64,000 nt of DNA from Clavibacter capsici. GTDB lineage: Bacteria > Actinomycetota > Actinomycetes > Actinomycetales > Microbacteriaceae. Position 1 is the first letter of the stretch; each line of letters starts with the position of its first letter. The stretch is taken from positions 1,674,001 through 1,738,000 of the forward strand of contig NZ_CP012573.1 in the NCBI RefSeq assembly GCF_001280205.1. The letters run 5' to 3'. Position numbers and translations under genes: made by a program. Below the pieces are notes generated by a model. The model was not told the origin of the DNA. It did no database searches and was given only the letters and a program-made list of their open reading frames with translations. This document shows, one piece after another, positions 1-64,000 of the stretch.

Positions 1-168
1 CGTCAGCTGGACGAACCGCTCGTGCGCGACGCGGAGCTGCTGCGGCGTCGCGCCGGGGAGGCGATCCGGGTGCGTGTCCCGTGCGTGCCGCGCATACGCC
101 CGGTTGACGGCCGTGCGATCGGCGTCCACGTCGACGCCCAGCAGCGCCGCGGCGAGGACCCGATCCAT
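1..168 (-). CDS. J-domain protein, N-terminal part (cut by window edge)
   Basis: The first 56 residues are visible, running off the left edge. They start with ATG (MDRVLAAALLGV) and contain an HPD tripeptide at residues 33-35 in the context RDTHPDRLPG, preceded by a basic helix (NRAYARHAR). This is the signature of a DnaJ J-domain, which binds Hsp70 and stimulates its ATPase. Here the J-domain is at the extreme N-terminus, as in DnaJ-like co-chaperones. The rest of the protein is outside the window, so whether it is true DnaJ or a short J-domain protein cannot be told. It is transcribed in the same direction as the DUF4191 gene, which ends 54 bp upstream. Confidence 0.7.
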   Translation of the reverse strand, partial: MDRVLAAALLGVDVDADRTAVNRAYARHARDTHPDRLPGATPQQLRVAHERFVQLT

Positions 169-222
169 GCGCTCAGTCTGCGCCGGGGACCGGGCCCGCG
201 CAAACGCCCGTCGGCCGGGGGA

Positions 223-933
223 TCAGCGTGCGCGCGACGGACGCACCTTGAAGGGGTCGACGCCCTTCGGGATCGGCATGCTGTTCTGGCCGAGCGAGGT
301 GAGCCGGTTGTTGACGGCAAGGACCTCGGCCTTGGTGATGGTGCGGGGGAAGCGCTGCAGGCGGCCCGCGAGCTTGTGCAGCTCGACGGAGTCCGCGTCC
401 GGTCCGACGAACACGAAGTGGACCGGGACGTTGGGGAGGACGCGGGCGATCTTGCGGCGCTCGTCCTCGAGCATGCGCGTGGTCCGGCTCTTCGGTCCCT
501 CGCCGATGAGCGCGACGCCCGGACGCCCCACCGCCCGGTAGACGGCGTCCTGCGACTTGCCGTTGACGGCGACGGGCATCTCGCTGCCCACCCATCCGCG
601 CTTCAGGGAGCTGCGTAGCACGACGCCGACGGCTCCCGGCTGGCCCTTGATCTGGAGGTACGCCGCACGCTCGGCCTTGCGCCCGAGGACGATGAGGAAG
701 GCGAGCACGCCCGCGAACAGGCCGGCGATCACGAAGAGGATGCCGGTGAGCCAGTTGCCGCCCGTGGCGAACACCGCCAGCAGGACGCCGACGACGAGGG
801 GGCCGAGCAGCGCCAGGAGCATCCACCAGACGGAGCTCTTGTCGTACCGCCGGGTCATCTGGAAGACCTGCCACATCTGCTTGATGCGGCCGGGTTCCTT
901 GGGCGCCTTCGGAGAGGCTGTCTTGCGGGCCAT
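223..933 (-). CDS. DUF4191 family membrane protein
   Basis: This 236-residue protein has two adjacent hydrophobic helices at about residues 36-57 and 61-84, followed by a soluble C-terminal domain (VAVNGKSQDAVYRAVGRPGVAL onward) rich in basic residues. The N-terminus is short and lysine-rich (ARKTASPKAPKEP). The order and length match the actinobacterial DUF4191 family, whose function is not known. The ATG at 933 is chosen because a TATCCT box ends 7 nt upstream, which fits a leaderless transcript; longer in-frame readings upstream have no such signal. In other actinobacteria this family is found near the lipoate and 2-oxoacid dehydrogenase genes, as here (sucB and lpdA lie 2-5 kb away). Confidence 0.82.
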   Translation of the reverse strand: MARKTASPKAPKEPGRIKQMWQVFQMTRRYDKSSVWWMLLALLGPLVVGVLLAVFATGGNWLTGILFVIAGLFAGVLAFLIVLGRKAERAAYLQIKGQPGAVGVVLRSSLKRGWVGSEMPVAVNGKSQDAVYRAVGRPGVALIGEGPKSRTTRMLEDERRKIARVLPNVPVHFVFVGPDADSVELHKLAGRLQRFPRTITKAEVLAVNNRLTSLGQNSMPIPKGVDPFKVRPSRAR

Positions 934-940
934 GGTGCTC

Positions 941-946
941 AGGATA
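941..946 (-). promoter_or_regulatory. -10 box of DUF4191 gene (leaderless)
   Basis: On the minus strand this reads TATCCT, a good TANNNT -10 hexamer, and it ends 7 nt before the ATG at 933. Transcription would start at or next to the start codon. No Shine-Dalgarno sequence is present. No clear -35 was seen. Confidence 0.5.
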
Positions 947-1172
947 CCGGTGCGCGACGCGCTCCCGGAACGGCGCCGAGCGGGACGGGCCCGGATGGCT
1001 GCCCGCAGCCACCCCTCGTCCCTCACAGGAGCGCTCATCCGCGTCGATGCCACGCATGCGCGCCCGGTGGGCCCCGTCCAGCCACCCGCACGGCACCCTC
1101 GCCCGCGGGACCGCACCTCCCCTGCGTGGTGGTGGCGAGTGCGGCGGTCCACGGAGGAGAGGGCGAGAGGCG

Positions 1173-2834
1173 ATGCGCGACGGACGGGCTCGGAGGGGTG
1201 GCGGAGGGTCGTCCTCCGGGCGGCGGCGGGGCGAACCCGCTGCCGTGGACGACGGGGGCGGGGTCGCCGAGCGGGGGTCGCGTGGCCCCGTGCGACGGCG
1301 GAGCAGGGGTGCCCCGTCGGAGGGCGCTCCGCTCGTCGCGGGCTACCGCCTCATCCGGCTGGTGGGGACCGGCAGGTCCTGCGCGGTGCACCTCGGCCGG
1401 CCGGAGCGCGCCGCGGATCCCGGGCCGGCGGCGAACGTGGCCGTCAAGATCGTGCCGGCGACCGACCTCAGTCGCGGGGAGGCGGAGGTGGCGGCGCTGC
1501 AGTCCGTCGTGTCGGAGCACGTGGTCGCCCTGCTGGACGTGGCGACGCTCGCGGACGGGAGCCTGTGCGTCGTCCAGTCGCTGGGTGCCCGCGGCACCGC
1601 CGCGGCCTTCGTCGCACGGCGGGGGAGCCTGACGCCCGGCGAGACCGTGACCCTCGTCGTGTCCGTGCTCCGCGGTCTGGGCGACCTGCACGAGGCCGGG
1701 CTCGCCCACGGCGCCCTCGACCTGACCCACGTGGTCATCGACGCGTCGGGACGCCCGTTGCTCGGGGGCCTCGGATCCTCGCGCCCGCTCTCCGTCGGCG
1801 CCGCGGGTGCGGACCCGGGCCACGGCGATCCCCTGCAGCAGGACCTGACGAGGGTGTCGAGGATCGTCGACGCCCTCCGCGACCCCCTCGACGCCCGCGG
1901 CGCGGTGTCGCACGCCAGGTGGGACGCGTGGCTCGAGCTGCTCGACTCCGTCATCCACGGCGAGTCCGACCTCACAGCGCACGACCTGGCGGATCGGCTC
2001 CTCGACGTGGCCGACGCCGCACCCCTGGCGGACGCGGTCGGAGGACAGCGCGTCGAGGACGTCGACGTCCGCGACGCGGGCACCGCGCACACCGCGAGCA
2101 CCGCCGAGCGTCCGCGCGGGACGGGAGGGACGGGCGTGCGGCCTCGCGGCGCCGCGAGGCCGACCGGCCCCGGGGCGCGTCGGCACCGGGCGCTTCGGGA
2201 ATCGCCGCCACGACGGGCTGCCCTGCGGGCGATCGCGCTGCGCCGGTCGATGCGGCGCGAGCTCGGCGCGGTCCGTCCACGGGTGTGGGCGATGGGGGCC
2301 TCGGCGCTCCTGCTGCTCGTCGTCGGCGGGGTCGGGCTGCCCCTGTTGACGGACGCCGCGCACGGCGAGGGCGCCGGGACCACGACGACGACACCGCCGG
2401 ACCCCGCATCGACAGAGGCACCGAGCGCGCCTCCGTCCTCCGTCCCGGACACGACGGACGCGGACTCCGCCGCGGCATCCGACCCGGATCCCGACCTGGC
2501 GGCACCGGCGCTGCTCCGGATGAGGGCGGCGTGCCTCCGACAGGCGGATCCGGCCTGCGTGAGCACCGTCGACGAGGCGGGCTCGGCGCTGGAGGACGCC
2601 GACCGGACGACGATCGTGGCGGGCGATCGCGACCGCCTGGACGACGGCGCGCTCCATGCCACGGACCTGCTGGCACCGGCGCGACGGATGGGGGACGGCG
2701 CGATCGTGGAGCTGCGCCCGGGGCCTGCAGCGGGAGCCGACGCGCAGGGAGGCCCCGGACGCCGAACGGCCTCCCTCCTGATGGTCAGGGGGGAGGCCGG
2801 GTGGCGGATCAGGGACCTGATGGACGACCGGTGA
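1173..2834 (+). CDS. Membrane-anchored protein kinase-like protein, probable pseudokinase
   Basis: The 553-residue protein has a basic, Gly/Arg-rich N-terminus (1-50), a kinase-fold domain (about 55-310), a long disordered Arg/Pro/Ala stretch, one transmembrane helix near residue 370 and a Ser/Thr/Pro-rich external linker with a small C-terminal domain. The kinase fold is recognised from a degenerate glycine loop (RLVGTGRSCAVHLG), the lysine motif VAVKIV (Lys92) and the helix LHEAGLAHG. The catalytic HRD-type aspartate is replaced (HGALDLTHVVID, 179-190) and the metal-binding DFG reads GGL (LLGGLGSS, 196-203), so phosphotransfer is unlikely. The ATG at 1173 is chosen over one 126 nt upstream because GGAGGAGAGGG precedes it. 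The gene converges with sucB, 24 bp away. It may sense or scaffold at the envelope; its role is unknown. Confidence 0.72.
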   Translation: MRDGRARRGGGGSSSGRRRGEPAAVDDGGGVAERGSRGPVRRRSRGAPSEGAPLVAGYRLIRLVGTGRSCAVHLGRPERAADPGPAANVAVKIVPATDLSRGEAEVAALQSVVSEHVVALLDVATLADGSLCVVQSLGARGTAAAFVARRGSLTPGETVTLVVSVLRGLGDLHEAGLAHGALDLTHVVIDASGRPLLGGLGSSRPLSVGAAGADPGHGDPLQQDLTRVSRIVDALRDPLDARGAVSHARWDAWLELLDSVIHGESDLTAHDLADRLLDVADAAPLADAVGGQRVEDVDVRDAGTAHTASTAERPRGTGGTGVRPRGAARPTGPGARRHRALRESPPRRAALRAIALRRSMRRELGAVRPRVWAMGASALLLLVVGGVGLPLLTDAAHGEGAGTTTTTPPDPASTEAPSAPPSSVPDTTDADSAAASDPDPDLAAPALLRMRAACLRQADPACVSTVDEAGSALEDADRTTIVAGDRDRLDDGALHATDLLAPARRMGDGAIVELRPGPAAGADAQGGPGRRTASLLMVRGEAGWRIRDLMDDR

Positions 2835-2858
2835 GGGCCGTCGATCCGGTTCCGGGGA

Positions 2859-4298
2859 TCAGATGCCCAGGTCGGCGTCGAAGGCGCCGGCCTCGAGGCG
2901 GTTCTTCACGGCCACGAGGAAGCGGGACGCGTCGGCGCCGTCGACGATCCGGTGGTCGTAGGACAGCGCGAGGTACACGGTCGACCGGATGGCGATGGTG
3001 TCCTGGCCGTCCGCCGTGATGACCACGGGGCGCTTGGTGACGATGCCCGTGCCCAGGATCGCCGACTGCGGCAGGAACACGACGGGCGTGTCGAACAGCG
3101 CGCCTCGGGACCCCGTGTTGGTGAGCGTGAAGGTGCCACCGGCCAGCTCGTCGGGGGACAGCTTGTTGTCCCGCGTGCGCGCGGCGAGGTCGGCGATCTC
3201 CGACGCGAACTGGGCGAGGTTCTTGCCCTCCGCGTTCTTCACCACGGGGGTGAGGAGGCCGCGCTCCGTGTCGACCGCGATGCTGATGTTCTCGTGGTCG
3301 GGGTAGACGATGCTGTCGCCGTCGACCGTCGCGTTGACGACCGGGTAGGCCTTGAGCGCCTCGGCGGCGGCCAGCGCGAAGAACGGCAGGAACGAGAGCT
3401 TCACGCCGGTCTTCTCGAGGAAGTCGCCCTTCACGCGGTCGCGGAAGCGCGCCACCTTCGTGACGTCCACCTCGACCACCGAGGTGAGCTGCGCGGTGGA
3501 CTGCATCGACACCACGGCGCGGTCCGCGATGAGCTTCCGCATGCGCGACATCTTGGCGGTGGTGCCACGGAGCGGCGACGTCTCCAGCGGTGCGGCCACG
3601 GGGGCGGCAGCAGCGGCCGTGGGAGCGGACTTCGCGGACGCGGCGGCCTCCGCAGCGGCGAGGACGTCCTCCTTGCGGATGCGTCCCCCCACACCGGTGC
3701 CGGTCACGGAGCTGATGTCGACGCCGCGCTCGTTGGCGAGCTTGCGCACCAGCGGCGTGACGTAGCCGGCGTTGCCGGACGCGGCGGGAGCCGGCGCGGC
3801 GGCAGGAGCTGCGGCGACCGGGGCGGGCGTCGCAGGTGCCGGGGCTGCGGGAGCGGGTGCCGGGGCCTCCGCGGGGGCGGGCGCCTCCTGGGCGGCGGCG
3901 GGCGCGGGCTCGGGCTCGACGGGCGCGGGCGCCTGGGAGTCGTCGTCCGCCTCGGTGGACGGCGTGACCTGGTCGTCGACGGCCTCCTCGGCCGGCTCCT
4001 CCTGCTGCTCGGGCTCGGCCTGCGCCGCGGGCTCCTCGGCGGGCGCGTCGCCGCCGCCCGAGCCGTCGCCGATGCGGACGAGGACGGCGCCGACCTCGAC
4101 GGTCTCGTCCTCCTGGACGAGGATCTCCTCGATCACGCCCGCCACGGGGGAGGGGATCTCGGTGTCGACCTTGTCGGTCGACACCTCGAGCAGGGGCTCG
4201 TCGACCTCGACGTGGTCGCCGACGTTCTTGAGCCAGCGGGTCACCGTGCCCTCGGTGACGCTCTCGCCGAGTGCGGGGAGGTTGACGGATTCGCTCAT
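2859..4298 (-). CDS. sucB: 2-oxoglutarate/pyruvate dehydrogenase E2 (dihydrolipoamide acyltransferase)
   Basis: This E2 core transfers the acyl group from the E1-generated lipoyl thioester to CoA. The 479 residues hold a single lipoyl domain (about 1-78, with the modified lysine in STDKVDTE), an Ala/Pro/Glu-rich flexible linker of about 95 residues, an E3-binding domain ([14 protein letters not shown]) and a C-terminal acyltransferase domain ending with the active-site motif [10 protein letters not shown]. Actinobacterial E2 proteins often carry two or more lipoyl domains; only one is present here. A strong ribosome site (AAGGAGAC) precedes the ATG. The gene lies 60 bp behind lpdA, giving an E3-E2 operon; no E1 gene is in the window, so the acyl specificity (succinyl or acetyl) is not settled by context. 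Confidence 0.9.
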
Positions 4299-4358
4299 GG
4301 GGTTGTCTCCTTCAGGCCCGACTCCGGACCCGGCTTGTGTGTCGGTGTTGGCAGGGTG

Positions 4359-5732
4359 CTACAGGGCGTGCAGAGGGGTACCGGCGAGGGCCAGGTGGGC
4401 CTCCCCGAGCGCCTCGTTCTGAGTGGGGTGGGCGTGCACCAGGTTGGCGACGTCCTCGGGGTAGGCCTCCCAGTTCACGATGAGCTGGCCCTCGCCGATG
4501 AGCTCGCCGACGCGCGCGCCGATCATGTGGATGCCGACGACCGGGCCGTCCTGCACCCGGACGACCTTGACGGAGCCGGCCGTGCCGATGATCGAGCTCT
4601 TGCCGTTGCCGCCGAGGTTGTACTCGTAGCTGGAGACCTTGTCGGCGCCGAACTTCTCGACGGCCTTGGCCTCGCTGTAGCCGACGCTCGCGACCTCGGG
4701 GTCGGAGTAGGTGACCTTGGGGATGTTGATGTCGTCGACGACGACGGGCTTGTTGCCCGCGATCTCCTCGGCGACGAAGATGCCCTGCTGGAAGCCGCGG
4801 TGCGCGAGCTGCAGGCCGGGGACGATGTCGCCGACGGCGTAGACGCCGGGGACGCTGGTCTGGAGGCGCTCGTCCGTCAGGACGAAGCCGCGGTCGGTCT
4901 TCACGCCGGCCTCCTCGAAGCCGAGGCCCTGGGTAGCGGGGCCGCGGCCGACGGCGACGAGCAGGATGTCCGCGTCGAAGGCGGTGCCGTCATCGAGGGT
5001 GACCTGCACGCCCTGGTCGTCCTGCGTGACCGACTTGAAGCGCACGCCGAGCGAGAACGCGATGCCGCGCTTGCGGAAGGCGCGCTCGAACTGCTTGCTG
5101 ATCGACTCCTCCTCGTTGGGGACGAGGTGCGGGAGGGCCTCGATGATCTGCACGTCGACGCCGAACGAGCGCCAGACGGAGGCGAACTCCACGCCGATGA
5201 CGCCGCCGCCGAGGATGGCGACCTTCTTGGGGATGTAGTCGAGCTCGAGGGCCTGCTCGCTCGTGATGACGCGGCCGCCGATCTCGAGGCCGGGGAGGGT
5301 GCGCGAGTAGGAGCCCGTCGCGAGCACGATGCTCTTCCCCGTGATGGTCTGGTCGCCGACCTGCACGATGGTGCCGGAGGTCAGGCGGCCCTCGCCCTCG
5401 ATCACGGTGATGCCGCGGGCCTTGATGAGGCCCTGGAGGCCCTTGTACTTGCTGGCGACGATGGCCTCGCGGTACGCCGTGACGCGCGCGATGTCCACCC
5501 CGTCGAACGTGACGTTGACGCCGTACTTCTCCGACTCCCGCGAGACGTCGGCCACCTCGGCCGAGTGCAGGAGGGCCTTGGTGGGGATGCAGCCGCGGTG
5601 GAGGCACGTGCCGCCCAGCTTGCCCTTCTCCACGAGGCCCACGGTCTTGCCCAGCTGCACCGCTCGGAGGGCGGCCGCGTAGCCACCGCTCCCGCCGCCG
5701 AGCACCACCACGTCAAAGTTCTGTTCCGACAC
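4359..5732 (-). CDS. lpdA: Dihydrolipoyl dehydrogenase (E3)
   Basis: This FAD flavoprotein reoxidises dihydrolipoamide on E2 and reduces NAD+. The 457 residues start with the FAD-binding Rossmann motif (VVVLGGGSGGYAAA), followed by the redox-active disulfide GGTCLHRGC (Cys43 and Cys48), a second nucleotide-binding GGGVIGVEFA for NAD and the C-terminal His-Glu active-site segment HAHPTQNEALGE that completes the partner subunit's site. Length and motifs are complete for the family. It starts with GTG, with GAGGGAG some 10 nt upstream. It is first in an lpdA-sucB operon and follows pepA by 91 bp in the same direction. Confidence 0.94.
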   Translation of the reverse strand: MSEQNFDVVVLGGGSGGYAAALRAVQLGKTVGLVEKGKLGGTCLHRGCIPTKALLHSAEVADVSRESEKYGVNVTFDGVDIARVTAYREAIVASKYKGLQGLIKARGITVIEGEGRLTSGTIVQVGDQTITGKSIVLATGSYSRTLPGLEIGGRVITSEQALELDYIPKKVAILGGGVIGVEFASVWRSFGVDVQIIEALPHLVPNEEESISKQFERAFRKRGIAFSLGVRFKSVTQDDQGVQVTLDDGTAFDADILLVAVGRGPATQGLGFEEAGVKTDRGFVLTDERLQTSVPGVYAVGDIVPGLQLAHRGFQQGIFVAEEIAGNKPVVVDDINIPKVTYSDPEVASVGYSEAKAVEKFGADKVSSYEYNLGGNGKSSIIGTAGSVKVVRVQDGPVVGIHMIGARVGELIGEGQLIVNWEAYPEDVANLVHAHPTQNEALGEAHLALAGTPLHAL

Positions 5733-5823
5733 CCAGGATCTCCCTCGTATGCATCAAGGTCGTCTCATGCGACCGCCCGACCGGGCAGGCGCGGGACCCC
5801 CTCAGGAGGCCTATCCGAGCCTA

Positions 5824-7332
5824 CTACGCGCGTGAAAACCCGGCAGCCAGGGCCAGGAGCGTGCGCACCGCGACGCCGGTCGGGCCCTTCCCGGTGAAGC
5901 CGTGCCCGCCCGCCTTGTTGTGCGACGGGCCGGCGATGTCGATGTGCGCCCACGGGATGCGCGGGGCGTCCTCGGCGTCGCTCGTCCGGCCGACGAACTC
6001 CTTGAGGAACACGCCGGCGACGAGCATGCCCCCCGCGGGGTTGCCCGGCTTGACGTTCGCGATGTCGGCGACGTCCGAGTTGAGCAGCGCGCGCATCTCC
6101 TCGGGCAGCGGCATGCCCCACATGCTCTCGCCCTGCTCGCGGGCCGCGTCGAGGAGGCGCGCCACGAGCGCGTCCTCGCCCATGACCGCGGAGTACCGCT
6201 CTCCGAGCGCGACGACCTGGGCTCCCGTGAGCGTCGCGATGTCGACGATGGCGTCGGGGTGCTCCTCGCTCGCGGCGACGATGCCGTCGGCCATGACCAG
6301 GCGGCCCTCGGCGTCGGTGTTGAGCACCTCCACCGTCGTGCCGCCGCGCATGCGCAGGACGTCGTCGGGGCGGATGGCGGAGCCGGACGGCATGTTCTCG
6401 GCGATGCAGAGCCACGCCGTCAGCCGCACGGGCAGCTGCAGGCGCGCGGCCGCGACGACGACCTCGAGGATCGTGGCGGCGCCGGTCATGTCGTACTTCA
6501 TGCCGATCATGGGGACGGCGGGCTTCAGGGAGATGCCGCCGGTGTCGTAGGTGATGCCCTTGCCGACGAGCGCGAGGTGGCGCGTGGCGCCGGCGGGGGA
6601 GTACGCGACCTTCACGAGGCGGGGCGGGCGGGTGGATCCCTGGCCGACGCCCAGGATGCCGCCGAAGCCGTCGGCCGCGAGCGCCTCCTCGTCCCACACG
6701 CGGACGTCGATCGGCAGCCCCGACGCGCGCGCCTCGACGGCGTCGACGAAGGTCGCGGGGTAGAGGTCGAGGGGCGGGGTGTTGACGAGGTCCTTGGTGC
6801 CGGCCACGGCGTCGGCGACGGCGACGGCGCGCGCCACGGCCTCGTCCGCGTCCTCCGCGGTCCACGAGGTGCCCTGCGCCGCCACGACGATCGCGGAGGC
6901 GCGCGGCTTCTGGCCGGCGAGGGAGTCGTGGCGGTAGGAGTCGAAGGCGTAGACGCCGAGCGCCGCCCCCTCGAGCACCGCGGTGAGCTCCTCGAGCGAC
7001 GTGACGGGGACCGCGACCGCGACCCGCTCCACGCCGCGCAGCTGGCGGGTGGCGGAGCCGACGGCGTAGCGGAGCGCGACCGCGTCGAGCGGGGCGGACC
7101 CGACGCCGACGAGCGCGATCGCGCGGGCCGACGTGCCGGTGGCCGCCACGCGGACGACCTCGTCGCGCGCGCCCGTGACGCCGAGCGCCGGCAGGCCCGC
7201 CTCGTCGAGCTCCAGCCCGTCCGGCAGGTGCAGCCGGACGCCCTCCTTCTCGCTGGAGACGGCGACGACGAGGACGTCGGCCTCGATGTCGACGGCGCGG
7301 TCGGGGGACACGGAGAGGAGGGGAGTGGTCAT
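5824..7332 (-). CDS. pepA: Leucyl aminopeptidase (M17 family)
   Basis: This is a cytosolic metallopeptidase that removes N-terminal residues from peptides and usually works as a hexamer with two metal ions. The 502-residue protein has the N-terminal macro-like domain and the C-terminal catalytic domain with LVGKGITYDTGGISLK, KYDMTGAA and the M17 signature NTDAEGRL, in which Asp and Glu bind metal. Length matches the family. The ATG at 7332 (MTTPLLSVSP) is chosen because a TAGGCT box lies 8 nt upstream; an in-frame extension further upstream would be Arg/Pro-rich and unlike the family. It is divergent from the PAC2-family gene, sharing a 161-bp intergenic region. Confidence 0.92.
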   Translation of the reverse strand: MTTPLLSVSPDRAVDIEADVLVVAVSSEKEGVRLHLPDGLELDEAGLPALGVTGARDEVVRVAATGTSARAIALVGVGSAPLDAVALRYAVGSATRQLRGVERVAVAVPVTSLEELTAVLEGAALGVYAFDSYRHDSLAGQKPRASAIVVAAQGTSWTAEDADEAVARAVAVADAVAGTKDLVNTPPLDLYPATFVDAVEARASGLPIDVRVWDEEALAADGFGGILGVGQGSTRPPRLVKVAYSPAGATRHLALVGKGITYDTGGISLKPAVPMIGMKYDMTGAATILEVVVAAARLQLPVRLTAWLCIAENMPSGSAIRPDDVLRMRGGTTVEVLNTDAEGRLVMADGIVAASEEHPDAIVDIATLTGAQVVALGERYSAVMGEDALVARLLDAAREQGESMWGMPLPEEMRALLNSDVADIANVKPGNPAGGMLVAGVFLKEFVGRTSDAEDAPRIPWAHIDIAGPSHNKAGGHGFTGKGPTGVAVRTLLALAAGFSRA

Positions 7333-7340
7333 GGGCGACG

Positions 7341-7346
7341 AGCCTA
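7341..7346 (-). promoter_or_regulatory. -10 box of pepA
   Basis: The minus strand reads TAGGCT, ending 8 nt before the pepA ATG, which places the expected transcription start at or very near the start codon. There is no Shine-Dalgarno sequence. Confidence 0.45.
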
Positions 7347-7481
7347 TCGACGCGGGACGACAGGGGGCCGCGTCCGCGCCGAGGCGGAGCCCGGGCCGCC
7401 GCGCGGGAAGGCGGGCGCGCGTGTTCGCTCTCGGCGGCACGGACCGGCCGCCCTCCGCGAGGGGCCGTCGGAGGCGCGGCC

Positions 7482-7487
7482 TAGAGT
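7482..7487 (+). promoter_or_regulatory. -10 box of PAC2-family gene (leaderless)
   Basis: TAGAGT lies 6 nt before the ATG at 7494, so the expected transcript begins at the start codon. No ribosome-binding site is seen between them. Confidence 0.55.
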
Positions 7488-7493
7488 GGATCC

Positions 7494-8414
7494 ATGGCTG
7501 ACGCGGACGGACTGTACGAGATCGACACCGACATCGGCGAGGTCCCCACCGGCCTGCCCCTGGTCGCCGGGCTCACCGGGTTCTCGGACGCCGGATCCGG
7601 CGTCTCGCAGGTCAGCGAGTACCTGCTGAGCACGCTGAGCCACCGCGACGTCCTCCGCTTCGACACCGACACGCTGCTCGACTACCGCGCCCGCCGTCCC
7701 ACCATCTACTTCGACCAGGACCACCTCGCGGACTACCGTCCCGCGCGCCTCGCCCTCTACCTCGCCCACGACGAGATCGGCCAGCCGTTCCTCCTCCTCA
7801 CGGGCTTCGAGCCGGACTTCCGGTGGGAGGCCTTCACCGCCGCGGTCATCGGCATCGTCGAGCGCTACCGCATCTCGACGACGACGTGGGTGCACAGCAT
7901 CCCCATGCCCGTGCCGCACACGCGCGACATCAACGTCACGGTGAGCGGGAACCGCACGGAGCTCATCGACGCGCTGAGCGTGTGGAAGCCGCACACGCAG
8001 GTCCCCGCGAACGCGCTCCACCTGGTGGAGCACCGCCTGCACGACGCCGGGCACCCCGTGGCCGGGTTCGTCCTGCTGGTGCCGCACTACCTGGCAGACA
8101 CGGAGTTCCCGCTCGCCGCGGTCGCGGCGCTCGAGAGCATCAGCGCCGCCACGGGGCTGATCTTCCCCACCGACCGCCTCCGCGAGGAGGGTCGCGACTT
8201 CGTCGGGCGCATCGACGAGCAGGTCGCCGGCAACCAGGAGCTGGCGCGTCTCGTCACCACGCTCGAGGAGCGCTACGACAGCTACATGGAGGACACGCCG
8301 CTCAAGTCGCCGCTGACCGACGAGGACGGTGCCCTGCCGACGGCCGACGAGATCGCCGCCGAGCTGGAGAAGTTCCTCGCACGTCGTCGCCCCGGCGACG
8401 GCGACGCGGCCTGA
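7494..8414 (+). CDS. PAC2 family protein (proteasome-assembly-chaperone-like)
   Basis: The 306-residue protein matches the actinobacterial PAC2 family: an N-terminal GLTGFSDAGSG motif, then an alternating beta/alpha core (FLLLTGFEPDFRWEAF, VHSIPMPVPHTR, GFVLLVPHYLADTEFP) and a long acidic C-terminal helix (EIAAELEKFL). The name comes from eukaryotic proteasome assembly chaperones. In actinobacteria the family occurs with or without a proteasome, and its role is not established. It has no signal peptide or membrane helix, so it is likely cytosolic. It reads away from pepA from a leaderless promoter. Confidence 0.85.
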   Translation: MADADGLYEIDTDIGEVPTGLPLVAGLTGFSDAGSGVSQVSEYLLSTLSHRDVLRFDTDTLLDYRARRPTIYFDQDHLADYRPARLALYLAHDEIGQPFLLLTGFEPDFRWEAFTAAVIGIVERYRISTTTWVHSIPMPVPHTRDINVTVSGNRTELIDALSVWKPHTQVPANALHLVEHRLHDAGHPVAGFVLLVPHYLADTEFPLAAVAALESISAATGLIFPTDRLREEGRDFVGRIDEQVAGNQELARLVTTLEERYDSYMEDTPLKSPLTDEDGALPTADEIAAELEKFLARRRPGDGDAA

Positions 8415-8473
8415 CGATCCGGGCTCCATCCGCACTCCCGGCGAGGCCGTCGGCGAGGTGATCCGGGCGTCGG

Positions 8474-8479
8474 TATCCT
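8474..8479 (+). promoter_or_regulatory. -10 box of MFS transporter gene (leaderless)
   Basis: TATCCT ends 7 nt before the ATG at 8487, giving an expected start of transcription at the start codon. No ribosome-binding site is visible. Confidence 0.5.
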
Positions 8480-8486
8480 CGTCCCG

Positions 8487-9809
8487 ATGACCACCCGCCG
8501 CGCCCGCATCGTCCTCGGCGTCGCGATGGCGGCGTACCTCTCCTCGGTCCTCCAGCGCGGGTCCCTCGGGATCGCCTCGGTCGAGGCGGGCGAGCGCTTC
8601 CACGCATCCGCCTCCCTCCTCTCGACCCTCGCGGTCACGCAGCTCGTCGTCTACGCGGCGCTGCAGGTGCCGGTGGGCGTGCTCATCGACCGGGTCGGCC
8701 CGCGTGCGCTCCTCGCGAGCGGCGCCCTGCTCATGGTGACCGGCCAGGTCACCCTCGCCCTCTCCACGTCCCTCGAGGTGGCGGTGCTCGGCCGCATGCT
8801 GGTCGGCGCGGGCGACGCCATGACCTTCGTCTCGGGCCTGCGCCTCATCAACTCCTGGTTCTCGGGCCCCCGGGTCCCCGTGATCTCCCAGTGGTTCGCG
8901 AACGTCGGGCAGCTCGGCCAGGTGCTCTCGGCCATCCCCCTGTCGATCGTGCTGCACACCGCCGGATGGACACCGGCCTTCCTCGGCTCGGCCTCCGTGG
9001 CCGTCGTCGCGCTGATCGCGGTCCTCGTCGCGGTGCGCGACCGGCCGACCGGCGACGCCCCGCCGCCGCGCGTCCCCTGGGGTGACTCGATGCGCGAGCT
9101 CGGCCGGAGCCTCCGTCGACCCGGCACGCAGCTGGGGTTCTGGTCGCACTTCGTGACGCAGTCCTCCGGCGTCGTGTTCAGCCTCCTCTGGGGCTTCCCG
9201 TTCCTCGTCGGCGCGCTGGGCTACAGCCCCGCTCTCGCGAGCGGCCTCCTCATCGTCATCGTGGCGGCGGGCATGGTCGTCGGGCCGGTAATCGGGATCC
9301 TCACGGGCCGCTTCCCCTTCCGCCGCTCCAACCTCGTGCTCGGGATCGTCGTCATGATGGGCATCGCATGGGGGGTGCTGCTCCTCTGGCCCGGGGTGCC
9401 GCCGCTGCCCGTGGTGGTCCTCGTCGTGGTCGCGATCGGCATCGGCGGCCCCGGCTCCCAGGTGGGGCTGGACTTCGCGCGCACCTTCAACCCGCCGCGG
9501 AGCCTCGGGGCGGCGTCCGGGATCGTGAACGTGGCCGGCTTCACCGCGAGCTTCACGATGATGCTGCTCATCGGCATCGCCCTCGACGTGCAGGACGGGA
9601 TCCGCGTGGCGGGGGGAGAGCCGAGCGACCTCTACTCCCTCGACTCCTTCCGGCTCGCGTTCGCCGTGCAGTACCTCGTGGTCGGAGCCGGGGCGGTCAT
9701 GCTCGTGCGCACCAGGCGACGCACCCGGCGCGCGCTGGCGGACGAGGGAATACGCGTGGGGCCCCTCTGGGTTGCCTACCTCGACCGGCGTCGACGCCTC
9801 CGCGCGTGA
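8487..9809 (+). CDS. Major facilitator superfamily transporter
   Basis: The 440-residue polytopic protein has about 12 hydrophobic segments. The conserved MFS loop between helices 2 and 3 is present (PVGVLIDRVGPRALL), as is the start of helix 4/5 with GRMLVGAGDAMTFVSGLRL. A cytoplasmic loop near residues 185-215 separates the two six-helix halves and the C-terminus is Arg-rich (RTRRRTRRAL), as expected on the cytoplasmic side. The pattern fits the nitrate/sialate-type MFS group, but no residue identifies the substrate. It follows the PAC2-family gene by 72 bp but has its own -10 box. Confidence 0.85.
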   Translation: MTTRRARIVLGVAMAAYLSSVLQRGSLGIASVEAGERFHASASLLSTLAVTQLVVYAALQVPVGVLIDRVGPRALLASGALLMVTGQVTLALSTSLEVAVLGRMLVGAGDAMTFVSGLRLINSWFSGPRVPVISQWFANVGQLGQVLSAIPLSIVLHTAGWTPAFLGSASVAVVALIAVLVAVRDRPTGDAPPPRVPWGDSMRELGRSLRRPGTQLGFWSHFVTQSSGVVFSLLWGFPFLVGALGYSPALASGLLIVIVAAGMVVGPVIGILTGRFPFRRSNLVLGIVVMMGIAWGVLLLWPGVPPLPVVVLVVVAIGIGGPGSQVGLDFARTFNPPRSLGAASGIVNVAGFTASFTMMLLIGIALDVQDGIRVAGGEPSDLYSLDSFRLAFAVQYLVVGAGAVMLVRTRRRTRRALADEGIRVGPLWVAYLDRRRRLRA

Positions 9810-10041
9810 CGTCGGCCCGCCGGTGGGCGGCGATGGCTCGTCGGCGCGCCCATCCGTGCAATAATCAGATACGGACCCGTTCATGTCCCGCATCTCGCAC
9901 CGCCCCGGTGGTGCACGATCCGCGGACTTGACATGGGTCCTAGCAATGTCCGAAAACAACCCCGACCCACCTCCGGCAGGTCACCCCGCAGCAGCACCGC
10001 GGAGCGCACGACCGGTCGTCGTGGGGACGAAAGGTGTTCGC

Positions 10042-11517
<1,476 letters not shown>

Positions 11518-11520
11518 GCC

Positions 11521-12801
11521 GTGCCCCTGCGCCTCGCCGTCGCCGCGGGACGGGCCGCCCGCTGGGCCGCCCGTCTCCGCGGCGGCGGTTCCGCCGTGCC
11601 CGGCGTCGTCGCCCTCCGCCTCGAGCCCCGCTTCCTCGAGCGGACGATCGCCGACCTGCCGCACGGCGTGGTGGCCGTCACCGGCTCCAACGGCAAGTCG
11701 ACGACCACCCACATGCTCACCGCGGTCCTCCGCGCCCACGGGCTCCGCGTGTTCACCAACCCCTCCGGCGGGAACCTGCCGCAGGGCATCGCGTCCGCCG
11801 TGCTCGCCGACGCGGACGCGTCCGGTCGGCTCGACGCGGACGTCGCCGTGCTCGAGGTCGACGAGGCCTACGGCGTCGCGCTCTCCGCGCTCCTGACGCC
11901 GCGCACCGTGCTGCTGCTCAACATCCAGATCGACCAGCTCAACCGCTTCCACGAGCCGGACCGGGTCGTCGGGATGCTCGAGCGGATCGCCGCCACCGCG
12001 ACCGAGGCGGTCGTCGCCAACCGCGACGACGCGCACGTGAACGCCATCGCCGCGCAGACCGCGCAGGCCGGTCGCGCCGCCGTCGACTGGTTCGGCGTCT
12101 CCGAGGGCCTGCTCGGCGACAGCAAGCACGGGCTCGCGTCCGCGCCCCGGTTCGGGTCGGAGGCGCCCGACCTCGTGCAGGTCCCCGCCGACGTCGAGGC
12201 CGTGGCGCTCACCGGGCGGGACGCCGTGTTCCGGCTCGCCTCCGGCGACGTGTCCGCGAGCCTGCCGTCACGCGGACTGCACTACGCGGTCGACGCGGCC
12301 GGCGCGCTCGCCACCGCGCGCCGCGTGCTCGGCGACCGGTTCGACCCGGCACTCGGCGCCCAGGGGCTCGGCTCCGTCGCCGCCGTGTACGGGCGCGGCG
12401 AGATGCTGCGCTCGGGCGACGAGGACATCGAGATCATCATGATGAAGAACCCGGCGAGCCTGCAGATGAACCTGGACGCGCTGGGCGACCCGCCCGAGCA
12501 GGTCCTGCTCGCCGTCGACGACGGGACCCCGGACCCGTCGTGGATCTACGACACCGACCTGACCACCCTCACCCACGCTGACGTCGTCTCCGGCACCAAG
12601 GGCTACCAGCTCGCCGTGCGCTTCGGATACGAGGGGCTCGAGGTCGGCCGGGTCGAGCCCGACCTGCGCCGCGCCGTGCAGGCGTTCCTCGCGATGGAGA
12701 AGCCGTCCCGCGGGGTCAAGACCATGATCGTCAACTACGAGCAGATGATGGCGATCCGCCGCATCCTCGGCTACACGGACCTCGAGGGAGGAGCCGCGTG
12801 A
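11521..12801 (+). CDS. murT: MurT-like Mur ligase, lacking the zinc-ribbon cysteines
   Basis: MurT normally uses ATP to activate the alpha-carboxyl of D-Glu in lipid II and, with GatD, converts it to D-isoglutamine. This 426-residue protein has the Mur-ligase P-loop VTGSNGKSTTT (55-62), the NIQIDQLNRF and FHEPDR central-domain motifs, MMKNPASLQMNL, and the C-terminal DUF1727 segment with the conserved SWIYDTD (Asp344) that completes the active site. It has no cysteine anywhere. Known MurT proteins carry a Cys4 zinc ribbon in the central domain, which would fall around residues 195-235. It starts with GTG 3 nt after sigA, with a poor ribosome site, which suggests coupling. It overlaps the gatD-like gene by 4 bp. 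Confidence 0.86.
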   Translation: MPLRLAVAAGRAARWAARLRGGGSAVPGVVALRLEPRFLERTIADLPHGVVAVTGSNGKSTTTHMLTAVLRAHGLRVFTNPSGGNLPQGIASAVLADADASGRLDADVAVLEVDEAYGVALSALLTPRTVLLLNIQIDQLNRFHEPDRVVGMLERIAATATEAVVANRDDAHVNAIAAQTAQAGRAAVDWFGVSEGLLGDSKHGLASAPRFGSEAPDLVQVPADVEAVALTGRDAVFRLASGDVSASLPSRGLHYAVDAAGALATARRVLGDRFDPALGAQGLGSVAAVYGRGEMLRSGDEDIEIIMMKNPASLQMNLDALGDPPEQVLLAVDDGTPDPSWIYDTDLTTLTHADVVSGTKGYQLAVRFGYEGLEVGRVEPDLRRAVQAFLAMEKPSRGVKTMIVNYEQMMAIRRILGYTDLEGGAA

Positions 12802-13532
12802 GCGACGCCCTGCGCATCCTGCACCTCTACCCCGAGGAGCTCGGCATCAACGGCGACCGCGGCAACGTGACCGTGCTCGTCGAGCGGGCCCGCATCCGCG
12901 GCATCCGCACGGACGTCGTCCGCCATGCGCCGGGCGGCGGAGACCCGGGCGAGGCCGACCTGGTCGTCGTCGGATCCGGTCCGCTCACCGCCCAACGCGC
13001 CGTGCTGCCCGACCTCGTCTCGCACGCTCGCCACCTGGTCGCGCTCCGGGAGTCGGGCGTCCCGCTGCTCGCGGTGGGCGGCGGGCTCCAGCTGATGGGG
13101 GAGTCCGTGCGGCTCGTCGACGGCGGCGAGCTCGTGGGCGCGGGCGTCCTGCCCGTGCGCACCACGCTCACCGCCGAGCGGCGCGTGGGCGACCTCGTGC
13201 TCGACACCCCCGAGGGCGAGCTCGTGGGCTACGAGAACCACGGATCCACCCTCGACATCGGCGAGGCCCTGCCCCTCGGCACCGTGCGCGCCGGCTTCGG
13301 CAACGGCGGCCAGGGCGGCGGGGAGGGCGTGCGCGTCGGCGCCTCGATCGGCACGCACCTCGGCGGTCCCGTCCTCGCCCTCAACCCGCGGCTCGCCGAC
13401 GAGCTGCTCGCCGCGGCCCTCGAGCGTCACGGCCGGGAGCTGCCCGTCGACATCTCGGGCACGCTCGACCGGCTCGACGGCTGGGCTCGCGAGGCCCGGG
13501 CGACCGTCATGGCGCGGCCCGCGCACTACTAG
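12798..13532 (+). CDS. GatD-like protein with catalytic Cys and His both replaced
   Basis: GatD is the class I glutamine amidotransferase that supplies ammonia to MurT. This 244-residue protein aligns by eye over its full length: HLYPEELGINGDRGNV at the N-terminus, GSGPLTAQ, ENHG at 146-149, and GTHLGGPVLALNPRLAD near the end. The nucleophile motif usually reads CGGxQ; here it is VGGGLQ (93-98), with Gly at 94 where Cys is expected. The catalytic His motif usually reads TYLHGP; here it is THLGGP (186-191), with Gly at 189. The protein has no cysteine. It therefore cannot hydrolyse glutamine by the known mechanism. The GTG start overlaps the murT stop (GTGA) behind a GGGAGGAG site, so the two are translationally coupled. 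A strong terminator follows. Confidence 0.85.
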   Translation: MSDALRILHLYPEELGINGDRGNVTVLVERARIRGIRTDVVRHAPGGGDPGEADLVVVGSGPLTAQRAVLPDLVSHARHLVALRESGVPLLAVGGGLQLMGESVRLVDGGELVGAGVLPVRTTLTAERRVGDLVLDTPEGELVGYENHGSTLDIGEALPLGTVRAGFGNGGQGGGEGVRVGASIGTHLGGPVLALNPRLADELLAAALERHGRELPVDISGTLDRLDGWAREARATVMARPAHY

Positions 13533-13556
13533 TCGCTCGGCCCCGCCGCATACGAC

Positions 13557-13590
13557 AGAAGGGCGCATCCCCGTGGGGATGCGCCCTTCT
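13557..13590. terminator. Bidirectional terminator, gatD-like / DUF7455
   Basis: This is a perfect 16-bp inverted repeat (AGAAGGGCGCATCCCC and its complement) with a 2-nt centre, between convergent genes. The AGAA/TTCT ends give a short U-run on both strands. Confidence 0.85.
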
Positions 13591-13621
13591 GCGTGCGTCG
13601 GACGGACCGACGCGGACGATG

Positions 13622-13849
13622 CTAGGAGCGCTCGTCGAGCAGGCGGCTCGACTCGTCGTGCCAGCTCGTGGCGATGGCCGACAGCTTCTCCTGGTACTTC
13701 TTGCCGTGGTGGGCGCAGAAGAGGAGCTCGGAGCTGTTGACCTCGACTCGGATGTAGGCCTGCGCCCCGCAGCTGTCGCAGCGGTCGTTGGCGGTGAGCT
13801 GGTGGTCGTCGAGCTCGTCGACGGGACGCTCGGTCGCGGTCGGTGTCAT
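13622..13849 (-). CDS. Small zinc-ribbon protein, DUF7455 type
   Basis: This 75-residue protein has a CDSC motif (24-27) followed by FCAHH (45-48), together a probable Cys3/His zinc site, and a C-terminal helix ending in SSRLLDERS. Small proteins of this form are conserved in actinobacteria next to topoisomerase or sigma-factor genes and have no assigned function. It is predicted to be cytosolic. The ATG at 13849 follows GGGAGCATCAC. It is divergent from parE (212 bp between them) and converges on the gatD-like gene across a strong terminator. Confidence 0.8.
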   Translation of the reverse strand: MTPTATERPVDELDDHQLTANDRCDSCGAQAYIRVEVNSSELLFCAHHGKKYQEKLSAIATSWHDESSRLLDERS

Positions 13850-14061
13850 GTGATGCTCCCCTCCGGGTCGGGTCGTGTGTCGAGCCGAATGCGTCAAGTA
13901 GACCACGTGCTCCCGGGTGCCGACCCGTGCGCGGCCCTCCGTTTCGCTCTGCGCGTAGGCGCGGACCGGGACGGCGGGTCGGAGGGGGAGGCACCGAGTG
14001 GCGGTTAAGATCGACACCGGCTCGCGTCCGGCGAACGCCGGACGCACATGGAGGACAGCAC

Positions 14062-16140
14062 GTGGCAGCATCCGATTATTCCGCCCGCCATCTCTCCGTC
14101 CTCGAGGGTCTCGAGGCGGTGCGCAAGCGGCCCGGCATGTACATCGGGTCCACCGACTCCCGCGGTCTCATGCACTGCCTGTGGGAGATCATCGACAACA
14201 GCGTGGACGAGGCGCTGGGCGGACACGGCGACCGCATCGACGTGCGCCTGCACCCGGACGGCAGCGTCGAGGTCCGCGACACCGCACGCGGCGTGCCGGT
14301 CGACATCGAGCCGAAGACCGGGCTGTCGGGCGTCGAGGTCGTGTTCACCAAGCTGCACGCCGGAGGCAAGTTCGGGTCGGGGTCGTACGCGTCCTCGGGC
14401 GGCCTGCACGGCGTGGGAGCCTCCGTCGTGAACGCCCTCTCGGAGCGCCTCGACGTCGAGGTCGACCGCGGCGGCAGGACGTACGCCATGTCCTTCCGTC
14501 GCGGCGAGCCCGGCATATTCGACGACCAGGGCGACGCCAGCCCGGACGCCCCCTTCCGCCCGTTCACGTCGGGCAGCGAGCTGCGCGTCGTCGGCAAGGT
14601 GCGCAAGGGCGTCACCGGCACGCGCATCCGCTACTGGGCCGATCGGCAGATCTTCACCCGCGGCGCGTCGTTCCTCACGGAGGAGCTGCTCGGGCGGGCC
14701 CGGCAGACGGCGTTCCTCGTCCCCGGCCTCAGCATCGACATCGAGGACCTCCGCGGCGAGCAGCCGGTGCGCGAGTCGTTCCGCTTCGACGGCGGCATCG
14801 CCGAGTTCGTCGACCACCTCGCGCTCGACGCGCCGCTCACCGACACGTGGCGGCTCGAGGGATCCGGCTCCTTCACGGAGACCGTGCCCGTCCTCACCGA
14901 CGGCGGGGCCATGGTCCCGACCGAGCTCACGCGCGAGTGCGCCGTCGACATCGCCCTCCGCTGGGGCACCGGGTACGACACGCGCTTCAAGTCGTTCGTC
15001 AACATCATCGCGACGCCCAAGGGCGGCACCCACCAGGCCGGGTTCGAGGCGGGGCTCCTCAAGTTCGTGCGCGCGCAGGTCGAGGCCAACGCCCGGAAGC
15101 TCAAGGTCGGCACCGACAAGCTCGAGAAGGACGACGTGCTCGCGGGCCTCACGGCCGTGCTGACGGTGCGCTTCCCGGAGCCGCAGTTCGAGGGCCAGAC
15201 CAAGGAGGTGCTCGGCACGCCGGCCGTCCGCGCCATCGTGTCGCAGGTCGTGCAGAAGGCGATGGCCGAGCGCTTCGAGTCCACCCGGCGCGAGGACAAG
15301 GCGCAGACCGCCGTGCTCCTGGAGAAGGTCGTGGGCGAGATGAAGTCCCGCATCTCGGCGCGCACGCACAAGGAGACGCAGCGCCGCAAGAACGCGCTCG
15401 AGAGCTCGTCGCTGCCGGCCAAGCTGGTGGACTGCCGGTCGAACGACGTCGCGAACAGCGAGCTGTTCATCGTGGAGGGGGACTCCGCGCTCGGCACGGC
15501 GAAGCTCGCGCGCGACAGCGAGTACCAGGCGCTCCTGCCCATCCGCGGGAAGATCCTCAACGTGCAGAAGGCGTCGCTCCCCGACATGCTGTCGAACGCC
15601 GAGTGCGCCTCGATCATCCAGGTGCTGGGCGCCGGATCCGGTCGCACCTTCGACCTCTCCGCCGCCCGCTACGGGAAGATCATCATCATGAGCGACGCCG
15701 ACGTGGACGGCGCCCACATCCGCACGCTCCTGCTCACGCTCCTGTTCCGCTACATGCGGCCCATGATCGACGAGGGCCGGGTCTTCGCCGCCGTGCCGCC
15801 GCTGCACCGCGTCGTGGTCATGAACCCGGGGTCGAAGCCCAATGACGTGATCTACACGTACTCGGAGCGCGAGCTCGCGGCCGTGCTGGCGCAGGCGAAG
15901 CGGCAGGGCAAGCGCTACCAGGATCCCATCCAGCGCTACAAGGGCCTGGGCGAGATGGACGCCGACCAGCTCGCGACCACCACGATGGACCGCCGCAACC
16001 GCACGCTCCGGCGCGTGCGCGTGGAGAAGGCCGAGGCGGCCGCGCGGATGTTCGAGCTGCTCATGGGCAACGACGTCGCGCCGCGCAAGGAGTTCATCAT
16101 CGACGGCGCCGGCACCGTGCGGGACCGCATCGACGTGTGA
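14062..16140 (+). CDS. parE: DNA topoisomerase IV subunit B
   Basis: This is the ATPase subunit of a type IIA topoisomerase, which decatenates and relaxes DNA together with ParC. The 692 residues show the GHKL ATP site (EIIDNSVDEAL, GRGVP-type VEVRDTARGVP, GLHGVGASVVNAL), the transducer lysine loop (KSFVNIIATPKGGTHQAGFE) and the TOPRIM domain (EGDSALGTAK, DADVDGAHIRTLLL), ending with RDRIDV. The GTG at 14062 follows GGAGGA by 6 nt, which decides the start over upstream in-frame codons. It converges with parC across a long hairpin. A separate gyrB is expected elsewhere; the convergent partner supports topoisomerase IV. Confidence 0.9.
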   Translation: MAASDYSARHLSVLEGLEAVRKRPGMYIGSTDSRGLMHCLWEIIDNSVDEALGGHGDRIDVRLHPDGSVEVRDTARGVPVDIEPKTGLSGVEVVFTKLHAGGKFGSGSYASSGGLHGVGASVVNALSERLDVEVDRGGRTYAMSFRRGEPGIFDDQGDASPDAPFRPFTSGSELRVVGKVRKGVTGTRIRYWADRQIFTRGASFLTEELLGRARQTAFLVPGLSIDIEDLRGEQPVRESFRFDGGIAEFVDHLALDAPLTDTWRLEGSGSFTETVPVLTDGGAMVPTELTRECAVDIALRWGTGYDTRFKSFVNIIATPKGGTHQAGFEAGLLKFVRAQVEANARKLKVGTDKLEKDDVLAGLTAVLTVRFPEPQFEGQTKEVLGTPAVRAIVSQVVQKAMAERFESTRREDKAQTAVLLEKVVGEMKSRISARTHKETQRRKNALESSSLPAKLVDCRSNDVANSELFIVEGDSALGTAKLARDSEYQALLPIRGKILNVQKASLPDMLSNAECASIIQVLGAGSGRTFDLSAARYGKIIIMSDADVDGAHIRTLLLTLLFRYMRPMIDEGRVFAAVPPLHRVVVMNPGSKPNDVIYTYSERELAAVLAQAKRQGKRYQDPIQRYKGLGEMDADQLATTTMDRRNRTLRRVRVEKAEAAARMFELLMGNDVAPRKEFIIDGAGTVRDRIDV

Positions 16141-16160
16141 CGCGCCGCCCGCACGAGGCG

Positions 16161-16206
16161 GGACGACGACGGCCGCGGACCCGAGGGTCCGCGGCCGTCG
16201 TCGTCC
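16161..16206. terminator. Bidirectional terminator between parE and parC
   Basis: This is a perfect 21-bp inverted repeat (from GGACGACGACGGCCGCGG on) with a 4-nt loop CGAG, in the 76-bp gap between the convergent genes. Confidence 0.8.
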
Positions 16207-16216
16207 GGGCAGGGTC

Positions 16217-18763
16217 CTACGTCTCGAGCGGCGCCGAGCCGTCCTCGGCAGGGGACTCGACCACGCCGACTGCGGCGCCGGACGCGGCGTCGGGCGCATC
16301 CGCCGGCGTGACCGCCTGGCCGACGCCGCCGATGGCCTTCTCGAGCGGGATGCCGGATCCGTCGCGCTTCATGCCCGTGGGCGGGAGCTGGCGCACCTCG
16401 CCCGCGGGGCCGACGGCCAGCGCCGGGCCGGGACCGACCCAGGCGAGGGCGAGGTGGTCCTCGCCCTTGAGGTACGCGTGCGCCCGGACGCCGCCGGTGG
16501 CGCGGCCCTTGCGCGGGAAGTCGCCGAACGCGGACACCTTGGCGCGGCCGGGGTCCACGCCCGTGATGGTCGCCGACGACGCGGAGATCGTGACGACCTC
16601 GGCACCCTCCGGCGCGACGGAGGAGAAGAAGAGGACGCGCGCGCCCGCGCCGAGGTTGACGCCGGCGACGCCGCCCGCCTGGATCCCCTGGGGCCGCACG
16701 GAGACGGCGGGGAAGTGCAGCAGCTGCGCCTCGCTCGTGACGAAGACGAGCTCGTCCGTCTCCGCGCCCTGGCGTGCGCCGACGACCTCGTCGCCCTTCT
16801 TGAGCGCGATGACCTCGAACTCGGGCTTCGCGGGCAGCGACGACGGGGCGACGCGCTTCACGACGCCCTGGCGCGTGCCGAGGGCGATGGCCTCCTCGGT
16901 GCCGAGCGCCACGAGCGCCACCACGCGCTCCTTCCTGTCCGTCAGCCCGAGGTAGTCGCGGATCCGCACGCCGGCACCCAGCTGCACGCTCGCGACCGGG
17001 ACGACCGGCAGGTCGACGGGCGTCATGGTGATGAGGCGGCCGGTGCTGGTGATCGCGCCGATGCGGGTGCGGCTCGTGGTCTCGATGGCCGTGAGGACCG
17101 CGTCGTGCGAGCTGCGGCGGACGGTCTGCAGGGGCGTGCCCGGCGCGTCCGTCGGCAGGTCGACGCGGACCGCGCGGCCCGTGGTGGACAGCAGCACGCG
17201 GCACGGCACGTCGGCGATCTCCAGCACGGGCGCGGAGCGCCTGCTCGACGCCCCCGCGACGCTCGGCGCGGCCTCGGTGAGCAGCGTGCGCCGCGGCGTG
17301 CCGAAGCGGTCGGCGACCTCCTGCAGCTCGCTCGAGACGAGGGCACGGAGTCGGCGGGGGTCGGCGAGGATCGCCTCGAGCTCCGCGATCTCGGCCTGCA
17401 GCCGATCGCGCTCCTCCTCCAGCTCGATGCGGCTGAACCGCGTGAGCCGACGGAGACGCAGCTCCAGGATGTAGTCGGCCTGCAGCGTCGAGAGGTCGAA
17501 CACCTCCATGAGGCGGGCGCGCGCCTGCTCCGTGTCGTCGCTGCCGCGGATGACCTGGATGACCTCGTCGATGTCGAGGATCGCGATGAGGAGGCCGAGC
17601 ACGAGGTGCAGCCGCTCCTGCTTGCGCGCGAGCCGGTAGCGCGTGCGGCGGGTGACGACGTCGAGCCGGTGGGCCACGTAGACCTGCAGCAGCTCCTTGA
17701 GCCCGAGCGTCTGCGGGCTGCCGTCGACGAGCGCCACGTTGTTGATGCTGAAGCCGTCCTCCAGCGGGGTGTAGCGGTACAGCTGCTCGAGCACCGCCTC
17801 GGGATTGAAGCCCGTCTTGATCTCGATGACGAGCCGGAGCCCGTGCGTGCGGTCCGTGAGGTCCGTGACGTTCGTGATCCCGGACAGCTTCTTGTTCTGG
17901 ACGCCGTCCTTGATCTTCTCGATGACCTTCTCCGGCCCCACGAGGTACGGCAGCTCGGTGACCACGAGCCCCGACTTCCGCGGCGTGAGGCTCTCGACGG
18001 AGACGCGCGCCCGGGTCTTGAAGCTGCCGCGGCCCGTGAGGTAGGCGTCCTTGACGCCCGACAGGCCGATGATCGTGCCGCCCGTCGGCAGGTCCGGCCC
18101 CGGCACGAACGCCATCAGGTCGTCGAGCGTGGCGTCGGGGTGGTCGATGAGGTGACGCGCGGCGCCCACGACCTCGATGAGGTTGTGGGGGACCATGTTC
18201 GTCGCCATGCCGACCGCGATGCCGCTCGCGCCGTTGACGAGGAGGTTCGGGAAGGCAGCCGGCAGCACGGCCGGCTGCATGAAGGCGTTGTCGTAGTTGG
18301 GCACGAAGTCGACGACGTCCTCGTCGAGGCCCTCGACCGTCGCGAGCGCGGACGCGGCGAGCCGCGCCTCCGTGTAGCGGGGCGCTGCCGGTCCGTCGTC
18401 GAGCGACCCGAAGTTGCCGTGCCCGTCGATGAGCGGCACGCGCAGGGTGAACGGCTGCGCCATGCGGACCATGGCGTCGTAGATGGCGGAGTCGCCGTGC
18501 GGGTGGAGCTTGCCCATCACCTCGCCCGTGACGCGCGCGCTCTTCACGTGGCCGCGGTCGGGACGCAGGCCCATCTCGCTCATCTGGTAGAGGATCCGGC
18601 GCTGCACGGGCTTGAGGCCGTCGCGGGCGTCGGGCAGGGCGCGGGAGTAGATGACCGAGTAGGCGTACTCGAGGAACGAGTTCTCCATCTCGGTGGAGAC
18701 GTCGACGTCCTCGATCCGCTCGGCGGGCTCGTCGGGCGTGGTGTTCGTGGTGGAGGGACTCAT
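16217..18763 (-). CDS. parC: DNA topoisomerase IV subunit A
   Basis: This is the DNA breakage-reunion subunit of topoisomerase IV. The 848 residues include the quinolone-resistance region ([17 protein letters not shown]), the active-site tyrosine in PRYTEARL, the tower and coiled-coil region ([20 protein letters not shown]) and a C-terminal beta-pinwheel of repeated blades (for example [31 protein letters not shown]). The gyrase-specific GyrA box (QRRGGKG type) is not seen, which agrees with a topoisomerase IV role. It converges with parE. Confidence 0.9.
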
Positions 18764-18834
18764 GGACTCTCTGGGTCGGGATCGGCGCTGCGTCGATCGG
18801 CGTCGTGACGCGGATGCGCGCCGGGCTGCTGTGG

Positions 18835-18840
18835 CAGACT
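18835..18840 (+). promoter_or_regulatory. Possible -10 box of phosphodiesterase gene
   Basis: CAGACT ends 7 nt before the ATG at 18848. It keeps the A at position 2 and T at position 6 of the -10 consensus but not the first T, so support is moderate. Confidence 0.3.
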
Positions 18841-18847
18841 GGGCCGG

Positions 18848-19987
18848 ATGGCCCCCATGCTACCGGCGCCCGGATCCGGCCGGATGAGCCTCACCGCGGT
18901 CATGCCGGGTTGCCTCGCCGCCCTCGCGGGGGAGGAGTCCGAGTCCGGCCTGCCGCCCGTGGACCGCGCGGTCGTCGTCCTCGTCGACGGCCTCGGCTCC
19001 GCCGCGCTGCGTGCCCGGGCGGGCCACGCGCGGCACCTGGTCCAGGGCTGGCGCAAGAAGGACGTCGTCGACGTGGGGTTCCCCACCACGACGGCGGCGA
19101 GCATCACGTCGCTCACCACGGGCGTCCGCGCGGGCGAGCACGGCCTCGTGGGCTACAGCGCCCTGGATCCCGCGCACGACCGGGTGCTCAAGCTCCTCTC
19201 CGGGTGGGATGCGCGGAGCGTCCCGGAGGAGTGGCAGCCCGTGCCCACCGTCTTCGAGCGCGCCACGGCCGCGGGCGTGCCCGCCTTCGTGGTCGGCTCG
19301 GCCCGGTACGCCGGATCCGGCTTCTCCCGCGCCGCGCTCCGCGGCGCGACGTTCGTCGCCGCCGAGTCCATCGCCGACCGGTTCGCGACGACCCGCGCGC
19401 TGCTCGACCGCATGCCGCGCGCGCTCGTCTACCTCTACGTCCCCGAGCTCGACCAGACCGCGCACGCGCACGGCTGGCAGTCGGACCGCTGGCTGCGCGC
19501 GCTCGAGGAGCTGGACGCCGCCGCCGGGTCCTTCCTCGCCCGCCTCGGGCCCCGCGAGGGTGCGCTCATCACGGCCGACCACGGCATCGTCGACGTTCCC
19601 GCCGAGTCCCAGGTGCTGTTCGACCGGGTGCCGGAGCTCGTCGCGGGCGTGCGGCACGTCGCGGGGGAGCCGCGCTGCCTGCACCTGCACCTCGAGCCGG
19701 GCACGGACGCGGATGCCCTCGCCGACGCGTGGCGCGCCTCCGAGGGGACGCGCGCGCACGTCGCGACCCGGGCCGAGGCGGTCGCCGCCGACTGGTACGG
19801 ACCCCTGCGACCCGGCGTCGAGGAGCGGATCGGCGACGTCGTCGTCGCGACCCGCGCCCTCATCGCCTACTACGACGGCCGGCCCCGGGACCAGGGCGCC
19901 CGGCGCATGGTCGGCCAGCACGGGTCCTTCTCGGACGAGGAGCGCCTGGTGCCCCTCATCCGCGCGGGCGCCTTCGCGCGCGGCTGA
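18848..19987 (+). CDS. Alkaline phosphatase superfamily protein (nucleotide pyrophosphatase/phosphodiesterase type)
   Basis: The 379-residue protein follows the type I phosphodiesterase/nucleotide pyrophosphatase fold. The first metal site is [14 protein letters not shown], and the nucleophile threonine lies in [26 protein letters not shown] follows, then [18 protein letters not shown] supplies metal-binding Asp/His, and [13 protein letters not shown] supplies the DH pair. A late [15 protein letters not shown] gives the last His. No signal peptide is evident, so it may be cytosolic. The substrate is unknown; phosphodiesters or nucleotide sugars are the family range. It is divergent from parC and converges on sepH. 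Confidence 0.82.
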
Positions 19988-20017
19988 CGCGCCCCGACTC
20001 GTCCACGGGGACGCCGG

Positions 20018-20037
20018 CGCGAGCCTCGGGGCTCGCG
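20018..20037. terminator. Weak hairpin between phosphodiesterase gene and sepH
   Basis: An 8-bp GC stem (CGCGAGCC/GGCTCGCG) with a 4-nt loop TCGG lies in the 59-bp convergent gap. There is no U-run, so terminator activity is uncertain. Confidence 0.35.
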
Positions 20038-20046
20038 GGACGCGGA

Positions 20047-21249
20047 TCAGGCCAGGTGGTCGTCGTCGCTGCGCGCGCCGAACACGATCTCGTCCCAGCT
20101 CGGCATGGCCGTCCGGCCCCGTCGACCCGAGGGCTTGGCGGATCCGCGCCCCTCGCCGGAGCCGGGCGTGCGCAGGCCCTCGTCCTCGGACTCGTCGCGC
20201 GGCCGGTCGCGACCCGTGTCGACGCGGCCGATGCCGGGGATCACCGCGGAGCGCAGGGGCGGCACCGAACGCTGACCGCCGCGGGGGCGGGACAGCGGCT
20301 CGTCCCGCCGGGCGGCGGGAGCGGCCGAGGGAGCGGGAGCGTCCTCGACGGCGCCGTCTCCCTCGTCCTCCCGCGGGACGGACTCGCGCTCGCCCCGGCG
20401 ACGCCGCAGGGCCTCGAGGAGGTCCGCGGTCTCGTTCAGCTCGACCTGCGCGACGCGCGCCGGCTGCTGGCTCCCGGCCGGGTGGTTGCCCTGCCGGCCG
20501 AGGTGCGACACGGATGCGCCCTCGTCACGACGCGGGGCCTCCCACGCCTGCGGCGCCGTGTCCTCGGTGGCCGACGCGGCCGGCTCGGGCAGGCGGAAGG
20601 CGCCGCTGTCGAAGCGCGTCACGCCGTCCTCCTGATGGGTGTCCGCCGCCTCGGGCGGCAGGGCGCGGAGGCGCGGGATGAGCGCCCCGCGGATCTCGCC
20701 CTGCTGCGAGAGCGTGATCGCCTCGTTGTTCGCGGGGGAGAGTGCGTGCTTCTTGGCGTCGTAGGACCAGCGGGCGTCGTGGTCGATGTCCTCGCTCGTG
20801 AAGGCGACCTTCACGACCCAGCCGCCGAGCTGCTCCTTCCAGCTGCTCCAGCGCACGTCGCGCGCGCCGAGCGACTCGAGGCGCTCCTCGATGACCTGCC
20901 CGAAGAGCGTGCCCTGGCCCATGGGATCCACCTCGATGGCGGTGTGCACGGGCACCTTCATGGCGCTGCGGACGACGTGCTCGCGCTCGGCGACGACGGG
21001 TCCCTCGAACTTGCGGACGTACTCGACGGACGCGCCGGTCTCCCGCGCGACGTCCTCGGCGCTCATGCCCTGCCGGATGAAGGACTGGATGATGCGCGGG
21101 GCGGCCTTGCGCGTGGCGCCGTTGCCGTCGGACTGGCGGCGCAGCGCCTGGCGGAAGGAGTCGTCCATCACGAGGCGGTGCCGTTCACCGCCCGCGGTCT
21201 CCACGACGAGGGCGCCGTCCTCGACTCCGACGATCTTCAGATCCTGCAT
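20047..21249 (-). CDS. sepH: Septation protein SepH (DUF3071)
   Basis: SepH is an actinobacterial cell-division protein known to bind FtsZ and promote its assembly. The 400 residues begin with the conserved domain (MQDLKIVGVEDGALVVET) and hold a helix-turn-helix-like segment (QGMSAEDVARETGASVEYVRKFEGPV) and a second conserved block around WSSWKEQLGGWVVKVAF. After about residue 230 the protein is a long disordered Arg/Pro/Ala/Glu tail ending in PSWDEIVFGARSDDD, which is typical. The ATG at 21249 gives the family N-terminus. It is divergent from the DUF4193 gene. Confidence 0.9.
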   Translation of the reverse strand: MQDLKIVGVEDGALVVETAGGERHRLVMDDSFRQALRRQSDGNGATRKAAPRIIQSFIRQGMSAEDVARETGASVEYVRKFEGPVVAEREHVVRSAMKVPVHTAIEVDPMGQGTLFGQVIEERLESLGARDVRWSSWKEQLGGWVVKVAFTSEDIDHDARWSYDAKKHALSPANNEAITLSQQGEIRGALIPRLRALPPEAADTHQEDGVTRFDSGAFRLPEPAASATEDTAPQAWEAPRRDEGASVSHLGRQGNHPAGSQQPARVAQVELNETADLLEALRRRRGERESVPREDEGDGAVEDAPAPSAAPAARRDEPLSRPRGGQRSVPPLRSAVIPGIGRVDTGRDRPRDESEDEGLRTPGSGEGRGSAKPSGRRGRTAMPSWDEIVFGARSDDDHLA

Positions 21250-21574
21250 GTGTTCCACGCCTCTCGCGCTCACTGGACGATTCACGATGACACGAGTCGG
21301 CCCCTCTTCCGGGGAATACGCGTGGCGCGCCGCGACTTGGATCCGACGAGAGCGTCGGGAGGCGGGATCACGGCCCCGCGCGGCACTCAGTTAGTGCGCG
21401 AACGGTGTACCGTGTGAGTCCGCATCCGCGGCCCGGTGACGGGCCGGCTCCGCGCATCCAAACCGCCGATCAGGGCCCCCGAGAGAGCCCTTCGGACGGT
21501 TTGCTATCCGGGTGCGATTCATGCAAACTGTGCCCGCCGATTCCGTTCGGCGGTTATTCGAGAAGTGGACAGGA
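21250..21574. other. Divergent intergenic region sepH / DUF4193 with hairpins
   Basis: This 325-bp stretch has no convincing gene. On the DUF4193 side it holds an imperfect inverted repeat (AAACCGCC near 21460, GGACGGTTTG near 21493) and a perfect 7-bp hairpin CCGCCGA/TCGGCGG at 21534-21553, ending about 20 nt before the start codon. They could form structured leader RNA. TACCGT near 21408 may be a -10 box. No known riboswitch class was recognised. Confidence 0.35.
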
Positions 21575-21868
21575 ATGGCAACTGATTACGACGCCCCGCG
21601 CAAGACGGAGGACGACTCCGACTCGATCGAGGCTCTCAAGGAGCGCGTCCCGGACCGCATGTCCGGGGTCGTGGACGTCGACGATGCCGACAACCCCGGG
21701 AGCTTCGACCTCGCCGGAGCCGACCTCTCCGACCTCGAGCTCGAGACGGTCGTCCTCCCGCCCCAGGCCGACGAGTTCACCTGCGTGAGCTGCTTCCTCG
21801 TGAAGCACCGCTCGCAGATCGACCACCAGGAGAAGCTCGGCCCCATCTGCCAGGAGTGCGCCGCCTAA
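21575..21868 (+). CDS. DUF4193 family protein (zinc-binding)
   Basis: This 97-residue acidic protein matches DUF4193, a family universal in actinobacteria and of unknown function. It begins MATDYDAPRKTEDD, and its C-terminus carries two Cys pairs, FTCVSCFLVKHRSQ and GPICQECAA, which would form a Cys4 zinc site. The ATG at 21575 fits the family start; an in-frame ATG 63 nt upstream would add a cysteine-free, untypical leader. It is in the usual neighbourhood: sepH on one side, DUF3093 and dut on the other. Confidence 0.9.
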   Translation: MATDYDAPRKTEDDSDSIEALKERVPDRMSGVVDVDDADNPGSFDLAGADLSDLELETVVLPPQADEFTCVSCFLVKHRSQIDHQEKLGPICQECAA

Positions 21869-21917
21869 GGGCGACGCCGGGCGAGAGCCCCTCGGAGGCC
21901 CCGCGCCTCCCCGCACG

Positions 21918-22367
21918 TCATGATCGCCGCGATCCTCGGATCGCGGCGATCAGTCGTTCCGGGGTCCGCGTGGACAGCAGCCAGTACGGTGCCGGGTCCG
22001 AGGCGTCCAGGAGCGGCACCTTGACCACCGGATCCACCCACCCGCGGATGACGAGGTGCGCCCGCGCGTGCAGCCGGGTGCCGCGCTCGGCGGTCGCCTC
22101 CGCGCCGCGGAAGCCCTCCGGCTCGCCCAGCTGGTCGATCTCGATCGACGCGCGTCCCGCCCGCAGCCGCCCGTCGACCACCTCGATGACCGGGCTCGTC
22201 AGCACCAGCGTCGCGACGACGCCCGCGTAGAGGACGATCGCGACGACCACGCCGGCCAGCACGCTGATGGGGAGGAACACGAGCAGGCTCGCGGGGATGA
22301 CGAGGGCGGTGGCGACGAAGAGCCAGGGAGCCGGCCACAGCCGCTCCCTGTGGGGGGACGCTTGCAT
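21918..22367 (-). CDS. DUF3093 family membrane protein
   Basis: This 149-residue protein has two adjacent transmembrane helices near the N-terminus (LFVATALVIPASLLVFLPI and VLAGVVVAIVLYAGVVATLV) followed by a soluble PH-like beta-domain (VIEVVDGRLRAGRASIEIDQ onward, HLVIRGWVDPVVKVPL). It matches DUF3093, an actinobacterial family of unknown function commonly next to dut, as here. Its last ten codons are embedded in the perfect inverted repeat that separates it from the convergent DUF4193 gene. Confidence 0.87.
   Translation of the reverse strand: MQASPHRERLWPAPWLFVATALVIPASLLVFLPISVLAGVVVAIVLYAGVVATLVLTSPVIEVVDGRLRAGRASIEIDQLGEPEGFRGAEATAERGTRLHARAHLVIRGWVDPVVKVPLLDASDPAPYWLLSTRTPERLIAAIRGSRRS
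21921..21952. terminator. Perfect inverted repeat overlapping the 3' end of DUF3093
   Basis: TGATCGCCGCGATCC, a 2-nt centre, and its exact complement form a 15-bp stem. It lies between convergent stop codons and extends into the DUF3093 coding region, encoding its last residues (IAAIRGSRRS). It probably ends transcription of DUF4193; there is no clear U-run. Confidence 0.6.
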
Positions 22368-22393
22368 GCGCCTATTCGATCAGATTCCTGCAC

Positions 22394-22399
22394 TAGCCT
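22394..22399 (+). promoter_or_regulatory. -10 box of dut (leaderless)
   Basis: TAGCCT ends 6 nt before the GTG at 22406. Transcription would begin at the start codon, and no ribosome-binding site is present. Confidence 0.5.
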
Positions 22400-22405
22400 C
22401 TGACC

Positions 22406-22876
22406 GTGCCCGATCCCGTCGACGTCCTCATCGCGGGCGACGCCCCGATCCCGGCCTACGCGCATCCCGGTGACGCCGGCGCCGACCTCGTGAGCGCCGA
22501 GTCCCTCCGGCTCGAGCCCGGGCAGAGGGCCACCGTCGGCACCGGCGTCTCGATCGCCCTCCCCGACGGCTACGCCGCGTTCGTGATGCCCCGCAGCGGC
22601 CTCGCCGCGCGCCACGGCATCACGATCGTGAACGCCCCCGGCACCGTCGACGCGGGGTACCGCGGCGAGATCCGGGTCACCCTCCTCAACACCGACGCCG
22701 AGGCCGCGTACGATGTCGCGGTCGGCGATCGCATCGCGCAGGTCGTCGTCATGCCGGTCAGCCGGGTGCGCTTCGTGCCCGTCGAGAAGCTGCCCGGGAG
22801 CCACCGCGGCACGGGGGGCTTCGGCTCCACGGGCACCGGCGCCCTCCCCGCCCGAGATCCAGGAGACCTGACATGA
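22406..22876 (+). CDS. dut: dUTP diphosphatase
   Basis: This trimeric enzyme hydrolyses dUTP to dUMP and pyrophosphate, keeping uracil out of DNA and feeding dTMP synthesis. The 156 residues show all five dUTPase motifs: AHPGDAGADL, PRSGLAARHG, GTVDAGYRGEIRVTLLNT, GDRIAQVVV and the Gly-rich C-terminal RGTGGFGSTG that closes over the active site. It starts with GTG behind a leaderless promoter and overlaps the DUF3710 gene by 4 bp (ATGA). Confidence 0.95.
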   Translation: MPDPVDVLIAGDAPIPAYAHPGDAGADLVSAESLRLEPGQRATVGTGVSIALPDGYAAFVMPRSGLAARHGITIVNAPGTVDAGYRGEIRVTLLNTDAEAAYDVAVGDRIAQVVVMPVSRVRFVPVEKLPGSHRGTGGFGSTGTGALPARDPGDLT

Positions 22877-23565
22877 CCGACGAGAACGCGAACCAGCCGG
22901 ACGACGCCGCCGTCGCGGACGACGCCGAGCACGTCCTGGACGCCAAGTCCGCGCCCGACGACCGCGCCGACGAGGGTCCCCTCGACGAGACCGAGGCGAA
23001 CCCCGTCCGCCCGTACGTCGACCTGGGCGGGATCAAGATCCTCCCGCGCGAGGGCCTCCACCTCCGCCTCGAGGTCGCCGAGGGCACGCAGCAGGTCGTC
23101 GCCGTCGGCCTCGACTTCGCCGAGTCCAGCCTGCAGGTGCAGCCGTTCGCGGCGCCGCGCTCGAGCGGGCTGTGGCACGAGATCCGCACCACCATCGGCG
23201 AGCAGATCCAGCGCCAGGGCGGCACCACGCGCCTGGCCGACGGCCCCTTCGGACCCGAGCTCCACGCGGTGATCCCGGTCGTCCCGCAGCAGGGGCAGCC
23301 CGCGGCGACGACGCGCGAGGCCCGCTTCATCGGCGTCGACGGACCGCGCTGGTTCCTGCGCGGCGTCATCACCGGCCGCGCCGTGTCCGACCCCGAGGCC
23401 GCCGCGGCCGTCGAGGACCTGTTCCGCAGCGTCGTCGTGGTGCGCGGATCCTCCCCGATGCCGCCGCGCGACCTCATCCCGCTGAAGATGCCCGCCGCGC
23501 AGGTCGGCACCACCCCGGGTGCGGCTCCCGCCGGCGAGAGCCCGGCACCCGCGCTGGGCGCCTGA
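22873..23565 (+). CDS. DUF3710 family protein
   Basis: This 230-residue soluble protein has an acidic, disordered N-terminus (1-45) and a compact domain with YVDLGGIKILPREG, AVGLDFAESSLQVQPFAAPRSSGLW and GPRWFLRGVITGRA. It matches DUF3710, found next to dut across actinobacteria; its function is unknown. It is translationally coupled to dut and is followed 2 nt later by the DUF3159 gene, giving a three-gene unit. Confidence 0.9.
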   Translation: MTDENANQPDDAAVADDAEHVLDAKSAPDDRADEGPLDETEANPVRPYVDLGGIKILPREGLHLRLEVAEGTQQVVAVGLDFAESSLQVQPFAAPRSSGLWHEIRTTIGEQIQRQGGTTRLADGPFGPELHAVIPVVPQQGQPAATTREARFIGVDGPRWFLRGVITGRAVSDPEAAAAVEDLFRSVVVVRGSSPMPPRDLIPLKMPAAQVGTTPGAAPAGESPAPALGA

Positions 23566-23567
23566 GC

Positions 23568-24350
23568 GTGACGGGGGAGGGGCCTCGCGGGCACGATCCG
23601 GCTCGTGACATGAGCGGCGAGCACACCGCGCCCTCCGCCGACGCGCCTCGCGTGCCCGCGCCGGGGGAGGCCATCGGGGCGAGCATGGCGCAGGCCGCCG
23701 AGCGCGCCGGCCTCGGCCAGGCCGCTCGCGGCGAGGCGATGACCGCGTCCGCCCTCCTCACCGCCATGGGCGGCGTCCGCGGCGTGCTCGAGGCCATCGT
23801 GCCGGGGCTCCTCTTCCTCGTGGCGTTCACCCTCACGCGCGACATCGTGCTCTCGGTCGCGGTGCCCGTCGCGGTGGCGGTCGTCGCCGTGGTCGCGCGG
23901 CTCGTCCAGCGCTCCGCCGTGGCACCCGCGGTGGGAGGGCTCGTCGGGATCGTGATCTCCGCCCTCCTGGCGCTGCGCTCGGGGGAGGGTCGCGACTTCT
24001 ACGCGCTCGGCCTCTGGACCAACGGCGCCTACTTCGCGGTGCTGCTCGTCTCCGTGGTCGTCGGCTGGCCGCTCGTCGGCGTCGCGGTCGGCTTCCTCAT
24101 GGGCGACGGCACGGCGTGGCGCCGGGATCGCCGGAAGGCGCGGGCGCTCCGCCTCCTCACGCTCGTCTGGGTCGGCTTCTTCGCGCTCCGGCTCGCGGTG
24201 CAGCTCCCGCTCTACCTCGCGGACGCGATCGACGCGCTCGGCGTCGCGCGCCTCGTGATGGGGACGCCGCTCTACGGCGTGCTGCTCGTGCTGTCCTGGC
24301 TATTCGTGCGCGCCGTCTACGCGAAGGACCCCGCGGCGCCCGCCGCCTGA
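23568..24350 (+). CDS. DUF3159 family membrane protein
   Basis: This protein of about 260 residues has several membrane helices ([90 protein letters not shown]) and a cytoplasmic basic loop ([12 protein letters not shown]). The motif [14 protein letters not shown] is typical of DUF3159, an actinobacterial family of unknown function. The GTG at 23568, 2 nt after the DUF3710 stop, is used; an ATG at 23610 is a possible alternative, and neither has a clear ribosome site. Confidence 0.85.
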
Positions 24351-24413
24351 CCCTCGGCTCCCACGGGGCGTCCGACCGGGCGCGCCGCGACGGTGCGGCC
24401 GCCGCCGCGATGG

Positions 24414-24436
24414 TAGATTCATCTCGACGTCGAGAT
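24414..24436 (+). promoter_or_regulatory. acnA promoter (-10) with overlapping 16-bp palindromic operator
   Basis: TAGATT (24414-24419) is a plausible -10 box. It is followed at once by the perfect palindrome ATCTCGACGTCGAGAT (24421-24436), which would cover the expected transcription start. That placement suits a repressor. The bound regulator is not known from the sequence. Confidence 0.5.
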
Positions 24437-24571
24437 ACATCGGCGCCGTCCCGCCTCGCGCCGGGGTGCCCGATCAGGGTCGCCTTACTGGACCCGGCCG
24501 CGGTGGGCGACCAAGATCGGATGACGGGCGGAATCGACTTCCGCGCCCATCCAGCGAGGGAAGAGGGCCAC

Positions 24572-27385
<2,814 letters not shown>

Positions 27386-27395
27386 CAGGTACCTG

Positions 27396-27425
27396 AGGAG
27401 GCCGGACGGCGACGTCCGGCCTCCT
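27396..27425 (+). terminator. acnA terminator
   Basis: A 12-bp stem (AGGAGGCCGGAC and its complement) with a 6-nt loop starts 10 bp after the acnA stop and is followed by TTC. Confidence 0.75.
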
Positions 27426-27499
27426 TCGTGCATGCAGGGCCCTGCGTACACTCGATGAGGCGGGCGCCTGGACATGGGCCCCGATGGAAGGCGGTCAGC

Positions 27500-29452
27500 A
27501 TGGGAATCCTCGAGACGATCACGGGACCCCGGGACCTCGACCGGCTGAGCCCCGAGCAGATGCTCGAGCTCGCCGCGGAGATCCGGCAGTTCCTCGTCGC
27601 GGAGGTCTCCAAGACGGGCGGCCACCTCGGACCCAACCTCGGCGTCGTCGAGACCACGCTCGCGATCCACCGGGTGTTCGACTCCCCCCGCGACCCCATC
27701 GTCTTCGACACGGGTCACCAGTCGTACGTGCACAAGCTGCTCACGGGCCGCCAGGACTTCTCCCGGCTCCGGGAGTCGGGCGGCCTCGCGGGCTACCCGC
27801 AGCGCTCCGAGTCCGAGCACGACATCGTCGAGAGCTCGCACGCGTCCAGCTCGCTGAGCTGGGCGGACGGGATCTCGCGCGCGTTCGAGATCACCGGCCA
27901 GGCGGACCGCCACGTGGTCGCGGTCGTGGGCGACGGGGCGCTCACCGGCGGCATGACGTGGGAGGCGCTCAACAACATCTCCGACGACAACACCAGGAAG
28001 CTCATCATCGTCGTCAACGACAACGGGCGGTCCTACGCGCCGACGATCGGCGGCATGGCGCGGTTCCTCAACACCGTGCGGACGCGCCGCTCCTACCGCG
28101 GGCTGTACGAGACAAGCCAGCGCGTGTTCGGCGTCTTCGGATCGCCCGGCGACAGCCTCTACCGCGGCCTGCGCGGCGGCCTCCACGGCTTCCTCACGCG
28201 GTTCACGGACAACGAGGCGCTGTACTCCAACCTGGACATCAAGTACCTGGGCCCCATCGACGGGCACGACCAGCAGGCGATGGAGGAGGCGCTCCAGCAG
28301 GCGCGGGACTACGGCGCGCCGGTCATCGTCCACGCCATCACGGAGAAGGGGCGGGGCTACGAGCCCGCCCGTCGGGACGTCGCCGACCAGTTCCACGCCG
28401 TGGGGCAGATCGACCCCGAGACCGGCGAGCCCATCGACCCGTCGCAGGCGGTGAGCTGGACGAGCGTGTTCGCGGACGAGATCCTCGCCCTCGCCGACGA
28501 GGATCCCCGCATCGTCGGCATCACCGCCGCCATGCTGCGCCCGGTGGGCCTGCACCGGTTCGCCGAGAAGCACCCCGAGCGCGTGCACGACGTCGGCATC
28601 GCCGAGCAGCACGCGGTGACGAGCGCGGCCGGTCTCGCGTACGGCGGGCTGCACCCCGTCGTCGCGCTCTACGCCACCTTCGTCAACCGGGCCTTCGACC
28701 AGGTGCTCATGGACGTGGCGCTGCACCGCGCGGGCGTGACCTTCGTGCTCGACCGCGCGGGGGTCACCGGCCCCGACGGCCCGAGCCACCACGGCATGTG
28801 GGACCTCGCGCTGCTGCAGATCGTGCCGCACATCCGCCTGAGCGCTCCGCGCGACGCGACGCGGCTCCGGGAGGAGCTGGGGGAGGCGGTGAAGGTCGAC
28901 GACGCGCCCACCGTGGTCCGCTTCTCGAAGGGCAGCGTGGGCGACGAGATCGAGGCGATCCGCCGCCTCGACGACGGCGTCGACGTGCTGCACGAGTCGG
29001 CGTCGCACGACGTGCTCATCGTCACCGTCGGGCCCATGGCCGCCATGGGCATCCAGGTCGCCGAGCGCCTCGCCGCGCAGGGCATCGGCGCGACCGTGGT
29101 GGATCCGCGCTGGGTCGTCCCCGTGCCGCGCAGCGTCGTCGAGCTCGGCGGCACCCACCGCCTCGTCGTCACCATCGAGGACGGCGTGGTCGTCGGCGGG
29201 ATCGGCACGCGCATCCGCCAGGACCTGCGCGAGGCCGGCATCGACACGGGCGTCACCGAGCTGGGCCTGCCCGACGAGTTCCTCGACCACGCCTCGCGCT
29301 CCGAGATCCTCGAGCGCGTCGGGCTCACGCCGCAGCACATCGCCCGCGACGTGGTCGCCCAGGTGCTCGGCAGCCGCGTGCCGTCGGCGCGGCCGCTGCC
29401 GGAGGACGCCGACCGCGTCTCCATCGCGCACGAGGACGACACGCAGGCGTAG
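27500..29452 (+). CDS. dxs: 1-deoxy-D-xylulose-5-phosphate synthase
   Basis: This thiamine-diphosphate enzyme condenses pyruvate and glyceraldehyde-3-phosphate, the first step of the MEP isoprenoid pathway. The 650 residues show SKTGGHLGPNLGVVE, DTGHQSYVHKLLTGR, the ThDP/Mg motif GDGALTGGMTWEALNN, HAITEKGRGY, the catalytic Glu region GIAEQHAVTSAAGLA and GPDGPSHHGMWD. The ATG at 27500 follows GGAAGGCGG. A TACACT box about 45-50 nt upstream could be its -10. It lies between acnA and a strong terminator facing fadB. Confidence 0.95.
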   Translation: MGILETITGPRDLDRLSPEQMLELAAEIRQFLVAEVSKTGGHLGPNLGVVETTLAIHRVFDSPRDPIVFDTGHQSYVHKLLTGRQDFSRLRESGGLAGYPQRSESEHDIVESSHASSSLSWADGISRAFEITGQADRHVVAVVGDGALTGGMTWEALNNISDDNTRKLIIVVNDNGRSYAPTIGGMARFLNTVRTRRSYRGLYETSQRVFGVFGSPGDSLYRGLRGGLHGFLTRFTDNEALYSNLDIKYLGPIDGHDQQAMEEALQQARDYGAPVIVHAITEKGRGYEPARRDVADQFHAVGQIDPETGEPIDPSQAVSWTSVFADEILALADEDPRIVGITAAMLRPVGLHRFAEKHPERVHDVGIAEQHAVTSAAGLAYGGLHPVVALYATFVNRAFDQVLMDVALHRAGVTFVLDRAGVTGPDGPSHHGMWDLALLQIVPHIRLSAPRDATRLREELGEAVKVDDAPTVVRFSKGSVGDEIEAIRRLDDGVDVLHESASHDVLIVTVGPMAAMGIQVAERLAAQGIGATVVDPRWVVPVPRSVVELGGTHRLVVTIEDGVVVGGIGTRIRQDLREAGIDTGVTELGLPDEFLDHASRSEILERVGLTPQHIARDVVAQVLGSRVPSARPLPEDADRVSIAHEDDTQA

Positions 29453-29457
29453 CCGCC

Positions 29458-29500
29458 CACGACGAAGGGCCCGGCCATGGCGGCCGGGCCCTTCGTCGTG
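29458..29500. terminator. Bidirectional terminator dxs / fadB
   Basis: This is a perfect 19-bp inverted repeat (CACGACGAAGGGCCCGGCC and complement) with a 5-nt loop, between convergent genes. Confidence 0.85.
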
Positions 29501-29510
29501 CGGTGGATCC

Positions 29511-31640
29511 CTACGCGACGCCGCGGATCACCGGGTGGTGGAACGTGTCGCCGAAGGCGCGCTCGCTCGCCCCGACCCGGTCGAGGTACGGCGTGAGGCC
29601 GCCCATCTGGAACGGGTAGCCCGCGCCGAGGATGAGGCAGAGGTCGATGTCCTCAGCCGCGTGCACGACGTCGTCCTGGAGCATGCGGTGCACCTCGTCC
29701 GCGAGGCCCGTCTCGACCCGCTCGCGGATCTCCTCGGCCGTCATGGGCGACTTCCCGCCCTTGACGATGCGCACGGCCTCCTTGTCGAAGCCCGTGGGAC
29801 GACCCTTGGCGTCGCGCGCGTAGATGCGCCCGAGGTCCGCCAGCCGGTGCAGGTTGGGGCTCTCGAAGAAGCGGTCGGGGAACGCCGCGTGATGCGTGTC
29901 GAGCACGTGCGCGCCGACCTTGAGGCCGACGAGCTCGAGCAGCTCGAACGGCGTCATCGGCAGCCCGAACGGCGCGAGCGACCGGTCGACGACCTCGAAG
30001 GGCGTGCCCGTGTCGACCGCGTGCATGGCCTCGCCGAGCACCTTGGCGAGGATCCGGTTCACGACGAAGCCGGGGGTGTCGCGCGTGATGACCGCGTTCT
30101 TCTTGAGCTTCCGGGCGACCTGCATCGCCGTCGAGAGCGTCGCGTCGGTGGTCTGCGGCGTGCGGACGACCTCGATGAGCGGCATGACCGCGACGGGGTT
30201 GAAGAAGTGGAAGCCCACGACGCGCTCCGGGTGCTGCAGGCGCTCCGCGATGCGCTCCACCGACAGGCTGGACGTGTTCGTCGCGAGGATCGCCGTCTCG
30301 GATACGTGCTGCTCGATCTCCGCGAAGACCGCCTGCTTGACGCCCAGCTCCTCGAACACGGCCTCGATGACCCAGTCCGCGTCCGCGAAGTCGGCCTTGT
30401 CGGTCGTGCCCGTGACGAGCGCGGTGAGGCGGTTCGCCTCGTCGGGGGAGATGCGCCCCTTCTCGGCGAGCTTCCGGATCTCGCCGTGGATGCCCGCGAC
30501 GCCGGCGTCGACGCGCGCCTGGTCGAGGTCGGTGATCACCACGGGCACCTGGAGGCGGCGCACGAACAGCAGCGCGAACTGCGACGCCATCAGACCGGCG
30601 CCCACGACGCCGACCTTGGTGACGGGCCGGGCGAGGTCCTTGTCCGGCGCGCCGGCGGGGCGCTTCGCGCGCTTCTGCACGAGGTCGAACGCGTAGATGC
30701 TCGCGCGGAACTGGTCGCCGGAGATGAGGTCGGCGAGGGCCTCGTCCTCGGCGGCGAAGCCCTCCTCGCGCGTGCTGCGCTTGGCGGCCTGCAGCAGGTC
30801 GAGGGCGCGGTACGGCGAGAGCGCGACGGTGCCGATCCGCTGCTCGAGCGACTTCCGGGCGATGCCGATCGCGACGTCCCACTTGGCGAGGCGCTCCAGC
30901 CGGCCGGGCGCGTTCGGGCGCTTCACCTCGATCGCGCCGGAGATGACGCCGTCGGCCCAGCGGATCGACTGCTCGAGGAACGACGCGGACGGGAACGACG
31001 CGTCGGCGATGCCGAGCTCCATGACGTCCGCCGCCTTCAGCGTGCGGTTGTTCTTCAGCGGGTTCTCGATGACCACCTTGAGGGCGTTCTCGATGCCGAT
31101 GAGGTTCGGCAGCAGCCACGCGCCGCCCCAGCCGGGGATGATCCCGAGGAAGACCTCGGGCAGCGCGACGGCCGGCACGGACTCGTCGACCGTGCGGTAG
31201 TCGGAGTTGAGCCCGATCTCGAGCCCGCCGCCGAGGGCCAGCCCGTTGATGAAGGTGAACGACGGCACGCCCAGGCGGTGCAGCCGGCCGAGCGTGTCGT
31301 GCCCGAGCTGCGCCATCTGGCGCCCGACCTCGCGGCTGGGGATCTCGCCGACCTTGCTGAGGTCGGCGCCCGCGGCGAGGATGAACGGCTTGCCGGTGAT
31401 CGCGACACCGCGGATGTCCCCGGCGGCGGCGCGCGCGGTGAGGCGGTCGAGCACGTCGGCGAGCTCGAGCAGCGTGGCCGGGCCGAGCGTGGACGGCCGG
31501 GTGTGGTCGCGCCCGTTGTCGAGCGTCACGAGCGCGAGGACGCCGCCCGAGGGCAGCGGCACGTCGCGGACGTGCGAGTGGGTGACGACCTCGTCGGGGT
31601 CGAGCGCCACGAGCTCCCGGAAGCGGCTGGTGTCGGTCAC
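29511..31640 (-). CDS. fadB: Fatty-acid oxidation multifunctional protein (enoyl-CoA hydratase / 3-hydroxyacyl-CoA dehydrogenase)
   Basis: This protein hydrates enoyl-CoA and oxidises the 3-hydroxyacyl-CoA product with NAD in beta-oxidation. The 709 residues combine an N-terminal crotonase domain (AITGKPFILAAGADLSKVGE and FINGLALGGGLEIGLNSDYR for the oxyanion hole) with a dehydrogenase half starting near residue 340 (GVVGAGLMASQFALL, the NAD-binding motif). Next come VIEAVFEELGVKQ, LATNTSSLSV, the catalytic His in GFHFFNPVAVMPLIEVV, and a C-terminal dimer domain. It starts with GTG overlapping the fadA stop (GTGA), with GGGGAA upstream. Fusion of both activities in one chain is normal for FadB. 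Confidence 0.9.
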   Translation of the reverse strand: MTDTSRFRELVALDPDEVVTHSHVRDVPLPSGGVLALVTLDNGRDHTRPSTLGPATLLELADVLDRLTARAAAGDIRGVAITGKPFILAAGADLSKVGEIPSREVGRQMAQLGHDTLGRLHRLGVPSFTFINGLALGGGLEIGLNSDYRTVDESVPAVALPEVFLGIIPGWGGAWLLPNLIGIENALKVVIENPLKNNRTLKAADVMELGIADASFPSASFLEQSIRWADGVISGAIEVKRPNAPGRLERLAKWDVAIGIARKSLEQRIGTVALSPYRALDLLQAAKRSTREEGFAAEDEALADLISGDQFRASIYAFDLVQKRAKRPAGAPDKDLARPVTKVGVVGAGLMASQFALLFVRRLQVPVVITDLDQARVDAGVAGIHGEIRKLAEKGRISPDEANRLTALVTGTTDKADFADADWVIEAVFEELGVKQAVFAEIEQHVSETAILATNTSSLSVERIAERLQHPERVVGFHFFNPVAVMPLIEVVRTPQTTDATLSTAMQVARKLKKNAVITRDTPGFVVNRILAKVLGEAMHAVDTGTPFEVVDRSLAPFGLPMTPFELLELVGLKVGAHVLDTHHAAFPDRFFESPNLHRLADLGRIYARDAKGRPTGFDKEAVRIVKGGKSPMTAEEIRERVETGLADEVHRMLQDDVVHAAEDIDLCLILGAGYPFQMGGLTPYLDRVGASERAFGDTFHHPVIRGVA

Positions 31641-32848
31641 TTGTTCCCCTTCTTCCTCTTGCCCGTGTAGTGCGGGTTCTCCCAGATGACGCTGCCGCCC
31701 TGGCCGAGGCCGACGCACATCGCCGTGAGGCCGTAGCGGACCTCGGGGTGCTGCTCGAACTGGCGCGCGAGCTGGTTCATCAGGCGGACGCCGCTCGACG
31801 CGAGCGGGTGGCCGACGGCGATCGCCCCGCCGTACTCGTTGACGCGCGGGTCGTCGTCGTCGATGCCGAAGTGGTCCAGCAGGCTGAGCACCTGGATGGC
31901 GAACGCCTCGTTGAGCTCGAAGAGCCCGATGTCGTCGATCGTGAGGCCGGCCTTCCGGAGCGCCTTCTCGGTGCTCGGCACGGGGCCGATGCCCATGATC
32001 TCCGGCTCGACGCCGGCGAACGCGAACGACACCAGGGTCATCTTCGGCGTGAGGCCGAGCTCCTTCACCGCGTCGCCGCTCGCGAGAAGGGCCGCGGTGG
32101 CGCCGTCGTTGAGGCCCGACGAGTTGCCGGCCGTGACGCGGCCGTGCGGGCGGAACGGCGTGCGGAGCCCCGCGAGGCCCTCGAGCGTGGTCTCGGGGCG
32201 CATCGCCTCGTCGCGCGTGGCGAGGCCCCAGCCCTCCTCCGAGCGGGTGGCGACGGGCACGAGGTCCGGCTGGATGTCGCCGTTGGCGTAGGCGATCGCC
32301 GTCTTCTGCTGGCTGGCGAGGGCGTAGCGGTCGGCGCGCTCACGGGTGAGGGCGGGGAAGCGGTCGTGGATCCGCTCGGCCGTGTTGCCCATGTTGAGGG
32401 CGTCCTGGCTCACGAGGCGCTCCGCGAGGAAGCGGGGGTTCGGGTCCGCGTCGAAGCCCATCGGGTGGCGGCCCATGTGCTCGACGCCGCCCGCGATGGC
32501 GAGGTCGTAGGCGCCGAACGCGATGCCGCCCGCGGTGGCGGTGACGCTCGTCATGGCCCCCGCGCACATCCGGTCGATGGCGAAGCCGGGGACGGACCGG
32601 GGGAGCCCGGCGAGGAGCGCGGCCGTGCGGCCGAGGGTGAGGCCCTGGTCGCCCGTCTGCGTCGTGGCGGCGATGGCCACCTCGTCGATCCGGTCCTTCG
32701 GCACCTGCGGGTTCCGCTCGAGCAACCCGATCATGGCCTTGACCACCAGGTCGTCGGCGCGGGTCCGCCAGTACATGCCCTTCTCACCCGCTCGTCCGAA
32801 CGGGGTGCGGACCCCGTCCACGAAATGGACTTCGGCTCTCTCGACCAC
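31637..32848 (-). CDS. fadA: Acetyl-CoA C-acyltransferase (thiolase)
   Basis: This thiolase cleaves 3-ketoacyl-CoA, releasing acetyl-CoA, the last step of beta-oxidation. The 403 residues show the nucleophilic Cys in FAIDRMCAGAMTSV, GGVEHMGRHPMG, NSSGLNDGATAAL, the His in GGAIAVGHPLASSGVRL and the second catalytic Cys in TAMCVGLGQGG. The C-terminus is basic (GKRKKGNK). It starts with GTG behind GAGGAGG. It is the first gene of a fadA-fadB operon with a 4-bp overlap, so the two subunits are probably made in equal amounts. Confidence 0.92.
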   Translation of the reverse strand: MVERAEVHFVDGVRTPFGRAGEKGMYWRTRADDLVVKAMIGLLERNPQVPKDRIDEVAIAATTQTGDQGLTLGRTAALLAGLPRSVPGFAIDRMCAGAMTSVTATAGGIAFGAYDLAIAGGVEHMGRHPMGFDADPNPRFLAERLVSQDALNMGNTAERIHDRFPALTRERADRYALASQQKTAIAYANGDIQPDLVPVATRSEEGWGLATRDEAMRPETTLEGLAGLRTPFRPHGRVTAGNSSGLNDGATAALLASGDAVKELGLTPKMTLVSFAFAGVEPEIMGIGPVPSTEKALRKAGLTIDDIGLFELNEAFAIQVLSLLDHFGIDDDDPRVNEYGGAIAVGHPLASSGVRLMNQLARQFEQHPEVRYGLTAMCVGLGQGGSVIWENPHYTGKRKKGNK

Positions 32849-32875
32849 TGACGCCTCCTCGCATCGATTTCCCCC

Positions 32876-32881
32876 ACCCTA
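32876..32881 (-). promoter_or_regulatory. -10 box of fadA-fadB
   Basis: The minus strand reads TAGGGT, 27 nt upstream of the fadA start. This leaves a short leader holding the GAGGAGG ribosome site. Confidence 0.4.
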
Positions 32882-32919
32882 GGGAGACGCCGGTGGCGAG
32901 CCGAATCCGTTGACTGTTC

Positions 32920-34491
32920 CTACGAGGCGCCGTCGTCGGTCGCGTCGTCGGCTTGGTCCGCATCGACAAAGGCCGAGGCCACGGGAGCGGCGGTCGCCTC
33001 GATCTGCCAGGGGCGCGCGCCCCAGGAGGCGAGCGCCTCCGCGACGGCCTCGGGCGCGAGGTCGGCGGGCGGCGTCCACGCCACCCGGCGGAGGACCTCC
33101 GGGGTGAGGAGGTTCTCCTGCGGGACGCCCATCGAGGTCGCGACCTCCTGGACGACGACGCGGGCGCGCTTCAGGCGGCGGTCGGCGGCGGGGTCCTTGT
33201 CGGCCCAGGCCTTCGGCGGCGGCATCGTCTCGCCCGTGCCGCGCAGCTGCGGGAACTCGGTGGCCGCGAGGCCGCGCTCGACGGCGGCCCACCAGCGGTC
33301 GATCTCGCTGCGGCTCGCGCGGCCCGAGAACTCCCGGACCGCGGCCAGATCGCGCTTGGACTGCGGCAGGACGCGCGCGACGGCGACGAGCGAGCCGTCG
33401 GGGACGAGACGGCCGGGGCTCGTGTCGACCTCGCGCGCGTACGCGTCGCGGGCCTCCCACAGCTCCTTCGCGACCGCGAGGTTGCGACCGCCGCGGACGC
33501 CGTGCAGGCCGCTGAGGCGGCGCCACGGCTCGACGCGCGCGGGCTTCGCCTCCTTGGCGATGGTCGCCTGGAACTCCTGCTCGGCGATCGAGGTCTTGCC
33601 CTGCTCCTCGAGCCGACGGGCGATCTCGTCGCGCACGTCCACGAGCAGCTCCACGTCGAGCGCGGCGTAGACGAGCCAGGCGCGGGGGAGCGGACGGGTG
33701 GACCAGTCGGCGGCCGAGTGCTCCTTGGCCAGGTGGATCCCGAGCAGCTCCTCCACGACGGTGCCGAGTCCCACACGGGGGAGCCCGAGCAGGCGCGAGG
33801 CGAGCTCGGTGTCGAAGATGCGCCGCGGGTCGAGGCCCACCTCGCGCAGGCACGCGAGGTCCTGGCTGGCGGCGTGCAGGACCCACTCGACGTCGCGGAT
33901 CACCGCATCGAGCTCCGAGAAGTCGCCGACCGCGGGCGGGTCGAAGAGGAACGTGCCGGCGCCGCGGCGGAAGACCTGGATGAGGTAGGCGCGCTGGCTG
34001 TAGCGGAAGCCGGACGCGCGCTCGGCGTCGACGGCGATGGGTCCGATGCCGGCGGCGATGGCCTCCACGGCGCGGAGGTACTCGTCGCGCGTGTCGATGA
34101 CGGTGAGGTCGCCGGTGGCGGCCGCCTCGCGGAGGGCGGGCCGCGCGGGGACGTCCGGCAGGACGGCCTGGGCGGCCGGCGTGGCCTCCGCGGCGGGAGC
34201 GGTCGCCCGCCGGCGGCGGCTCGGGCGACGGTCGGCGTCGGGGGAGTCCGGCCGCGCGGCCGACGCGACGGGGGCGTCCGCGTCGTCCGGGGCCGCCTCG
34301 GGCGCGGCACGTCGTGTGCGCGCCCGGTTCCGCGCGACCACGGCGTCCGTGGCGGTGGATCCGGGGACGTCGGAGAAGAGCGACGCGCCCATGGCCGGAC
34401 GGCCGAGCGGCGCGGCCGGAGGGGTCGCGGCGGCGGGGTCGGGGACCGCAGCCGCGGACTCGGGGTCGGGGGTGTCGGACGGGGTGTTCAC
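32920..34491 (-). CDS. rnd: Ribonuclease D-type 3'-5' exonuclease with HRDC domain
   Basis: RNase D trims 3' ends of structured RNAs. The 523-residue protein has a long low-complexity Pro/Ala/Arg N-terminus (about 1-150), then a DEDD exonuclease domain with Exo I (PIAVDAERASGF), Exo II (VLHAASQDLACLREVG) and Exo III (VYAALDVELLVDVR), followed by an HRDC-like region (ELWEARDAYAREVDTSPGRLVPD). The disordered N-terminus is longer than in enterobacterial RNase D. It starts with GTG overlapping the DUF3000 stop (GTGA). The rnd-DUF3000 order near dxs is conserved in actinobacteria. Confidence 0.88.
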   Translation of the reverse strand: MNTPSDTPDPESAAAVPDPAAATPPAAPLGRPAMGASLFSDVPGSTATDAVVARNRARTRRAAPEAAPDDADAPVASAARPDSPDADRRPSRRRRATAPAAEATPAAQAVLPDVPARPALREAAATGDLTVIDTRDEYLRAVEAIAAGIGPIAVDAERASGFRYSQRAYLIQVFRRGAGTFLFDPPAVGDFSELDAVIRDVEWVLHAASQDLACLREVGLDPRRIFDTELASRLLGLPRVGLGTVVEELLGIHLAKEHSAADWSTRPLPRAWLVYAALDVELLVDVRDEIARRLEEQGKTSIAEQEFQATIAKEAKPARVEPWRRLSGLHGVRGGRNLAVAKELWEARDAYAREVDTSPGRLVPDGSLVAVARVLPQSKRDLAAVREFSGRASRSEIDRWWAAVERGLAATEFPQLRGTGETMPPPKAWADKDPAADRRLKRARVVVQEVATSMGVPQENLLTPEVLRRVAWTPPADLAPEAVAEALASWGARPWQIEATAAPVASAFVDADQADDATDDGAS

Positions 34492-35084
34492 GTCCGGGTG
34501 CGTCGCGCTGATAGCAGTGTCACTCCTTCGCCCGCGGGAGGCAGCCCGGCGAGCATGCACAGTAGTTCCCCCCAGCCTTCCACATGGGCGGTCACGTCCG
34601 CGTCCGCGGGGGTCCAGGACGCGCGCAGCTCGATCTTCGCGCCGCTGCCCTGGCGGGCCAGCTCGCCGTAGCCGGTGCTGATGATGCGGGTCGCGGTGCC
34701 CGAGGGCGCCGAGTAGCGGGCGCCGCGGGAGGCGAGGCCGTCGACGAGCCACGACCAGGCGACGTCGGCGAGGAACGGATCCGTGCCCATGTCGGTCTCG
34801 AGGGGCGCCTGCGCGAAGCAGACGATGCGGAAGGCGCCGCCCCAGGCGTCCGGCTCCTCGGGGTCGTGGAGGAGGATGAAGCGGCCCGTGCCGAGCTCGG
34901 AGTCCGACGCGTGGCCCGAGGGCGAGACGTCGGCAGCCAGGGCGACGGCGTACGGCGCGAGGTTGCTCGACGGCGAGGGGATCTCCGTCAGCACGAGCTC
35001 GGACCGCGTCGTCGCGCGCCGCAGCGCGTCCAGCGCCGCGCGGAACTCGGGCGGATCCTCGGGGCTGTCACGGGTCTCTACCAC
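34488..35084 (-). CDS. DUF3000 family protein
   Basis: This 198-residue soluble protein has blocks EFRAALDALRRATTR, PYAVALAADV, GRFILLHDPEEPDAWGG and RIVCFAQAPLETDMGTDPFLADVAWSWL that match DUF3000, an actinobacteria-specific family with no assigned function. It starts with GTG from a leaderless promoter and is translationally coupled to rnd, so a link to RNA processing is possible but not shown. Confidence 0.88.
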   Translation of the reverse strand: MVETRDSPEDPPEFRAALDALRRATTRSELVLTEIPSPSSNLAPYAVALAADVSPSGHASDSELGTGRFILLHDPEEPDAWGGAFRIVCFAQAPLETDMGTDPFLADVAWSWLVDGLASRGARYSAPSGTATRIISTGYGELARQGSGAKIELRASWTPADADVTAHVEGWGELLCMLAGLPPAGEGVTLLSARRTRT

Positions 35085-35090
35085 GTGTGC

Positions 35091-35096
35091 AGACTA
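35091..35096 (-). promoter_or_regulatory. -10 box of DUF3000-rnd (leaderless)
   Basis: The minus strand reads TAGTCT, ending 6 nt before the GTG at 35084, with no ribosome-binding site between. Confidence 0.55.
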
Positions 35097-35168
35097 GGGT
35101 CCGCCGCGCTCCGGTCCGGGAGCCACGCCGCGACGGGGCGCGCGGTCGCGGCCCAGGACGCCGGCGCT

Positions 35169-35927
35169 CTAGCGCGGCGCTCGGTCCCGCCGCACGGTCC
35201 AGCGCGCGTAGGTGCGATCGTCGTCGTCCACCAGCAGCTGCTCGAGCCGCATCGGGGCGTGGACCCCGGATCCGGCCGGCACGAGGGGCGTGAGCGGCGA
35301 CACCAGATCGGGCGACGTCGTGAGGCAGAGCTCGTCGACGCGACCGGCGGCGAGGAGCGACGCCGCGAGCGCGGGCCCGCCCTCGCACACCACGCTCGTG
35401 AGGCCGTGACCGCGGAGGGCGTCGAGGACGTCGTCGCCGCCCACGCGCCCGTCGGCGGCCGCGCCGAGCGGCACGGGCACGATCTCCGCGGGCACGCCGC
35501 CGAGGGTCGCCACGGCCCGGTCGCGCGCCTCGGGCGGGCACAGCACGAGCAGGCGGCCCTCGGCGGCGTCGGCGTCGAAGCGGTGCCCCTCGAGGTCGCC
35601 CGTGGACGTCGCGACGGCGAGGGGCGTCCGGCGGGGGAGCACGTAGCGCTCGGCGCGCACGGTGCCGGCTCCCACGAGCACGACGTCCGCCAGCTCGCGG
35701 ATGACGCCGAGGATCCGCCGGTCGACGACGCTGCTGAGGCTGTCGGACGAGCCGTCCGCGCCGATGACGCTGCCGTCGACGGAGGCCACGAAGTTGAGCC
35801 GCACGTGGTCGGGGGAGCGAGGACGGTAGAGGTCCTCGAGCCACTCCCGCGTGCCGTCGTCCTCCAGCCCGCGCGACGAGGCGGCCTCACCGGAGCCCGC
35901 GACGGGCAGGACCCGCGCGATCCTCAC
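35169..35927 (-). CDS. RibD C-terminal-type (pyrimidine/dihydrofolate) reductase
   Basis: The 252-residue protein has the RibD C-terminal fold of NADPH-dependent reductases: VRLNFVASVDGSVIGADGSSDSL at the substrate side, VVLVGAGTVRAERYVLP for NADPH, LTSVVCEGGPALAASLLAAGRVDEL and a short C-terminal strand. Relatives reduce the ribosyl-aminopyrimidine of riboflavin synthesis or dihydrofolate-like compounds; the deaminase half of RibD is absent, so the true substrate is unknown. The GTG at 35927 overlaps the sufE stop (GTGA). It is the third gene of a coupled rhodanese-sufE-reductase unit. Confidence 0.82.
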   Translation of the reverse strand: MRIARVLPVAGSGEAASSRGLEDDGTREWLEDLYRPRSPDHVRLNFVASVDGSVIGADGSSDSLSSVVDRRILGVIRELADVVLVGAGTVRAERYVLPRRTPLAVATSTGDLEGHRFDADAAEGRLLVLCPPEARDRAVATLGGVPAEIVPVPLGAAADGRVGGDDVLDALRGHGLTSVVCEGGPALAASLLAAGRVDELCLTTSPDLVSPLTPLVPAGSGVHAPMRLEQLLVDDDDRTYARWTVRRDRAPR

Positions 35928-36364
35928 CCGGCGAGCCGCTCGCGCACCTGGCGCTTCACCCGGCCGAGCATGGCGGTCATGCCGCGCATGCGCAGCGGCG
36001 ACACGGCCGCGTCGAGCCCGATGGTGGACGGGTAGTCGTCGGGCACCGCGAGGGCCTCGTCGGCAGGAAGACCGTCGAGCCCCTGGGCGAGGATCGACGC
36101 GAAGCCGCGGCTGGTGGGAGCCTCGGCGGGAGCCTGCGCGTGCACGTGGACGCGGCCGTCGACGACCTCCACGAACATGAACACGGGCGACTGGCACTCC
36201 TCGACGCGCTCGAGGAGGTCGGGGTGCTCGGCGTAGCGCGCGGGCAGCTCGGGCAGCTCGTTGCTGAAGTCGAGCAGGAGCAGGAGCCGGTCGCGCTGCC
36301 CGAGCGCGAGGAAGTCGTCACGGATCTCGGCGAGCGCCGCGGGCAGCACGGGGGAGGCGGTCAT
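35924..36364 (-). CDS. sufE: SufE family sulfur-acceptor protein
   Basis: SufE takes persulfide sulfur from a cysteine desulfurase and passes it on for Fe-S cluster assembly. This 146-residue protein has the acceptor Cys in [16 protein letters not shown], the preceding helix [15 protein letters not shown] and the C-terminal [14 protein letters not shown]. It overlaps the rhodanese gene upstream by 4 bp (ATGA) and the reductase downstream by 4 bp. A rhodanese partner suggests a sulfur-relay role; no sufS or sufBCD is in the window. Confidence 0.9.
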
Positions 36365-37272
36365 CGGGAGGGCAGCTCCCCGGGCTCGGCGCCCTGCACG
36401 ATGGGGACGCGCACGGCGGAGCCCCACTCGGTCCAGGATCCGTCGTAGTTGCGGACGCCCTCGAAGCCGAGGAGGTGCGTGAGCACGAACCACGTGTGGC
36501 TCGAGCGCTCCCCGATGCGGCACAGGACCACGACGTCGTCGCCGTCGGCGAGGCCCGCGCCCTCGCGGTAGACCGCGTCGAGCTCGGCGCGGGGCTTGAA
36601 GGAGCCGTCCTCGGCCGCGGCCTTGGCCCACGGCACGTTCCGCGAGGTGGGGATGTGGCCGGCGCGGAGCGAGCCCTCCTCCGGGTACGCGGGCGCGGTG
36701 GTGCGCTGGCCCGTGTACTCCTCGGGGCTGCGGACGTCGATGAGCGGGTTGCCGAGGTGGGCGAGCACGTCGTCCTTGAAGGCGCGGATCTCCTCGTCGC
36801 GGCGCTCCACGACGGGGTACTCGACGGGGGCGACGTCGGGCTGGTCGGTGGTGGTCGGGCGCCCCTCCGCGATCCACTTGTCGCGGCCGCCGTCGAGCAG
36901 GCGCACGTCCTCGTGGCCGAAGAGCGTGAACACCCAGAGGGCGTACGCGGCCCACCAGTTGCTCTTGTCGCCGTAGATGACGACCGTGCTGTCGCGCGCG
37001 ATGCCGCGCTCGGACATGAGCTGGGCGAACCGCTCGCCGTCGACGTAGTCGCGCTGGACGGGGTCGTTGAGGTCGGTGTGCCAGTCGAGCTTCACCGCGC
37101 CGGGTATGTGGCCGGTCTCGTAGAGCAGCACGTCCTCGTCGGACTCGACGACCACGAGGCCGGGCGTGAGGGCTCCGGCCGCGAGGCGCTCCTGGAGCCA
37201 GTCGCCGCTCACGAGCCGCTCCGGGTGGGCGTACTCGGCGAACCTGGGGGTGGTGTCCGGCTCGACGGCCAT
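36361..37272 (-). CDS. sseA: Thiosulfate/3-mercaptopyruvate sulfurtransferase (tandem rhodanese)
   Basis: This enzyme moves sulfane sulfur to an acceptor. The 303 residues form two rhodanese domains. The N-terminal one (about 20-150) is inactive and has [20 protein letters not shown] and [17 protein letters not shown]. The C-terminal one is active: [11 protein letters not shown], the [14 protein letters not shown] signature and the catalytic Cys loop [14 protein letters not shown]. It starts with ATG behind AGGAGAG. It heads a three-gene operon with sufE and a RibD-like reductase, all joined by 4-bp overlaps. Confidence 0.9.
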
Positions 37273-37324
37273 GGCTCTCTCCTGATCTCGCGGCCTCGGG
37301 GGCCGCGCTGGGTGGGACGCGGTT

Positions 37325-37330
37325 TAGTCT
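37325..37330 (+). promoter_or_regulatory. Possible -10 box of zapE
   Basis: TAGTCT lies 78 nt upstream of the zapE start, in the 136-bp region divergent from sseA. No clear -35 is seen. Confidence 0.3.
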
Positions 37331-37408
37331 GGGGGTCTTCCGCGGGCGCTCGGCGCACCGCGACGACCACCATCCACGGTAACGGTTCGCGATGCGCGGG
37401 ACCTTCCC

Positions 37409-38494
37409 ATGACAGCCGGAGATCCACCTGTGACGAACGCCGAGACCGGATCGCGGAGCCACGACGAGCGGGGAACGGGGCCGGGCGCGCTGGTCGGCCG
37501 CTCGCCGAGCATCAGCGGCGAGGAGATCGCGGCGCACCTCGTGCCCCCGCGGCAGTTCGACGAGGCGCGCTTCGACACCTACCGGCCCGACCCCGAGTAC
37601 GACACGCAGGCGCAGGCCGTCGAGGCGCTCCGCGCGTTCTCGGGCGACCGCACGGGATCCCGCGGCGGGCTGTTCTCCCGCCGCAAGGCGCCGGCGGCGA
37701 AGCCCGGCGTCTACCTCGACGGCGGGTTCGGCGTCGGCAAGACCCACCTGCTCGCGTCGCTCTGGCACGCCATGCCGGGGCCGAAGTACTTCGGCACCTT
37801 CATCGAGTACACGGCGCTCGTCGGCGCGCTCGGCTACCAGGGCGCCGTCGGCATCCTCCGCGGCGCGACGCTCGTGGCCATCGACGAGTTCGAGCTGGAC
37901 GACCCGGGCGACACGATGATGATGACCCGCCTGCTCTCCGACCTCGTGGCCGACGGCACCCGGATCGCCGCGACGAGCAACACCCCGCCGAACGCCCTGG
38001 GCGAGGGGCGCTTCGCCGCGGCCGACTTCCTCCGCGAGATCCAGGCGATGAGCGACCGGTTCGACACCATCCGGATCGACGGGCTCGACTACCGCCGCCG
38101 CGCCTTCGAGGGCCACGCGGTCACGGTGGACGACGCCGCCCTCGACGCGCGCGCCGACGCCGCGCAGTCCGCCGGACGCGCGGTCACGCTCGACGGCTTC
38201 CCGGAGCTCGTCGCGCACCTGTCGCGCCTGCACCCCTCCAAGTACGTCAAGGTCATCGAGGGCGTGGACGTCATCGCCCTCCGCGGCGTCACCCAGCTGC
38301 AGGGGCAGACCGACGCGCTGCGCTTCGTCGCGTTCGTCGACCGCGTGTACGACGCGCAGATCCCGCTGCTGGCCTCGGGCACCCCGTTCGACGAGGCGTT
38401 CTCCGCCGAGATGCTGGCCGGCGGCTACCGGAAGAAGTACCTGCGGGCGATCTCGCGGCTCATCTCGCTCACCGCGGCCGGGCGCGACCTCTAG
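37409..38494 (+). CDS. zapE: ZapE / AFG1-like ATPase
   Basis: ZapE is an AAA-type ATPase associated with FtsZ rings in E. coli; related AFG1 works on mitochondrial proteins. The 361 residues hold Walker A (LDGGFGVGKTHLLASLWHA, near 104-120), Walker B with sensor context (LVAIDEFELDDPGDTMMMTRLL), ATSNTPPNAL as sensor 1 and a C-terminal FVDRVYDAQIPLLASG block. The ATG at 37409 is used; a GTG 21 nt further in is possible. It is divergent from the sseA operon and stands alone. Confidence 0.87.
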   Translation: MTAGDPPVTNAETGSRSHDERGTGPGALVGRSPSISGEEIAAHLVPPRQFDEARFDTYRPDPEYDTQAQAVEALRAFSGDRTGSRGGLFSRRKAPAAKPGVYLDGGFGVGKTHLLASLWHAMPGPKYFGTFIEYTALVGALGYQGAVGILRGATLVAIDEFELDDPGDTMMMTRLLSDLVADGTRIAATSNTPPNALGEGRFAAADFLREIQAMSDRFDTIRIDGLDYRRRAFEGHAVTVDDAALDARADAAQSAGRAVTLDGFPELVAHLSRLHPSKYVKVIEGVDVIALRGVTQLQGQTDALRFVAFVDRVYDAQIPLLASGTPFDEAFSAEMLAGGYRKKYLRAISRLISLTAAGRDL

Positions 38495-38554
38495 CCGCAC
38501 GGCGAGCGCCGCGCCAGGGCGGGACGGCACCCGGGAGCATCCCCTCCGCTCGGG

Positions 38555-38623
38555 GAAACACGATGTTCACACGGGCACGTGCCGTGTAACGCGCCGGAAA
38601 CACGTCCGGCGAGCCGGCGAAAC
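38555..38623 (+). promoter_or_regulatory. GlnR-like nitrogen-control boxes upstream of amtB
   Basis: GTAAC-N6-GAAAC (38586-38601) matches the a/b half-site pair of the actinobacterial GlnR consensus exactly. A further GAAAC (38619-38623) begins 22 bp after the previous one, the spacing expected of a repeated GlnR box, though the intervening gTnAc half-site is poor. A third GAAAC lies at 38555-38559. The location 125-190 bp upstream of an ammonium transporter supports a nitrogen-regulatory role. Confidence 0.5.
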
Positions 38624-38746
38624 CTCGTCCCCGGACACTGGAGGCGTACCCGGCACACGGCTCGCGCCGAACCCCCCGACCACACGGGCGGCAGCTCGCC
38701 CTCGTCCGGTGCGACCCCCTGCACGATCTACGAGAGGTGAAACACC

Positions 38747-40033
38747 ATGGATCAAGGCAACACCGCCTTCCTCCTGATCGCCGCGGCGCTGGTCCTCCTG
38801 ATGACGCCGGGTCTGGCGTTCTTCTACGGCGGGCTCGTCAAGGCCAAGAGCGTCATCAGCATGATGATGATGAGCTTCGGGGCCATGGGCCTCATCGGGC
38901 TGCTCTGGGTCCTGTACGGCTACGCCATCGCGTTCGGGAACGGGCCCGACGGCGCCGCGGGCAACCCGCGCTTCGTCGGCATCGACGGCATCCTCGGGAT
39001 CGACCTCGGTCAGCTGGGCCTCGGCGACGCCTACACGGCCGCCCTCGGCGACCAGACCACCGCCTACCCGACGCTCGCCTTCGCGGCGTTCCAGGCGACC
39101 TTCGCCATCATCACGGTGGCGCTCATCTCCGGCGCCATCGCCGACCGCGCGAAGTTCGGAGCCTGGATGGTCTTCGCGGGCGTCTGGGCCACGATCGTCT
39201 ACTTCCCGGTCGCCAGCTGGGTCTTCAACTTCACGCTCGCCGACGGAGCGACCGTCGACGGCGGATGGATCGCCTACAACGTCGGCGCCATCGACTTCGC
39301 GGGCGGCACGGCCGTCCACATCAACGCCGGCGCCGCCGCCCTCGCGCTGTCGCTCGTCCTCGGCAAGCGCGTCGGGTTCGCCAAGGGCATGCACGTGCCG
39401 CACAACCCGCCGTTCGTCCTCCTCGGCGCCGGGCTCCTCTGGTTCGGCTGGTTCGGCTTCAACGCGGGCTCCGAGCTCGCGGCCGACGGCATCGCGGCCG
39501 TGGCGTTCCTCAACACCATCGCGGCACCGGCGGCCGCCATCCTCGGCTGGCTCGTCGTCGAGAAGATCCGCGACGGCAAGCCGACCTCGGTGGGCGCCGC
39601 GTCCGGTGCCGTGGCGGGCCTCGTGGCGATCACGCCGGCCTGCGCCGCGCTCTCGCCGACCTGGGCCATCGTGCTCGGACTCGTCGCCGGCGCCGTCTGC
39701 GCCGTGGCGATCGAGCTGAAGTTCAAGCTCGGCTTCGACGACTCGCTCGACGTCGTGGGCATCCACCTCATCGGCGGCCTCATCGGCACGCTCTACATCG
39801 GGTTCTTCGCCACGAACGTCGGCCTCATCTACTCCGGCTCGCTCGAGCAGCTCGGCAAGCAGGCCCTCGCGGCCGGCGCCGTGCTCGTCTACTCGTTCGT
39901 GCTCTCGTACCTCATCGGCACGATCATCCAGAAGACCATGGGCTTCCGGGTCACGAACGAGGACGAGATCGCGGGCATCGACACGATCGTCCACGGCGAG
40001 GAGGGCTACGTGCTGGAGACCTCCGGCCGCTGA
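38747..40033 (+). CDS. amtB: Ammonium transporter
   Basis: Amt proteins are trimeric membrane channels that take up ammonium when it is scarce. The 428-residue protein has 11 membrane helices and the family motifs FFYGGLVKAKSVISM, DFAGGTAVHINAGAAALAL (first pore His), NPPFVLLGAGLLWFGWFGFN and VVGIHLIGGLIGTLY (second pore His). The C-terminal tail (NEDEIAGIDTIVHGEEGY) is the segment that PII proteins act on. No glnK/glnB gene follows, although amtB and glnK are often paired. Upstream GlnR-like boxes suggest nitrogen control. Confidence 0.95.
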   Translation: MDQGNTAFLLIAAALVLLMTPGLAFFYGGLVKAKSVISMMMMSFGAMGLIGLLWVLYGYAIAFGNGPDGAAGNPRFVGIDGILGIDLGQLGLGDAYTAALGDQTTAYPTLAFAAFQATFAIITVALISGAIADRAKFGAWMVFAGVWATIVYFPVASWVFNFTLADGATVDGGWIAYNVGAIDFAGGTAVHINAGAAALALSLVLGKRVGFAKGMHVPHNPPFVLLGAGLLWFGWFGFNAGSELAADGIAAVAFLNTIAAPAAAILGWLVVEKIRDGKPTSVGAASGAVAGLVAITPACAALSPTWAIVLGLVAGAVCAVAIELKFKLGFDDSLDVVGIHLIGGLIGTLYIGFFATNVGLIYSGSLEQLGKQALAAGAVLVYSFVLSYLIGTIIQKTMGFRVTNEDEIAGIDTIVHGEEGYVLETSGR

Positions 40034-40054
40034 CCCCGACCGGCTCGCGCCACC

Positions 40055-40093
40055 CGACGGGCGCCGCACCTCGCGAGAGGGCGGCGCCCGTCG
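40055..40093 (+). terminator. amtB terminator
   Basis: A 13-bp perfect stem (CGACGGGCGCCGC and complement) with a 13-nt loop begins 22 bp after the amtB stop. Confidence 0.7.
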
Positions 40094-40259
40094 TCGTGTC
40101 CGGCACCGCTCGGCGGCGTCGCGTGTTCGCCCTCCGCGGAGCGGGCCCCCGACCGGTCGCCGGGGAACGAGCCGGGCGTACGGTGGACGCAGGCGGTGAG
40201 GCGCGCACGACGGCGTCCGCCGCCACCCGTGACCATCGAGACGAAGAAGACGAGAGCAC

Positions 40260-41099
40260 ATGGCATCCCCCCTGATCACCCTGAACAACGGCGTCACCAT
40301 CCCGCAGCTGGGATTCGGCGTCTTCCAGACCCCGCCCGCGGAGACCCAGCAGGCCGTCGAGCGCGCGTTCGAGGCGGGCTACCGCCACATCGACACGGCC
40401 GCCGGCTACTACAACGAGGAGGGCGTCGGCGCCGCCATCAAGGCGACGGGCATCCCGCGCGAGGAGCTCTTCATCACCACGAAGCTCCGCAACGGCGACC
40501 AGGGCGCGGACAGCGCCCGCACCGCCTTCGAGGACAGCCGCCGCAAGCTCGGCGTCGACGCGGTGGACCTCTACCTCATCCACTGGCCCTACCCGAAGCA
40601 CGGCCTCTACGTCGAGACCTGGAAGACCTTCGAGGCGCTGCACGCCGAGGGCCTCATCCGCGCGATCGGCGTCTCCAACTTCCTCCCGGAGCACCTGGAG
40701 AAGCTCGCCGCCGAGAGCGACGTCGTGCCCGCGGTCAACCAGATCGAGGTGCACCCCACGTTCCAGCAGCACGACCTCTCGACCTTCTCGGTGGAGCGCG
40801 GCATCGAGGTCGAGGCCTACAGCCCGCTCGGCCAGGGCGCCGACCTCGAGTCGGACGTCGTCACGCGCCTCGCGAAGGAGAAGGACGCCACCCCCGCGCA
40901 GATCGTGCTCGCCTGGCACCTCGCGCAGGGCCGCATCGTGATCCCGAAGTCGGTCACGCCGGAGCGCATCGTCCAGAACTTCCAGTCCATCGAGGTCGAG
41001 CTCTCGGTCGAGGAGCTCGCCGAGATCGACACCCTGGAGACCGGCACGCGCCTCGGCGCCGACCCGGCGACGGCGGACTTCACGCAGTTCCCGTCCTGA
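40260..41099 (+). CDS. Aldo/keto reductase
   Basis: This is a cytosolic NADPH-dependent carbonyl reductase, 279 residues, (beta/alpha)8 fold. The catalytic tetrad is visible as Asp45 and Tyr50 (YRHIDTAAGYYNEEGVG), Lys75 (FITTKLRN) and His108 (DLYLIHWPYP). The NADPH loop is IPKSVTPERIVQNF. It resembles 2,5-diketo-D-gluconate reductase-type AKRs, but the substrate cannot be told. It starts with ATG at 40260 and has its own terminator. Confidence 0.92.
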   Translation: MASPLITLNNGVTIPQLGFGVFQTPPAETQQAVERAFEAGYRHIDTAAGYYNEEGVGAAIKATGIPREELFITTKLRNGDQGADSARTAFEDSRRKLGVDAVDLYLIHWPYPKHGLYVETWKTFEALHAEGLIRAIGVSNFLPEHLEKLAAESDVVPAVNQIEVHPTFQQHDLSTFSVERGIEVEAYSPLGQGADLESDVVTRLAKEKDATPAQIVLAWHLAQGRIVIPKSVTPERIVQNFQSIEVELSVEELAEIDTLETGTRLGADPATADFTQFPS

Positions 41100-41123
41100 T
41101 CCACCCGCCGGCCAGCCGGCACC

Positions 41124-41158
41124 CGACGCCCGCCCGGCAGCCGCCGCGGCGGGCGTCG
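41124..41158 (+). terminator. Aldo/keto reductase terminator
   Basis: An 11-bp stem (CGACGCCCGCC and complement) with a 13-nt loop lies 25 bp after the stop. Confidence 0.6.
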
Positions 41159-41283
41159 TCGCGTCCGGCACCGGGCCGGCCCCGTCCCTTCGGCCGGAGG
41201 GGGCTAGCGTGAGCCCCACGACGCCCGCTCGGTCGGGACCGCGGGTCCCGGACCGGTGGGGGCGCACCATCGTCAGGAGCACC

Positions 41284-41715
41284 GTGACCGACACCGCCCG
41301 CCCGCCGGCCCGACTCGCGGACGCGCTCAGCGCCGTCACGGAGCGCATCGACGTCTCCGTGGACGCGAGCTGGGACGGCCTCACCGGGGTGCAGATCCTC
41401 ATCCTCCGCCGGCTCGCCGGCGTGGAGCGCATGGATCGCGCATCGCTCGCGCTCGACACGCGGACGGCCCGCGCCGCGACCGTCCCGAGCCTCGCGTCGC
41501 TCCTGCAGAAGGGCTTCGTCATGGAGTCCGACGACGAGGCCGGCTCCTACCTGCGGCTGACCGACGGGGGCCACGCGCTCCTCACCGGCGTCCGCGCGGC
41601 ACGCGCGGAGTGGCTGGAGCGCGCCGCGCGCGACGCGGTGCCGCCCGTGCGCGGCGAGGACCTGGTCCGGGTCGCGGCGCTGCTCGAGCACCTCGGCGGC
41701 ACCGGGCCCAGGTGA
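41284..41715 (+). CDS. Small MarR-like winged-helix protein
   Basis: This 143-residue protein reads LADALSAVTERIDVSVDASWDGLTGVQILILRRLAG, then a helix-turn-helix region (SLALDTRTARAATVPSLASLLQKGFV) and a wing (ESDDEAGSYLRLTDGGHALL), followed by a dimer-type helix. The order fits the MarR fold, though similarity is weak. The GTG at 41284 follows CAGGAGC; an earlier GTG at 41209 overlaps a TAGCGT -10-like box and so would precede the expected transcript start. It is 10 bp upstream of the methyltransferase gene and may be co-transcribed with it. Confidence 0.65.
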   Translation: MTDTARPPARLADALSAVTERIDVSVDASWDGLTGVQILILRRLAGVERMDRASLALDTRTARAATVPSLASLLQKGFVMESDDEAGSYLRLTDGGHALLTGVRAARAEWLERAARDAVPPVRGEDLVRVAALLEHLGGTGPR

Positions 41716-41725
41716 GCGCGTCGGA

Positions 41726-42586
41726 GTGAGCGCGGATCCGCGCCTCGAGGCCCTCGTCGGGCGGCTGCGGGCCGCCGGCTGCGTCTTCGCGGAGGAGGAG
41801 GCCGGCCTGCTCCTGGACGCGGCCGCCGAGCGGCATCCGTCCGGCGACGGGACCGGGGCGACCGAGGCCGTGGCCACCGCCCGTGCCGCCGAGCTCGAGG
41901 CCATGACCTCCGCGCGAGTGGCGGGGGAGCCGCTCGAGACCGTGCTCGGCTGGGTCGCGTTCGCGGGACGCCGGATCGTGGTGCGGCCGGGCGTCTTCGT
42001 GCCGCGCCGTCGCACCGAGCGGCTCGCCTCCGCGGCCGTCGCGGAGGCGCGCGCGGTCGCGGGACCCCTCGTCGTCGACCTGTGCTGCGGATCCGGTGCC
42101 ATCGGCGCGGTCCTCGCGGACGAGGTGCCCGGGGCCGTCGTGCACGCCGCCGACGTCGATCCCGTCGCCGTCGCCTGCGCCGCCGTGAACCTCGCGCCCC
42201 GCGGGGCAGCCGTGCACCGCGGCGACCTCCTCGACGCGCTCCCGGGGGACCTGCGCGGCCGGATCGACGTGCTGGTGGCGAACGTGCCGTACGTACCACG
42301 CGCCGGCCTCGCGCTCATGCCCCCGGAGGCCCGCCTCCACGAGCCGGCGGCGACCCACGACGGCGGGATCGACGGGCTCGACGTGCTGCGGCGCGTCGCC
42401 CGGGGGAGCGGCACGTGGCTCGCGCCCGGCGGCGTCCTCCTGTTCGAGGTCGCGGTCGCGCAGCTCGACGCCGCCCTCGACGCGCTGGCCGCGGCCGGCT
42501 GGGAGGCCCGGATCGCGCCGACCGACGCGCCCGGGGGCGACGCGGACGACGGCACGCGGGTCGTCACCGGCCGACGCCCGCGCTGA
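41726..42586 (+). CDS. PrmC-like putative protein-(glutamine-N5) methyltransferase
   Basis: The 286-residue protein has an N-terminal helical domain (1-85), then a SAM-binding Rossmann domain: FVPRRRTERLA, VVDLCCGSGAIGAVLA (SAM motif I), HAADVDPVAVACAAVNL, and the active-site strand LVANVPYVPRAGLALMPPE. Classic PrmC has NPPY; here it is NVPY, as in the actinobacterial paralogue group annotated as putative N5-glutamine methyltransferases. The genuine release-factor PrmC is likely elsewhere, so the target protein is not certain. It starts with GTG. Confidence 0.8.
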   Translation: MSADPRLEALVGRLRAAGCVFAEEEAGLLLDAAAERHPSGDGTGATEAVATARAAELEAMTSARVAGEPLETVLGWVAFAGRRIVVRPGVFVPRRRTERLASAAVAEARAVAGPLVVDLCCGSGAIGAVLADEVPGAVVHAADVDPVAVACAAVNLAPRGAAVHRGDLLDALPGDLRGRIDVLVANVPYVPRAGLALMPPEARLHEPAATHDGGIDGLDVLRRVARGSGTWLAPGGVLLFEVAVAQLDAALDALAAAGWEARIAPTDAPGGDADDGTRVVTGRRPR

Positions 42587-42746
42587 CCGGCAGCGGCGCC
42601 CGACCGCCCGGCGTCGACGACCGACGGCGAGGCGCCGCCGCTCCCGCAGCCCCCCGCGGATCTCGTTGCCGCCTGTCCACAACGCGCTCGCCAGGCGGTC
42701 GGCGCTCCCTAGGGTCGCGGTGTCCCGTCCGCCTACGAGAGGCCCC

Positions 42747-44042
42747 ATGACCCCCGTCCCGTCCCGTCACGTCGCATCCGTCCCCCCGACGCCGTCCCTC
42801 CCGGACGCCGACCTCCGCCGTCGCCCCGGCCGCGGCCTCGCCGCCCTCGCGTCGGCCGCCGCCCTCGTCACCGCCGTCGCCGTCGGCGTCCCCGCCGGAT
42901 CCGCATCCGCCGCCGCACCCAGCACGCCGGTCCCCGGCATGCAGGTCCCCGCGCTCAAGGACGTCCTCGGCAGCGCCGGCATCGAGCACGTCGGCGTGGC
43001 GATGGGCGGCGACGAGGTCCGGGGCACCTCGGCCGCCCTCATCCAGCGCCACTTCAACGCCCTGACGCCGGAGAACGCCGGCAAGGCCGACGCGATCCAG
43101 CCCGTCGAGGGCCGCTTCGACTTCACCGGCATCGACCAGCTGCTCGACTTCGCCGACGCGCACGGCATGAAGATGTACTTCCACGTCGACTTCTGGATGC
43201 CGCAGACGCCCGCCTGGTTCTTCCTCGACCACGGCCGCCCGCTCACGAACAGCCCGGCCGACCAGGCGCTGCTCAGGGCGCGCATGGAGGCGCACGTGAA
43301 GGCGATCTCCGACCACATCGCCTCCCGCTACCCGAAGGGCGGCAGCCCCATCTGGGCGATGGACGTCGTCAACGAGGTCATCGACGACGGCCCGAACGGC
43401 AACCCGCACCACATGAAGGACACGCGCTGGTTCCAGGTGCTGGGCGAGGGCTTCGTCGACGAGGGCTTCCGGCTCGCGAAGAGGTACTTCCCGGGCGTCA
43501 AGCTCTTCATCAACGACTACAACACCGACGTGCCGAGCAAGCGCACCGACTACCTCGGCCTCATCTCCGACCTCCTGAAGCGCGGCGTCCCCGTCGAGGG
43601 CGTGTCGCACCAGGCCCACGTGGGCATCCGCAGCTCCGTCGCGGAGCTCCGCACGTCGATCGAGGCCGTGAAGGCGCTCGACCCGGACCTCCTCGAGGCC
43701 ATCTCCGAGCTCGACGTCAGCGCCTCCCAGGCGGCCGCGACCGGCAACAGCCAGAACCGGAACCACACGGCGCCGATCTACTCGAACCCGGATGACACGG
43801 CCGCGGCGGTCGGCTGGTTCTACCGCGATCTGTTCACGATGATCCGGCAGGAGGCGGGCGACCTCGAGTCGGTCACCTTCTGGGGGTCGGACAACTCGCG
43901 CAGCTGGCTGCGCGGGGGCTCGATCGACCAGCCGTGGGAGCGACCGCTCCCGTTCGGCGACCACCAGGAGGCCATGCCCGCGTACTGGGGCATCGTGGAT
44001 CCGAGCCGCCTCCCGGCGCGACCGCCGCTGCCGAAGGGCTGA
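42747..44042 (+). CDS. Secreted endo-1,4-beta-xylanase, GH10
   Basis: This protein hydrolyses internal beta-1,4 bonds of xylan in plant cell walls. The 431 residues start with a long n-region and a hydrophobic signal core (RRRPGRGLAALASAAALVTA) with a likely cleavage after ASA near residue 55. The GH10 barrel fills the rest. Catalytic residues are Glu210 (acid/base, WAMDVVNEVIDDG) and Glu321 (nucleophile, ISELDVSAS). FINDYNT and SHQAHVG are further GH10 landmarks. There is no binding module. The ATG at 42747 follows GAGAGG. A TAGGGT box lies about 35 nt upstream. It is followed by a second GH10 gene; Clavibacter is known to carry adjacent xylanase genes named xysA and xysB. Confidence 0.92.
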   Translation: MTPVPSRHVASVPPTPSLPDADLRRRPGRGLAALASAAALVTAVAVGVPAGSASAAAPSTPVPGMQVPALKDVLGSAGIEHVGVAMGGDEVRGTSAALIQRHFNALTPENAGKADAIQPVEGRFDFTGIDQLLDFADAHGMKMYFHVDFWMPQTPAWFFLDHGRPLTNSPADQALLRARMEAHVKAISDHIASRYPKGGSPIWAMDVVNEVIDDGPNGNPHHMKDTRWFQVLGEGFVDEGFRLAKRYFPGVKLFINDYNTDVPSKRTDYLGLISDLLKRGVPVEGVSHQAHVGIRSSVAELRTSIEAVKALDPDLLEAISELDVSASQAAATGNSQNRNHTAPIYSNPDDTAAAVGWFYRDLFTMIRQEAGDLESVTFWGSDNSRSWLRGGSIDQPWERPLPFGDHQEAMPAYWGIVDPSRLPARPPLPKG

Positions 44043-44064
44043 TCCGCCGCAGCGGCCAAGCCCC

Positions 44065-44095
44065 CGGCCCCCGTCCTCACCGAGGGCGGGGGCCG
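44065..44095 (+). terminator. Terminator after first xylanase
   Basis: A 14-bp stem (with one G-U pair) and 3-nt loop lies 22 bp after the stop; the arms begin CGGCCCCCG and end CGGGGGCCG. Confidence 0.75.
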
Positions 44096-44120
44096 CTCCG
44101 CGTTCGTTGCCTGACACAAC

Positions 44121-44136
44121 AAAGATTTTCGAAACC
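44121..44136 (+). promoter_or_regulatory. Low-GC patch with TTTCGAAA palindrome before second xylanase
   Basis: AAAGATTTTCGAAACC contains the perfect palindrome TTTCGAAA (44127-44134) in an A/T-rich patch unusual for this window, 80 bp upstream of the second xylanase. Actinobacterial xylan/cello-oligosaccharide regulators bind sites of CGAAA...TTTCG character, so an operator is possible. Confidence 0.35.
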
Positions 44137-44213
44137 CCCACCCCCCGTAGGGGAGGGTGCCTACGGTGCGAGGATCCGACACCGAAGTCGGAACACATGG
44201 AAGGTGTTCGACG

Positions 44214-46214
44214 ATGAGCATTCCCCGCACCACCCCGTCCGCGCTCGCGGACGCTGGTCCTCCCCGCCCGCAGCAGAGCAGCGCGGCCCGCCGGCCCCCG
44301 CGCGACCGTCGCCGCGGCCTCGCCGCCCTCACCGCCCTCGGCCTCGTCGTGGGCGCGGGCGCCCTCACCGCGCCCGCGGCGCAGGCGGTGGACGCCGCCC
44401 CCGCGCCCGCGGGCGTCGGCTCCGACTTCGAGTCGGGCACCGGAGCGTGGGCGCCCCGCGGCGACGGCGTCCGCATCGCGCCGAGCACGACCGCGCACAC
44501 CGGATCCGGCAGCCTGCTCGTGACGGACCGCACGCAGGAGTGGCACGGCGCCGCGCTCGACGTCACGTCGTCCCTGCCCGTCGGCCAGCAGGTCGAGGTC
44601 ACCGTCTGGGCGCGCCTCGCGCCGGGGGAGGAGCCCGCGTCGCTCAAGGTCTCCGTGCAGCGGGACACCGGCGGCGGGAGCGGCTACGACGGCGTCGCCG
44701 GGGCGGCCGCCCGGGTCACCGCGGACTCCTGGACCGAGCTCACGGGCACGTACACGCTCGGCGGCCCGGTCGACAAGGCGCAGGTGTACGTGGAGGGCAC
44801 CGTCGGCGCGGACTTCCTCATCGACGACTTCCAGCTCGGCGAGGCCGTGGCCACGCCCGTGCAGACCGACATCCCGGCGCTGAGGGACGTCCTCGGCGCG
44901 CGCGGCATCGAGCACGTGGGCGTCGCCGTCGACGGCCGCGAGACCGTGGGTGCCGGAGCGGATCTCGTGAGTCGCCAGTTCGACGCGATCACGCCCGAGA
45001 ACGCCGGCAAGCCCGAGAGCGTCCAGCCGGAGGAGGGGCGGTTCACCTTCACCCAGATCGACCAGCTGCTCGACTTCGCCGACCGGACGGGTACGAAGGT
45101 CTACTACCACGTGCTGTTCTGGCACTCGCAGACGCCCGCGTGGTTCTTCCTCGACGGCGAGCGCCCGCTCACCGACAGCCCCGCCGACCAGGCGCTGCTG
45201 AAGGCGCGCATGGAGGCGCACGTGAAGGGCATCGCGGATCACGTCGCCGCCCGCTACCCCGACGGCGGCAGCCCGATCTGGGCCATGGACGTCGTCAACG
45301 AGGTCATCGACGACGGCCCCAACGACAACGCGCACGACATGCGCGACAGCCGCTGGTACCAGGTGCTGGGGGAGGGCTTCGTGGACGAGGGCTTCCGCCT
45401 CGCGCGCGCCCACTTCCCGGGCGTGAAGCTCTTCATCAACGACTACAACACGGAGCTGCCCACGAAGCGCGCCGACTACCTCGAGCTCATCTCCGCGCTC
45501 GTGGCGCGCGGCGTGCCGATCGACGGCGTCGGGCACCAGGCGCACGTCGACTTCGCCCGACCCGTCTCGTGGCTGCGCGACTCGATCCGCGCCGTCGAGC
45601 GCATCGACACGCGCCTGCTGCAGGCGATCACGGAGCTCGACGTCAACGCCTCGAACCAGAACGAGGGCGCCGACGTGAGCGGGGCGCCGCAGGATCCGTA
45701 CACGCCGGTCTACGCGGACGACGCCCAGGCGGCGGCCGAGGTCGGGTACTACTACCGCGACCTGTTCCAGATGATCCGCCAGCAGTCGGCGTCGATCGAC
45801 TCGGTCACCTTCTGGGGCGTGAGCAACGCGCGCAGCTGGCTGCGCACGTGGCCGATCGCGCGTCCGTGGGAGCAGCCGCTGCCGTTCGACGACGACCTGC
45901 AGGCCGCGCCCGCGTACTGGGGCATCGTGGATCCGAAGCAGCTGCCGGCGCGTCCGGCGGACCTGTCGGCGCCGCGCATCGCGGACGTGGACGACATCAC
46001 CGCGGTCGCGACGAAGGCGACCGGCGTGCGCGTCCCGTACGCGCTGCCGTCCGCCATCGACACGCGCGACGGGAACGTGCGGGTGGTGTGCGCGCCGCCC
46101 CGCAGCGGGATCTTCCCCGTCGGGACCACCACGGTCACCTGCACCGCCGGGGACCGCGCCGGGAACGTCCGCACGAGCGACTTCGACGTGATCGTGACGC
46201 GCGCGGGCTCGTGA
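44214..46214 (+). CDS. Secreted multidomain endo-1,4-beta-xylanase (CBM - GH10 - HYR)
   Basis: The 666-residue secreted xylanase has a signal peptide with an Arg-rich n-region (RRPPRDRRRGLAALTALGLVV, cleavage near AQA-VD at 58) and a jelly-roll carbohydrate-binding module (about 68-208; GSDFESGTGAWAPRGDGV, FLIDDFQLGE; CBM4/9/22 type). The GH10 barrel (about 215-570) follows, with acid/base Glu363 (AMDVVNEVIDDG) and nucleophile Glu474 (ITELDVNAS). A C-terminal HYR-type beta-domain (about 580-662; VPYALPSAIDTRDGNV, FPVGTTTVTCTAGD) ends the chain. The barrel is closely similar to that of the preceding gene, so the pair looks like a tandem duplication with gained or lost modules. The ATG follows GGAAGG. 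Confidence 0.92.
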   Translation: MSIPRTTPSALADAGPPRPQQSSAARRPPRDRRRGLAALTALGLVVGAGALTAPAAQAVDAAPAPAGVGSDFESGTGAWAPRGDGVRIAPSTTAHTGSGSLLVTDRTQEWHGAALDVTSSLPVGQQVEVTVWARLAPGEEPASLKVSVQRDTGGGSGYDGVAGAAARVTADSWTELTGTYTLGGPVDKAQVYVEGTVGADFLIDDFQLGEAVATPVQTDIPALRDVLGARGIEHVGVAVDGRETVGAGADLVSRQFDAITPENAGKPESVQPEEGRFTFTQIDQLLDFADRTGTKVYYHVLFWHSQTPAWFFLDGERPLTDSPADQALLKARMEAHVKGIADHVAARYPDGGSPIWAMDVVNEVIDDGPNDNAHDMRDSRWYQVLGEGFVDEGFRLARAHFPGVKLFINDYNTELPTKRADYLELISALVARGVPIDGVGHQAHVDFARPVSWLRDSIRAVERIDTRLLQAITELDVNASNQNEGADVSGAPQDPYTPVYADDAQAAAEVGYYYRDLFQMIRQQSASIDSVTFWGVSNARSWLRTWPIARPWEQPLPFDDDLQAAPAYWGIVDPKQLPARPADLSAPRIADVDDITAVATKATGVRVPYALPSAIDTRDGNVRVVCAPPRSGIFPVGTTTVTCTAGDRAGNVRTSDFDVIVTRAGS

Positions 46215-46237
46215 TGCGCTGATCCGGCGCACCGCAC

Positions 46238-46275
46238 GGCGCGGCCCCCGATCCTCCGGGACCGGGGGCCGCGCC
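46238..46275 (+). terminator. Terminator after second xylanase
   Basis: A 13-bp stem (GGCGCGGCCCCCG and complement) with a 12-nt loop lies 24 bp after the stop. Confidence 0.7.
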
Positions 46276-46287
46276 GCGGGGACGCCG

Positions 46288-46293
46288 TACGCT
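46288..46293 (+). promoter_or_regulatory. -10 box of the methyltransferase pseudogene (leaderless)
   Basis: TACGCT ends 6 nt before the GTG at 46300, the same arrangement as at functional genes in this window. Confidence 0.45.
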
Positions 46294-46299
46294 CTCCCC

Positions 46300-47045
46300 G
46301 TGGACAGAGCCCGCATCAGCGACCTCGCCCATGCCGACCACCCCATCGCCTCCCCGCTGGGCGATGACCGCGTCGACCGCCTCCTCGCGCTCGCGCTCGC
46401 CGGACGGAGCTCGGTGCTCGACCTCGGGTGCGGTGACGGCAGCTGGCTGCTGCGGGCCCTCCGCCGGGAGCCGTCCCTGCGCGCCGTGGGGGTCGACCAC
46501 TCCGACGCGGGCTTCGACCGGGTGCGCGCCCAGGCCGCGCGCGAGGGCCTCGCCGATCGCCTCGAGCTCGTCCGCGCCGACGCGCGCTCGTGGACCTCCC
46601 CCGAGGAGTTCGACGTCGTCCTCTGCATCGGCGCGTCGCACGCGTTCGGCGGGCTCGAACCGACGCTGGCCGCGACGGGCATCTGCGCCCGGGCGGCCGA
46701 GCGCTCGTCGGCGAGTGCTTCTGGGAGCAGCCGCCCACCCCGCAGGTCCTCGACCTGCTCGGTGCCCGGCCGGACGACTACGGCGACCTCGCCGCGACCG
46801 TCGAGATCGCGGCCTCGGGCGGGTGGGTGCCCCTGCACGGGCACGTCAGCACCCTCGAGGAGTGGGACGACTACGAGTGGTCCTGGACGGGCGCGCTCGC
46901 TCGGTGGGCCTCGGAGCACCCCGACGACCCGGACAGCCGCCAGGTGATGACCGCGTCGGTCGAGCACCGCCGCGCGTGGTCGCAGGGCTACCGCCGGACG
47001 CTCGGCTTCGTCACCCTGCTGCTGGGTCGCCCGCCGACCGCCTGA
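46300..47045 (+). pseudogene. Class I SAM-dependent methyltransferase, frameshifted
   Basis: The first part (about 125 residues) reads as a normal methyltransferase: ISDLAHADHPIASPL, SSVLDLGCGDGSWLLRAL (SAM motif I), GVDHSDAGFDRVR and FDVVLCIGASHAFGGLEPTL. After about 46675 the same frame becomes unrelated Ser/Arg-rich sequence. The expected continuation (HLRPGGRALVGECFWEQPPTPQ, then DDYGDLAATVEIA and HRRAWSQGYRRTLGF, ending in PPTA) is in the next frame and runs to 47045. A one-base deletion (a -1 shift) around 46670-46685 explains this. No slippery sequence is apparent. It could be a true pseudogene or an assembly error; the leaderless promoter is still intact. Confidence 0.75.
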
Positions 47046-47408
47046 GCCCGCTCCTCCGGGGACGGTCGGCCGAGCGGCGGCCGCCGTGGGCAGCCGGAGG
47101 CCGCGGGCGGCATCGTTGCCGGCGTCGGGGTGGTGCAGGACGAGGATGAGGTCCCCGCGGCCTCCTCGTGATGCAGCTCCCGGGTCCCCACGAGGGGTGG
47201 TGCACCCTGGTGGTGCCGCCGTCGAGGGCTCGGACGTCGTACCGGGCCCGGAGCGCGCGCTCGCACGCCCATGACGGAGAGGGGATCGCGTCATGGGTGG
47301 ACACGGGACGGGCCGGGTGCCGCCAGCCGGGAGGTCCGCCGGGCTCACGCCCACGACGATTCCGGGACCCGGACAGCGGAGCGTCCGCGGGAAGGGGTCA
47401 TGCCCTCC
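47046..47408. other. Region without a supported gene
   Basis: This 363-bp stretch holds no convincing intact gene. The minus strand from a GTG at 47304 reads protein-like for about 45 codons (MSTHDAIPSPSWACERALRA, then GGTTRVHHPSWG) and then turns into Pro/Arg-rich sequence. A neighbouring frame continues with LILVLHHPDAGNDAARG. This could be a decayed small gene, but no ribosome site or family match was seen. Confidence 0.25.
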
Positions 47409-47759
47409 TCACGCTGCGCCGGGAGCGAAGAGGTACCACGGGATCTCGCCGAACCAGAGCGTGGGCAGCGAGACGACGAGGAACACGAGCTCGGCGGCCA
47501 GGATCGCCACGGTGCCAGCCCTCCTGCCCTGCCGCAAGGCCAGCGCGACGATCGCGAACACGAGGCTGAGGAGCGCCAGGAGCTCGATGGGCACCCAGGC
47601 GAGGAGGAACAGCGGATAGAGGATCAGCAGGCCCGTGCCGTCGACGTACGTCGGGATCCACATCACGCACCAGAGCACGGCGTACACGCCGAGGGCGACG
47701 GCCCCGGTGAGGATGGCGACCTTCGCCCAGCGGTCGTCGCGCCGCGATGCGCACTCCAT
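47409..47759 (-). CDS. Small integral membrane protein of unknown function
   Basis: This 116-residue protein has a short basic N-terminus (MECASRRDDRWAK) and three hydrophobic helices (VAILTGAVALGVYAVLWCV, LLILYPLFLLAWVPIELLAL with LLSLVFAIVALAL, and TVAILAAELVFLVVSLPTLW). A cytoplasmic RQGRRAG loop sits before the last helix. It starts with ATG and is predicted to be in the membrane. No family was recognised. Codon pattern (G/C third positions) matches the genome. It stands alone between a methyltransferase pseudogene and an immunity-like gene. Confidence 0.65.
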   Translation of the reverse strand: MECASRRDDRWAKVAILTGAVALGVYAVLWCVMWIPTYVDGTGLLILYPLFLLAWVPIELLALLSLVFAIVALALRQGRRAGTVAILAAELVFLVVSLPTLWFGEIPWYLFAPGAA

Positions 47760-47875
47760 GATCCGGTCCCGTCTCCTCCGAGGTGGTCCCAGCGTAGGCG
47801 GCGGGGGAGCGACACGTGGTTCCCCGCGCGACCTCACGCGGACGCCCCCTCGTGCGGATCCCCTGGCCGGACGGC

Positions 47876-48334
47876 TCAGGGCCCCGTCGGGACGCCGACG
47901 GGTCGGAGGAGCGGGTCGAGGGCGTCCCACTGCCGCCGTCGCTCCTCCTCTCGGGCGCTCGCCCCGGACCCGTGCAGCCCCAACGCCATCGCGGCGTAGG
48001 TGGCGGCGTGCGGGGAGTGCTCGATCATGTGGGCGACCGCGGCCGCCTGCCCGGCTGCTCGTGCTGCGGCGGTCGCTGCCGGGGCGCCGGCCCGGCTCGC
48101 GTCGCGCGCGGCCGCATGGGCGGCGAACGCCGCGGCGCGGCACTCCGTCATGGGGACCTCGCCTCGCTCCCATGATCTCAGGACGTCGAGCGCCCGCCGG
48201 GGACGGGCGTCGGTCGGGTCCCACTCCTCGAACACGGCGAGCGCGCGCTCGGCGCAGTCCCCGGCCCACCGGGCGAGGGCGCGGTGGATCCCGGGATCCG
48301 GGCCGCCCCGGCCCGGTCTCGGCGGATCGGTCAT
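47876..48334 (-). CDS. Imm-5-like putative immunity protein (orphan)
   Basis: The 152-residue, Ala-rich helical protein matches the Imm-5-like fold: HRALARWAGDCAERALAVFEEWDPTDARPRRALDVLRSW, then ECRAAAFAAHAAARDA and ARAAGQAAAVAHMIEHSPHAATYAAMAL. Members of this group are called immunity proteins because relatives sit beside polymorphic toxins, but many are solitary. No toxin gene is nearby. The ATG at 48334 places the conserved domain close to the N-terminus; an upstream in-frame ATG adds 38 non-conserved residues. Confidence 0.7.
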   Translation of the reverse strand: MTDPPRPGRGGPDPGIHRALARWAGDCAERALAVFEEWDPTDARPRRALDVLRSWERGEVPMTECRAAAFAAHAAARDASRAGAPAATAAARAAGQAAAVAHMIEHSPHAATYAAMALGLHGSGASAREEERRRQWDALDPLLRPVGVPTGP

Positions 48335-48682
48335 GGGCCCATCGAAGCAGCCCGCGGCGTCCACGGCATCGGGCCGGGGTCGGTCGTGCGTGTCGCGAGG
48401 AGGCGCCTGCCTGGCCACCGCTGCCGGGACGCGCGAGGAGGCGTCGCTCATCGGACGGTCGGCCGGGCACGGGGCGGTCCATGGCGACGTCACGCGTGCG
48501 CCGAGGACGAGGAGGTCCAGGCCCGCGCGGACGCACCCGCTCGTCGATGCCCCACCGGAGTCGATGCGCGGCCCCCTCCTCGCGAGGCGGGGCCGCCGGA
48601 CGCCCGGGATAGTGTCGAGCCATCGCAGGGCGCACCGGATCCACCCGGACGACGACCGCCGCCGTGCGGAGGGGAGAGCACC
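48335..48682. other. Intergenic region, nothing recognised
   Basis: This 348-bp region lies between the divergent immunity-like and NmrA-like genes. Open frames on both strands are Arg/Pro-rich and unlike known proteins. GGAGGGGAGAG near its right end is the ribosome site of the NmrA-like gene. No repeat or RNA gene was seen. Confidence 0.4.
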
Positions 48683-49564
48683 ATGACCACGCAGACCCGG
48701 CCCGTCGCGGTCACCGGCGTCACCGGCGCCGTCGGGGGAGCGGTGGCCCGCCACCTCGCCGACGCGGGGATCCCGCAGCGCATGCTCGCCCGGACCCCCG
48801 CCCGAGCGCCCGAGCTGCCCGGCGCCACCGTGCACGAGGTGTCCTACGGCGACCATCCGGCCACCGTCGCGGCGCTCCGCGGAACCTCGACGCTCCTGAT
48901 GGTGTCGGCCGCCGAGGACGAGCACCGGCTCGCGCAGCACGTCGCGTTCGTCGACGCGGCCGCGGACGCCGGCGTCCGCCACGTGGTCTACACGTCGTTC
49001 GCGGGCGCGGCCCCCGACGCGACCTTCACCCTGGCTCGCGACCACCATGCGACCGAGGAGCGGATCCGCGCGTCCGGCATGGCGTGGACCTTCCTGCGGG
49101 ACGCGTTCTACATCGACTTCGTGAGCCAGCTCGTGGGGGAGGACGGCGTGATCCGCGGTCCCGCCGGCGAGGGACGGGTGGCCGCGGTCACGCGCGCCGA
49201 CGTCGCCGAGGTGGCGGCGACGATCCTCCGCGACCCGGAGCCCCACGCGGGCGCCACCTACGAGCTGACCGGACCCGAAGCGCTGACGATGGGGGAGATC
49301 GCCGCGACCGTGGCGTCCGCCGAGGGGCGCGCGGTCACGTACCGCGACGAGACCCTCGAGGAGGCGCGCGCGTCGCGGGCCGTCTGGGGCGCGCCCGAGT
49401 GGCAGCTCGACGCGTGGATCAGCACGTACACGGCGATGGCCGCCGGGGAGATGGGGCGCGTGAGCGACGACGTCGAGCGGATCCTCGGTCGCCGGCCCAC
49501 CAGCCTGGGGGAGTTCCTGGCGTCCGCGGGCCGGGACGGGAGCGGGTCCGCGCGCCCCGCCTGA
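48683..49564 (+). CDS. NmrA-type NAD(P)-binding oxidoreductase
   Basis: The 293-residue atypical SDR starts with the nucleotide-binding motif VAVTGVTGAVGGAVARHLAD and continues with TLLMVSAAEDEHRLAQHVAFVDAA, VRHVVYTSFAGAAPD and WTFLRDAFYIDFVSQLV, then ATYELTGPEALTMGEIAA near the C-terminus. This is the pattern of NmrA/QorB-like quinone reductases, which use NADPH and lack the classical YxxxK pair. The true substrate is unknown. The ATG follows GGAGGGGAGAG. It converges with the SDR gene that starts the TetR-controlled pair. Confidence 0.85.
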   Translation: MTTQTRPVAVTGVTGAVGGAVARHLADAGIPQRMLARTPARAPELPGATVHEVSYGDHPATVAALRGTSTLLMVSAAEDEHRLAQHVAFVDAAADAGVRHVVYTSFAGAAPDATFTLARDHHATEERIRASGMAWTFLRDAFYIDFVSQLVGEDGVIRGPAGEGRVAAVTRADVAEVAATILRDPEPHAGATYELTGPEALTMGEIAATVASAEGRAVTYRDETLEEARASRAVWGAPEWQLDAWISTYTAMAAGEMGRVSDDVERILGRRPTSLGEFLASAGRDGSGSARPA

Positions 49565-49643
49565 CGCGTGCTGCCGGCGCGGAGGGCGTGGCCGCCGAGG
49601 CCTGTCGGCCGGGCGGCGCTGCCGCAGGGCGGCGCGACCCCGG

Positions 49644-50402
49644 TCACCACGGGACGCGGGTGCTGTCCCACGACCAGAGGCCACCCGTCGGGCCGTCGTC
49701 GGGGAGCAGGGCGAGCCGCACGGCGCCGGACGCGGCCTCGGCCGGGTCCCCGCCGGTCGACATGCCGGGCACGATGCTCGTGCGACGCAGACCGGGCGCG
49801 AGCGCGTTGACCTTGATGCCGTCGCCCAGGGCCTGGGCCGTGAGCAGGGTCACCGCGTTGACCGCGGTCTTCGAGCTCCGGTAGGCCACGCCACCTCCCT
49901 GCACCCGCTCCCAGTCGAACTGCGGGTTCGGTCCGCTGTTCCACGTGAGGGATCCCGTCCCGCTGGACACGTTGACGATGCGCGCGTGCGCGGACCGCCG
50001 CAGCGCGGGCAGGAACGCCTGCGTCACGGCGATGAGGCCGAACACGTTGGTCTCGTACGCGGCACGGAGCTGCTCGAGCGACGTGCCCGTGATGTCGTCG
50101 CCGCCCGGGTTCACGCCGGCGTTGTTGACGAGGACGTCCAGCTCCCGTACCAGCTCCGCCGCTGCGGCGACCGACCCGGTATCCGTGACGTCGATCTCCA
50201 CGGGCTGCGCGCCGGAGCCCAGCTGCGCACAGGCCCGTCGCCCCCGTTCGCGGTCGCGGGCGCCGATCCACACCGTCACCCCGTGGTCGATGAGCTGGCG
50301 GGCGGTCTGGAATCCGATGCCGCTGTTCGCGCCCGTGACGAGTGCTGTGGTCGCCGCCGCGGGGGAGCGGACCGTGATCGGAAGGCGGGTGGTGTCGTGC
50401 AT
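49644..50402 (-). CDS. Classical short-chain dehydrogenase/reductase
   Basis: The 252-residue SDR has TALVTGANSGIGFQTARQL (NAD(P) binding), LDVLVNNAGVNPGG, catalytic Ser in ARIVNVSSGTGSL and the catalytic pair in GVAYRSSKTAVNAVT. It is complete and probably active; the length after the catalytic region and an insertion around SLTWNSGPNPQFDW suggest a carbonyl-reductase-like member. The substrate is unknown. It is divergent from a TetR-family gene, with two matching operator sites between them, so the TetR protein probably represses it. Confidence 0.88.
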   Translation of the reverse strand: MHDTTRLPITVRSPAAATTALVTGANSGIGFQTARQLIDHGVTVWIGARDRERGRRACAQLGSGAQPVEIDVTDTGSVAAAAELVRELDVLVNNAGVNPGGDDITGTSLEQLRAAYETNVFGLIAVTQAFLPALRRSAHARIVNVSSGTGSLTWNSGPNPQFDWERVQGGGVAYRSSKTAVNAVTLLTAQALGDGIKVNALAPGLRRTSIVPGMSTGGDPAEAASGAVRLALLPDDGPTGGLWSWDSTRVPW

Positions 50403-50416
50403 GGTGTCCTCCAACT

Positions 50417-50474
50417 CCAACGATGTGGTTGGAAGAGTACACCCGCGCCCGCCCCACTCCAACCGCACGGTTGG
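50417..50474. promoter_or_regulatory. Two TetR-type operators between SDR and tetR genes
   Basis: CCAACGATGTGGTTGG (50417-50432) and CCAACCGCACGGTTGG (50459-50474) share the form CCAAC(C/G)-N4-GGTTGG. Their centres are 42 bp apart, four helical turns. The second ends exactly where the TetR gene's -10 box starts; the first is 15 bp from the SDR start codon. Confidence 0.75.
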
Positions 50475-50480
50475 TAGTCT
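50475..50480 (+). promoter_or_regulatory. -10 box of tetR-family gene (leaderless)
   Basis: TAGTCT directly follows the second operator and ends 6 nt before the ATG at 50487. A repressor on the operator would block this promoter. Confidence 0.6.
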
Positions 50481-50486
50481 CGGACG

Positions 50487-51083
50487 ATGGCCTGGGATGT
50501 CGAGGGGACGCAGCGTCGGCTCCGCGAGGCCGCGCTCGTCGAGTTCGCCGCCAACGGATACGACGGCACCACGGTGGCGTCCATCGCGGCGCGGTCCGGC
50601 GTCAACAAGGAGCGGCTCTACAGCTACTTCGGCGACAAGCAGGCGCTCTGGGACGTCGTGCTCACCATGGAGCTCGAGCGCCTCGCGACCGCCGTGGAGC
50701 TCACGGGGCTCGGATTGGACGACGTGGGGGAGTTCGCCGGTGCGACGTACGACTACCACGCGGCCCATCCCGAGCTCGGCCGCCTCCTGCAGTGGGAGGG
50801 GCTCCGAGCCGGTCCGCCGGCTCACGTCGAGGTCCGCACCGCGCACTACCGGGAGAAGGTGGCCGGCTTCCGGGACGCGCAGCACGACGGCGTGCTCGAT
50901 CCGGGACTGGACCCGGCGCACCTGGTGTTCGCCCTGATCGCCCTGGCCGCGTGGTGGCAGACGGTGCCGCAGCTCGCCGAGATGATCACCGGCAGAGGAC
51001 CCGACGACGAGCACGAGCGATCCGCCCGTCGACGCTTCGTGGTCGAGGCGGCGAAGCGGATGGCCGCACCGGCGCATCGCTGA
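50487..51083 (+). CDS. TetR/AcrR family transcriptional regulator
   Basis: The 198-residue regulator has the standard N-terminal helix-turn-helix: AALVEFAANGYDGTTVASIAARSGVNKERLYSYFGDKQALW. The all-helical C-terminal ligand domain (from about residue 65) is not matched to a known effector. AHLVFALIALAAWWQTVPQLAEM is the dimer helix region. It is divergent from an SDR gene and probably represses both that gene and itself through two shared operators. The SDR's substrate or product may be the inducer. Confidence 0.9.
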   Translation: MAWDVEGTQRRLREAALVEFAANGYDGTTVASIAARSGVNKERLYSYFGDKQALWDVVLTMELERLATAVELTGLGLDDVGEFAGATYDYHAAHPELGRLLQWEGLRAGPPAHVEVRTAHYREKVAGFRDAQHDGVLDPGLDPAHLVFALIALAAWWQTVPQLAEMITGRGPDDEHERSARRRFVVEAAKRMAAPAHR

Positions 51084-51179
51084 CGATGCCGCCCCCCGAA
51101 GGGCGAGGAGCGGCCTACCTGACATAATGTGCATTATCGGCACACTATCCCCAGCACGGAGTGGGCCGCATCAGCCGCC

Positions 51180-51653
51180 TCAGGCGCCCCGGGACAGCAC
51201 CCCGCGCACGAAGTCCACGAGCTCGGCGGGTTCGACGGGATCCGTCGTCGTCGCGAGCTCCTCGAGGGCGAACCAGCGGTGCGCGTGGATGTCGTCGAAC
51301 TCGTCCGGCATCCAGTTGTCCGACACGGGCGCGAACGCGTCGGTCCGCACCAGGTAGAACGTCGAGTGGCCGACGTCGAGGCCGCCGTCGATCCGGCGGC
51401 GCGCGTAGTCGTGCTCCCACACGGGCTCGCCGACCGAGTCGACCCGCAGCCCGGTCTCCTCGAACAGCTCGCGACGGGCCGCGACGGCCGGCGTCTCGCC
51501 CGGGTCGATGCCGCCGCCGGGCGTCAGCCAGCGCGGCGGCAGGTCCACGTTCACGGAGTAGTTCGTGAGGAAGAGCAGCAGCCGGTCGCGCTCGTCGACC
51601 AGCAGGATCCGCGCGGTGTCCCGGATGTGCCGGGTCGCCTCGCCGTCGGTCAT
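51180..51653 (-). CDS. Nudix hydrolase
   Basis: This 157-residue hydrolase of nucleoside-diphosphate-linked compounds has a canonical Nudix box (GX5EX7REUXEEXGU) at residues 47-69, GGIDPGETPAVAARRELFEE. An N-terminal strand (ARILLVDERDRLLLFL) and an aromatic C-terminal part (DDIHAHRWFALEEL) complete the fold. The substrate is not predictable. The ATG overlaps the S9 peptidase stop by 4 bp, so it is translated with that gene. Confidence 0.92.
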   Translation of the reverse strand: MTDGEATRHIRDTARILLVDERDRLLLFLTNYSVNVDLPPRWLTPGGGIDPGETPAVAARRELFEETGLRVDSVGEPVWEHDYARRRIDGGLDVGHSTFYLVRTDAFAPVSDNWMPDEFDDIHAHRWFALEELATTTDPVEPAELVDFVRGVLSRGA

Positions 51654-53737
51654 CGCGCGCCGCCGTCGACCGGCAGGTGCCGGGCCCACCAGTCGAGGAT
51701 CGCCTGGAACCGCTGCACGCGGTGACGCGGCCGGCCGGAGCGGCTGAGCTCGTGGTCCTCGCCCGGGAAGACGAGCATCTCGGTCTCCACGCCCGCGCGC
51801 ACGAGCGCCAGGTGGTACCGCTCGGCCTGCGACAGCGGGCAGCGCAGGTCGTCCTCGGAGTGCACGACGAACGTGGGCGTCGTCACCTGGTGCGCGACCG
51901 CCTGCGGGCTCTGCTTCCGCCGGGTCTCCTCGTCGTGGCCCGTGTACTCCTCGCCGAAGAACGTGCCGATGTCCGAGGTGCCGGTGAACAGCTCCGGGTC
52001 GAGGAATCCGCGCTCCACGATGGCGCCCTGGAACCGGTGCTCGTGCGCGATGGTCCACGCCGTGAGGTAGCCGCCGTAGGAGCCGCCCATGATGCCGGCG
52101 CGGGAGCCGTCGATGGAGTCGTGCACGGCGATCGCGCCGTCGAGGAAGTCGAGGACGTCGTGCATGTCCACCGTGCCCATGCGCTCCTTGATGACCCGGC
52201 CGTGCTCCTGGCCGTATCCGGCGGCGCCGCGCGGGTTGCAGAGCAGCACCGCGTAGCCGGCGTCGGCGTAGACCTGCGCCTCGTCGAACAGGTGCACGCC
52301 GTACGCCGCGTAGGGCCCGCCGTGGATCACGAGGAGGACCGGATGCGGCCCCTCCCCCTCCGGCAGCACGACCCAGCCGTGAACCGGGTAGCCGTCCCGT
52401 CCCTCCACCACGAGCTCGTGCAGCGGGCGGATCCCCGTCTCGCGCAGCGCGGCGGAGAAGTCGGTGAGCCGGACGAGGGCGGATCCGGCGTCGGGGGCGC
52501 GGTCGGTGCGCACCAGCGCGAGGTCGCCGTGCGTGCGCGGGTCGGTGAGGGCGACCACGACGGCCCCTCCCCCGACGCCGACGCCCGTGACCTCGACCTG
52601 GTCGTCCACGAGCGCCTCGACGGCGCCGTCGACGGTGACGCGCAGCAGCTGCACGGTGCCGCGCGAGGCGTTGAGCACGAGGACGGCGTCGCGGTCCTCG
52701 ACGGTGATGTCGCTGCCGCCGAGGTCGATCGTCTCGGCGTCGGTGAGCGCGCGCGGCGCCGCGTCGCGGTCGTCGAGCACGTACAGCGCGGTGTTGCGGG
52801 CGACGAAGTCGACGCCCGTCTCCCCCAGGTCCTGCGCGAGCAGGTAGACGCGCCCGCCGTCGACGGATGCCACGGCGACGACGCCGAGCCCCGCCTCGTG
52901 CGAGACGATCGTGCGCACCTCGGGGACGACGGCGGGCGTCTCGCCCGCGGCGGGCACGGCGACCGCGTACGCGCCGGCGAGCAGGTCGTCGTCGCGTCCC
53001 GCGTGCCGCGAGGCGACGAAGAGCACCTCGGACCCGTCGGCCGAGAACCGCGGCGACCCGTGGTCGACGGGATCGTCGGTGAGGCGGACCACCGGACCGA
53101 CGCCCGCGCGCTCGGCGGCCGACGGCGTCGCGTCCGCCCCCTCGCCGCGCACGGCGGGATCCGCGGCGTCGGGGTAGCCGGACGGCGCGGCGGCCACGAA
53201 GGGCTCGGCGTCGAGCTCCGGCACCGCGACGAGGTGCAGCTGCACGTGCCGGTCCGTGGACCAGCCGAGGCCGTTGGCGAGGTACTTGGTGGTGCGGATC
53301 CGACGGGCGGGCTCCGCGGCGGCCGGCACGCCCTCGACGCTGCCGTACCGCCCGGGCTCGGCGACGCGCGCCGCGTAGACGATGCGGGTGCCGTCCGGCG
53401 ACCAGTCGAACGCGCCGACCCCGAGGAGCTCATCCGTCAGCGCGATGGGCTCGCCGCCGGCCGCCCGCACGACGTGCAGCTGCGGCGGCCCCTTCGGCTC
53501 CGCGCGCAGGAACGCGATCACGGCGCCGTCCGGCGAGAGCCGCGGCGCGGTGTCGCGGAAGCCGCGCGTGATGCGCCGCGGGGGGCGGGATCCGTCCGTC
53601 GTCACCTCCCACAGCTGACCGGTGTACGCGTCGGCGTGCACCCGCGGCCGGGTCGCCGAGACGACGGCGAGGCGGCCGTCGGGCGAGACGGCGGGGCGGG
53701 AGACGGAGGTGAGGAGGTCGAGATCCGTGGTCTTCAT
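51650..53737 (-). CDS. S9 family serine peptidase (acyl-peptide hydrolase/prolyl oligopeptidase type)
   Basis: The 695 residues form an N-terminal beta-propeller (WD40-like repeats such as DTAPRLSPDGAVIAFLRAE and GSPRFSADGSEVLFVASR) and a C-terminal alpha/beta-hydrolase domain. The nucleophile Ser is in GIMGGSYGGYLTAW, the Asp in VVHSEDDLRCP and the His in GEDHELSRSGRP. The oxyanion side is HGGPYAAYG. There is no signal peptide, so it is probably cytosolic and degrades short peptides. It is leaderless by its upstream TAGGCT, and overlaps the Nudix gene. Confidence 0.9.
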   Translation of the reverse strand: MKTTDLDLLTSVSRPAVSPDGRLAVVSATRPRVHADAYTGQLWEVTTDGSRPPRRITRGFRDTAPRLSPDGAVIAFLRAEPKGPPQLHVVRAAGGEPIALTDELLGVGAFDWSPDGTRIVYAARVAEPGRYGSVEGVPAAAEPARRIRTTKYLANGLGWSTDRHVQLHLVAVPELDAEPFVAAAPSGYPDAADPAVRGEGADATPSAAERAGVGPVVRLTDDPVDHGSPRFSADGSEVLFVASRHAGRDDDLLAGAYAVAVPAAGETPAVVPEVRTIVSHEAGLGVVAVASVDGGRVYLLAQDLGETGVDFVARNTALYVLDDRDAAPRALTDAETIDLGGSDITVEDRDAVLVLNASRGTVQLLRVTVDGAVEALVDDQVEVTGVGVGGGAVVVALTDPRTHGDLALVRTDRAPDAGSALVRLTDFSAALRETGIRPLHELVVEGRDGYPVHGWVVLPEGEGPHPVLLVIHGGPYAAYGVHLFDEAQVYADAGYAVLLCNPRGAAGYGQEHGRVIKERMGTVDMHDVLDFLDGAIAVHDSIDGSRAGIMGGSYGGYLTAWTIAHEHRFQGAIVERGFLDPELFTGTSDIGTFFGEEYTGHDEETRRKQSPQAVAHQVTTPTFVVHSEDDLRCPLSQAERYHLALVRAGVETEMLVFPGEDHELSRSGRPRHRVQRFQAILDWWARHLPVDGGAR

Positions 53738-53744
53738 CGGATCG

Positions 53745-53750
53745 AGCCTA
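53745..53750 (-). promoter_or_regulatory. -10 box of S9 peptidase (leaderless)
   Basis: The minus strand reads TAGGCT, ending 7 nt before the ATG at 53737, without a ribosome-binding site. Confidence 0.5.
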
Positions 53751-53776
53751 GCCCCGGGCCGCCGCCCGGCCCGGGG

Positions 53777-54556
53777 TCACTCGGGCTGGAAGCTGCTCGT
53801 GTCGCCCACGAGACGGGTGTGGTCCGCAGGGATCGGATCGACGACCGCGCGCGCGACCTCGGCCGCGAACTGCGACACGTTGTAGAGGCCGCCGGACGCC
53901 TCCTTGCGCTGCTGGATCGCCTCGGGGTTGAGGCGCCCGAGGAGCGTCGCCGTGATGGTGCCCTCGATCATGTCGCCGGACACGACGACGAAGCCGATGC
54001 CGCGCTCGTCGAGCTCGGGCAGGAGCTCGCGGAGGGCGTCCTCCCCCGCGCGCTTGCTGCGGGCGACGCCCTCGTACTCGGGCATGGTCGGGGTGGTGCG
54101 GATGAAGTGCGCCTGGTGGCTCGTGACGAAGACGACGCGGCCGCCCTCGGACATCAGCGGCAGCGCGCTCCGCAGCACGTTCAGCTGCGCGTCGCGGTTG
54201 AGGGTCATGGCGTAGTCCTCCGCCATGCCGCTCTCCATGCCGCCGGACGCGTTGAGGACGAGCACGTCGAGGCCGCCGAGCTCGGAGCGGACGGTGTCCA
54301 TCAGGCGGTCGACGGACGCGGGATCCGTGAGGTCGGCCCCCACCGCGATGGCCTTCGTCCCGCCCTCCACGAGCTTGGCCACGAGCTTCTCGGCGCGGGC
54401 GGCCTTGTTGCGGTAGTTGACGACGACGTCGGCGCCCGCGTCGGCGAGGTACGCCACGGTGTCGGCGCCGATGCCGCGCGAGGAGCCGGTGACGAGCGCG
54501 CGCTTCCCCCGGAGCTCGTCGGGCGCGAAGGGGCGGATCTCGTCGACGGTGCTCAC
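53777..54556 (-). CDS. SDR-family oxidoreductase with displaced active-site Tyr
   Basis: The 259-residue protein has a clear SDR nucleotide site (ALVTGSSRGIGADTVAYLAD, 20-38) and Asp-Val-Leu-Val-Leu-Asn strand (LDVLVLNASGG, where NNAG is usual). Ser146 is in VVFVTSHQAH. The classical Tyr-x3-Lys should fall at YxxSK; here it reads YEGVARSKRAGE, with Val164 four residues before Lys168 and the nearest Tyr at 161. Either Tyr161 has taken over or the enzyme is altered. SDRs of this form are conserved in related actinobacteria with no known substrate. It ends 39 bp upstream of the S9 gene, same strand. Confidence 0.8.
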   Translation of the reverse strand: MSTVDEIRPFAPDELRGKRALVTGSSRGIGADTVAYLADAGADVVVNYRNKAARAEKLVAKLVEGGTKAIAVGADLTDPASVDRLMDTVRSELGGLDVLVLNASGGMESGMAEDYAMTLNRDAQLNVLRSALPLMSEGGRVVFVTSHQAHFIRTTPTMPEYEGVARSKRAGEDALRELLPELDERGIGFVVVSGDMIEGTITATLLGRLNPEAIQQRKEASGGLYNVSQFAAEVARAVVDPIPADHTRLVGDTSSFQPE

Positions 54557-54734
54557 AGCGGTACTCCTCCAGGTGGGCGCGCCTGCGGGCGCGCGACGGG
54601 TCGTCCGGCGAGGGACGGGGCGGGACGGCCGCGCGGGCGGGACCCGGCCGGACGGCCCTGAGAGCCTACCGCCCGCGATCCCGCCGGTGGACTAGGTTCG
54701 GGGTCGTCCGGTCGGCGGAACGAGGGAGCAGCGG

Positions 54735-55049
54735 GTGACGGTCCTCCTCGACGAGAGCGCGTGGCTCGGCTGGCTCGCCGTGATCGTCGTCCTCGTCGTC
54801 GTCGAGATGCGCTGCCTGGATCTCGCCGCGCTGTGCGGAGGCGGCGCCGCCCTCGTCGCCCTGCTGTCGGGGCTGTTCGGCGCCCCCTGGTGGCTGCAGG
54901 TCGTCGTGGCCGTCGTCGCGGCCGCCGTCCTCGTCGGCGTCGCCCGGCCGGCGCTCCTGCGCGCGCTGCCGGTCGACGAGCCCCCGGTCGGCCACCCGAC
55001 CGCCGACGGCTCGGCGGAGCACCCGGGGACCGCCGACCGGCCGTCGTGA
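54735..55049 (+). CDS. Small membrane protein, NfeD-like N-terminal
   Basis: The 104-residue protein has two or three hydrophobic helices (WLGWLAVIVVLVVVEMRCLD, LAALCGGGAALVALLSGLFG and WWLQVVVAVVAAAVLVGVA) and a polar C-terminal tail. The pattern resembles the membrane portion of NfeD proteins, without their OB-fold domain. It starts with GTG behind GAGGGAG. The last codon overlaps the GDPD gene (GTGA), so the two are coupled. Its role is unknown. Confidence 0.65.
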   Translation: MTVLLDESAWLGWLAVIVVLVVVEMRCLDLAALCGGGAALVALLSGLFGAPWWLQVVVAVVAAAVLVGVARPALLRALPVDEPPVGHPTADGSAEHPGTADRPS

Positions 55050-55834
55050 CGTCCCCGCCCTGGTTCGACGGCCGCGTGCCGCGCGTTCTGGCGCACCGCG
55101 GGTGGACGGGATCCGGCGCCGTGGAGAACACGCTCGGCGCGTTCCTGGCCGCCTGGGACCTCGGGGTCACTCACCTGGAGACCGACGTGCACGTCACCGC
55201 GGACGGCGCCTGCGTGCTCTGGCACGACGCCGACCTCCGCCGCCTCACGGGCCGCCCCGGACGCGTGCGGGACGCGACGCTCGCCGAGCTGCGCGCGCTC
55301 GACCTCGGATCCGGCGCCCGCGTCGCCACGCTCGCCGAGCTGCTCGACGCGCTGCCGGGAGCGCGCGTGAACGTCGACGTGAAGGGCCGCGATGCCCCGG
55401 TCGCCGTCGCGCGCGCGATCCACGCGGCAGGCGCCGTCGACCGGGTGCTCGTCACCTCGTTCTCGGGCCGGCGGCGACGGCTCGCGGTCTCCCTCCTCCC
55501 CGGCGTCGCGACCTCCGCCGACGCCGGCCGGCTCGTGCTCGCGGTCGTCGGCGCACGCCTGGGCCTCGCGCCCGTCGTCCGCCTGGCGCTCCGCGGCCTC
55601 GACGCCGTGCAGATGCCCTGCCGCGTGCTCGGGATCCGCACCGTCTCCCCCGCGATGGTCGGCCGGCTCGCCCGCGCCGTCCGCGAGGTGCACGTGTGGA
55701 CGGTCGACGACCCCGACGAGGCGGTGCGCCTGGTGGAGGCCGGCGTCCACGGCGTCGTCACCGATCGCCCCGACCTGGTGCTCGCCGCGTTCGACGGCAG
55801 GGACTGGGATTCGCCTGGGAACCGGACGTCCTGA
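55046..55834 (+). CDS. Glycerophosphodiester phosphodiesterase
   Basis: GDPD enzymes release sn-glycerol-3-phosphate from deacylated phospholipids. The 262 residues show the metal and catalytic motifs VLAHRGWTGSGAVENTLGAF, HLETDVHVTADG and LWHDADLRRLTG, with VNVDVKG and HVWTVDDPDEAVRLV later in the barrel. No signal peptide is seen, so it is likely cytosolic. It is translated with the preceding small membrane protein through a GTGA overlap. The adjacent rbpA is a separate unit. Confidence 0.92.
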   Translation: MTSPPWFDGRVPRVLAHRGWTGSGAVENTLGAFLAAWDLGVTHLETDVHVTADGACVLWHDADLRRLTGRPGRVRDATLAELRALDLGSGARVATLAELLDALPGARVNVDVKGRDAPVAVARAIHAAGAVDRVLVTSFSGRRRRLAVSLLPGVATSADAGRLVLAVVGARLGLAPVVRLALRGLDAVQMPCRVLGIRTVSPAMVGRLARAVREVHVWTVDDPDEAVRLVEAGVHGVVTDRPDLVLAAFDGRDWDSPGNRTS

Positions 55835-55894
55835 GAAAGGATCCTCACAGCCGCGCGGTTTACAACGGGGAGTGCATCGCGAGAGGAGACCACC

Positions 55895-56260
55895 ATGGCA
55901 GATCGCAGCTTGCGCGGGATGCGGCTCGGATCCACGAGCCTGCAGAGCGAGGAGGGCGTCAGCTTCTCCCCCCGGCAGAGGAAGACGTACCGCACGTCCG
56001 ACGGGACCACCTTCGAGGTCGTGTTCTCGGCGGACGCCGAGGTGCCCGAGGTCTGGGAGTCGCCGAAGAGCGGCCTGGAGGGACGCCTCCTCGACGCCGA
56101 GGGCGCACCCGTCGCCCACGACGAGGTCGAGGCGAAGATCCCCCGGAGCCACTGGGACATGCTGCTCGAGCGCCGGACGCGCGCCGAGCTCGAGGAGCTC
56201 CTCGAGGAGCGCCTCGCCACCCTCCGCGCGCGGCGCGGTCAGCACCGCATCGGCGCCTGA
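55895..56260 (+). CDS. rbpA: RNA polymerase-binding protein RbpA
   Basis: RbpA is an actinobacteria-specific factor that binds RNA polymerase and group-1 sigma and stabilises open complexes. The 121-residue protein starts MADRSLRGMRLGSTSLQSEE, followed by the central core (VFSADAEVPEVWESPKSG) and the C-terminal sigma-interacting helix (MLLERRTRAELEELLEERL). The typical zinc-binding cysteines are absent, as in some family members. The ATG follows GAGGAGA. Its sigma partner sigA is at 10042 in this window. Confidence 0.93.
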   Translation: MADRSLRGMRLGSTSLQSEEGVSFSPRQRKTYRTSDGTTFEVVFSADAEVPEVWESPKSGLEGRLLDAEGAPVAHDEVEAKIPRSHWDMLLERRTRAELEELLEERLATLRARRGQHRIGA

Positions 56261-56290
56261 CCCGACCCCTCCGCTCGCGAACCGACCACA

Positions 56291-56321
56291 GGAGCACCCC
56301 CGGCATCGCCGGGGGTGCTCC
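56291..56321 (+). terminator. rbpA terminator
   Basis: A perfect 14-bp stem (GGAGCACCCCCGGC and complement) with a 3-nt loop, followed by TTCG, lies between rbpA and the convergent lnt gene. Confidence 0.85.
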
Positions 56322-56343
56322 TTCGCGTGGGGCAGGCGACGGG

Positions 56344-57942
56344 TCAGCGCGCGGCGCGACGACCTCGACGGCCGAGCGCGATCCCCGCGACCGCGAGGGC
56401 GCCGAGGCCGAGCCCGGACACGAGCCACTCGATGTCGCGCCCCACGAGGATCGCGGGCGTCACGACGTCGGCGGTCGGCACGTCCACGACCATCGACCCC
56501 GCGGTGTACCAGGGCAGCCGGTCGAGGTCCCGCCCGTCCGGGCCGACGACCGCGCTCGTGCCGACCGTGGAGATGTTCACGACGCTGCGACCCGTCTCGA
56601 GCGCGCGCATGCGCGCGACGGCGAGCTGCTGCACGCTCTCGTCGGTCCGGCCGAAGTCGGCGTTGTTCGTCTGGGCGAGGATGACGTCCGCGCCCTCGCG
56701 CACCATGTCGGTCGTCAGCTGGTCGTCGACGATGTCGAAGCAGATGGCGATGCCGGCGGTGATGCCCGCGACGTCCATGACCTGGTCGGTCGTGCCCGGC
56801 GTGTACTCCCGCTGGATGAGGCCGATGAGGTCGGGTGCGAACGGCTCCCAGAACGCGCGGTCGGGCACGTACTCCCCGAACGGCACCGGGTGCTTCTTGT
56901 CGTAGTGGTCGGTCGCCCCTCCCCCGGTCCAGACGAGCGACTCGTTGTAGTACCGGCCGTCGCGCTCCGTGACCGTGCCGACGACCAGCGGCGCGCCGAG
57001 CCGCGCGACCACGCGGTCGAGGGCGGCAGCGGAGCCCGGGTCGCGGAGCGGATCCGCGTCCGCCGCGTTCTCCGGCCACACCACCATGTCGATGCCGGAG
57101 TCGGCCGGTATCTCCGCCGTCGCGGCCAGGTGCGCGCGCAGGATGTCGCCGTAGCGCGCGCCGTCGAAGTACCCGGCCTTGGCGTTCCCCTGCACGGCCG
57201 CGATCCGGGTGGTGCCCGTGGTCGCGACCGGGAAGGCGGGGACGACGAGCACCAGGGCCACCGCGATCCCGGCGACGAGCGCCCGGCTCGACGCCCGCAC
57301 GCGCTCCTCCGCCGCGAGCTCCAGCAGCAGCGCGACGAGCAGCACGAGCACGAAGGACAGACCGGACAGCCCCAGCCAGGTCACGAGGTGGGCGAACGGC
57401 CCCTCGGATTGCGACAGGGACACCCGCCCCCACGCGAACCCGCCGTAGGGCCAGACCGCGGAGATCGCCTCGCGCGCGGTCCAGAGCCCCGCCACGGCGA
57501 CGGGCAGCAGCACGACGCGCCCGGCGACGGTCGGGAAGGCGCGCGGGATCCACCGCGTGGCCGTCGCGATGGTGACGGCGCCGGTCGCGACGAAGAGCGA
57601 CTCGAGCGACGACAGCGCGATCCAGGGCACGGGTCCGAGGTACAGCGACGCCCACTCGATGTGCGTGAGGTAGAAGGCGAGCCCGGCGACGAGGCCGACC
57701 AGGAACGCGGGCCCGGCGCGGCGCCCGCGGAGGGCCACCAGCACGAGGGCGATCCCCGGGAACGCGAGGGGCCAGATGCCGCGATCCGGGAACGCCGCGT
57801 CGAGGACCGGGCCGGACAGCGCGGCGAGGAGGAGCGCGCCCCAGAGCGGCACGGGCGGGCGGATCGGCGACGCGTCGACGGGCGCCGGCGCGACGGGCGC
57901 GGTCGTGCCCTCCCGACGGGGCGCGCGGGCGAGCGCGGTCAC
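56344..57942 (-). CDS. lnt: Apolipoprotein N-acyltransferase
   Basis: Lnt adds the third acyl chain to the N-terminal Cys of lipoproteins. The 532 residues have several N-terminal membrane helices (LWGALLLAALSGPVL, GIALVLVALRG, FLVGLVAGLAFYLTHIEW), then a nitrilase-fold domain facing outward. The catalytic Glu is in DMVVWPENAADAD, the Lys in HYDKKHPVPFGEYVP and the Cys in GIAICFDIVDD, all present. A final helix (LGLGALAVAGIAL) anchors the C-terminus. It starts with GTG overlapping the helY stop (GTGA). Confidence 0.9.
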   Translation of the reverse strand: MTALARAPRREGTTAPVAPAPVDASPIRPPVPLWGALLLAALSGPVLDAAFPDRGIWPLAFPGIALVLVALRGRRAGPAFLVGLVAGLAFYLTHIEWASLYLGPVPWIALSSLESLFVATGAVTIATATRWIPRAFPTVAGRVVLLPVAVAGLWTAREAISAVWPYGGFAWGRVSLSQSEGPFAHLVTWLGLSGLSFVLVLLVALLLELAAEERVRASSRALVAGIAVALVLVVPAFPVATTGTTRIAAVQGNAKAGYFDGARYGDILRAHLAATAEIPADSGIDMVVWPENAADADPLRDPGSAAALDRVVARLGAPLVVGTVTERDGRYYNESLVWTGGGATDHYDKKHPVPFGEYVPDRAFWEPFAPDLIGLIQREYTPGTTDQVMDVAGITAGIAICFDIVDDQLTTDMVREGADVILAQTNNADFGRTDESVQQLAVARMRALETGRSVVNISTVGTSAVVGPDGRDLDRLPWYTAGSMVVDVPTADVVTPAILVGRDIEWLVSGLGLGALAVAGIALGRRGRRAAR

Positions 57943-60407
57943 ACCGACGAGTACGCGACGATGCCGCGCCGGATGCTGTCGAGGGCCGTGCGCGCGTTCC
58001 GCGACACGGGGCCGTCGGCCACGATCGAGAGCTGGTCGAGCAGGTCGATGGTCTGCTTCGTCCAGCGCACGAAGTCGCCGGCCGCGAGGTCGGCCTCGTC
58101 GAGCACCGCGTCGAGGCTCCCGCCGCGGGACCAGCGGTGCATCGGCGCGCAGAGCCCGGTCGACAGGGGCTCGGTGGTCGGCAGGCGGCGCTCGCGCTCC
58201 ACGTCGTCGAGCCGTGACCAGATCTCCTCGGTGCGCTCGAGCGCCGGGCGGAACGCTCCGCGCGGGAGGTTCCGGTCGTTGCGGTCGCCCTCGTCGCGAC
58301 GCGGCTGGTAGACCAGCGACGCGGCCATCGCGGCGAGGCCGGCCGGGTCGAGGTCCACCCAGACCTGCGTGCGCAGGCACTCGGCCACCAGCAGGTCGCG
58401 GTCGCCGTAGATGCGCTTGAGCATGCGGCCGTTGGGCGTCGGCGCGACCTGGCCGTCGGCGGCGCGCTTGAGGTAGCCGAGCGAGAGGAGCAGCTCCGTG
58501 ACCCGGTCGAAGACCTTCGCGACGGCGTTGGTGCGCGTGCGGATCTGCTGCCCGAGCGCATCCGTCTGGCGCTTAAGGCGCCACCAGCGCTCCGCCCAGC
58601 GCGCGTGGGACTCGCGGTCCTTGCACGCGTGGCAGGGGTGCGCCTTCATGCGCCGACGGAGGTCGGCGAGCTGGCGCTGGCGCTTGTCGCGCTCGCCGTG
58701 CTGGCCGGCCTGCTGCATGTCGGCGCGCGCGGCCGTCGCGCGCTCGAGGTCGCTGAGCTCGCGCCGGAGGCCCGAGTACTCGCGGAAGTCGCCGAGGTGG
58801 CAGACCATCGCCTTCTCGTAGCCGGCGAGCGACTCCTCCTGCGTCCGGACCTTGCGGGCGAGGTCCACGACGGCGCGGTCGGCCTGGAACTGGGCGAACG
58901 ACGACTCGAGGACCTCGCGGGTGCGCTCGCGGCCGAACTGGTCGATCAGGTTGACGGCCATGTTGTACGTCGGCCGGAAGCTCGAGTTGAGCGGGTACGT
59001 GCGGCGGGAGGCGAGCGACGCGACGGCCTGCGGATCCAGCCCGTCCTTCCACTGGATGACCGCGTGGCCCTCGACGTCGATGCCGCGGCGGCCGGCGCGA
59101 CCCGTGAGCTGCGTGTACTCCCCCGGCGTCAGCGGCACGCGCGCCTCGCCGTTGAACTTCTCCAGCTGCTCGAGGACGACCGTGCGCGCGGGCATGTTGA
59201 TGCCGAGCGCGAGCGTCTCCGTGGCGAACACCGCCTTGACGAGCTTCCGCTGGAAGAGCTCCTCCACGACCTCCTTGAAGGCGGGCAGCATCCCGGCGTG
59301 GTGCGCGGCCACACCGCGCTCGAGGCCCTCGAGCCACTCCCAGTAGCCGAGGACGGCGAGGTCCTCGTCGCGGAGCGTGCGGCAGCGCTCCTCCACGACG
59401 GCGCGGATCTCGTCGCGCTCGTGCGCGTGCGTGAGCCGGACCCCCGCGCGCAGCACCTGCTTGACCGCGGCGTCGCATCCCGCGCGGCTGAAGATGAAGA
59501 AGATGGCCGGGAGGAGGTTCCGCTCCTCCAGGAGCGCGACGACCTCGGGACGGTCCATGCGGCCGCGGTCGCCCGGGCCGGGACCCGCGCCGCGCCGGCC
59601 GGCGCTGCCCGCTCCCCCGCGCCCGCGCGCCTGGCCTCCGCGCACACGCACCGCCTCGCGGCCGCCGCCGTGCGTCATCCGCACGAGCTCCGGGTTGACG
59701 CGGTGCGTGGCGGCGAGCCCGGACGAGTCGAAGAGGTCGACCATCCGGTGCCGGACGATGACGTGCTGCTCGAGCGGCACCGGCCGCTCCTCGGAGACGA
59801 TGACGTCCGTCTCGCCGCGGACGGCCTGCAGCCAGTCGCCGAACTCCTCGGCGTTCGAGACGGTCGCGCTCAGCGAGATCATCCGCACGCTCTGCGGGAG
59901 GTGGATGATGACCTCCTCCCACACGGCGCCGCGGAAGCGGTCGGCCAGGTAGTGCACCTCGTCCATGATCACGAAGGCGAGGTCGCGGAGGAGGTCGGAG
60001 TCCGCGTAGAGCATGTTGCGCAGCACCTCGGTCGTCATGACGACGATGCGCGCGCGGCTGTTGACGTTGGTGTCGCCGGTGAGCAGGCCCACCTCGTCCG
60101 GCCCGTACTCGGCCACCAGCTCGGCGTACTTCTGGTTGCTGAGCGCCTTCATCGGCGCCGTGTAGAAGATCTTCGCGCTCGGCCGCTGCATGGCGAGGTA
60201 CACGGCGAACTCCGCGACGACGGTCTTGCCGGCGCCGGTGGGCGCCGCGACGAGGACGCTCCGCCCGTTCTCGAGGGACTCCGCGGCGGCGCGCTGGAAC
60301 GGGTCGAGGTCGAAGCGCAGCCCGCTCGCGAACGCCTCGAGGAGCGGGAGGCTCCGGCGGGTCCGGGAGGCGGCGTAGCGTTCGGCGGGCGAGAGCTGGT
60401 CTGTCAC
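57939..60407 (-). CDS. helY: HelY / Ski2-type DExH RNA helicase
   Basis: This superfamily 2 helicase resembles Mtr4/Ski2. The 822 residues carry Walker A (VAAPTGAGKTVVAEF, 55-62), DEVH (IMDEVHYLADR, 149-152), SLSATVSNAEEFGDW and the C-terminal helicase motif TGRAGRRGIDVEGHA, then a DSHCT-type C-terminal domain (MAASLVYQPRRDEGD). Residues about 247-283 are an inserted Gly/Arg-rich stretch (GGQARGRGGAGSAG). The gene order pafB-pafC-tatA-tatC-helY is the same as in mycobacteria. A TAGGAT box lies 9 nt before the GTG, so the transcript may be leaderless. Confidence 0.9.
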   Translation of the reverse strand: MTDQLSPAERYAASRTRRSLPLLEAFASGLRFDLDPFQRAAAESLENGRSVLVAAPTGAGKTVVAEFAVYLAMQRPSAKIFYTAPMKALSNQKYAELVAEYGPDEVGLLTGDTNVNSRARIVVMTTEVLRNMLYADSDLLRDLAFVIMDEVHYLADRFRGAVWEEVIIHLPQSVRMISLSATVSNAEEFGDWLQAVRGETDVIVSEERPVPLEQHVIVRHRMVDLFDSSGLAATHRVNPELVRMTHGGGREAVRVRGGQARGRGGAGSAGRRGAGPGPGDRGRMDRPEVVALLEERNLLPAIFFIFSRAGCDAAVKQVLRAGVRLTHAHERDEIRAVVEERCRTLRDEDLAVLGYWEWLEGLERGVAAHHAGMLPAFKEVVEELFQRKLVKAVFATETLALGINMPARTVVLEQLEKFNGEARVPLTPGEYTQLTGRAGRRGIDVEGHAVIQWKDGLDPQAVASLASRRTYPLNSSFRPTYNMAVNLIDQFGRERTREVLESSFAQFQADRAVVDLARKVRTQEESLAGYEKAMVCHLGDFREYSGLRRELSDLERATAARADMQQAGQHGERDKRQRQLADLRRRMKAHPCHACKDRESHARWAERWWRLKRQTDALGQQIRTRTNAVAKVFDRVTELLLSLGYLKRAADGQVAPTPNGRMLKRIYGDRDLLVAECLRTQVWVDLDPAGLAAMAASLVYQPRRDEGDRNDRNLPRGAFRPALERTEEIWSRLDDVERERRLPTTEPLSTGLCAPMHRWSRGGSLDAVLDEADLAAGDFVRWTKQTIDLLDQLSIVADGPVSRNARTALDSIRRGIVAYSSV

Positions 60408-60416
60408 GATGACGCC

Positions 60417-60422
60417 ATCCTA
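60417..60422 (-). promoter_or_regulatory. -10 box of helY-lnt
   Basis: The minus strand reads TAGGAT, ending 9 nt before the GTG at 60407, giving an expected start within 2-3 nt of the start codon. Confidence 0.45.
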
Positions 60423-60458
60423 GGCTCCGGATCCGGGCGCCAGCCGGGCGCGGACGCG

Positions 60459-60490
60459 GCGACGCCCGCCCCTCGCGGGACGGGCGTCGC
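60459..60490 (-). terminator. tatC terminator
   Basis: A 10-bp stem (GCGACGCCCG and complement) with a 12-nt loop lies 12 bp past the tatC stop, separating it from helY. Confidence 0.6.
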
Positions 60491-60502
60491 GGGTCGTGCG
60501 GG

Positions 60503-61306
60503 TCAGGGCAGCAGGTCGTCCGCGAGCGACGCGGCCTTCTTCGCCCGTCGGCGGTCGTTGAGGAGCGAGATGCCCGCGGCCACGAGGTAGAGCAGCGTCA
60601 TCGGCACGGCCAGCAGGAACATCGACATGACGTCGGCGGCCGGGGTGGCGATGGCGCAGAACAGGATGATCAGCAGGATGGCGATGCGCCAGGAGCGGAT
60701 GATCGTCGCGCCGCTCAGGATCCCCATGAAGTTGAACAGCACGAGGAACACCGGCAGCACGAACGCGATGCCCACGGCGAAGACGAGCTTCAGCACGAAG
60801 TCGAAGTACTCGCGCGCCGTGATGAAGGACGAGTCGCCCGCCCCCGCGAACTGCGTCAGCAGCGCGACGATGTGCGGCAGCACGAACCAGCCGGCCGCGC
60901 ATCCCGCGAGGAACAGCGGCACCGCGGAGAAGAAGAACCCGAACGTGTAGCGGCGCTCGGTCTTCGTGAGTCCCGGCACCAGGAACGCGAAGACCTGGTA
61001 CAGCCACACGGGGCTGGAGATGATCAGCCCCACGTAGAGCGCGATCTGCAGGCGCAGGTCGAACGCCGACGTGATGGTCGGGAAGTTGAGGCTGGCGTTC
61101 CGCCCCTGCTCCGCGTTGATCGTCTCGATGGGCGAGCGCAGCGCCTCCAGCACGAACGAGGAGAGGAACCAGCCCGCCACCATCGCGAGGATGATCGCGA
61201 CGCCCGCGATGAACAGGCGCTTCTTCAGCTCCAGCAGGTGCTGGACGAGGGACATGCGCCCCTCCGCGTCCCGCTTCTTCTGGCGGGGACGCTCGGTGGT
61301 GCTCAC
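60503..61306 (-). CDS. tatC: Sec-independent translocase subunit TatC
   Basis: TatC is the twin-arginine signal receptor of the Tat system, which exports folded proteins. The 267-residue, six-helix membrane protein has the N-terminal cytoplasmic motif MSLVQHLLELKKRLF, the first periplasmic FVLEALRSPIE, VFAFLVPGLTKTERR with its conserved Glu, and the late FCAIATPAADVMSMFLLAVPM block. The C-terminal tail is basic. It lies 3 bp downstream of tatA, in one operon. Confidence 0.93.
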   Translation of the reverse strand: MSTTERPRQKKRDAEGRMSLVQHLLELKKRLFIAGVAIILAMVAGWFLSSFVLEALRSPIETINAEQGRNASLNFPTITSAFDLRLQIALYVGLIISSPVWLYQVFAFLVPGLTKTERRYTFGFFFSAVPLFLAGCAAGWFVLPHIVALLTQFAGAGDSSFITAREYFDFVLKLVFAVGIAFVLPVFLVLFNFMGILSGATIIRSWRIAILLIILFCAIATPAADVMSMFLLAVPMTLLYLVAAGISLLNDRRRAKKAASLADDLLP

Positions 61307-61309
61307 GGA

Positions 61310-61639
61310 TCAGGCGCGGGGGCGGGAGTCCCCGCCGTCGCGCGGGGAGTCGTAGCGCGGGGCGTCGTACCGGGGCTCGTCGACACGGGGTGCGGACTCA
61401 CGGGGACGGTCGCGGTCGTCCGCGCGGTAGCGGTCGTCGTCGCGGCGGCGCTCCTCGTCGCGGATGTCGTCGCGACGGTCGGAGCCGCTCTCCTCCTTCA
61501 TGGTCTTCACCTCGCCCTTGAAGATGCGCATGGACTGGCCCACGCTCTTGGCCAGGGCGGGCAGCTTGGTGGAACCGAAGAGCAGCACGATGACGACGAG
61601 GATGATGACGAGGTGCCATCCGGTCAGGTTTCCGAGCAT
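61310..61639 (-). CDS. tatA: Sec-independent translocase subunit TatA
   Basis: TatA multimers form the export pore of the Tat system. The 109-residue protein has one N-terminal membrane helix (WHLVIILVVIVLLFG), the FGSTKLPALAKSVGQSMRIFKGEV amphipathic helix and a long charged, Arg/Asp-rich tail with RYD-PRYD repeats. The ATG at 61639 is used; a GTG three codons upstream is an alternative, AAGGA lying too close to one and rather far from the other. It is co-transcribed with tatC. Confidence 0.9.
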   Translation of the reverse strand: MLGNLTGWHLVIILVVIVLLFGSTKLPALAKSVGQSMRIFKGEVKTMKEESGSDRRDDIRDEERRRDDDRYRADDRDRPRESAPRVDEPRYDAPRYDSPRDGGDSRPRA

Positions 61640-61697
61640 GTGGTTCACATTCCTTCAGGTCAGGAGGGCCGGACGGTCGTTGTCGGGATCCATGGGG

Positions 61698-61703
61698 AGT
61701 CTA
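61698..61703 (-). promoter_or_regulatory. -10 box of tatA-tatC
   Basis: The minus strand reads TAGACT about 60 nt upstream of tatA, leaving a leader that holds AAGGA. Confidence 0.35.
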
Positions 61704-61837
61704 CCGTCGGCACCCTCCAGGACACCCTGTGCGGCACCTCGGTTCATCCGGATTTTCCTCGGGAGACGCGCACGACGCCGAGCTCGCTCCGGATGCCTGG
61801 TCTTCGGAGCCGCCGCCGGAGCCGCTCGGTGTCGCGC

Positions 61838-62827
61838 TCAGTCCGCGTCGTCGTAGGCCGCGGCCGCCCGCTCGGCCCACTCGGCCACGGCCGCCCGGGC
61901 CTCGGGCGGCGACGTGACGACCACGACGCCCGCCATGCCCGCGACGAGCCGGACGAGCCCCTGGTAGTGGGCGACGCGCACCGTGACGGACACGCGCCCC
62001 GGTCGGCCGGCGACCGGCGCGGGACGCTCGTCCCCCACGAAGTCGCCGAGGAGAGGCACGGCCCCCTCCGCGATATCGAGGGTCACGCGGAGGTCGTCGG
62101 GGCTCGGCTCGAAGAGGGTGTCGCCGAGCACGACGTCCTGCGGCCGGTGCTCCGGCGGCAGGTCGGTGACGAGGAGCTCGTCGAGGCGGTCGAGGCGGAA
62201 GGTGCGGACGGCGCCGCGCGCCAGGTCCCAGCCCCGGAGGTACCAGTCCTCGTCGACGGACTCGAGGCGGAGCGGATCCACAACCCGGCGCTCCGTGCCG
62301 CCCCGGGGGCTGCGGTAGTCGAACTCCACGCGTCGCGCGTCGGCGATGGCGCGGCGGAGGCCCTCCCGGGTGGCGTCGCCGGCGCCGGGCGCGACGGCGA
62401 CCTGGCTGGGGCTCGCCGACGCGCCCCGCGCGAGCTTCGCCATCAGCTGGCCCACGAGGTCGAGGTCGCTGGCGTCGGCCTGGGACGAGACGTACTGGAG
62501 CCCCGCGATGAGCGCGGCCGCCTCCCGTGCGGAGAAGCGCGGCGAGTCGTCGATCGCGACCATGTGCGTGATGACGATCTGGTCGTTGTCCTCGAAGTCG
62601 TCCCAGGCGATGTCGAACAGGTCGCCGTGCTGGTACGACGAGGTGGATCCGGGCACGCCGGACACCGCGATGAGGCGCACGGCCTGGCGGATCTGCTCGG
62701 GCGGCACCCGGAAGTGCGCCGCCGCCTGGCTCACGCTGACCCGGCCGTGGTCGGTGAGGTACGGCACGAGCGCCAGCAGGAACGCCAGCTTGTCCTGCGC
62801 CTGCAGCGGCGCGGCGCGGTCGGTCAC
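61838..62827 (-). CDS. pafC: WYL-domain transcriptional regulator PafC
   Basis: PafB and PafC form the actinobacterial DNA-damage regulator that senses single-stranded DNA and works with the housekeeping polymerase. The 329-residue protein has an N-terminal winged-helix region (RVSVSQAAAHFRVPPEQIRQAV), the WYL domain (RRAIADARRVEFDYRSPRG, then EDWYLRGWDLARGAVRTFRLDRLD) and the C-terminal WCX domain (VSVTVRVAHYQGL to VTSPPEARAAVAEW). It starts with GTG overlapping the pafB stop. The order pafB-pafC-tatA-tatC-helY is kept. No proteasome genes are visible here. Confidence 0.88.
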   Translation of the reverse strand: MTDRAAPLQAQDKLAFLLALVPYLTDHGRVSVSQAAAHFRVPPEQIRQAVRLIAVSGVPGSTSSYQHGDLFDIAWDDFEDNDQIVITHMVAIDDSPRFSAREAAALIAGLQYVSSQADASDLDLVGQLMAKLARGASASPSQVAVAPGAGDATREGLRRAIADARRVEFDYRSPRGGTERRVVDPLRLESVDEDWYLRGWDLARGAVRTFRLDRLDELLVTDLPPEHRPQDVVLGDTLFEPSPDDLRVTLDIAEGAVPLLGDFVGDERPAPVAGRPGRVSVTVRVAHYQGLVRLVAGMAGVVVVTSPPEARAAVAEWAERAAAAYDDAD

Positions 62828-63831
62828 GAGGCGTCCTCACGGTGGGCGGCGATGGTCTCGGCGAGGCGGGCGCGCACGGCGTCCCGCAGCCGGGGCGGCG
62901 CGATCGCCCGGGCCTCGGGTCCGAAGCCCGCGATCTCGTCCGCGAACAGGTTGGTGTCGGAGTAGTGGACGCGCAGGCGTCCGTCGCCGAGGTCCTCGGT
63001 GCCGCGGCGGCGGCGCAGGCGGATCTCGGCGTCCGATCCGGGCGTCACCGCGACCTCCCCCACGCCGTTGGCCCACACCCGGTCGAGGTCGGCGAGGGCG
63101 CGCTCCGCGTGGTCCTCCCCCTCGGGGACGAAGCCGCGGCTCGTGACGCGCACGCGGTCGACGATGCGGGAGAGGAGGAACGTGCGCGGCCCCTGCGCGT
63201 CCTGGTCGATGCCGTGCAGGTGCCAGCGTCCCTGGTGCTGGACGAGCGCGAGCGGGGCGACCGTGCGGGTCCGGGGCGTCCGCTCGCCGGGCTTCAGGTA
63301 GCCGAACGCGACGAGCACGTGCCGCTCGAGCGCGACGCTGAGCGGCGCGAACGCCGCCTCCCGCGTGCGGAGCCGGGGCGCGTAGCCGATGACGGGGTCG
63401 TCGGACTCCACCCCGAGCGACCGGAGCTTGATGAGCGCCCGCCGCGACTCCCCGGAGAGCGATCCCTCGCGCCACACCATGGCGGCGAGGTTGAGCAGCG
63501 TCGTCTCCTCGGGGGTGAACGAGAGGTCGGCCGGGAGCTCGTAGGCGCCGCGCGGGATCCGGTAGCGCAGGAGCTGGTTGTTGCCCTCCTGGCCGGGCGC
63601 CTCGACGGTCTCGAGCGGGACGCCGAGGTCGCGGATGTCGTCCTTGTCGCGCTCGAACTGGCGCTCGAGGTTGGCGTTGTCGCCGCCCGCCGCGTACCGC
63701 TGGCGGTAGCCCTGGACGCTGGAGAGGACCTCGTTCTTCGTCAGGCCCTGCTCGGTGGCGAGCAGCGCCAGGACGAGGCTGAAGAGGCGCTCCTCGACCG
63801 GCACGGTCGGACGGCGGGATGGATCGGGCAC
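62824..63831 (-). CDS. pafB: WYL-domain transcriptional regulator PafB
   Basis: This is the first partner of the PafBC pair. The 335 residues start VEERLFSLVLALLATEQGLTKNEVLSSV, a winged helix, and continue with RQFERDKDDIRDLGVPLE, the WYL domain (RHVLVAFGYLKPGERTPR then GRWHLHGIDQDAQGPRTFLLSRI) and the WCX part (LRVHYSDTNLFADEIAGFGPEA). The strict W-Y-L triad is partly altered here (GRWHLHG), as often in PafB. It starts with GTG and overlaps pafC by 4 bp, so equal amounts of both are likely. Confidence 0.87.
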   Translation of the reverse strand: MPDPSRRPTVPVEERLFSLVLALLATEQGLTKNEVLSSVQGYRQRYAAGGDNANLERQFERDKDDIRDLGVPLETVEAPGQEGNNQLLRYRIPRGAYELPADLSFTPEETTLLNLAAMVWREGSLSGESRRALIKLRSLGVESDDPVIGYAPRLRTREAAFAPLSVALERHVLVAFGYLKPGERTPRTRTVAPLALVQHQGRWHLHGIDQDAQGPRTFLLSRIVDRVRVTSRGFVPEGEDHAERALADLDRVWANGVGEVAVTPGSDAEIRLRRRRGTEDLGDGRLRVHYSDTNLFADEIAGFGPEARAIAPPRLRDAVRARLAETIAAHREDAS

Positions 63832-63879
63832 GCGGTGGTCCTCACGATGGTGCAGCCCCCGGCCGGCGGCGATGCGTCG

Positions 63880-64000
63880 TCACTTGCTGTTCTTGCTCGT
63901 CCCGAGGATATCCACGACGTAGACGAGCGTGGAACCGGCGGGGACCTTGGCCGAGGCCTGGTCGCCGAAGCCGTCGCCCGGAGGGACGACCGCGATGACC
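63880..64000 (-). CDS. FKBP-type peptidyl-prolyl isomerase, C-terminal end (cut by window edge)
   Basis: The last 40 residues are visible: VIAVVPPGDGFGDQAS, then VPAGSTLVYVVDILGTSKNSK and stop. The pattern of PxGxGYG-type loop followed by AKVPAGSTLVYVVDIL is the C-terminus of FKBP domains, which speed proline isomerisation during protein folding. Any signal peptide or lipobox, common in actinobacterial FKBPs, is outside the window. It is upstream of pafB on the same strand with a 48-bp gap. Confidence 0.85.
   Translation of the reverse strand, partial: VIAVVPPGDGFGDQASAKVPAGSTLVYVVDILGTSKNSK

What the first reader, a model, noticed from the sequence alone, without database searches (positions are those of the whole stretch)
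12798..13532. GatD homologue with both catalytic residues replaced by glycine and no cysteine at all
Seen: the nucleophile motif, normally CGGxQ, reads VGGGLQ (Gly94), and the catalytic-His motif, normally TYLHGP, reads THLGGP (Gly189). The whole 244-residue protein has no Cys. The rest of the GatD pattern (HLYPEELGINGDRGNV, ENHG, the Arg near 128, GPVLALNP) is kept, and the gene is intact and tightly coupled to murT. Established: in S. aureus GatD, Cys94 and His189 carry glutamine hydrolysis for lipid II amidation. Inference: this is a conserved pseudo-amidotransferase kept for a non-glutaminase job.
Basis: partly seen in the sequence, partly recalled or inferred. Interest (0 to 1): 0.9.

Follow-up and report, generated by a model that had tools for sequence, protein, structure and literature searches.

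The report
Dead glutaminase kept beside wall ligase
In this plant-associated bacterium and many relatives, an enzyme pair that elsewhere amidates a cell-wall building block has lost its ammonia-making activity but is still conserved, and it looks rebuilt to attach the first link of the family's unusual wall cross-bridge.

Summary
The 244-residue GatD homologue has Gly at both catalytic positions (Cys94, His189 of S. aureus), no Cys, and overlaps murT by 4 bases. It is no local oddity: 92 of 120 GatD loci read from the window's family (Microbacteriaceae) form one Cys-less class, while 39 of 39 read from other families of the order keep Cys and His. The MurT partner keeps the residues that activate the D-Glu alpha-carboxyl but has lost the ammonia-gate Arg (most) and the DNAAD motif (all). 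The pair lies directly behind rpoD (102 of 103 testable genomes). Of 79 family genomes without any MurT, 57 have an unrelated ATP-grasp ligase, in the same place wherever testable, often with a racemase-like gene. MurT (any class) and ATP-grasp avoid each other: 11 of 398 genomes have both, 54.5 expected; 22 have neither. Best reading: MurT with inactive GatD is no longer a glutamine amidotransferase but the ligase that puts the first bridge residue (D-diaminobutyrate in Clavibacter) on the D-Glu alpha-carboxyl of group B peptidoglycan. Loss of glutaminase is near certain from sequence; the bridge-ligase role, about 0.55, is untested biochemically.

The parts
12798..13532 (+). gatD-like gene (GatD*), 244 aa, GTG start, no Cys
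13077..13079 (+). codon of Gly94, at the place of the Cys94 nucleophile
   Evidence: alignment with 5n9m; coordinate computed
13362..13364 (+). codon of Gly189, at the place of catalytic His189
   Evidence: alignment with 5n9m; coordinate computed
11521..12801 (+). murT-like gene (MurT*), 426 aa, also without Cys (so no Cys4 zinc ribbon); overlaps gatD* by 4 bases
11683..11703 (+). MurT* P-loop G55-S-N-G-K59-S-T; the Lys is kept in 90 of 90 class-A MurT
11929..11931 (+). MurT* Ile137, at the place of S. pneumoniae gate Arg135 (Arg in all 41 class B and 15 class C MurT; V, I or T in about 95% of class A)
   Evidence: residue role from PMC6085368 passages
12283..12294 (+). MurT* Tyr255 and Asp258, at the place of the probable adenine-contacting Asn270 and Asn273 of S. 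pneumoniae
   Evidence: roles from PMC6085368 section 11
12517..12534 (+). MurT* D333-D338: the DNAAD stretch is 3 residues shorter in 90 of 90; D338 (= S. aureus D349) kept
   Evidence: motif role from PMC6113224 passages
9883..11517 (+). rpoD-type sigma factor gene, 3 bases upstream of murT*; anchor of the locus
13622..14071 (-). ORF with DUF7455 domain, next gene behind gatD*; no racemase gene lies between them in this window
13843..16140 (+). parE-like topoisomerase ORF (start codon uncertain), conserved right flank
   Evidence: name parE recalled from the sequence, not from a family search

Best explanation
GatD* is a catalytically dead glutaminase subunit kept as the structural partner of MurT*. 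Shown: it lacks the nucleophile, as does its whole class, and is under purifying selection; MurT* keeps the P-loop Lys, the Mg-binding acids and the Asn that holds the acceptor carboxylate. Inferred: MurT* still activates the alpha-carboxyl of D-Glu on a lipid-linked wall precursor as an acyl phosphate (the carboxyl that canonical MurT-GatD amidates), but the nucleophile is no longer ammonia from glutamine. It is the amino group of the first interpeptide-bridge residue: D-diaminobutyrate in Clavibacter, another (D-)diamino acid or Gly elsewhere. The pair would then start the 2-to-4 cross-bridge of group B peptidoglycan. In relatives without the pair an ATP-grasp ligase in the same rpoD-linked locus would do the equivalent step.
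For: (1) 92 of 92 class-A GatD lack Cys94; 39 of 39 read from other families of the order have Cys and His. In 80 named loci fetched with a class-A MurT profile 0 have Cys94; that set is class A by design. (2) MurT* keeps K59, N85, E112, D114, E115 and D338 in 90 of 90, while the gate Arg (most) and the DNAAD motif (90 of 90) are lost. (3) dN/dS is 0.13 for gatD* (15 pairs) and 0.09 for murT* (17 pairs) within the genus. (4) Clavibacter michiganensis wall: D-DAB joins D-Glu of one stem to D-Ala of another, B2gamma (PMC9603630 passages); the D-Glu alpha-carboxyl is what S. aureus GatD-MurT amidates (PMC6113224 passages). (5) MurT* lies within 5 kb of rpoD in 102 of 103 genomes with both on one contig, the ATP-grasp protein in 23 of 23, canonical MurT in 0 of 8. 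(6) MurT (any class) and ATP-grasp avoid each other: both in 11 of 398 genomes, 54.5 expected, p 2.5e-39; in the 248 genomes beyond the first 150, both in 5, 33.7 expected, p 3.5e-28 (12 of the 248 had been seen). (7) Strong ATP-grasp hits: 4 of 149 genomes of the order, all four in the window's family and exactly those of its ten there without a GatD hit. (8) Racemase ORFs near 36 of 80 MurT* loci and in 9 of 20 fetched rpoD loci without MurT*; diaminobutyrate transaminase in 2 of those 20. (9) Precedent: D-Asp bridge ligase AslA (ATP-grasp) and racD share an operon in L. lactis (PMC4155827 passages).
Against: No biochemistry was possible. Of 150 family genomes 25 lack both MurT* and the ATP-grasp protein: 11 have only class B canonical MurT, 3 only class C, 1 only a partial unclassified MurT, 10 no MurT (two of these under 90% complete); any group B species among them needs another enzyme. 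In the 398-genome set 22 have neither a MurT nor ATP-grasp. Of the 44 genomes without MurT* in the 150, only 19 have ATP-grasp. Seven of 150 carry both, in five cases with class H. The probable adenine-contacting Asn are replaced (Tyr 91%, Asp 99%), and Asn267 to Tyr abolished S. aureus activity. Mutual avoidance could partly reflect two alternative occupants of one locus and shared ancestry; the Fisher tests ignore relatedness. No transaminase gene was found near the 80 MurT* loci, and 44 of the 80 show no racemase in the flank held. Only 10 of 26 ATP-grasp genomes have two or more Alr matches. The window has no racemase in the locus; its two Alr copies lie elsewhere. Wall chemistry was seen in text for two organisms only; that the family at large has group B walls is recalled. 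The Clavibacter mass spectra also list amidation of D-Glu, which favours an amidating enzyme.
Confidence: 0.55

Rival explanations
1. Ammonia-dependent amidase: GatD* only holds MurT* in shape and MurT* amidates free D-Glu alpha-carboxyls with ammonia from the cytosol or from another glutaminase.
For: S. aureus MurT with GatD C94G still amidates lipid II with NH3 at pH 8.5, and MurT alone is inactive without GatD (PMC3266927 passages). Amidation of D-Glu is listed among Clavibacter muropeptide modifications (PMC9603630 passages).
Against: The gate Arg (most) and DNAAD motif (all) are lost; at pH 7.5 neither the wild-type nor the C94G S. aureus enzyme used NH3; an amide on the bridge carboxyl should block group B cross-linking there (inference); it does not explain the exchange with an ATP-grasp ligase beside racemase and diaminobutyrate genes.
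Confidence: 0.15
2. MurT*-GatD* modifies another carboxyl or adds a later residue of the bridge (for example Gly, or the carboxyl of the bridge diamino acid), with the ATP-grasp protein or an unknown enzyme starting the bridge.
For: In 7 of 150 genomes both ligases are present, as for a two-residue bridge. Class A falls into two subclades that differ in racemase number (5 of 31 against 49 of 58 genomes with two or more Alr matches; seen after the fact).
Against: Acceptor-carboxylate Asn85 and the neighbouring acids are unchanged in 90 of 90, which speaks for the ancestral acceptor; most genomes with either ligase have only one of the two.
Confidence: 0.15
3. Regulatory pseudoenzyme pair: MurT*-GatD* senses precursors or binds another wall protein and makes no bond.
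For: Glutaminase residues are lost and probable adenine-site Asn replaced.
Against: P-loop Lys, Mg-binding acids and acceptor Asn are invariant in 90 of 90 MurT*, which a non-catalytic protein need not keep.
Confidence: 0.1
4. Neutral decay of a dispensable amidotransferase.
For: Cys and, in part, His are gone; some family members lack the genes.
Against: dN/dS 0.13 and 0.09; MurT* is kept in 106 of 150 family genomes, one of them of 0.9 Mb.
Confidence: 0.02

Closest known systems
MurT-GatD lipid II isoglutaminyl synthase (S. aureus, S. pneumoniae, M. tuberculosis)
   Same: Same two proteins, gene order and overall folds; MurT P-loop, Mg-binding acids, acceptor Asn and D349 kept.
   Different: No Cys94, variable residue 189, no Cys in the window's MurT*, gate Arg lost in most and DNAAD motif in all, adenine Asn replaced in most; far below the NCBIfam cut-offs (GatD 108 against 450 and 78 against 400 bits, MurT 104 and 80 against 800).
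D-Asp bridge ligase AslA/Aslfm with racemase RacD (L. lactis, E. faecium)
   Same: Works like: ligase of a D-amino acid onto a wall precursor, encoded beside an amino-acid racemase (PMC4155827 passages).
   Different: ATP-grasp enzyme that joins D-Asp to the L-Lys of position 3; MurT* is a Mur ligase and the proposed acceptor is the D-Glu carboxyl.
Mur ligases MurC-MurF and archaeal pseudomurein ligases
   Same: Same fold family; amino-acid ligation is their chemistry.
   Different: MurC-MurF act on UDP-linked precursors and carry an N-terminal UDP-binding domain that MurT lacks (PMC6113224 passages); they need no GatD (recalled).
ATPgrasp_ST family (PF14397) protein of the rpoD locus
   Same: Takes the place of MurT*-GatD* in the locus of other family members.
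   Different: Different Pfam family; its function is also unassigned (0 papers in the library name the family).

Membership tests
GatD, glutaminase subunit of lipid II isoglutaminyl synthase | GATase_3 sequence and class I glutaminase fold | tested here: met
   Pfam 63.5 bits, cut-off 27; TM 0.82-0.87 to S. aureus GatD
GatD, glutaminase subunit of lipid II isoglutaminyl synthase | Catalytic Cys94 | tested here: not met
   Gly94 in the window; absent in 92 of 92 class-A sequences
GatD, glutaminase subunit of lipid II isoglutaminyl synthase | Catalytic His189 | tested here: not met
   Gly189 in the window; His kept in 63 of 92 of the class
GatD, glutaminase subunit of lipid II isoglutaminyl synthase | NCBIfam equivalog score | tested here: not met
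   108.1 bits against a cut-off of 450 and 78.1 against 400; the scope of these two models was not checked
GatD, glutaminase subunit of lipid II isoglutaminyl synthase | Glutamine hydrolysis | not testable with these tools
   Needs an assay; S. aureus GatD C94G does not support glutamine-dependent amidation (PMC3266927 passages)
MurT ligase | P-loop Lys, Mg-binding acids, acceptor Asn | tested here: met
   K59, E112, D114, E115, N85 invariant in 90 of 90
MurT ligase | DNAAD motif and gate Arg135 | tested here: not met
   3-residue deletion in 90 of 90; Arg replaced by V, I or T in about 95%
MurT ligase | Cys4 zinc ribbon | tested here: not met
   MurT* of the window has no Cys; the ribbon is present only in a subset of bacteria with these genes (PMC6113224 passages)
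Group B interpeptide-bridge ligase | Found in group B species and not in group A relatives | tested here: inconclusive
   Class A was read only in the family and ATP-grasp is strong only there; wall type seen in text only for Clavibacter and Rhodoluna, no species-by-species map
Group B interpeptide-bridge ligase | Linkage to genes for a D-diamino acid | tested here: inconclusive
   Racemase ORF near 36 of 80 MurT* loci and in 9 of 20 rpoD loci without MurT*; transaminase in 2 of those 20 and 0 of 80; none in the window itself
Group B interpeptide-bridge ligase | ATP-dependent ligation of an amino acid to D-Glu | not testable with these tools
   Needs an assay

The most novel reading that the evidence does not exclude
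Group B peptidoglycan of Microbacteriaceae is started by either of two unrelated ligases that replace each other in one rpoD-linked locus: a MurT-GatD amidotransferase turned into an amino-acid ligase by killing its glutaminase, or an ATP-grasp protein. Both add the first bridge residue to the D-Glu alpha-carboxyl.
Probability: 0.45. Interest if true: 0.9.

Novelty: new variant of a known kind. Interest (0 to 1): 0.85.

Why it matters
Group B walls have been classified since Schleifer and Kandler 1972 (cited in passages of PMC6113628 and PMC4156110; not read). In nine keyword searches of an open-access library I saw no paper that names the enzyme starting their 2-to-4 bridge or that links MurT-GatD to Microbacteriaceae (titles and starts of abstracts only, several lists capped, showing 12 of 1,118). 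The finding offers two candidate genes and an assay for that question. It would also be a clear case of an amidotransferase becoming an amino-acid ligase by losing glutaminase while keeping the subunit, and it warns that a GatD annotation in this family need not mean D-Glu amidation.

Tried and rejected
Rejected: sequencing error or pseudogene (18 of 18 genus members; dN/dS 0.13). Rejected: a trait of the window's genus only. Weakened: my first idea that Cys-less MurT-GatD is universal in the family; MurT* is in 106 of 150 genomes (105 by a MurT hit, G099 by its GatD only). The genomes without it led to the ATP-grasp protein. Not shown: that class H (11 loci, FTHNALEV motif in 9) descends from class A; nearly all lie behind rpoD, the MurT tree puts them apart, but one clade is not rejected (p-AU 0.09). 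Inconclusive: racemase number as a proxy for bridge chemistry (68 of 125 genomes with either ligase against 4 of 25 with neither have two or more Alr matches, p 0.0004; confounded by ancestry). Literature searches on group B bridge biosynthesis led nowhere; one search gave the Clavibacter wall paper. misread loci on the minus strand and was replaced.

Rows left out: of the 55 genomes with a hit, seven good hits outside the family (G152, G185, G227, G228, G230, G271, G283) and three weak ones (G159, G211, G253) were not read, so 39 is not all. In one search two of 18 gatD sequences, 6 bases shorter, were dropped from the selection test. Of 29 genomes without any MurT, 18 rpoD loci were fetched, plus 2 of genomes with only canonical MurT; one of the 20 is cut at a contig end (L264). 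Two of 92 class-A GatD (L114, L131) have no MurT in the tree and alignment. In one search two of 80 GatD did not align at position 189. The 398-genome counts use any MurT, because classes were not read there; G099 counts as ATP-grasp only. The genome lists, and the class-A subclades (tree), were typed by hand from the outputs.
Full report
WHAT IS THERE. Window 12798-13532 (+) encodes an intact 244-residue GatD homologue with no Cys. Against S. aureus GatD (phmmer E 3.6e-27) Gly94 stands at the nucleophile Cys94 and Gly189 at His189. The gene overlaps murT (11521-12801; 426 aa, also without Cys) by 4 bases, and murT starts 3 bases behind the rpoD-type sigma gene (9883-11517). A DUF7455 ORF and a parE-like ORF follow. 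The AlphaFold model of GatD* has mean pLDDT 95.5 and matches S. aureus GatD best (TM 0.82-0.87). MurT* (pLDDT 87) matches S. pyogenes MurT best.

WHOSE WINDOW. rpoD is 90-98% and murT 93-94% identical to four Clavibacter loci (L211, L225, L250, L253), so the window is from Clavibacter, family Microbacteriaceae; the species was not established. 18 of 18 genomes of its genus carry the gene; three read Gly/Gly and fifteen. dN/dS is 0.13 for gatD* (15 pairs) and 0.09 for murT* (17 pairs).

FAMILY-WIDE LOSS OF THE NUCLEOPHILE. 114 of 150 family genomes and 55 of 149 order genomes (10 of the 149 in the family, the window's own included) gave a hit with the window protein. I read 159 GatD loci: 120 from the family, 39 from other families. 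All 39 others have Cys and His. In the family 92 form class A, without Cys94 (Gly 65, Ala 18, Ser 4, Asn 3, Thr 2) and with His189 in 63; 11 form class H (His 9 or Gly 2 at position 94, no His189); 17 have Cys and His (14 of class B, 3 of class C). The MurT partners of class A form one group in the tree (SH-aLRT 100; 29 class-A rows among 62; also the FastTree of 157 rows), with two changes of the Cys state in all. A scan of named genomes with a class-A MurT profile found 446 relatives; the best 80 come from Microbacteriaceae (Leifsonia, Herbiconiux, Subtercola, Clavibacter, Mycetocola, Agreia, Okibacterium, Labedella, Pseudoclavibacter, Curtobacterium, Frigoribacterium and others), a few unclassified actinobacterial MAGs and one record titled Corynebacterium-like bacterium. 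None of the 80 GatD has Cys94; this set is class A by design and shows breadth, not absence of Cys+ forms.

WHAT MURT KEPT AND LOST. In 90 of 90 class-A MurT the P-loop Lys59, Glu112, Asp114, Glu115, acceptor Asn85 and Asp338 (S. aureus D349) are kept (window numbering as; counts, whose numbering is one lower). The equivalents of Lys59, Asn85 and the acids are needed for activity in S. pneumoniae MurT or are assigned to Mg and the acceptor carboxylate (PMC6085368 section 11). Lost are gate Arg135 (Arg in all class B and C; Val, Ile or Thr in about 95% of class A) and the DNAAD motif (3-residue deletion in 90 of 90), which was suggested to contact the lysine of the stem peptide (PMC6113224 passages). 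Probable adenine-contacting Asn270 and Asn273 of S. pneumoniae are Tyr (91%) and Asp (99%). In S. aureus Asn267 to Tyr abolished activity (PMC6113224 passages); I could not tell which of the two positions it corresponds to. This stands against simple ATP use as in S. aureus and is unexplained.

THE LOCUS. In the 150-genome family sample MurT* (classes A, H and a few others found only by profile) lies within 5 kb of rpoD in 102 of 103 genomes where both are on one contig (median distance 5 bases; exception G053), canonical MurT in 0 of 8 (lists). Twenty rpoD loci were read, 18 of genomes without any MurT and 2 with only canonical MurT: four are empty (rpoD-parE gap 506-516 bases, both canonical-MurT genomes among them), one is cut by the contig end, twelve hold an ATP-grasp protein, two hold a racemase without it, and one (G049) holds none of these. 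Nine of the 20 have a racemase ORF and two an EctB-like aminotransferase. Pfam on ten and NCBIfam on six of these ORFs name ATPgrasp_ST (PF14397), alanine racemase (TIGR00492) and, for the transaminase of G057, TIGR02407 at 603 bits; the EctB-like ORF of G020 was found by similarity to it. Near class-A MurT* a racemase ORF lies in the flank of 36 of 80 named loci; no ATP-grasp protein and no EctB-like ORF was found there (flanks 4 kb or less).

EXCHANGE OF TWO LIGASES. The ATP-grasp profile hits 26 of 150 family genomes strongly (E below 1e-100; two more are weak), 23 of 23 testable within 5 kb of rpoD. MurT* is in 106 of 150, both in 7, neither in 25 (p 4e-7); so of 44 genomes without MurT* 19 have ATP-grasp and 14 of the rest have canonical MurT. 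In the order sample the four strong ATP-grasp hits are exactly the four family genomes without a GatD hit (G215, G229, G243, G284); none of the 139 genomes of other families has a strong hit, three have weak ones near 1e-31. In 398 family genomes (the 150 included) any MurT is in 319, ATP-grasp in 68, both in 11 (54.5 expected, p 2.5e-39), at least one in 376, neither in 22. In the 248 beyond the first 150 the numbers are 199, 42, both 5 (33.7 expected, p 3.5e-28), neither 12; twelve of these 248 had been seen before. By genus MurT is in 76 and ATP-grasp in 23 of 85; by my reading of those rows 13 genera have different species with different ligases (MurT class not read in all). The tests ignore relatedness, and two alternative occupants of one locus would also avoid each other; what speaks for a shared function is that so few genomes have neither.

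RACEMASES. Genomes with either ligase have two or more Alr matches (E 1e-35) in 68 of 125, genomes with neither in 4 of 25 (p 0.0004). Only 10 of 26 ATP-grasp genomes do. The two class-A subclades differ (5 of 31 against 49 of 58), seen after the fact. The window's genome has a tandem Alr pair outside the window.

HOW IT MOST LIKELY WORKS. In Clavibacter michiganensis the bridge is D-DAB between D-Glu of one stem and D-Ala of another; the same paper lists amidation or hydroxylation of D-Glu among minor modifications (PMC9603630 passages). The D-Glu alpha-carboxyl is the site that GatD-MurT amidates in S. aureus. S. aureus MurT is inactive without GatD, and with GatD C94G it loses glutamine use but keeps ammonia use at pH 8.5 (PMC3266927 passages). 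So a dead GatD can still serve MurT. I infer that MurT* activates this carboxyl and joins it to the amine of the first bridge residue, and that the ATP-grasp protein does the equivalent elsewhere. The AslA/RacD pair of lactic acid bacteria is a precedent for a bridge ligase beside a racemase (PMC4155827 passages). Shown: loss of the nucleophile, selection, locus, exchange. Inferred: acyl-phosphate formation, the amine donor, the role of GatD* as scaffold, the function of the ATP-grasp protein. That Microbacteriaceae at large have group B walls is recalled; in text I saw it for Clavibacter and Rhodoluna lacicola (PMC4156110 passages).

KNOWN OR NEW. By sequence, fold and gene order the pair belongs to the MurT-GatD family; it fails the catalytic tests that define the amidotransferase, so I do not file it as one. 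Nine keyword searches showed no paper on it (listed under Why it matters); the library holds open-access papers only and several result lists were capped.

Noticed in passing
L267, L261 (genomes G057, G020), behind rpoD: The rpoD-parE interval of genomes without MurT* can hold an ATP-grasp protein, an EctB-like diaminobutyrate transaminase and, in G057, a racemase: a candidate bridge-synthesis island.
   Followed up: yes
L135-L138, L140, L142-L145, L147, L149: Class H GatD: FTHNALEV-like motif in place of the nucleophile motif in nine, no His189, very diverged MurT, nearly all behind rpoD; in five genomes of the 150 the ATP-grasp gene is also there.
   Followed up: partly
L182:7127-7996 (-) and similar loci: Beside the full racemase gene a second ORF matches only part of alanine racemase (its C-terminal part where TIGR00492 coordinates are given), in most loci with a racemase.
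   Followed up: no
G000:C1:2663201-2665452 (outside the window): Two tandem alanine-racemase genes in the window's genome; one may make D-diaminobutyrate.
   Followed up: no
L126 (genome G015, 0.9 Mb): A strongly reduced genome of the family keeps MurT*-GatD* behind rpoD, while no alanine racemase passes 1e-35.
   Followed up: no
L081 (genome G047): One search reports one TGA inside the canonical MurT match; possibly a decaying copy or an artefact of the frame.
   Followed up: no
window 12283-12294: MurT* has Tyr and Asp where MurT has the probable adenine-binding Asn pair; nucleotide preference may have changed.
   Followed up: partly
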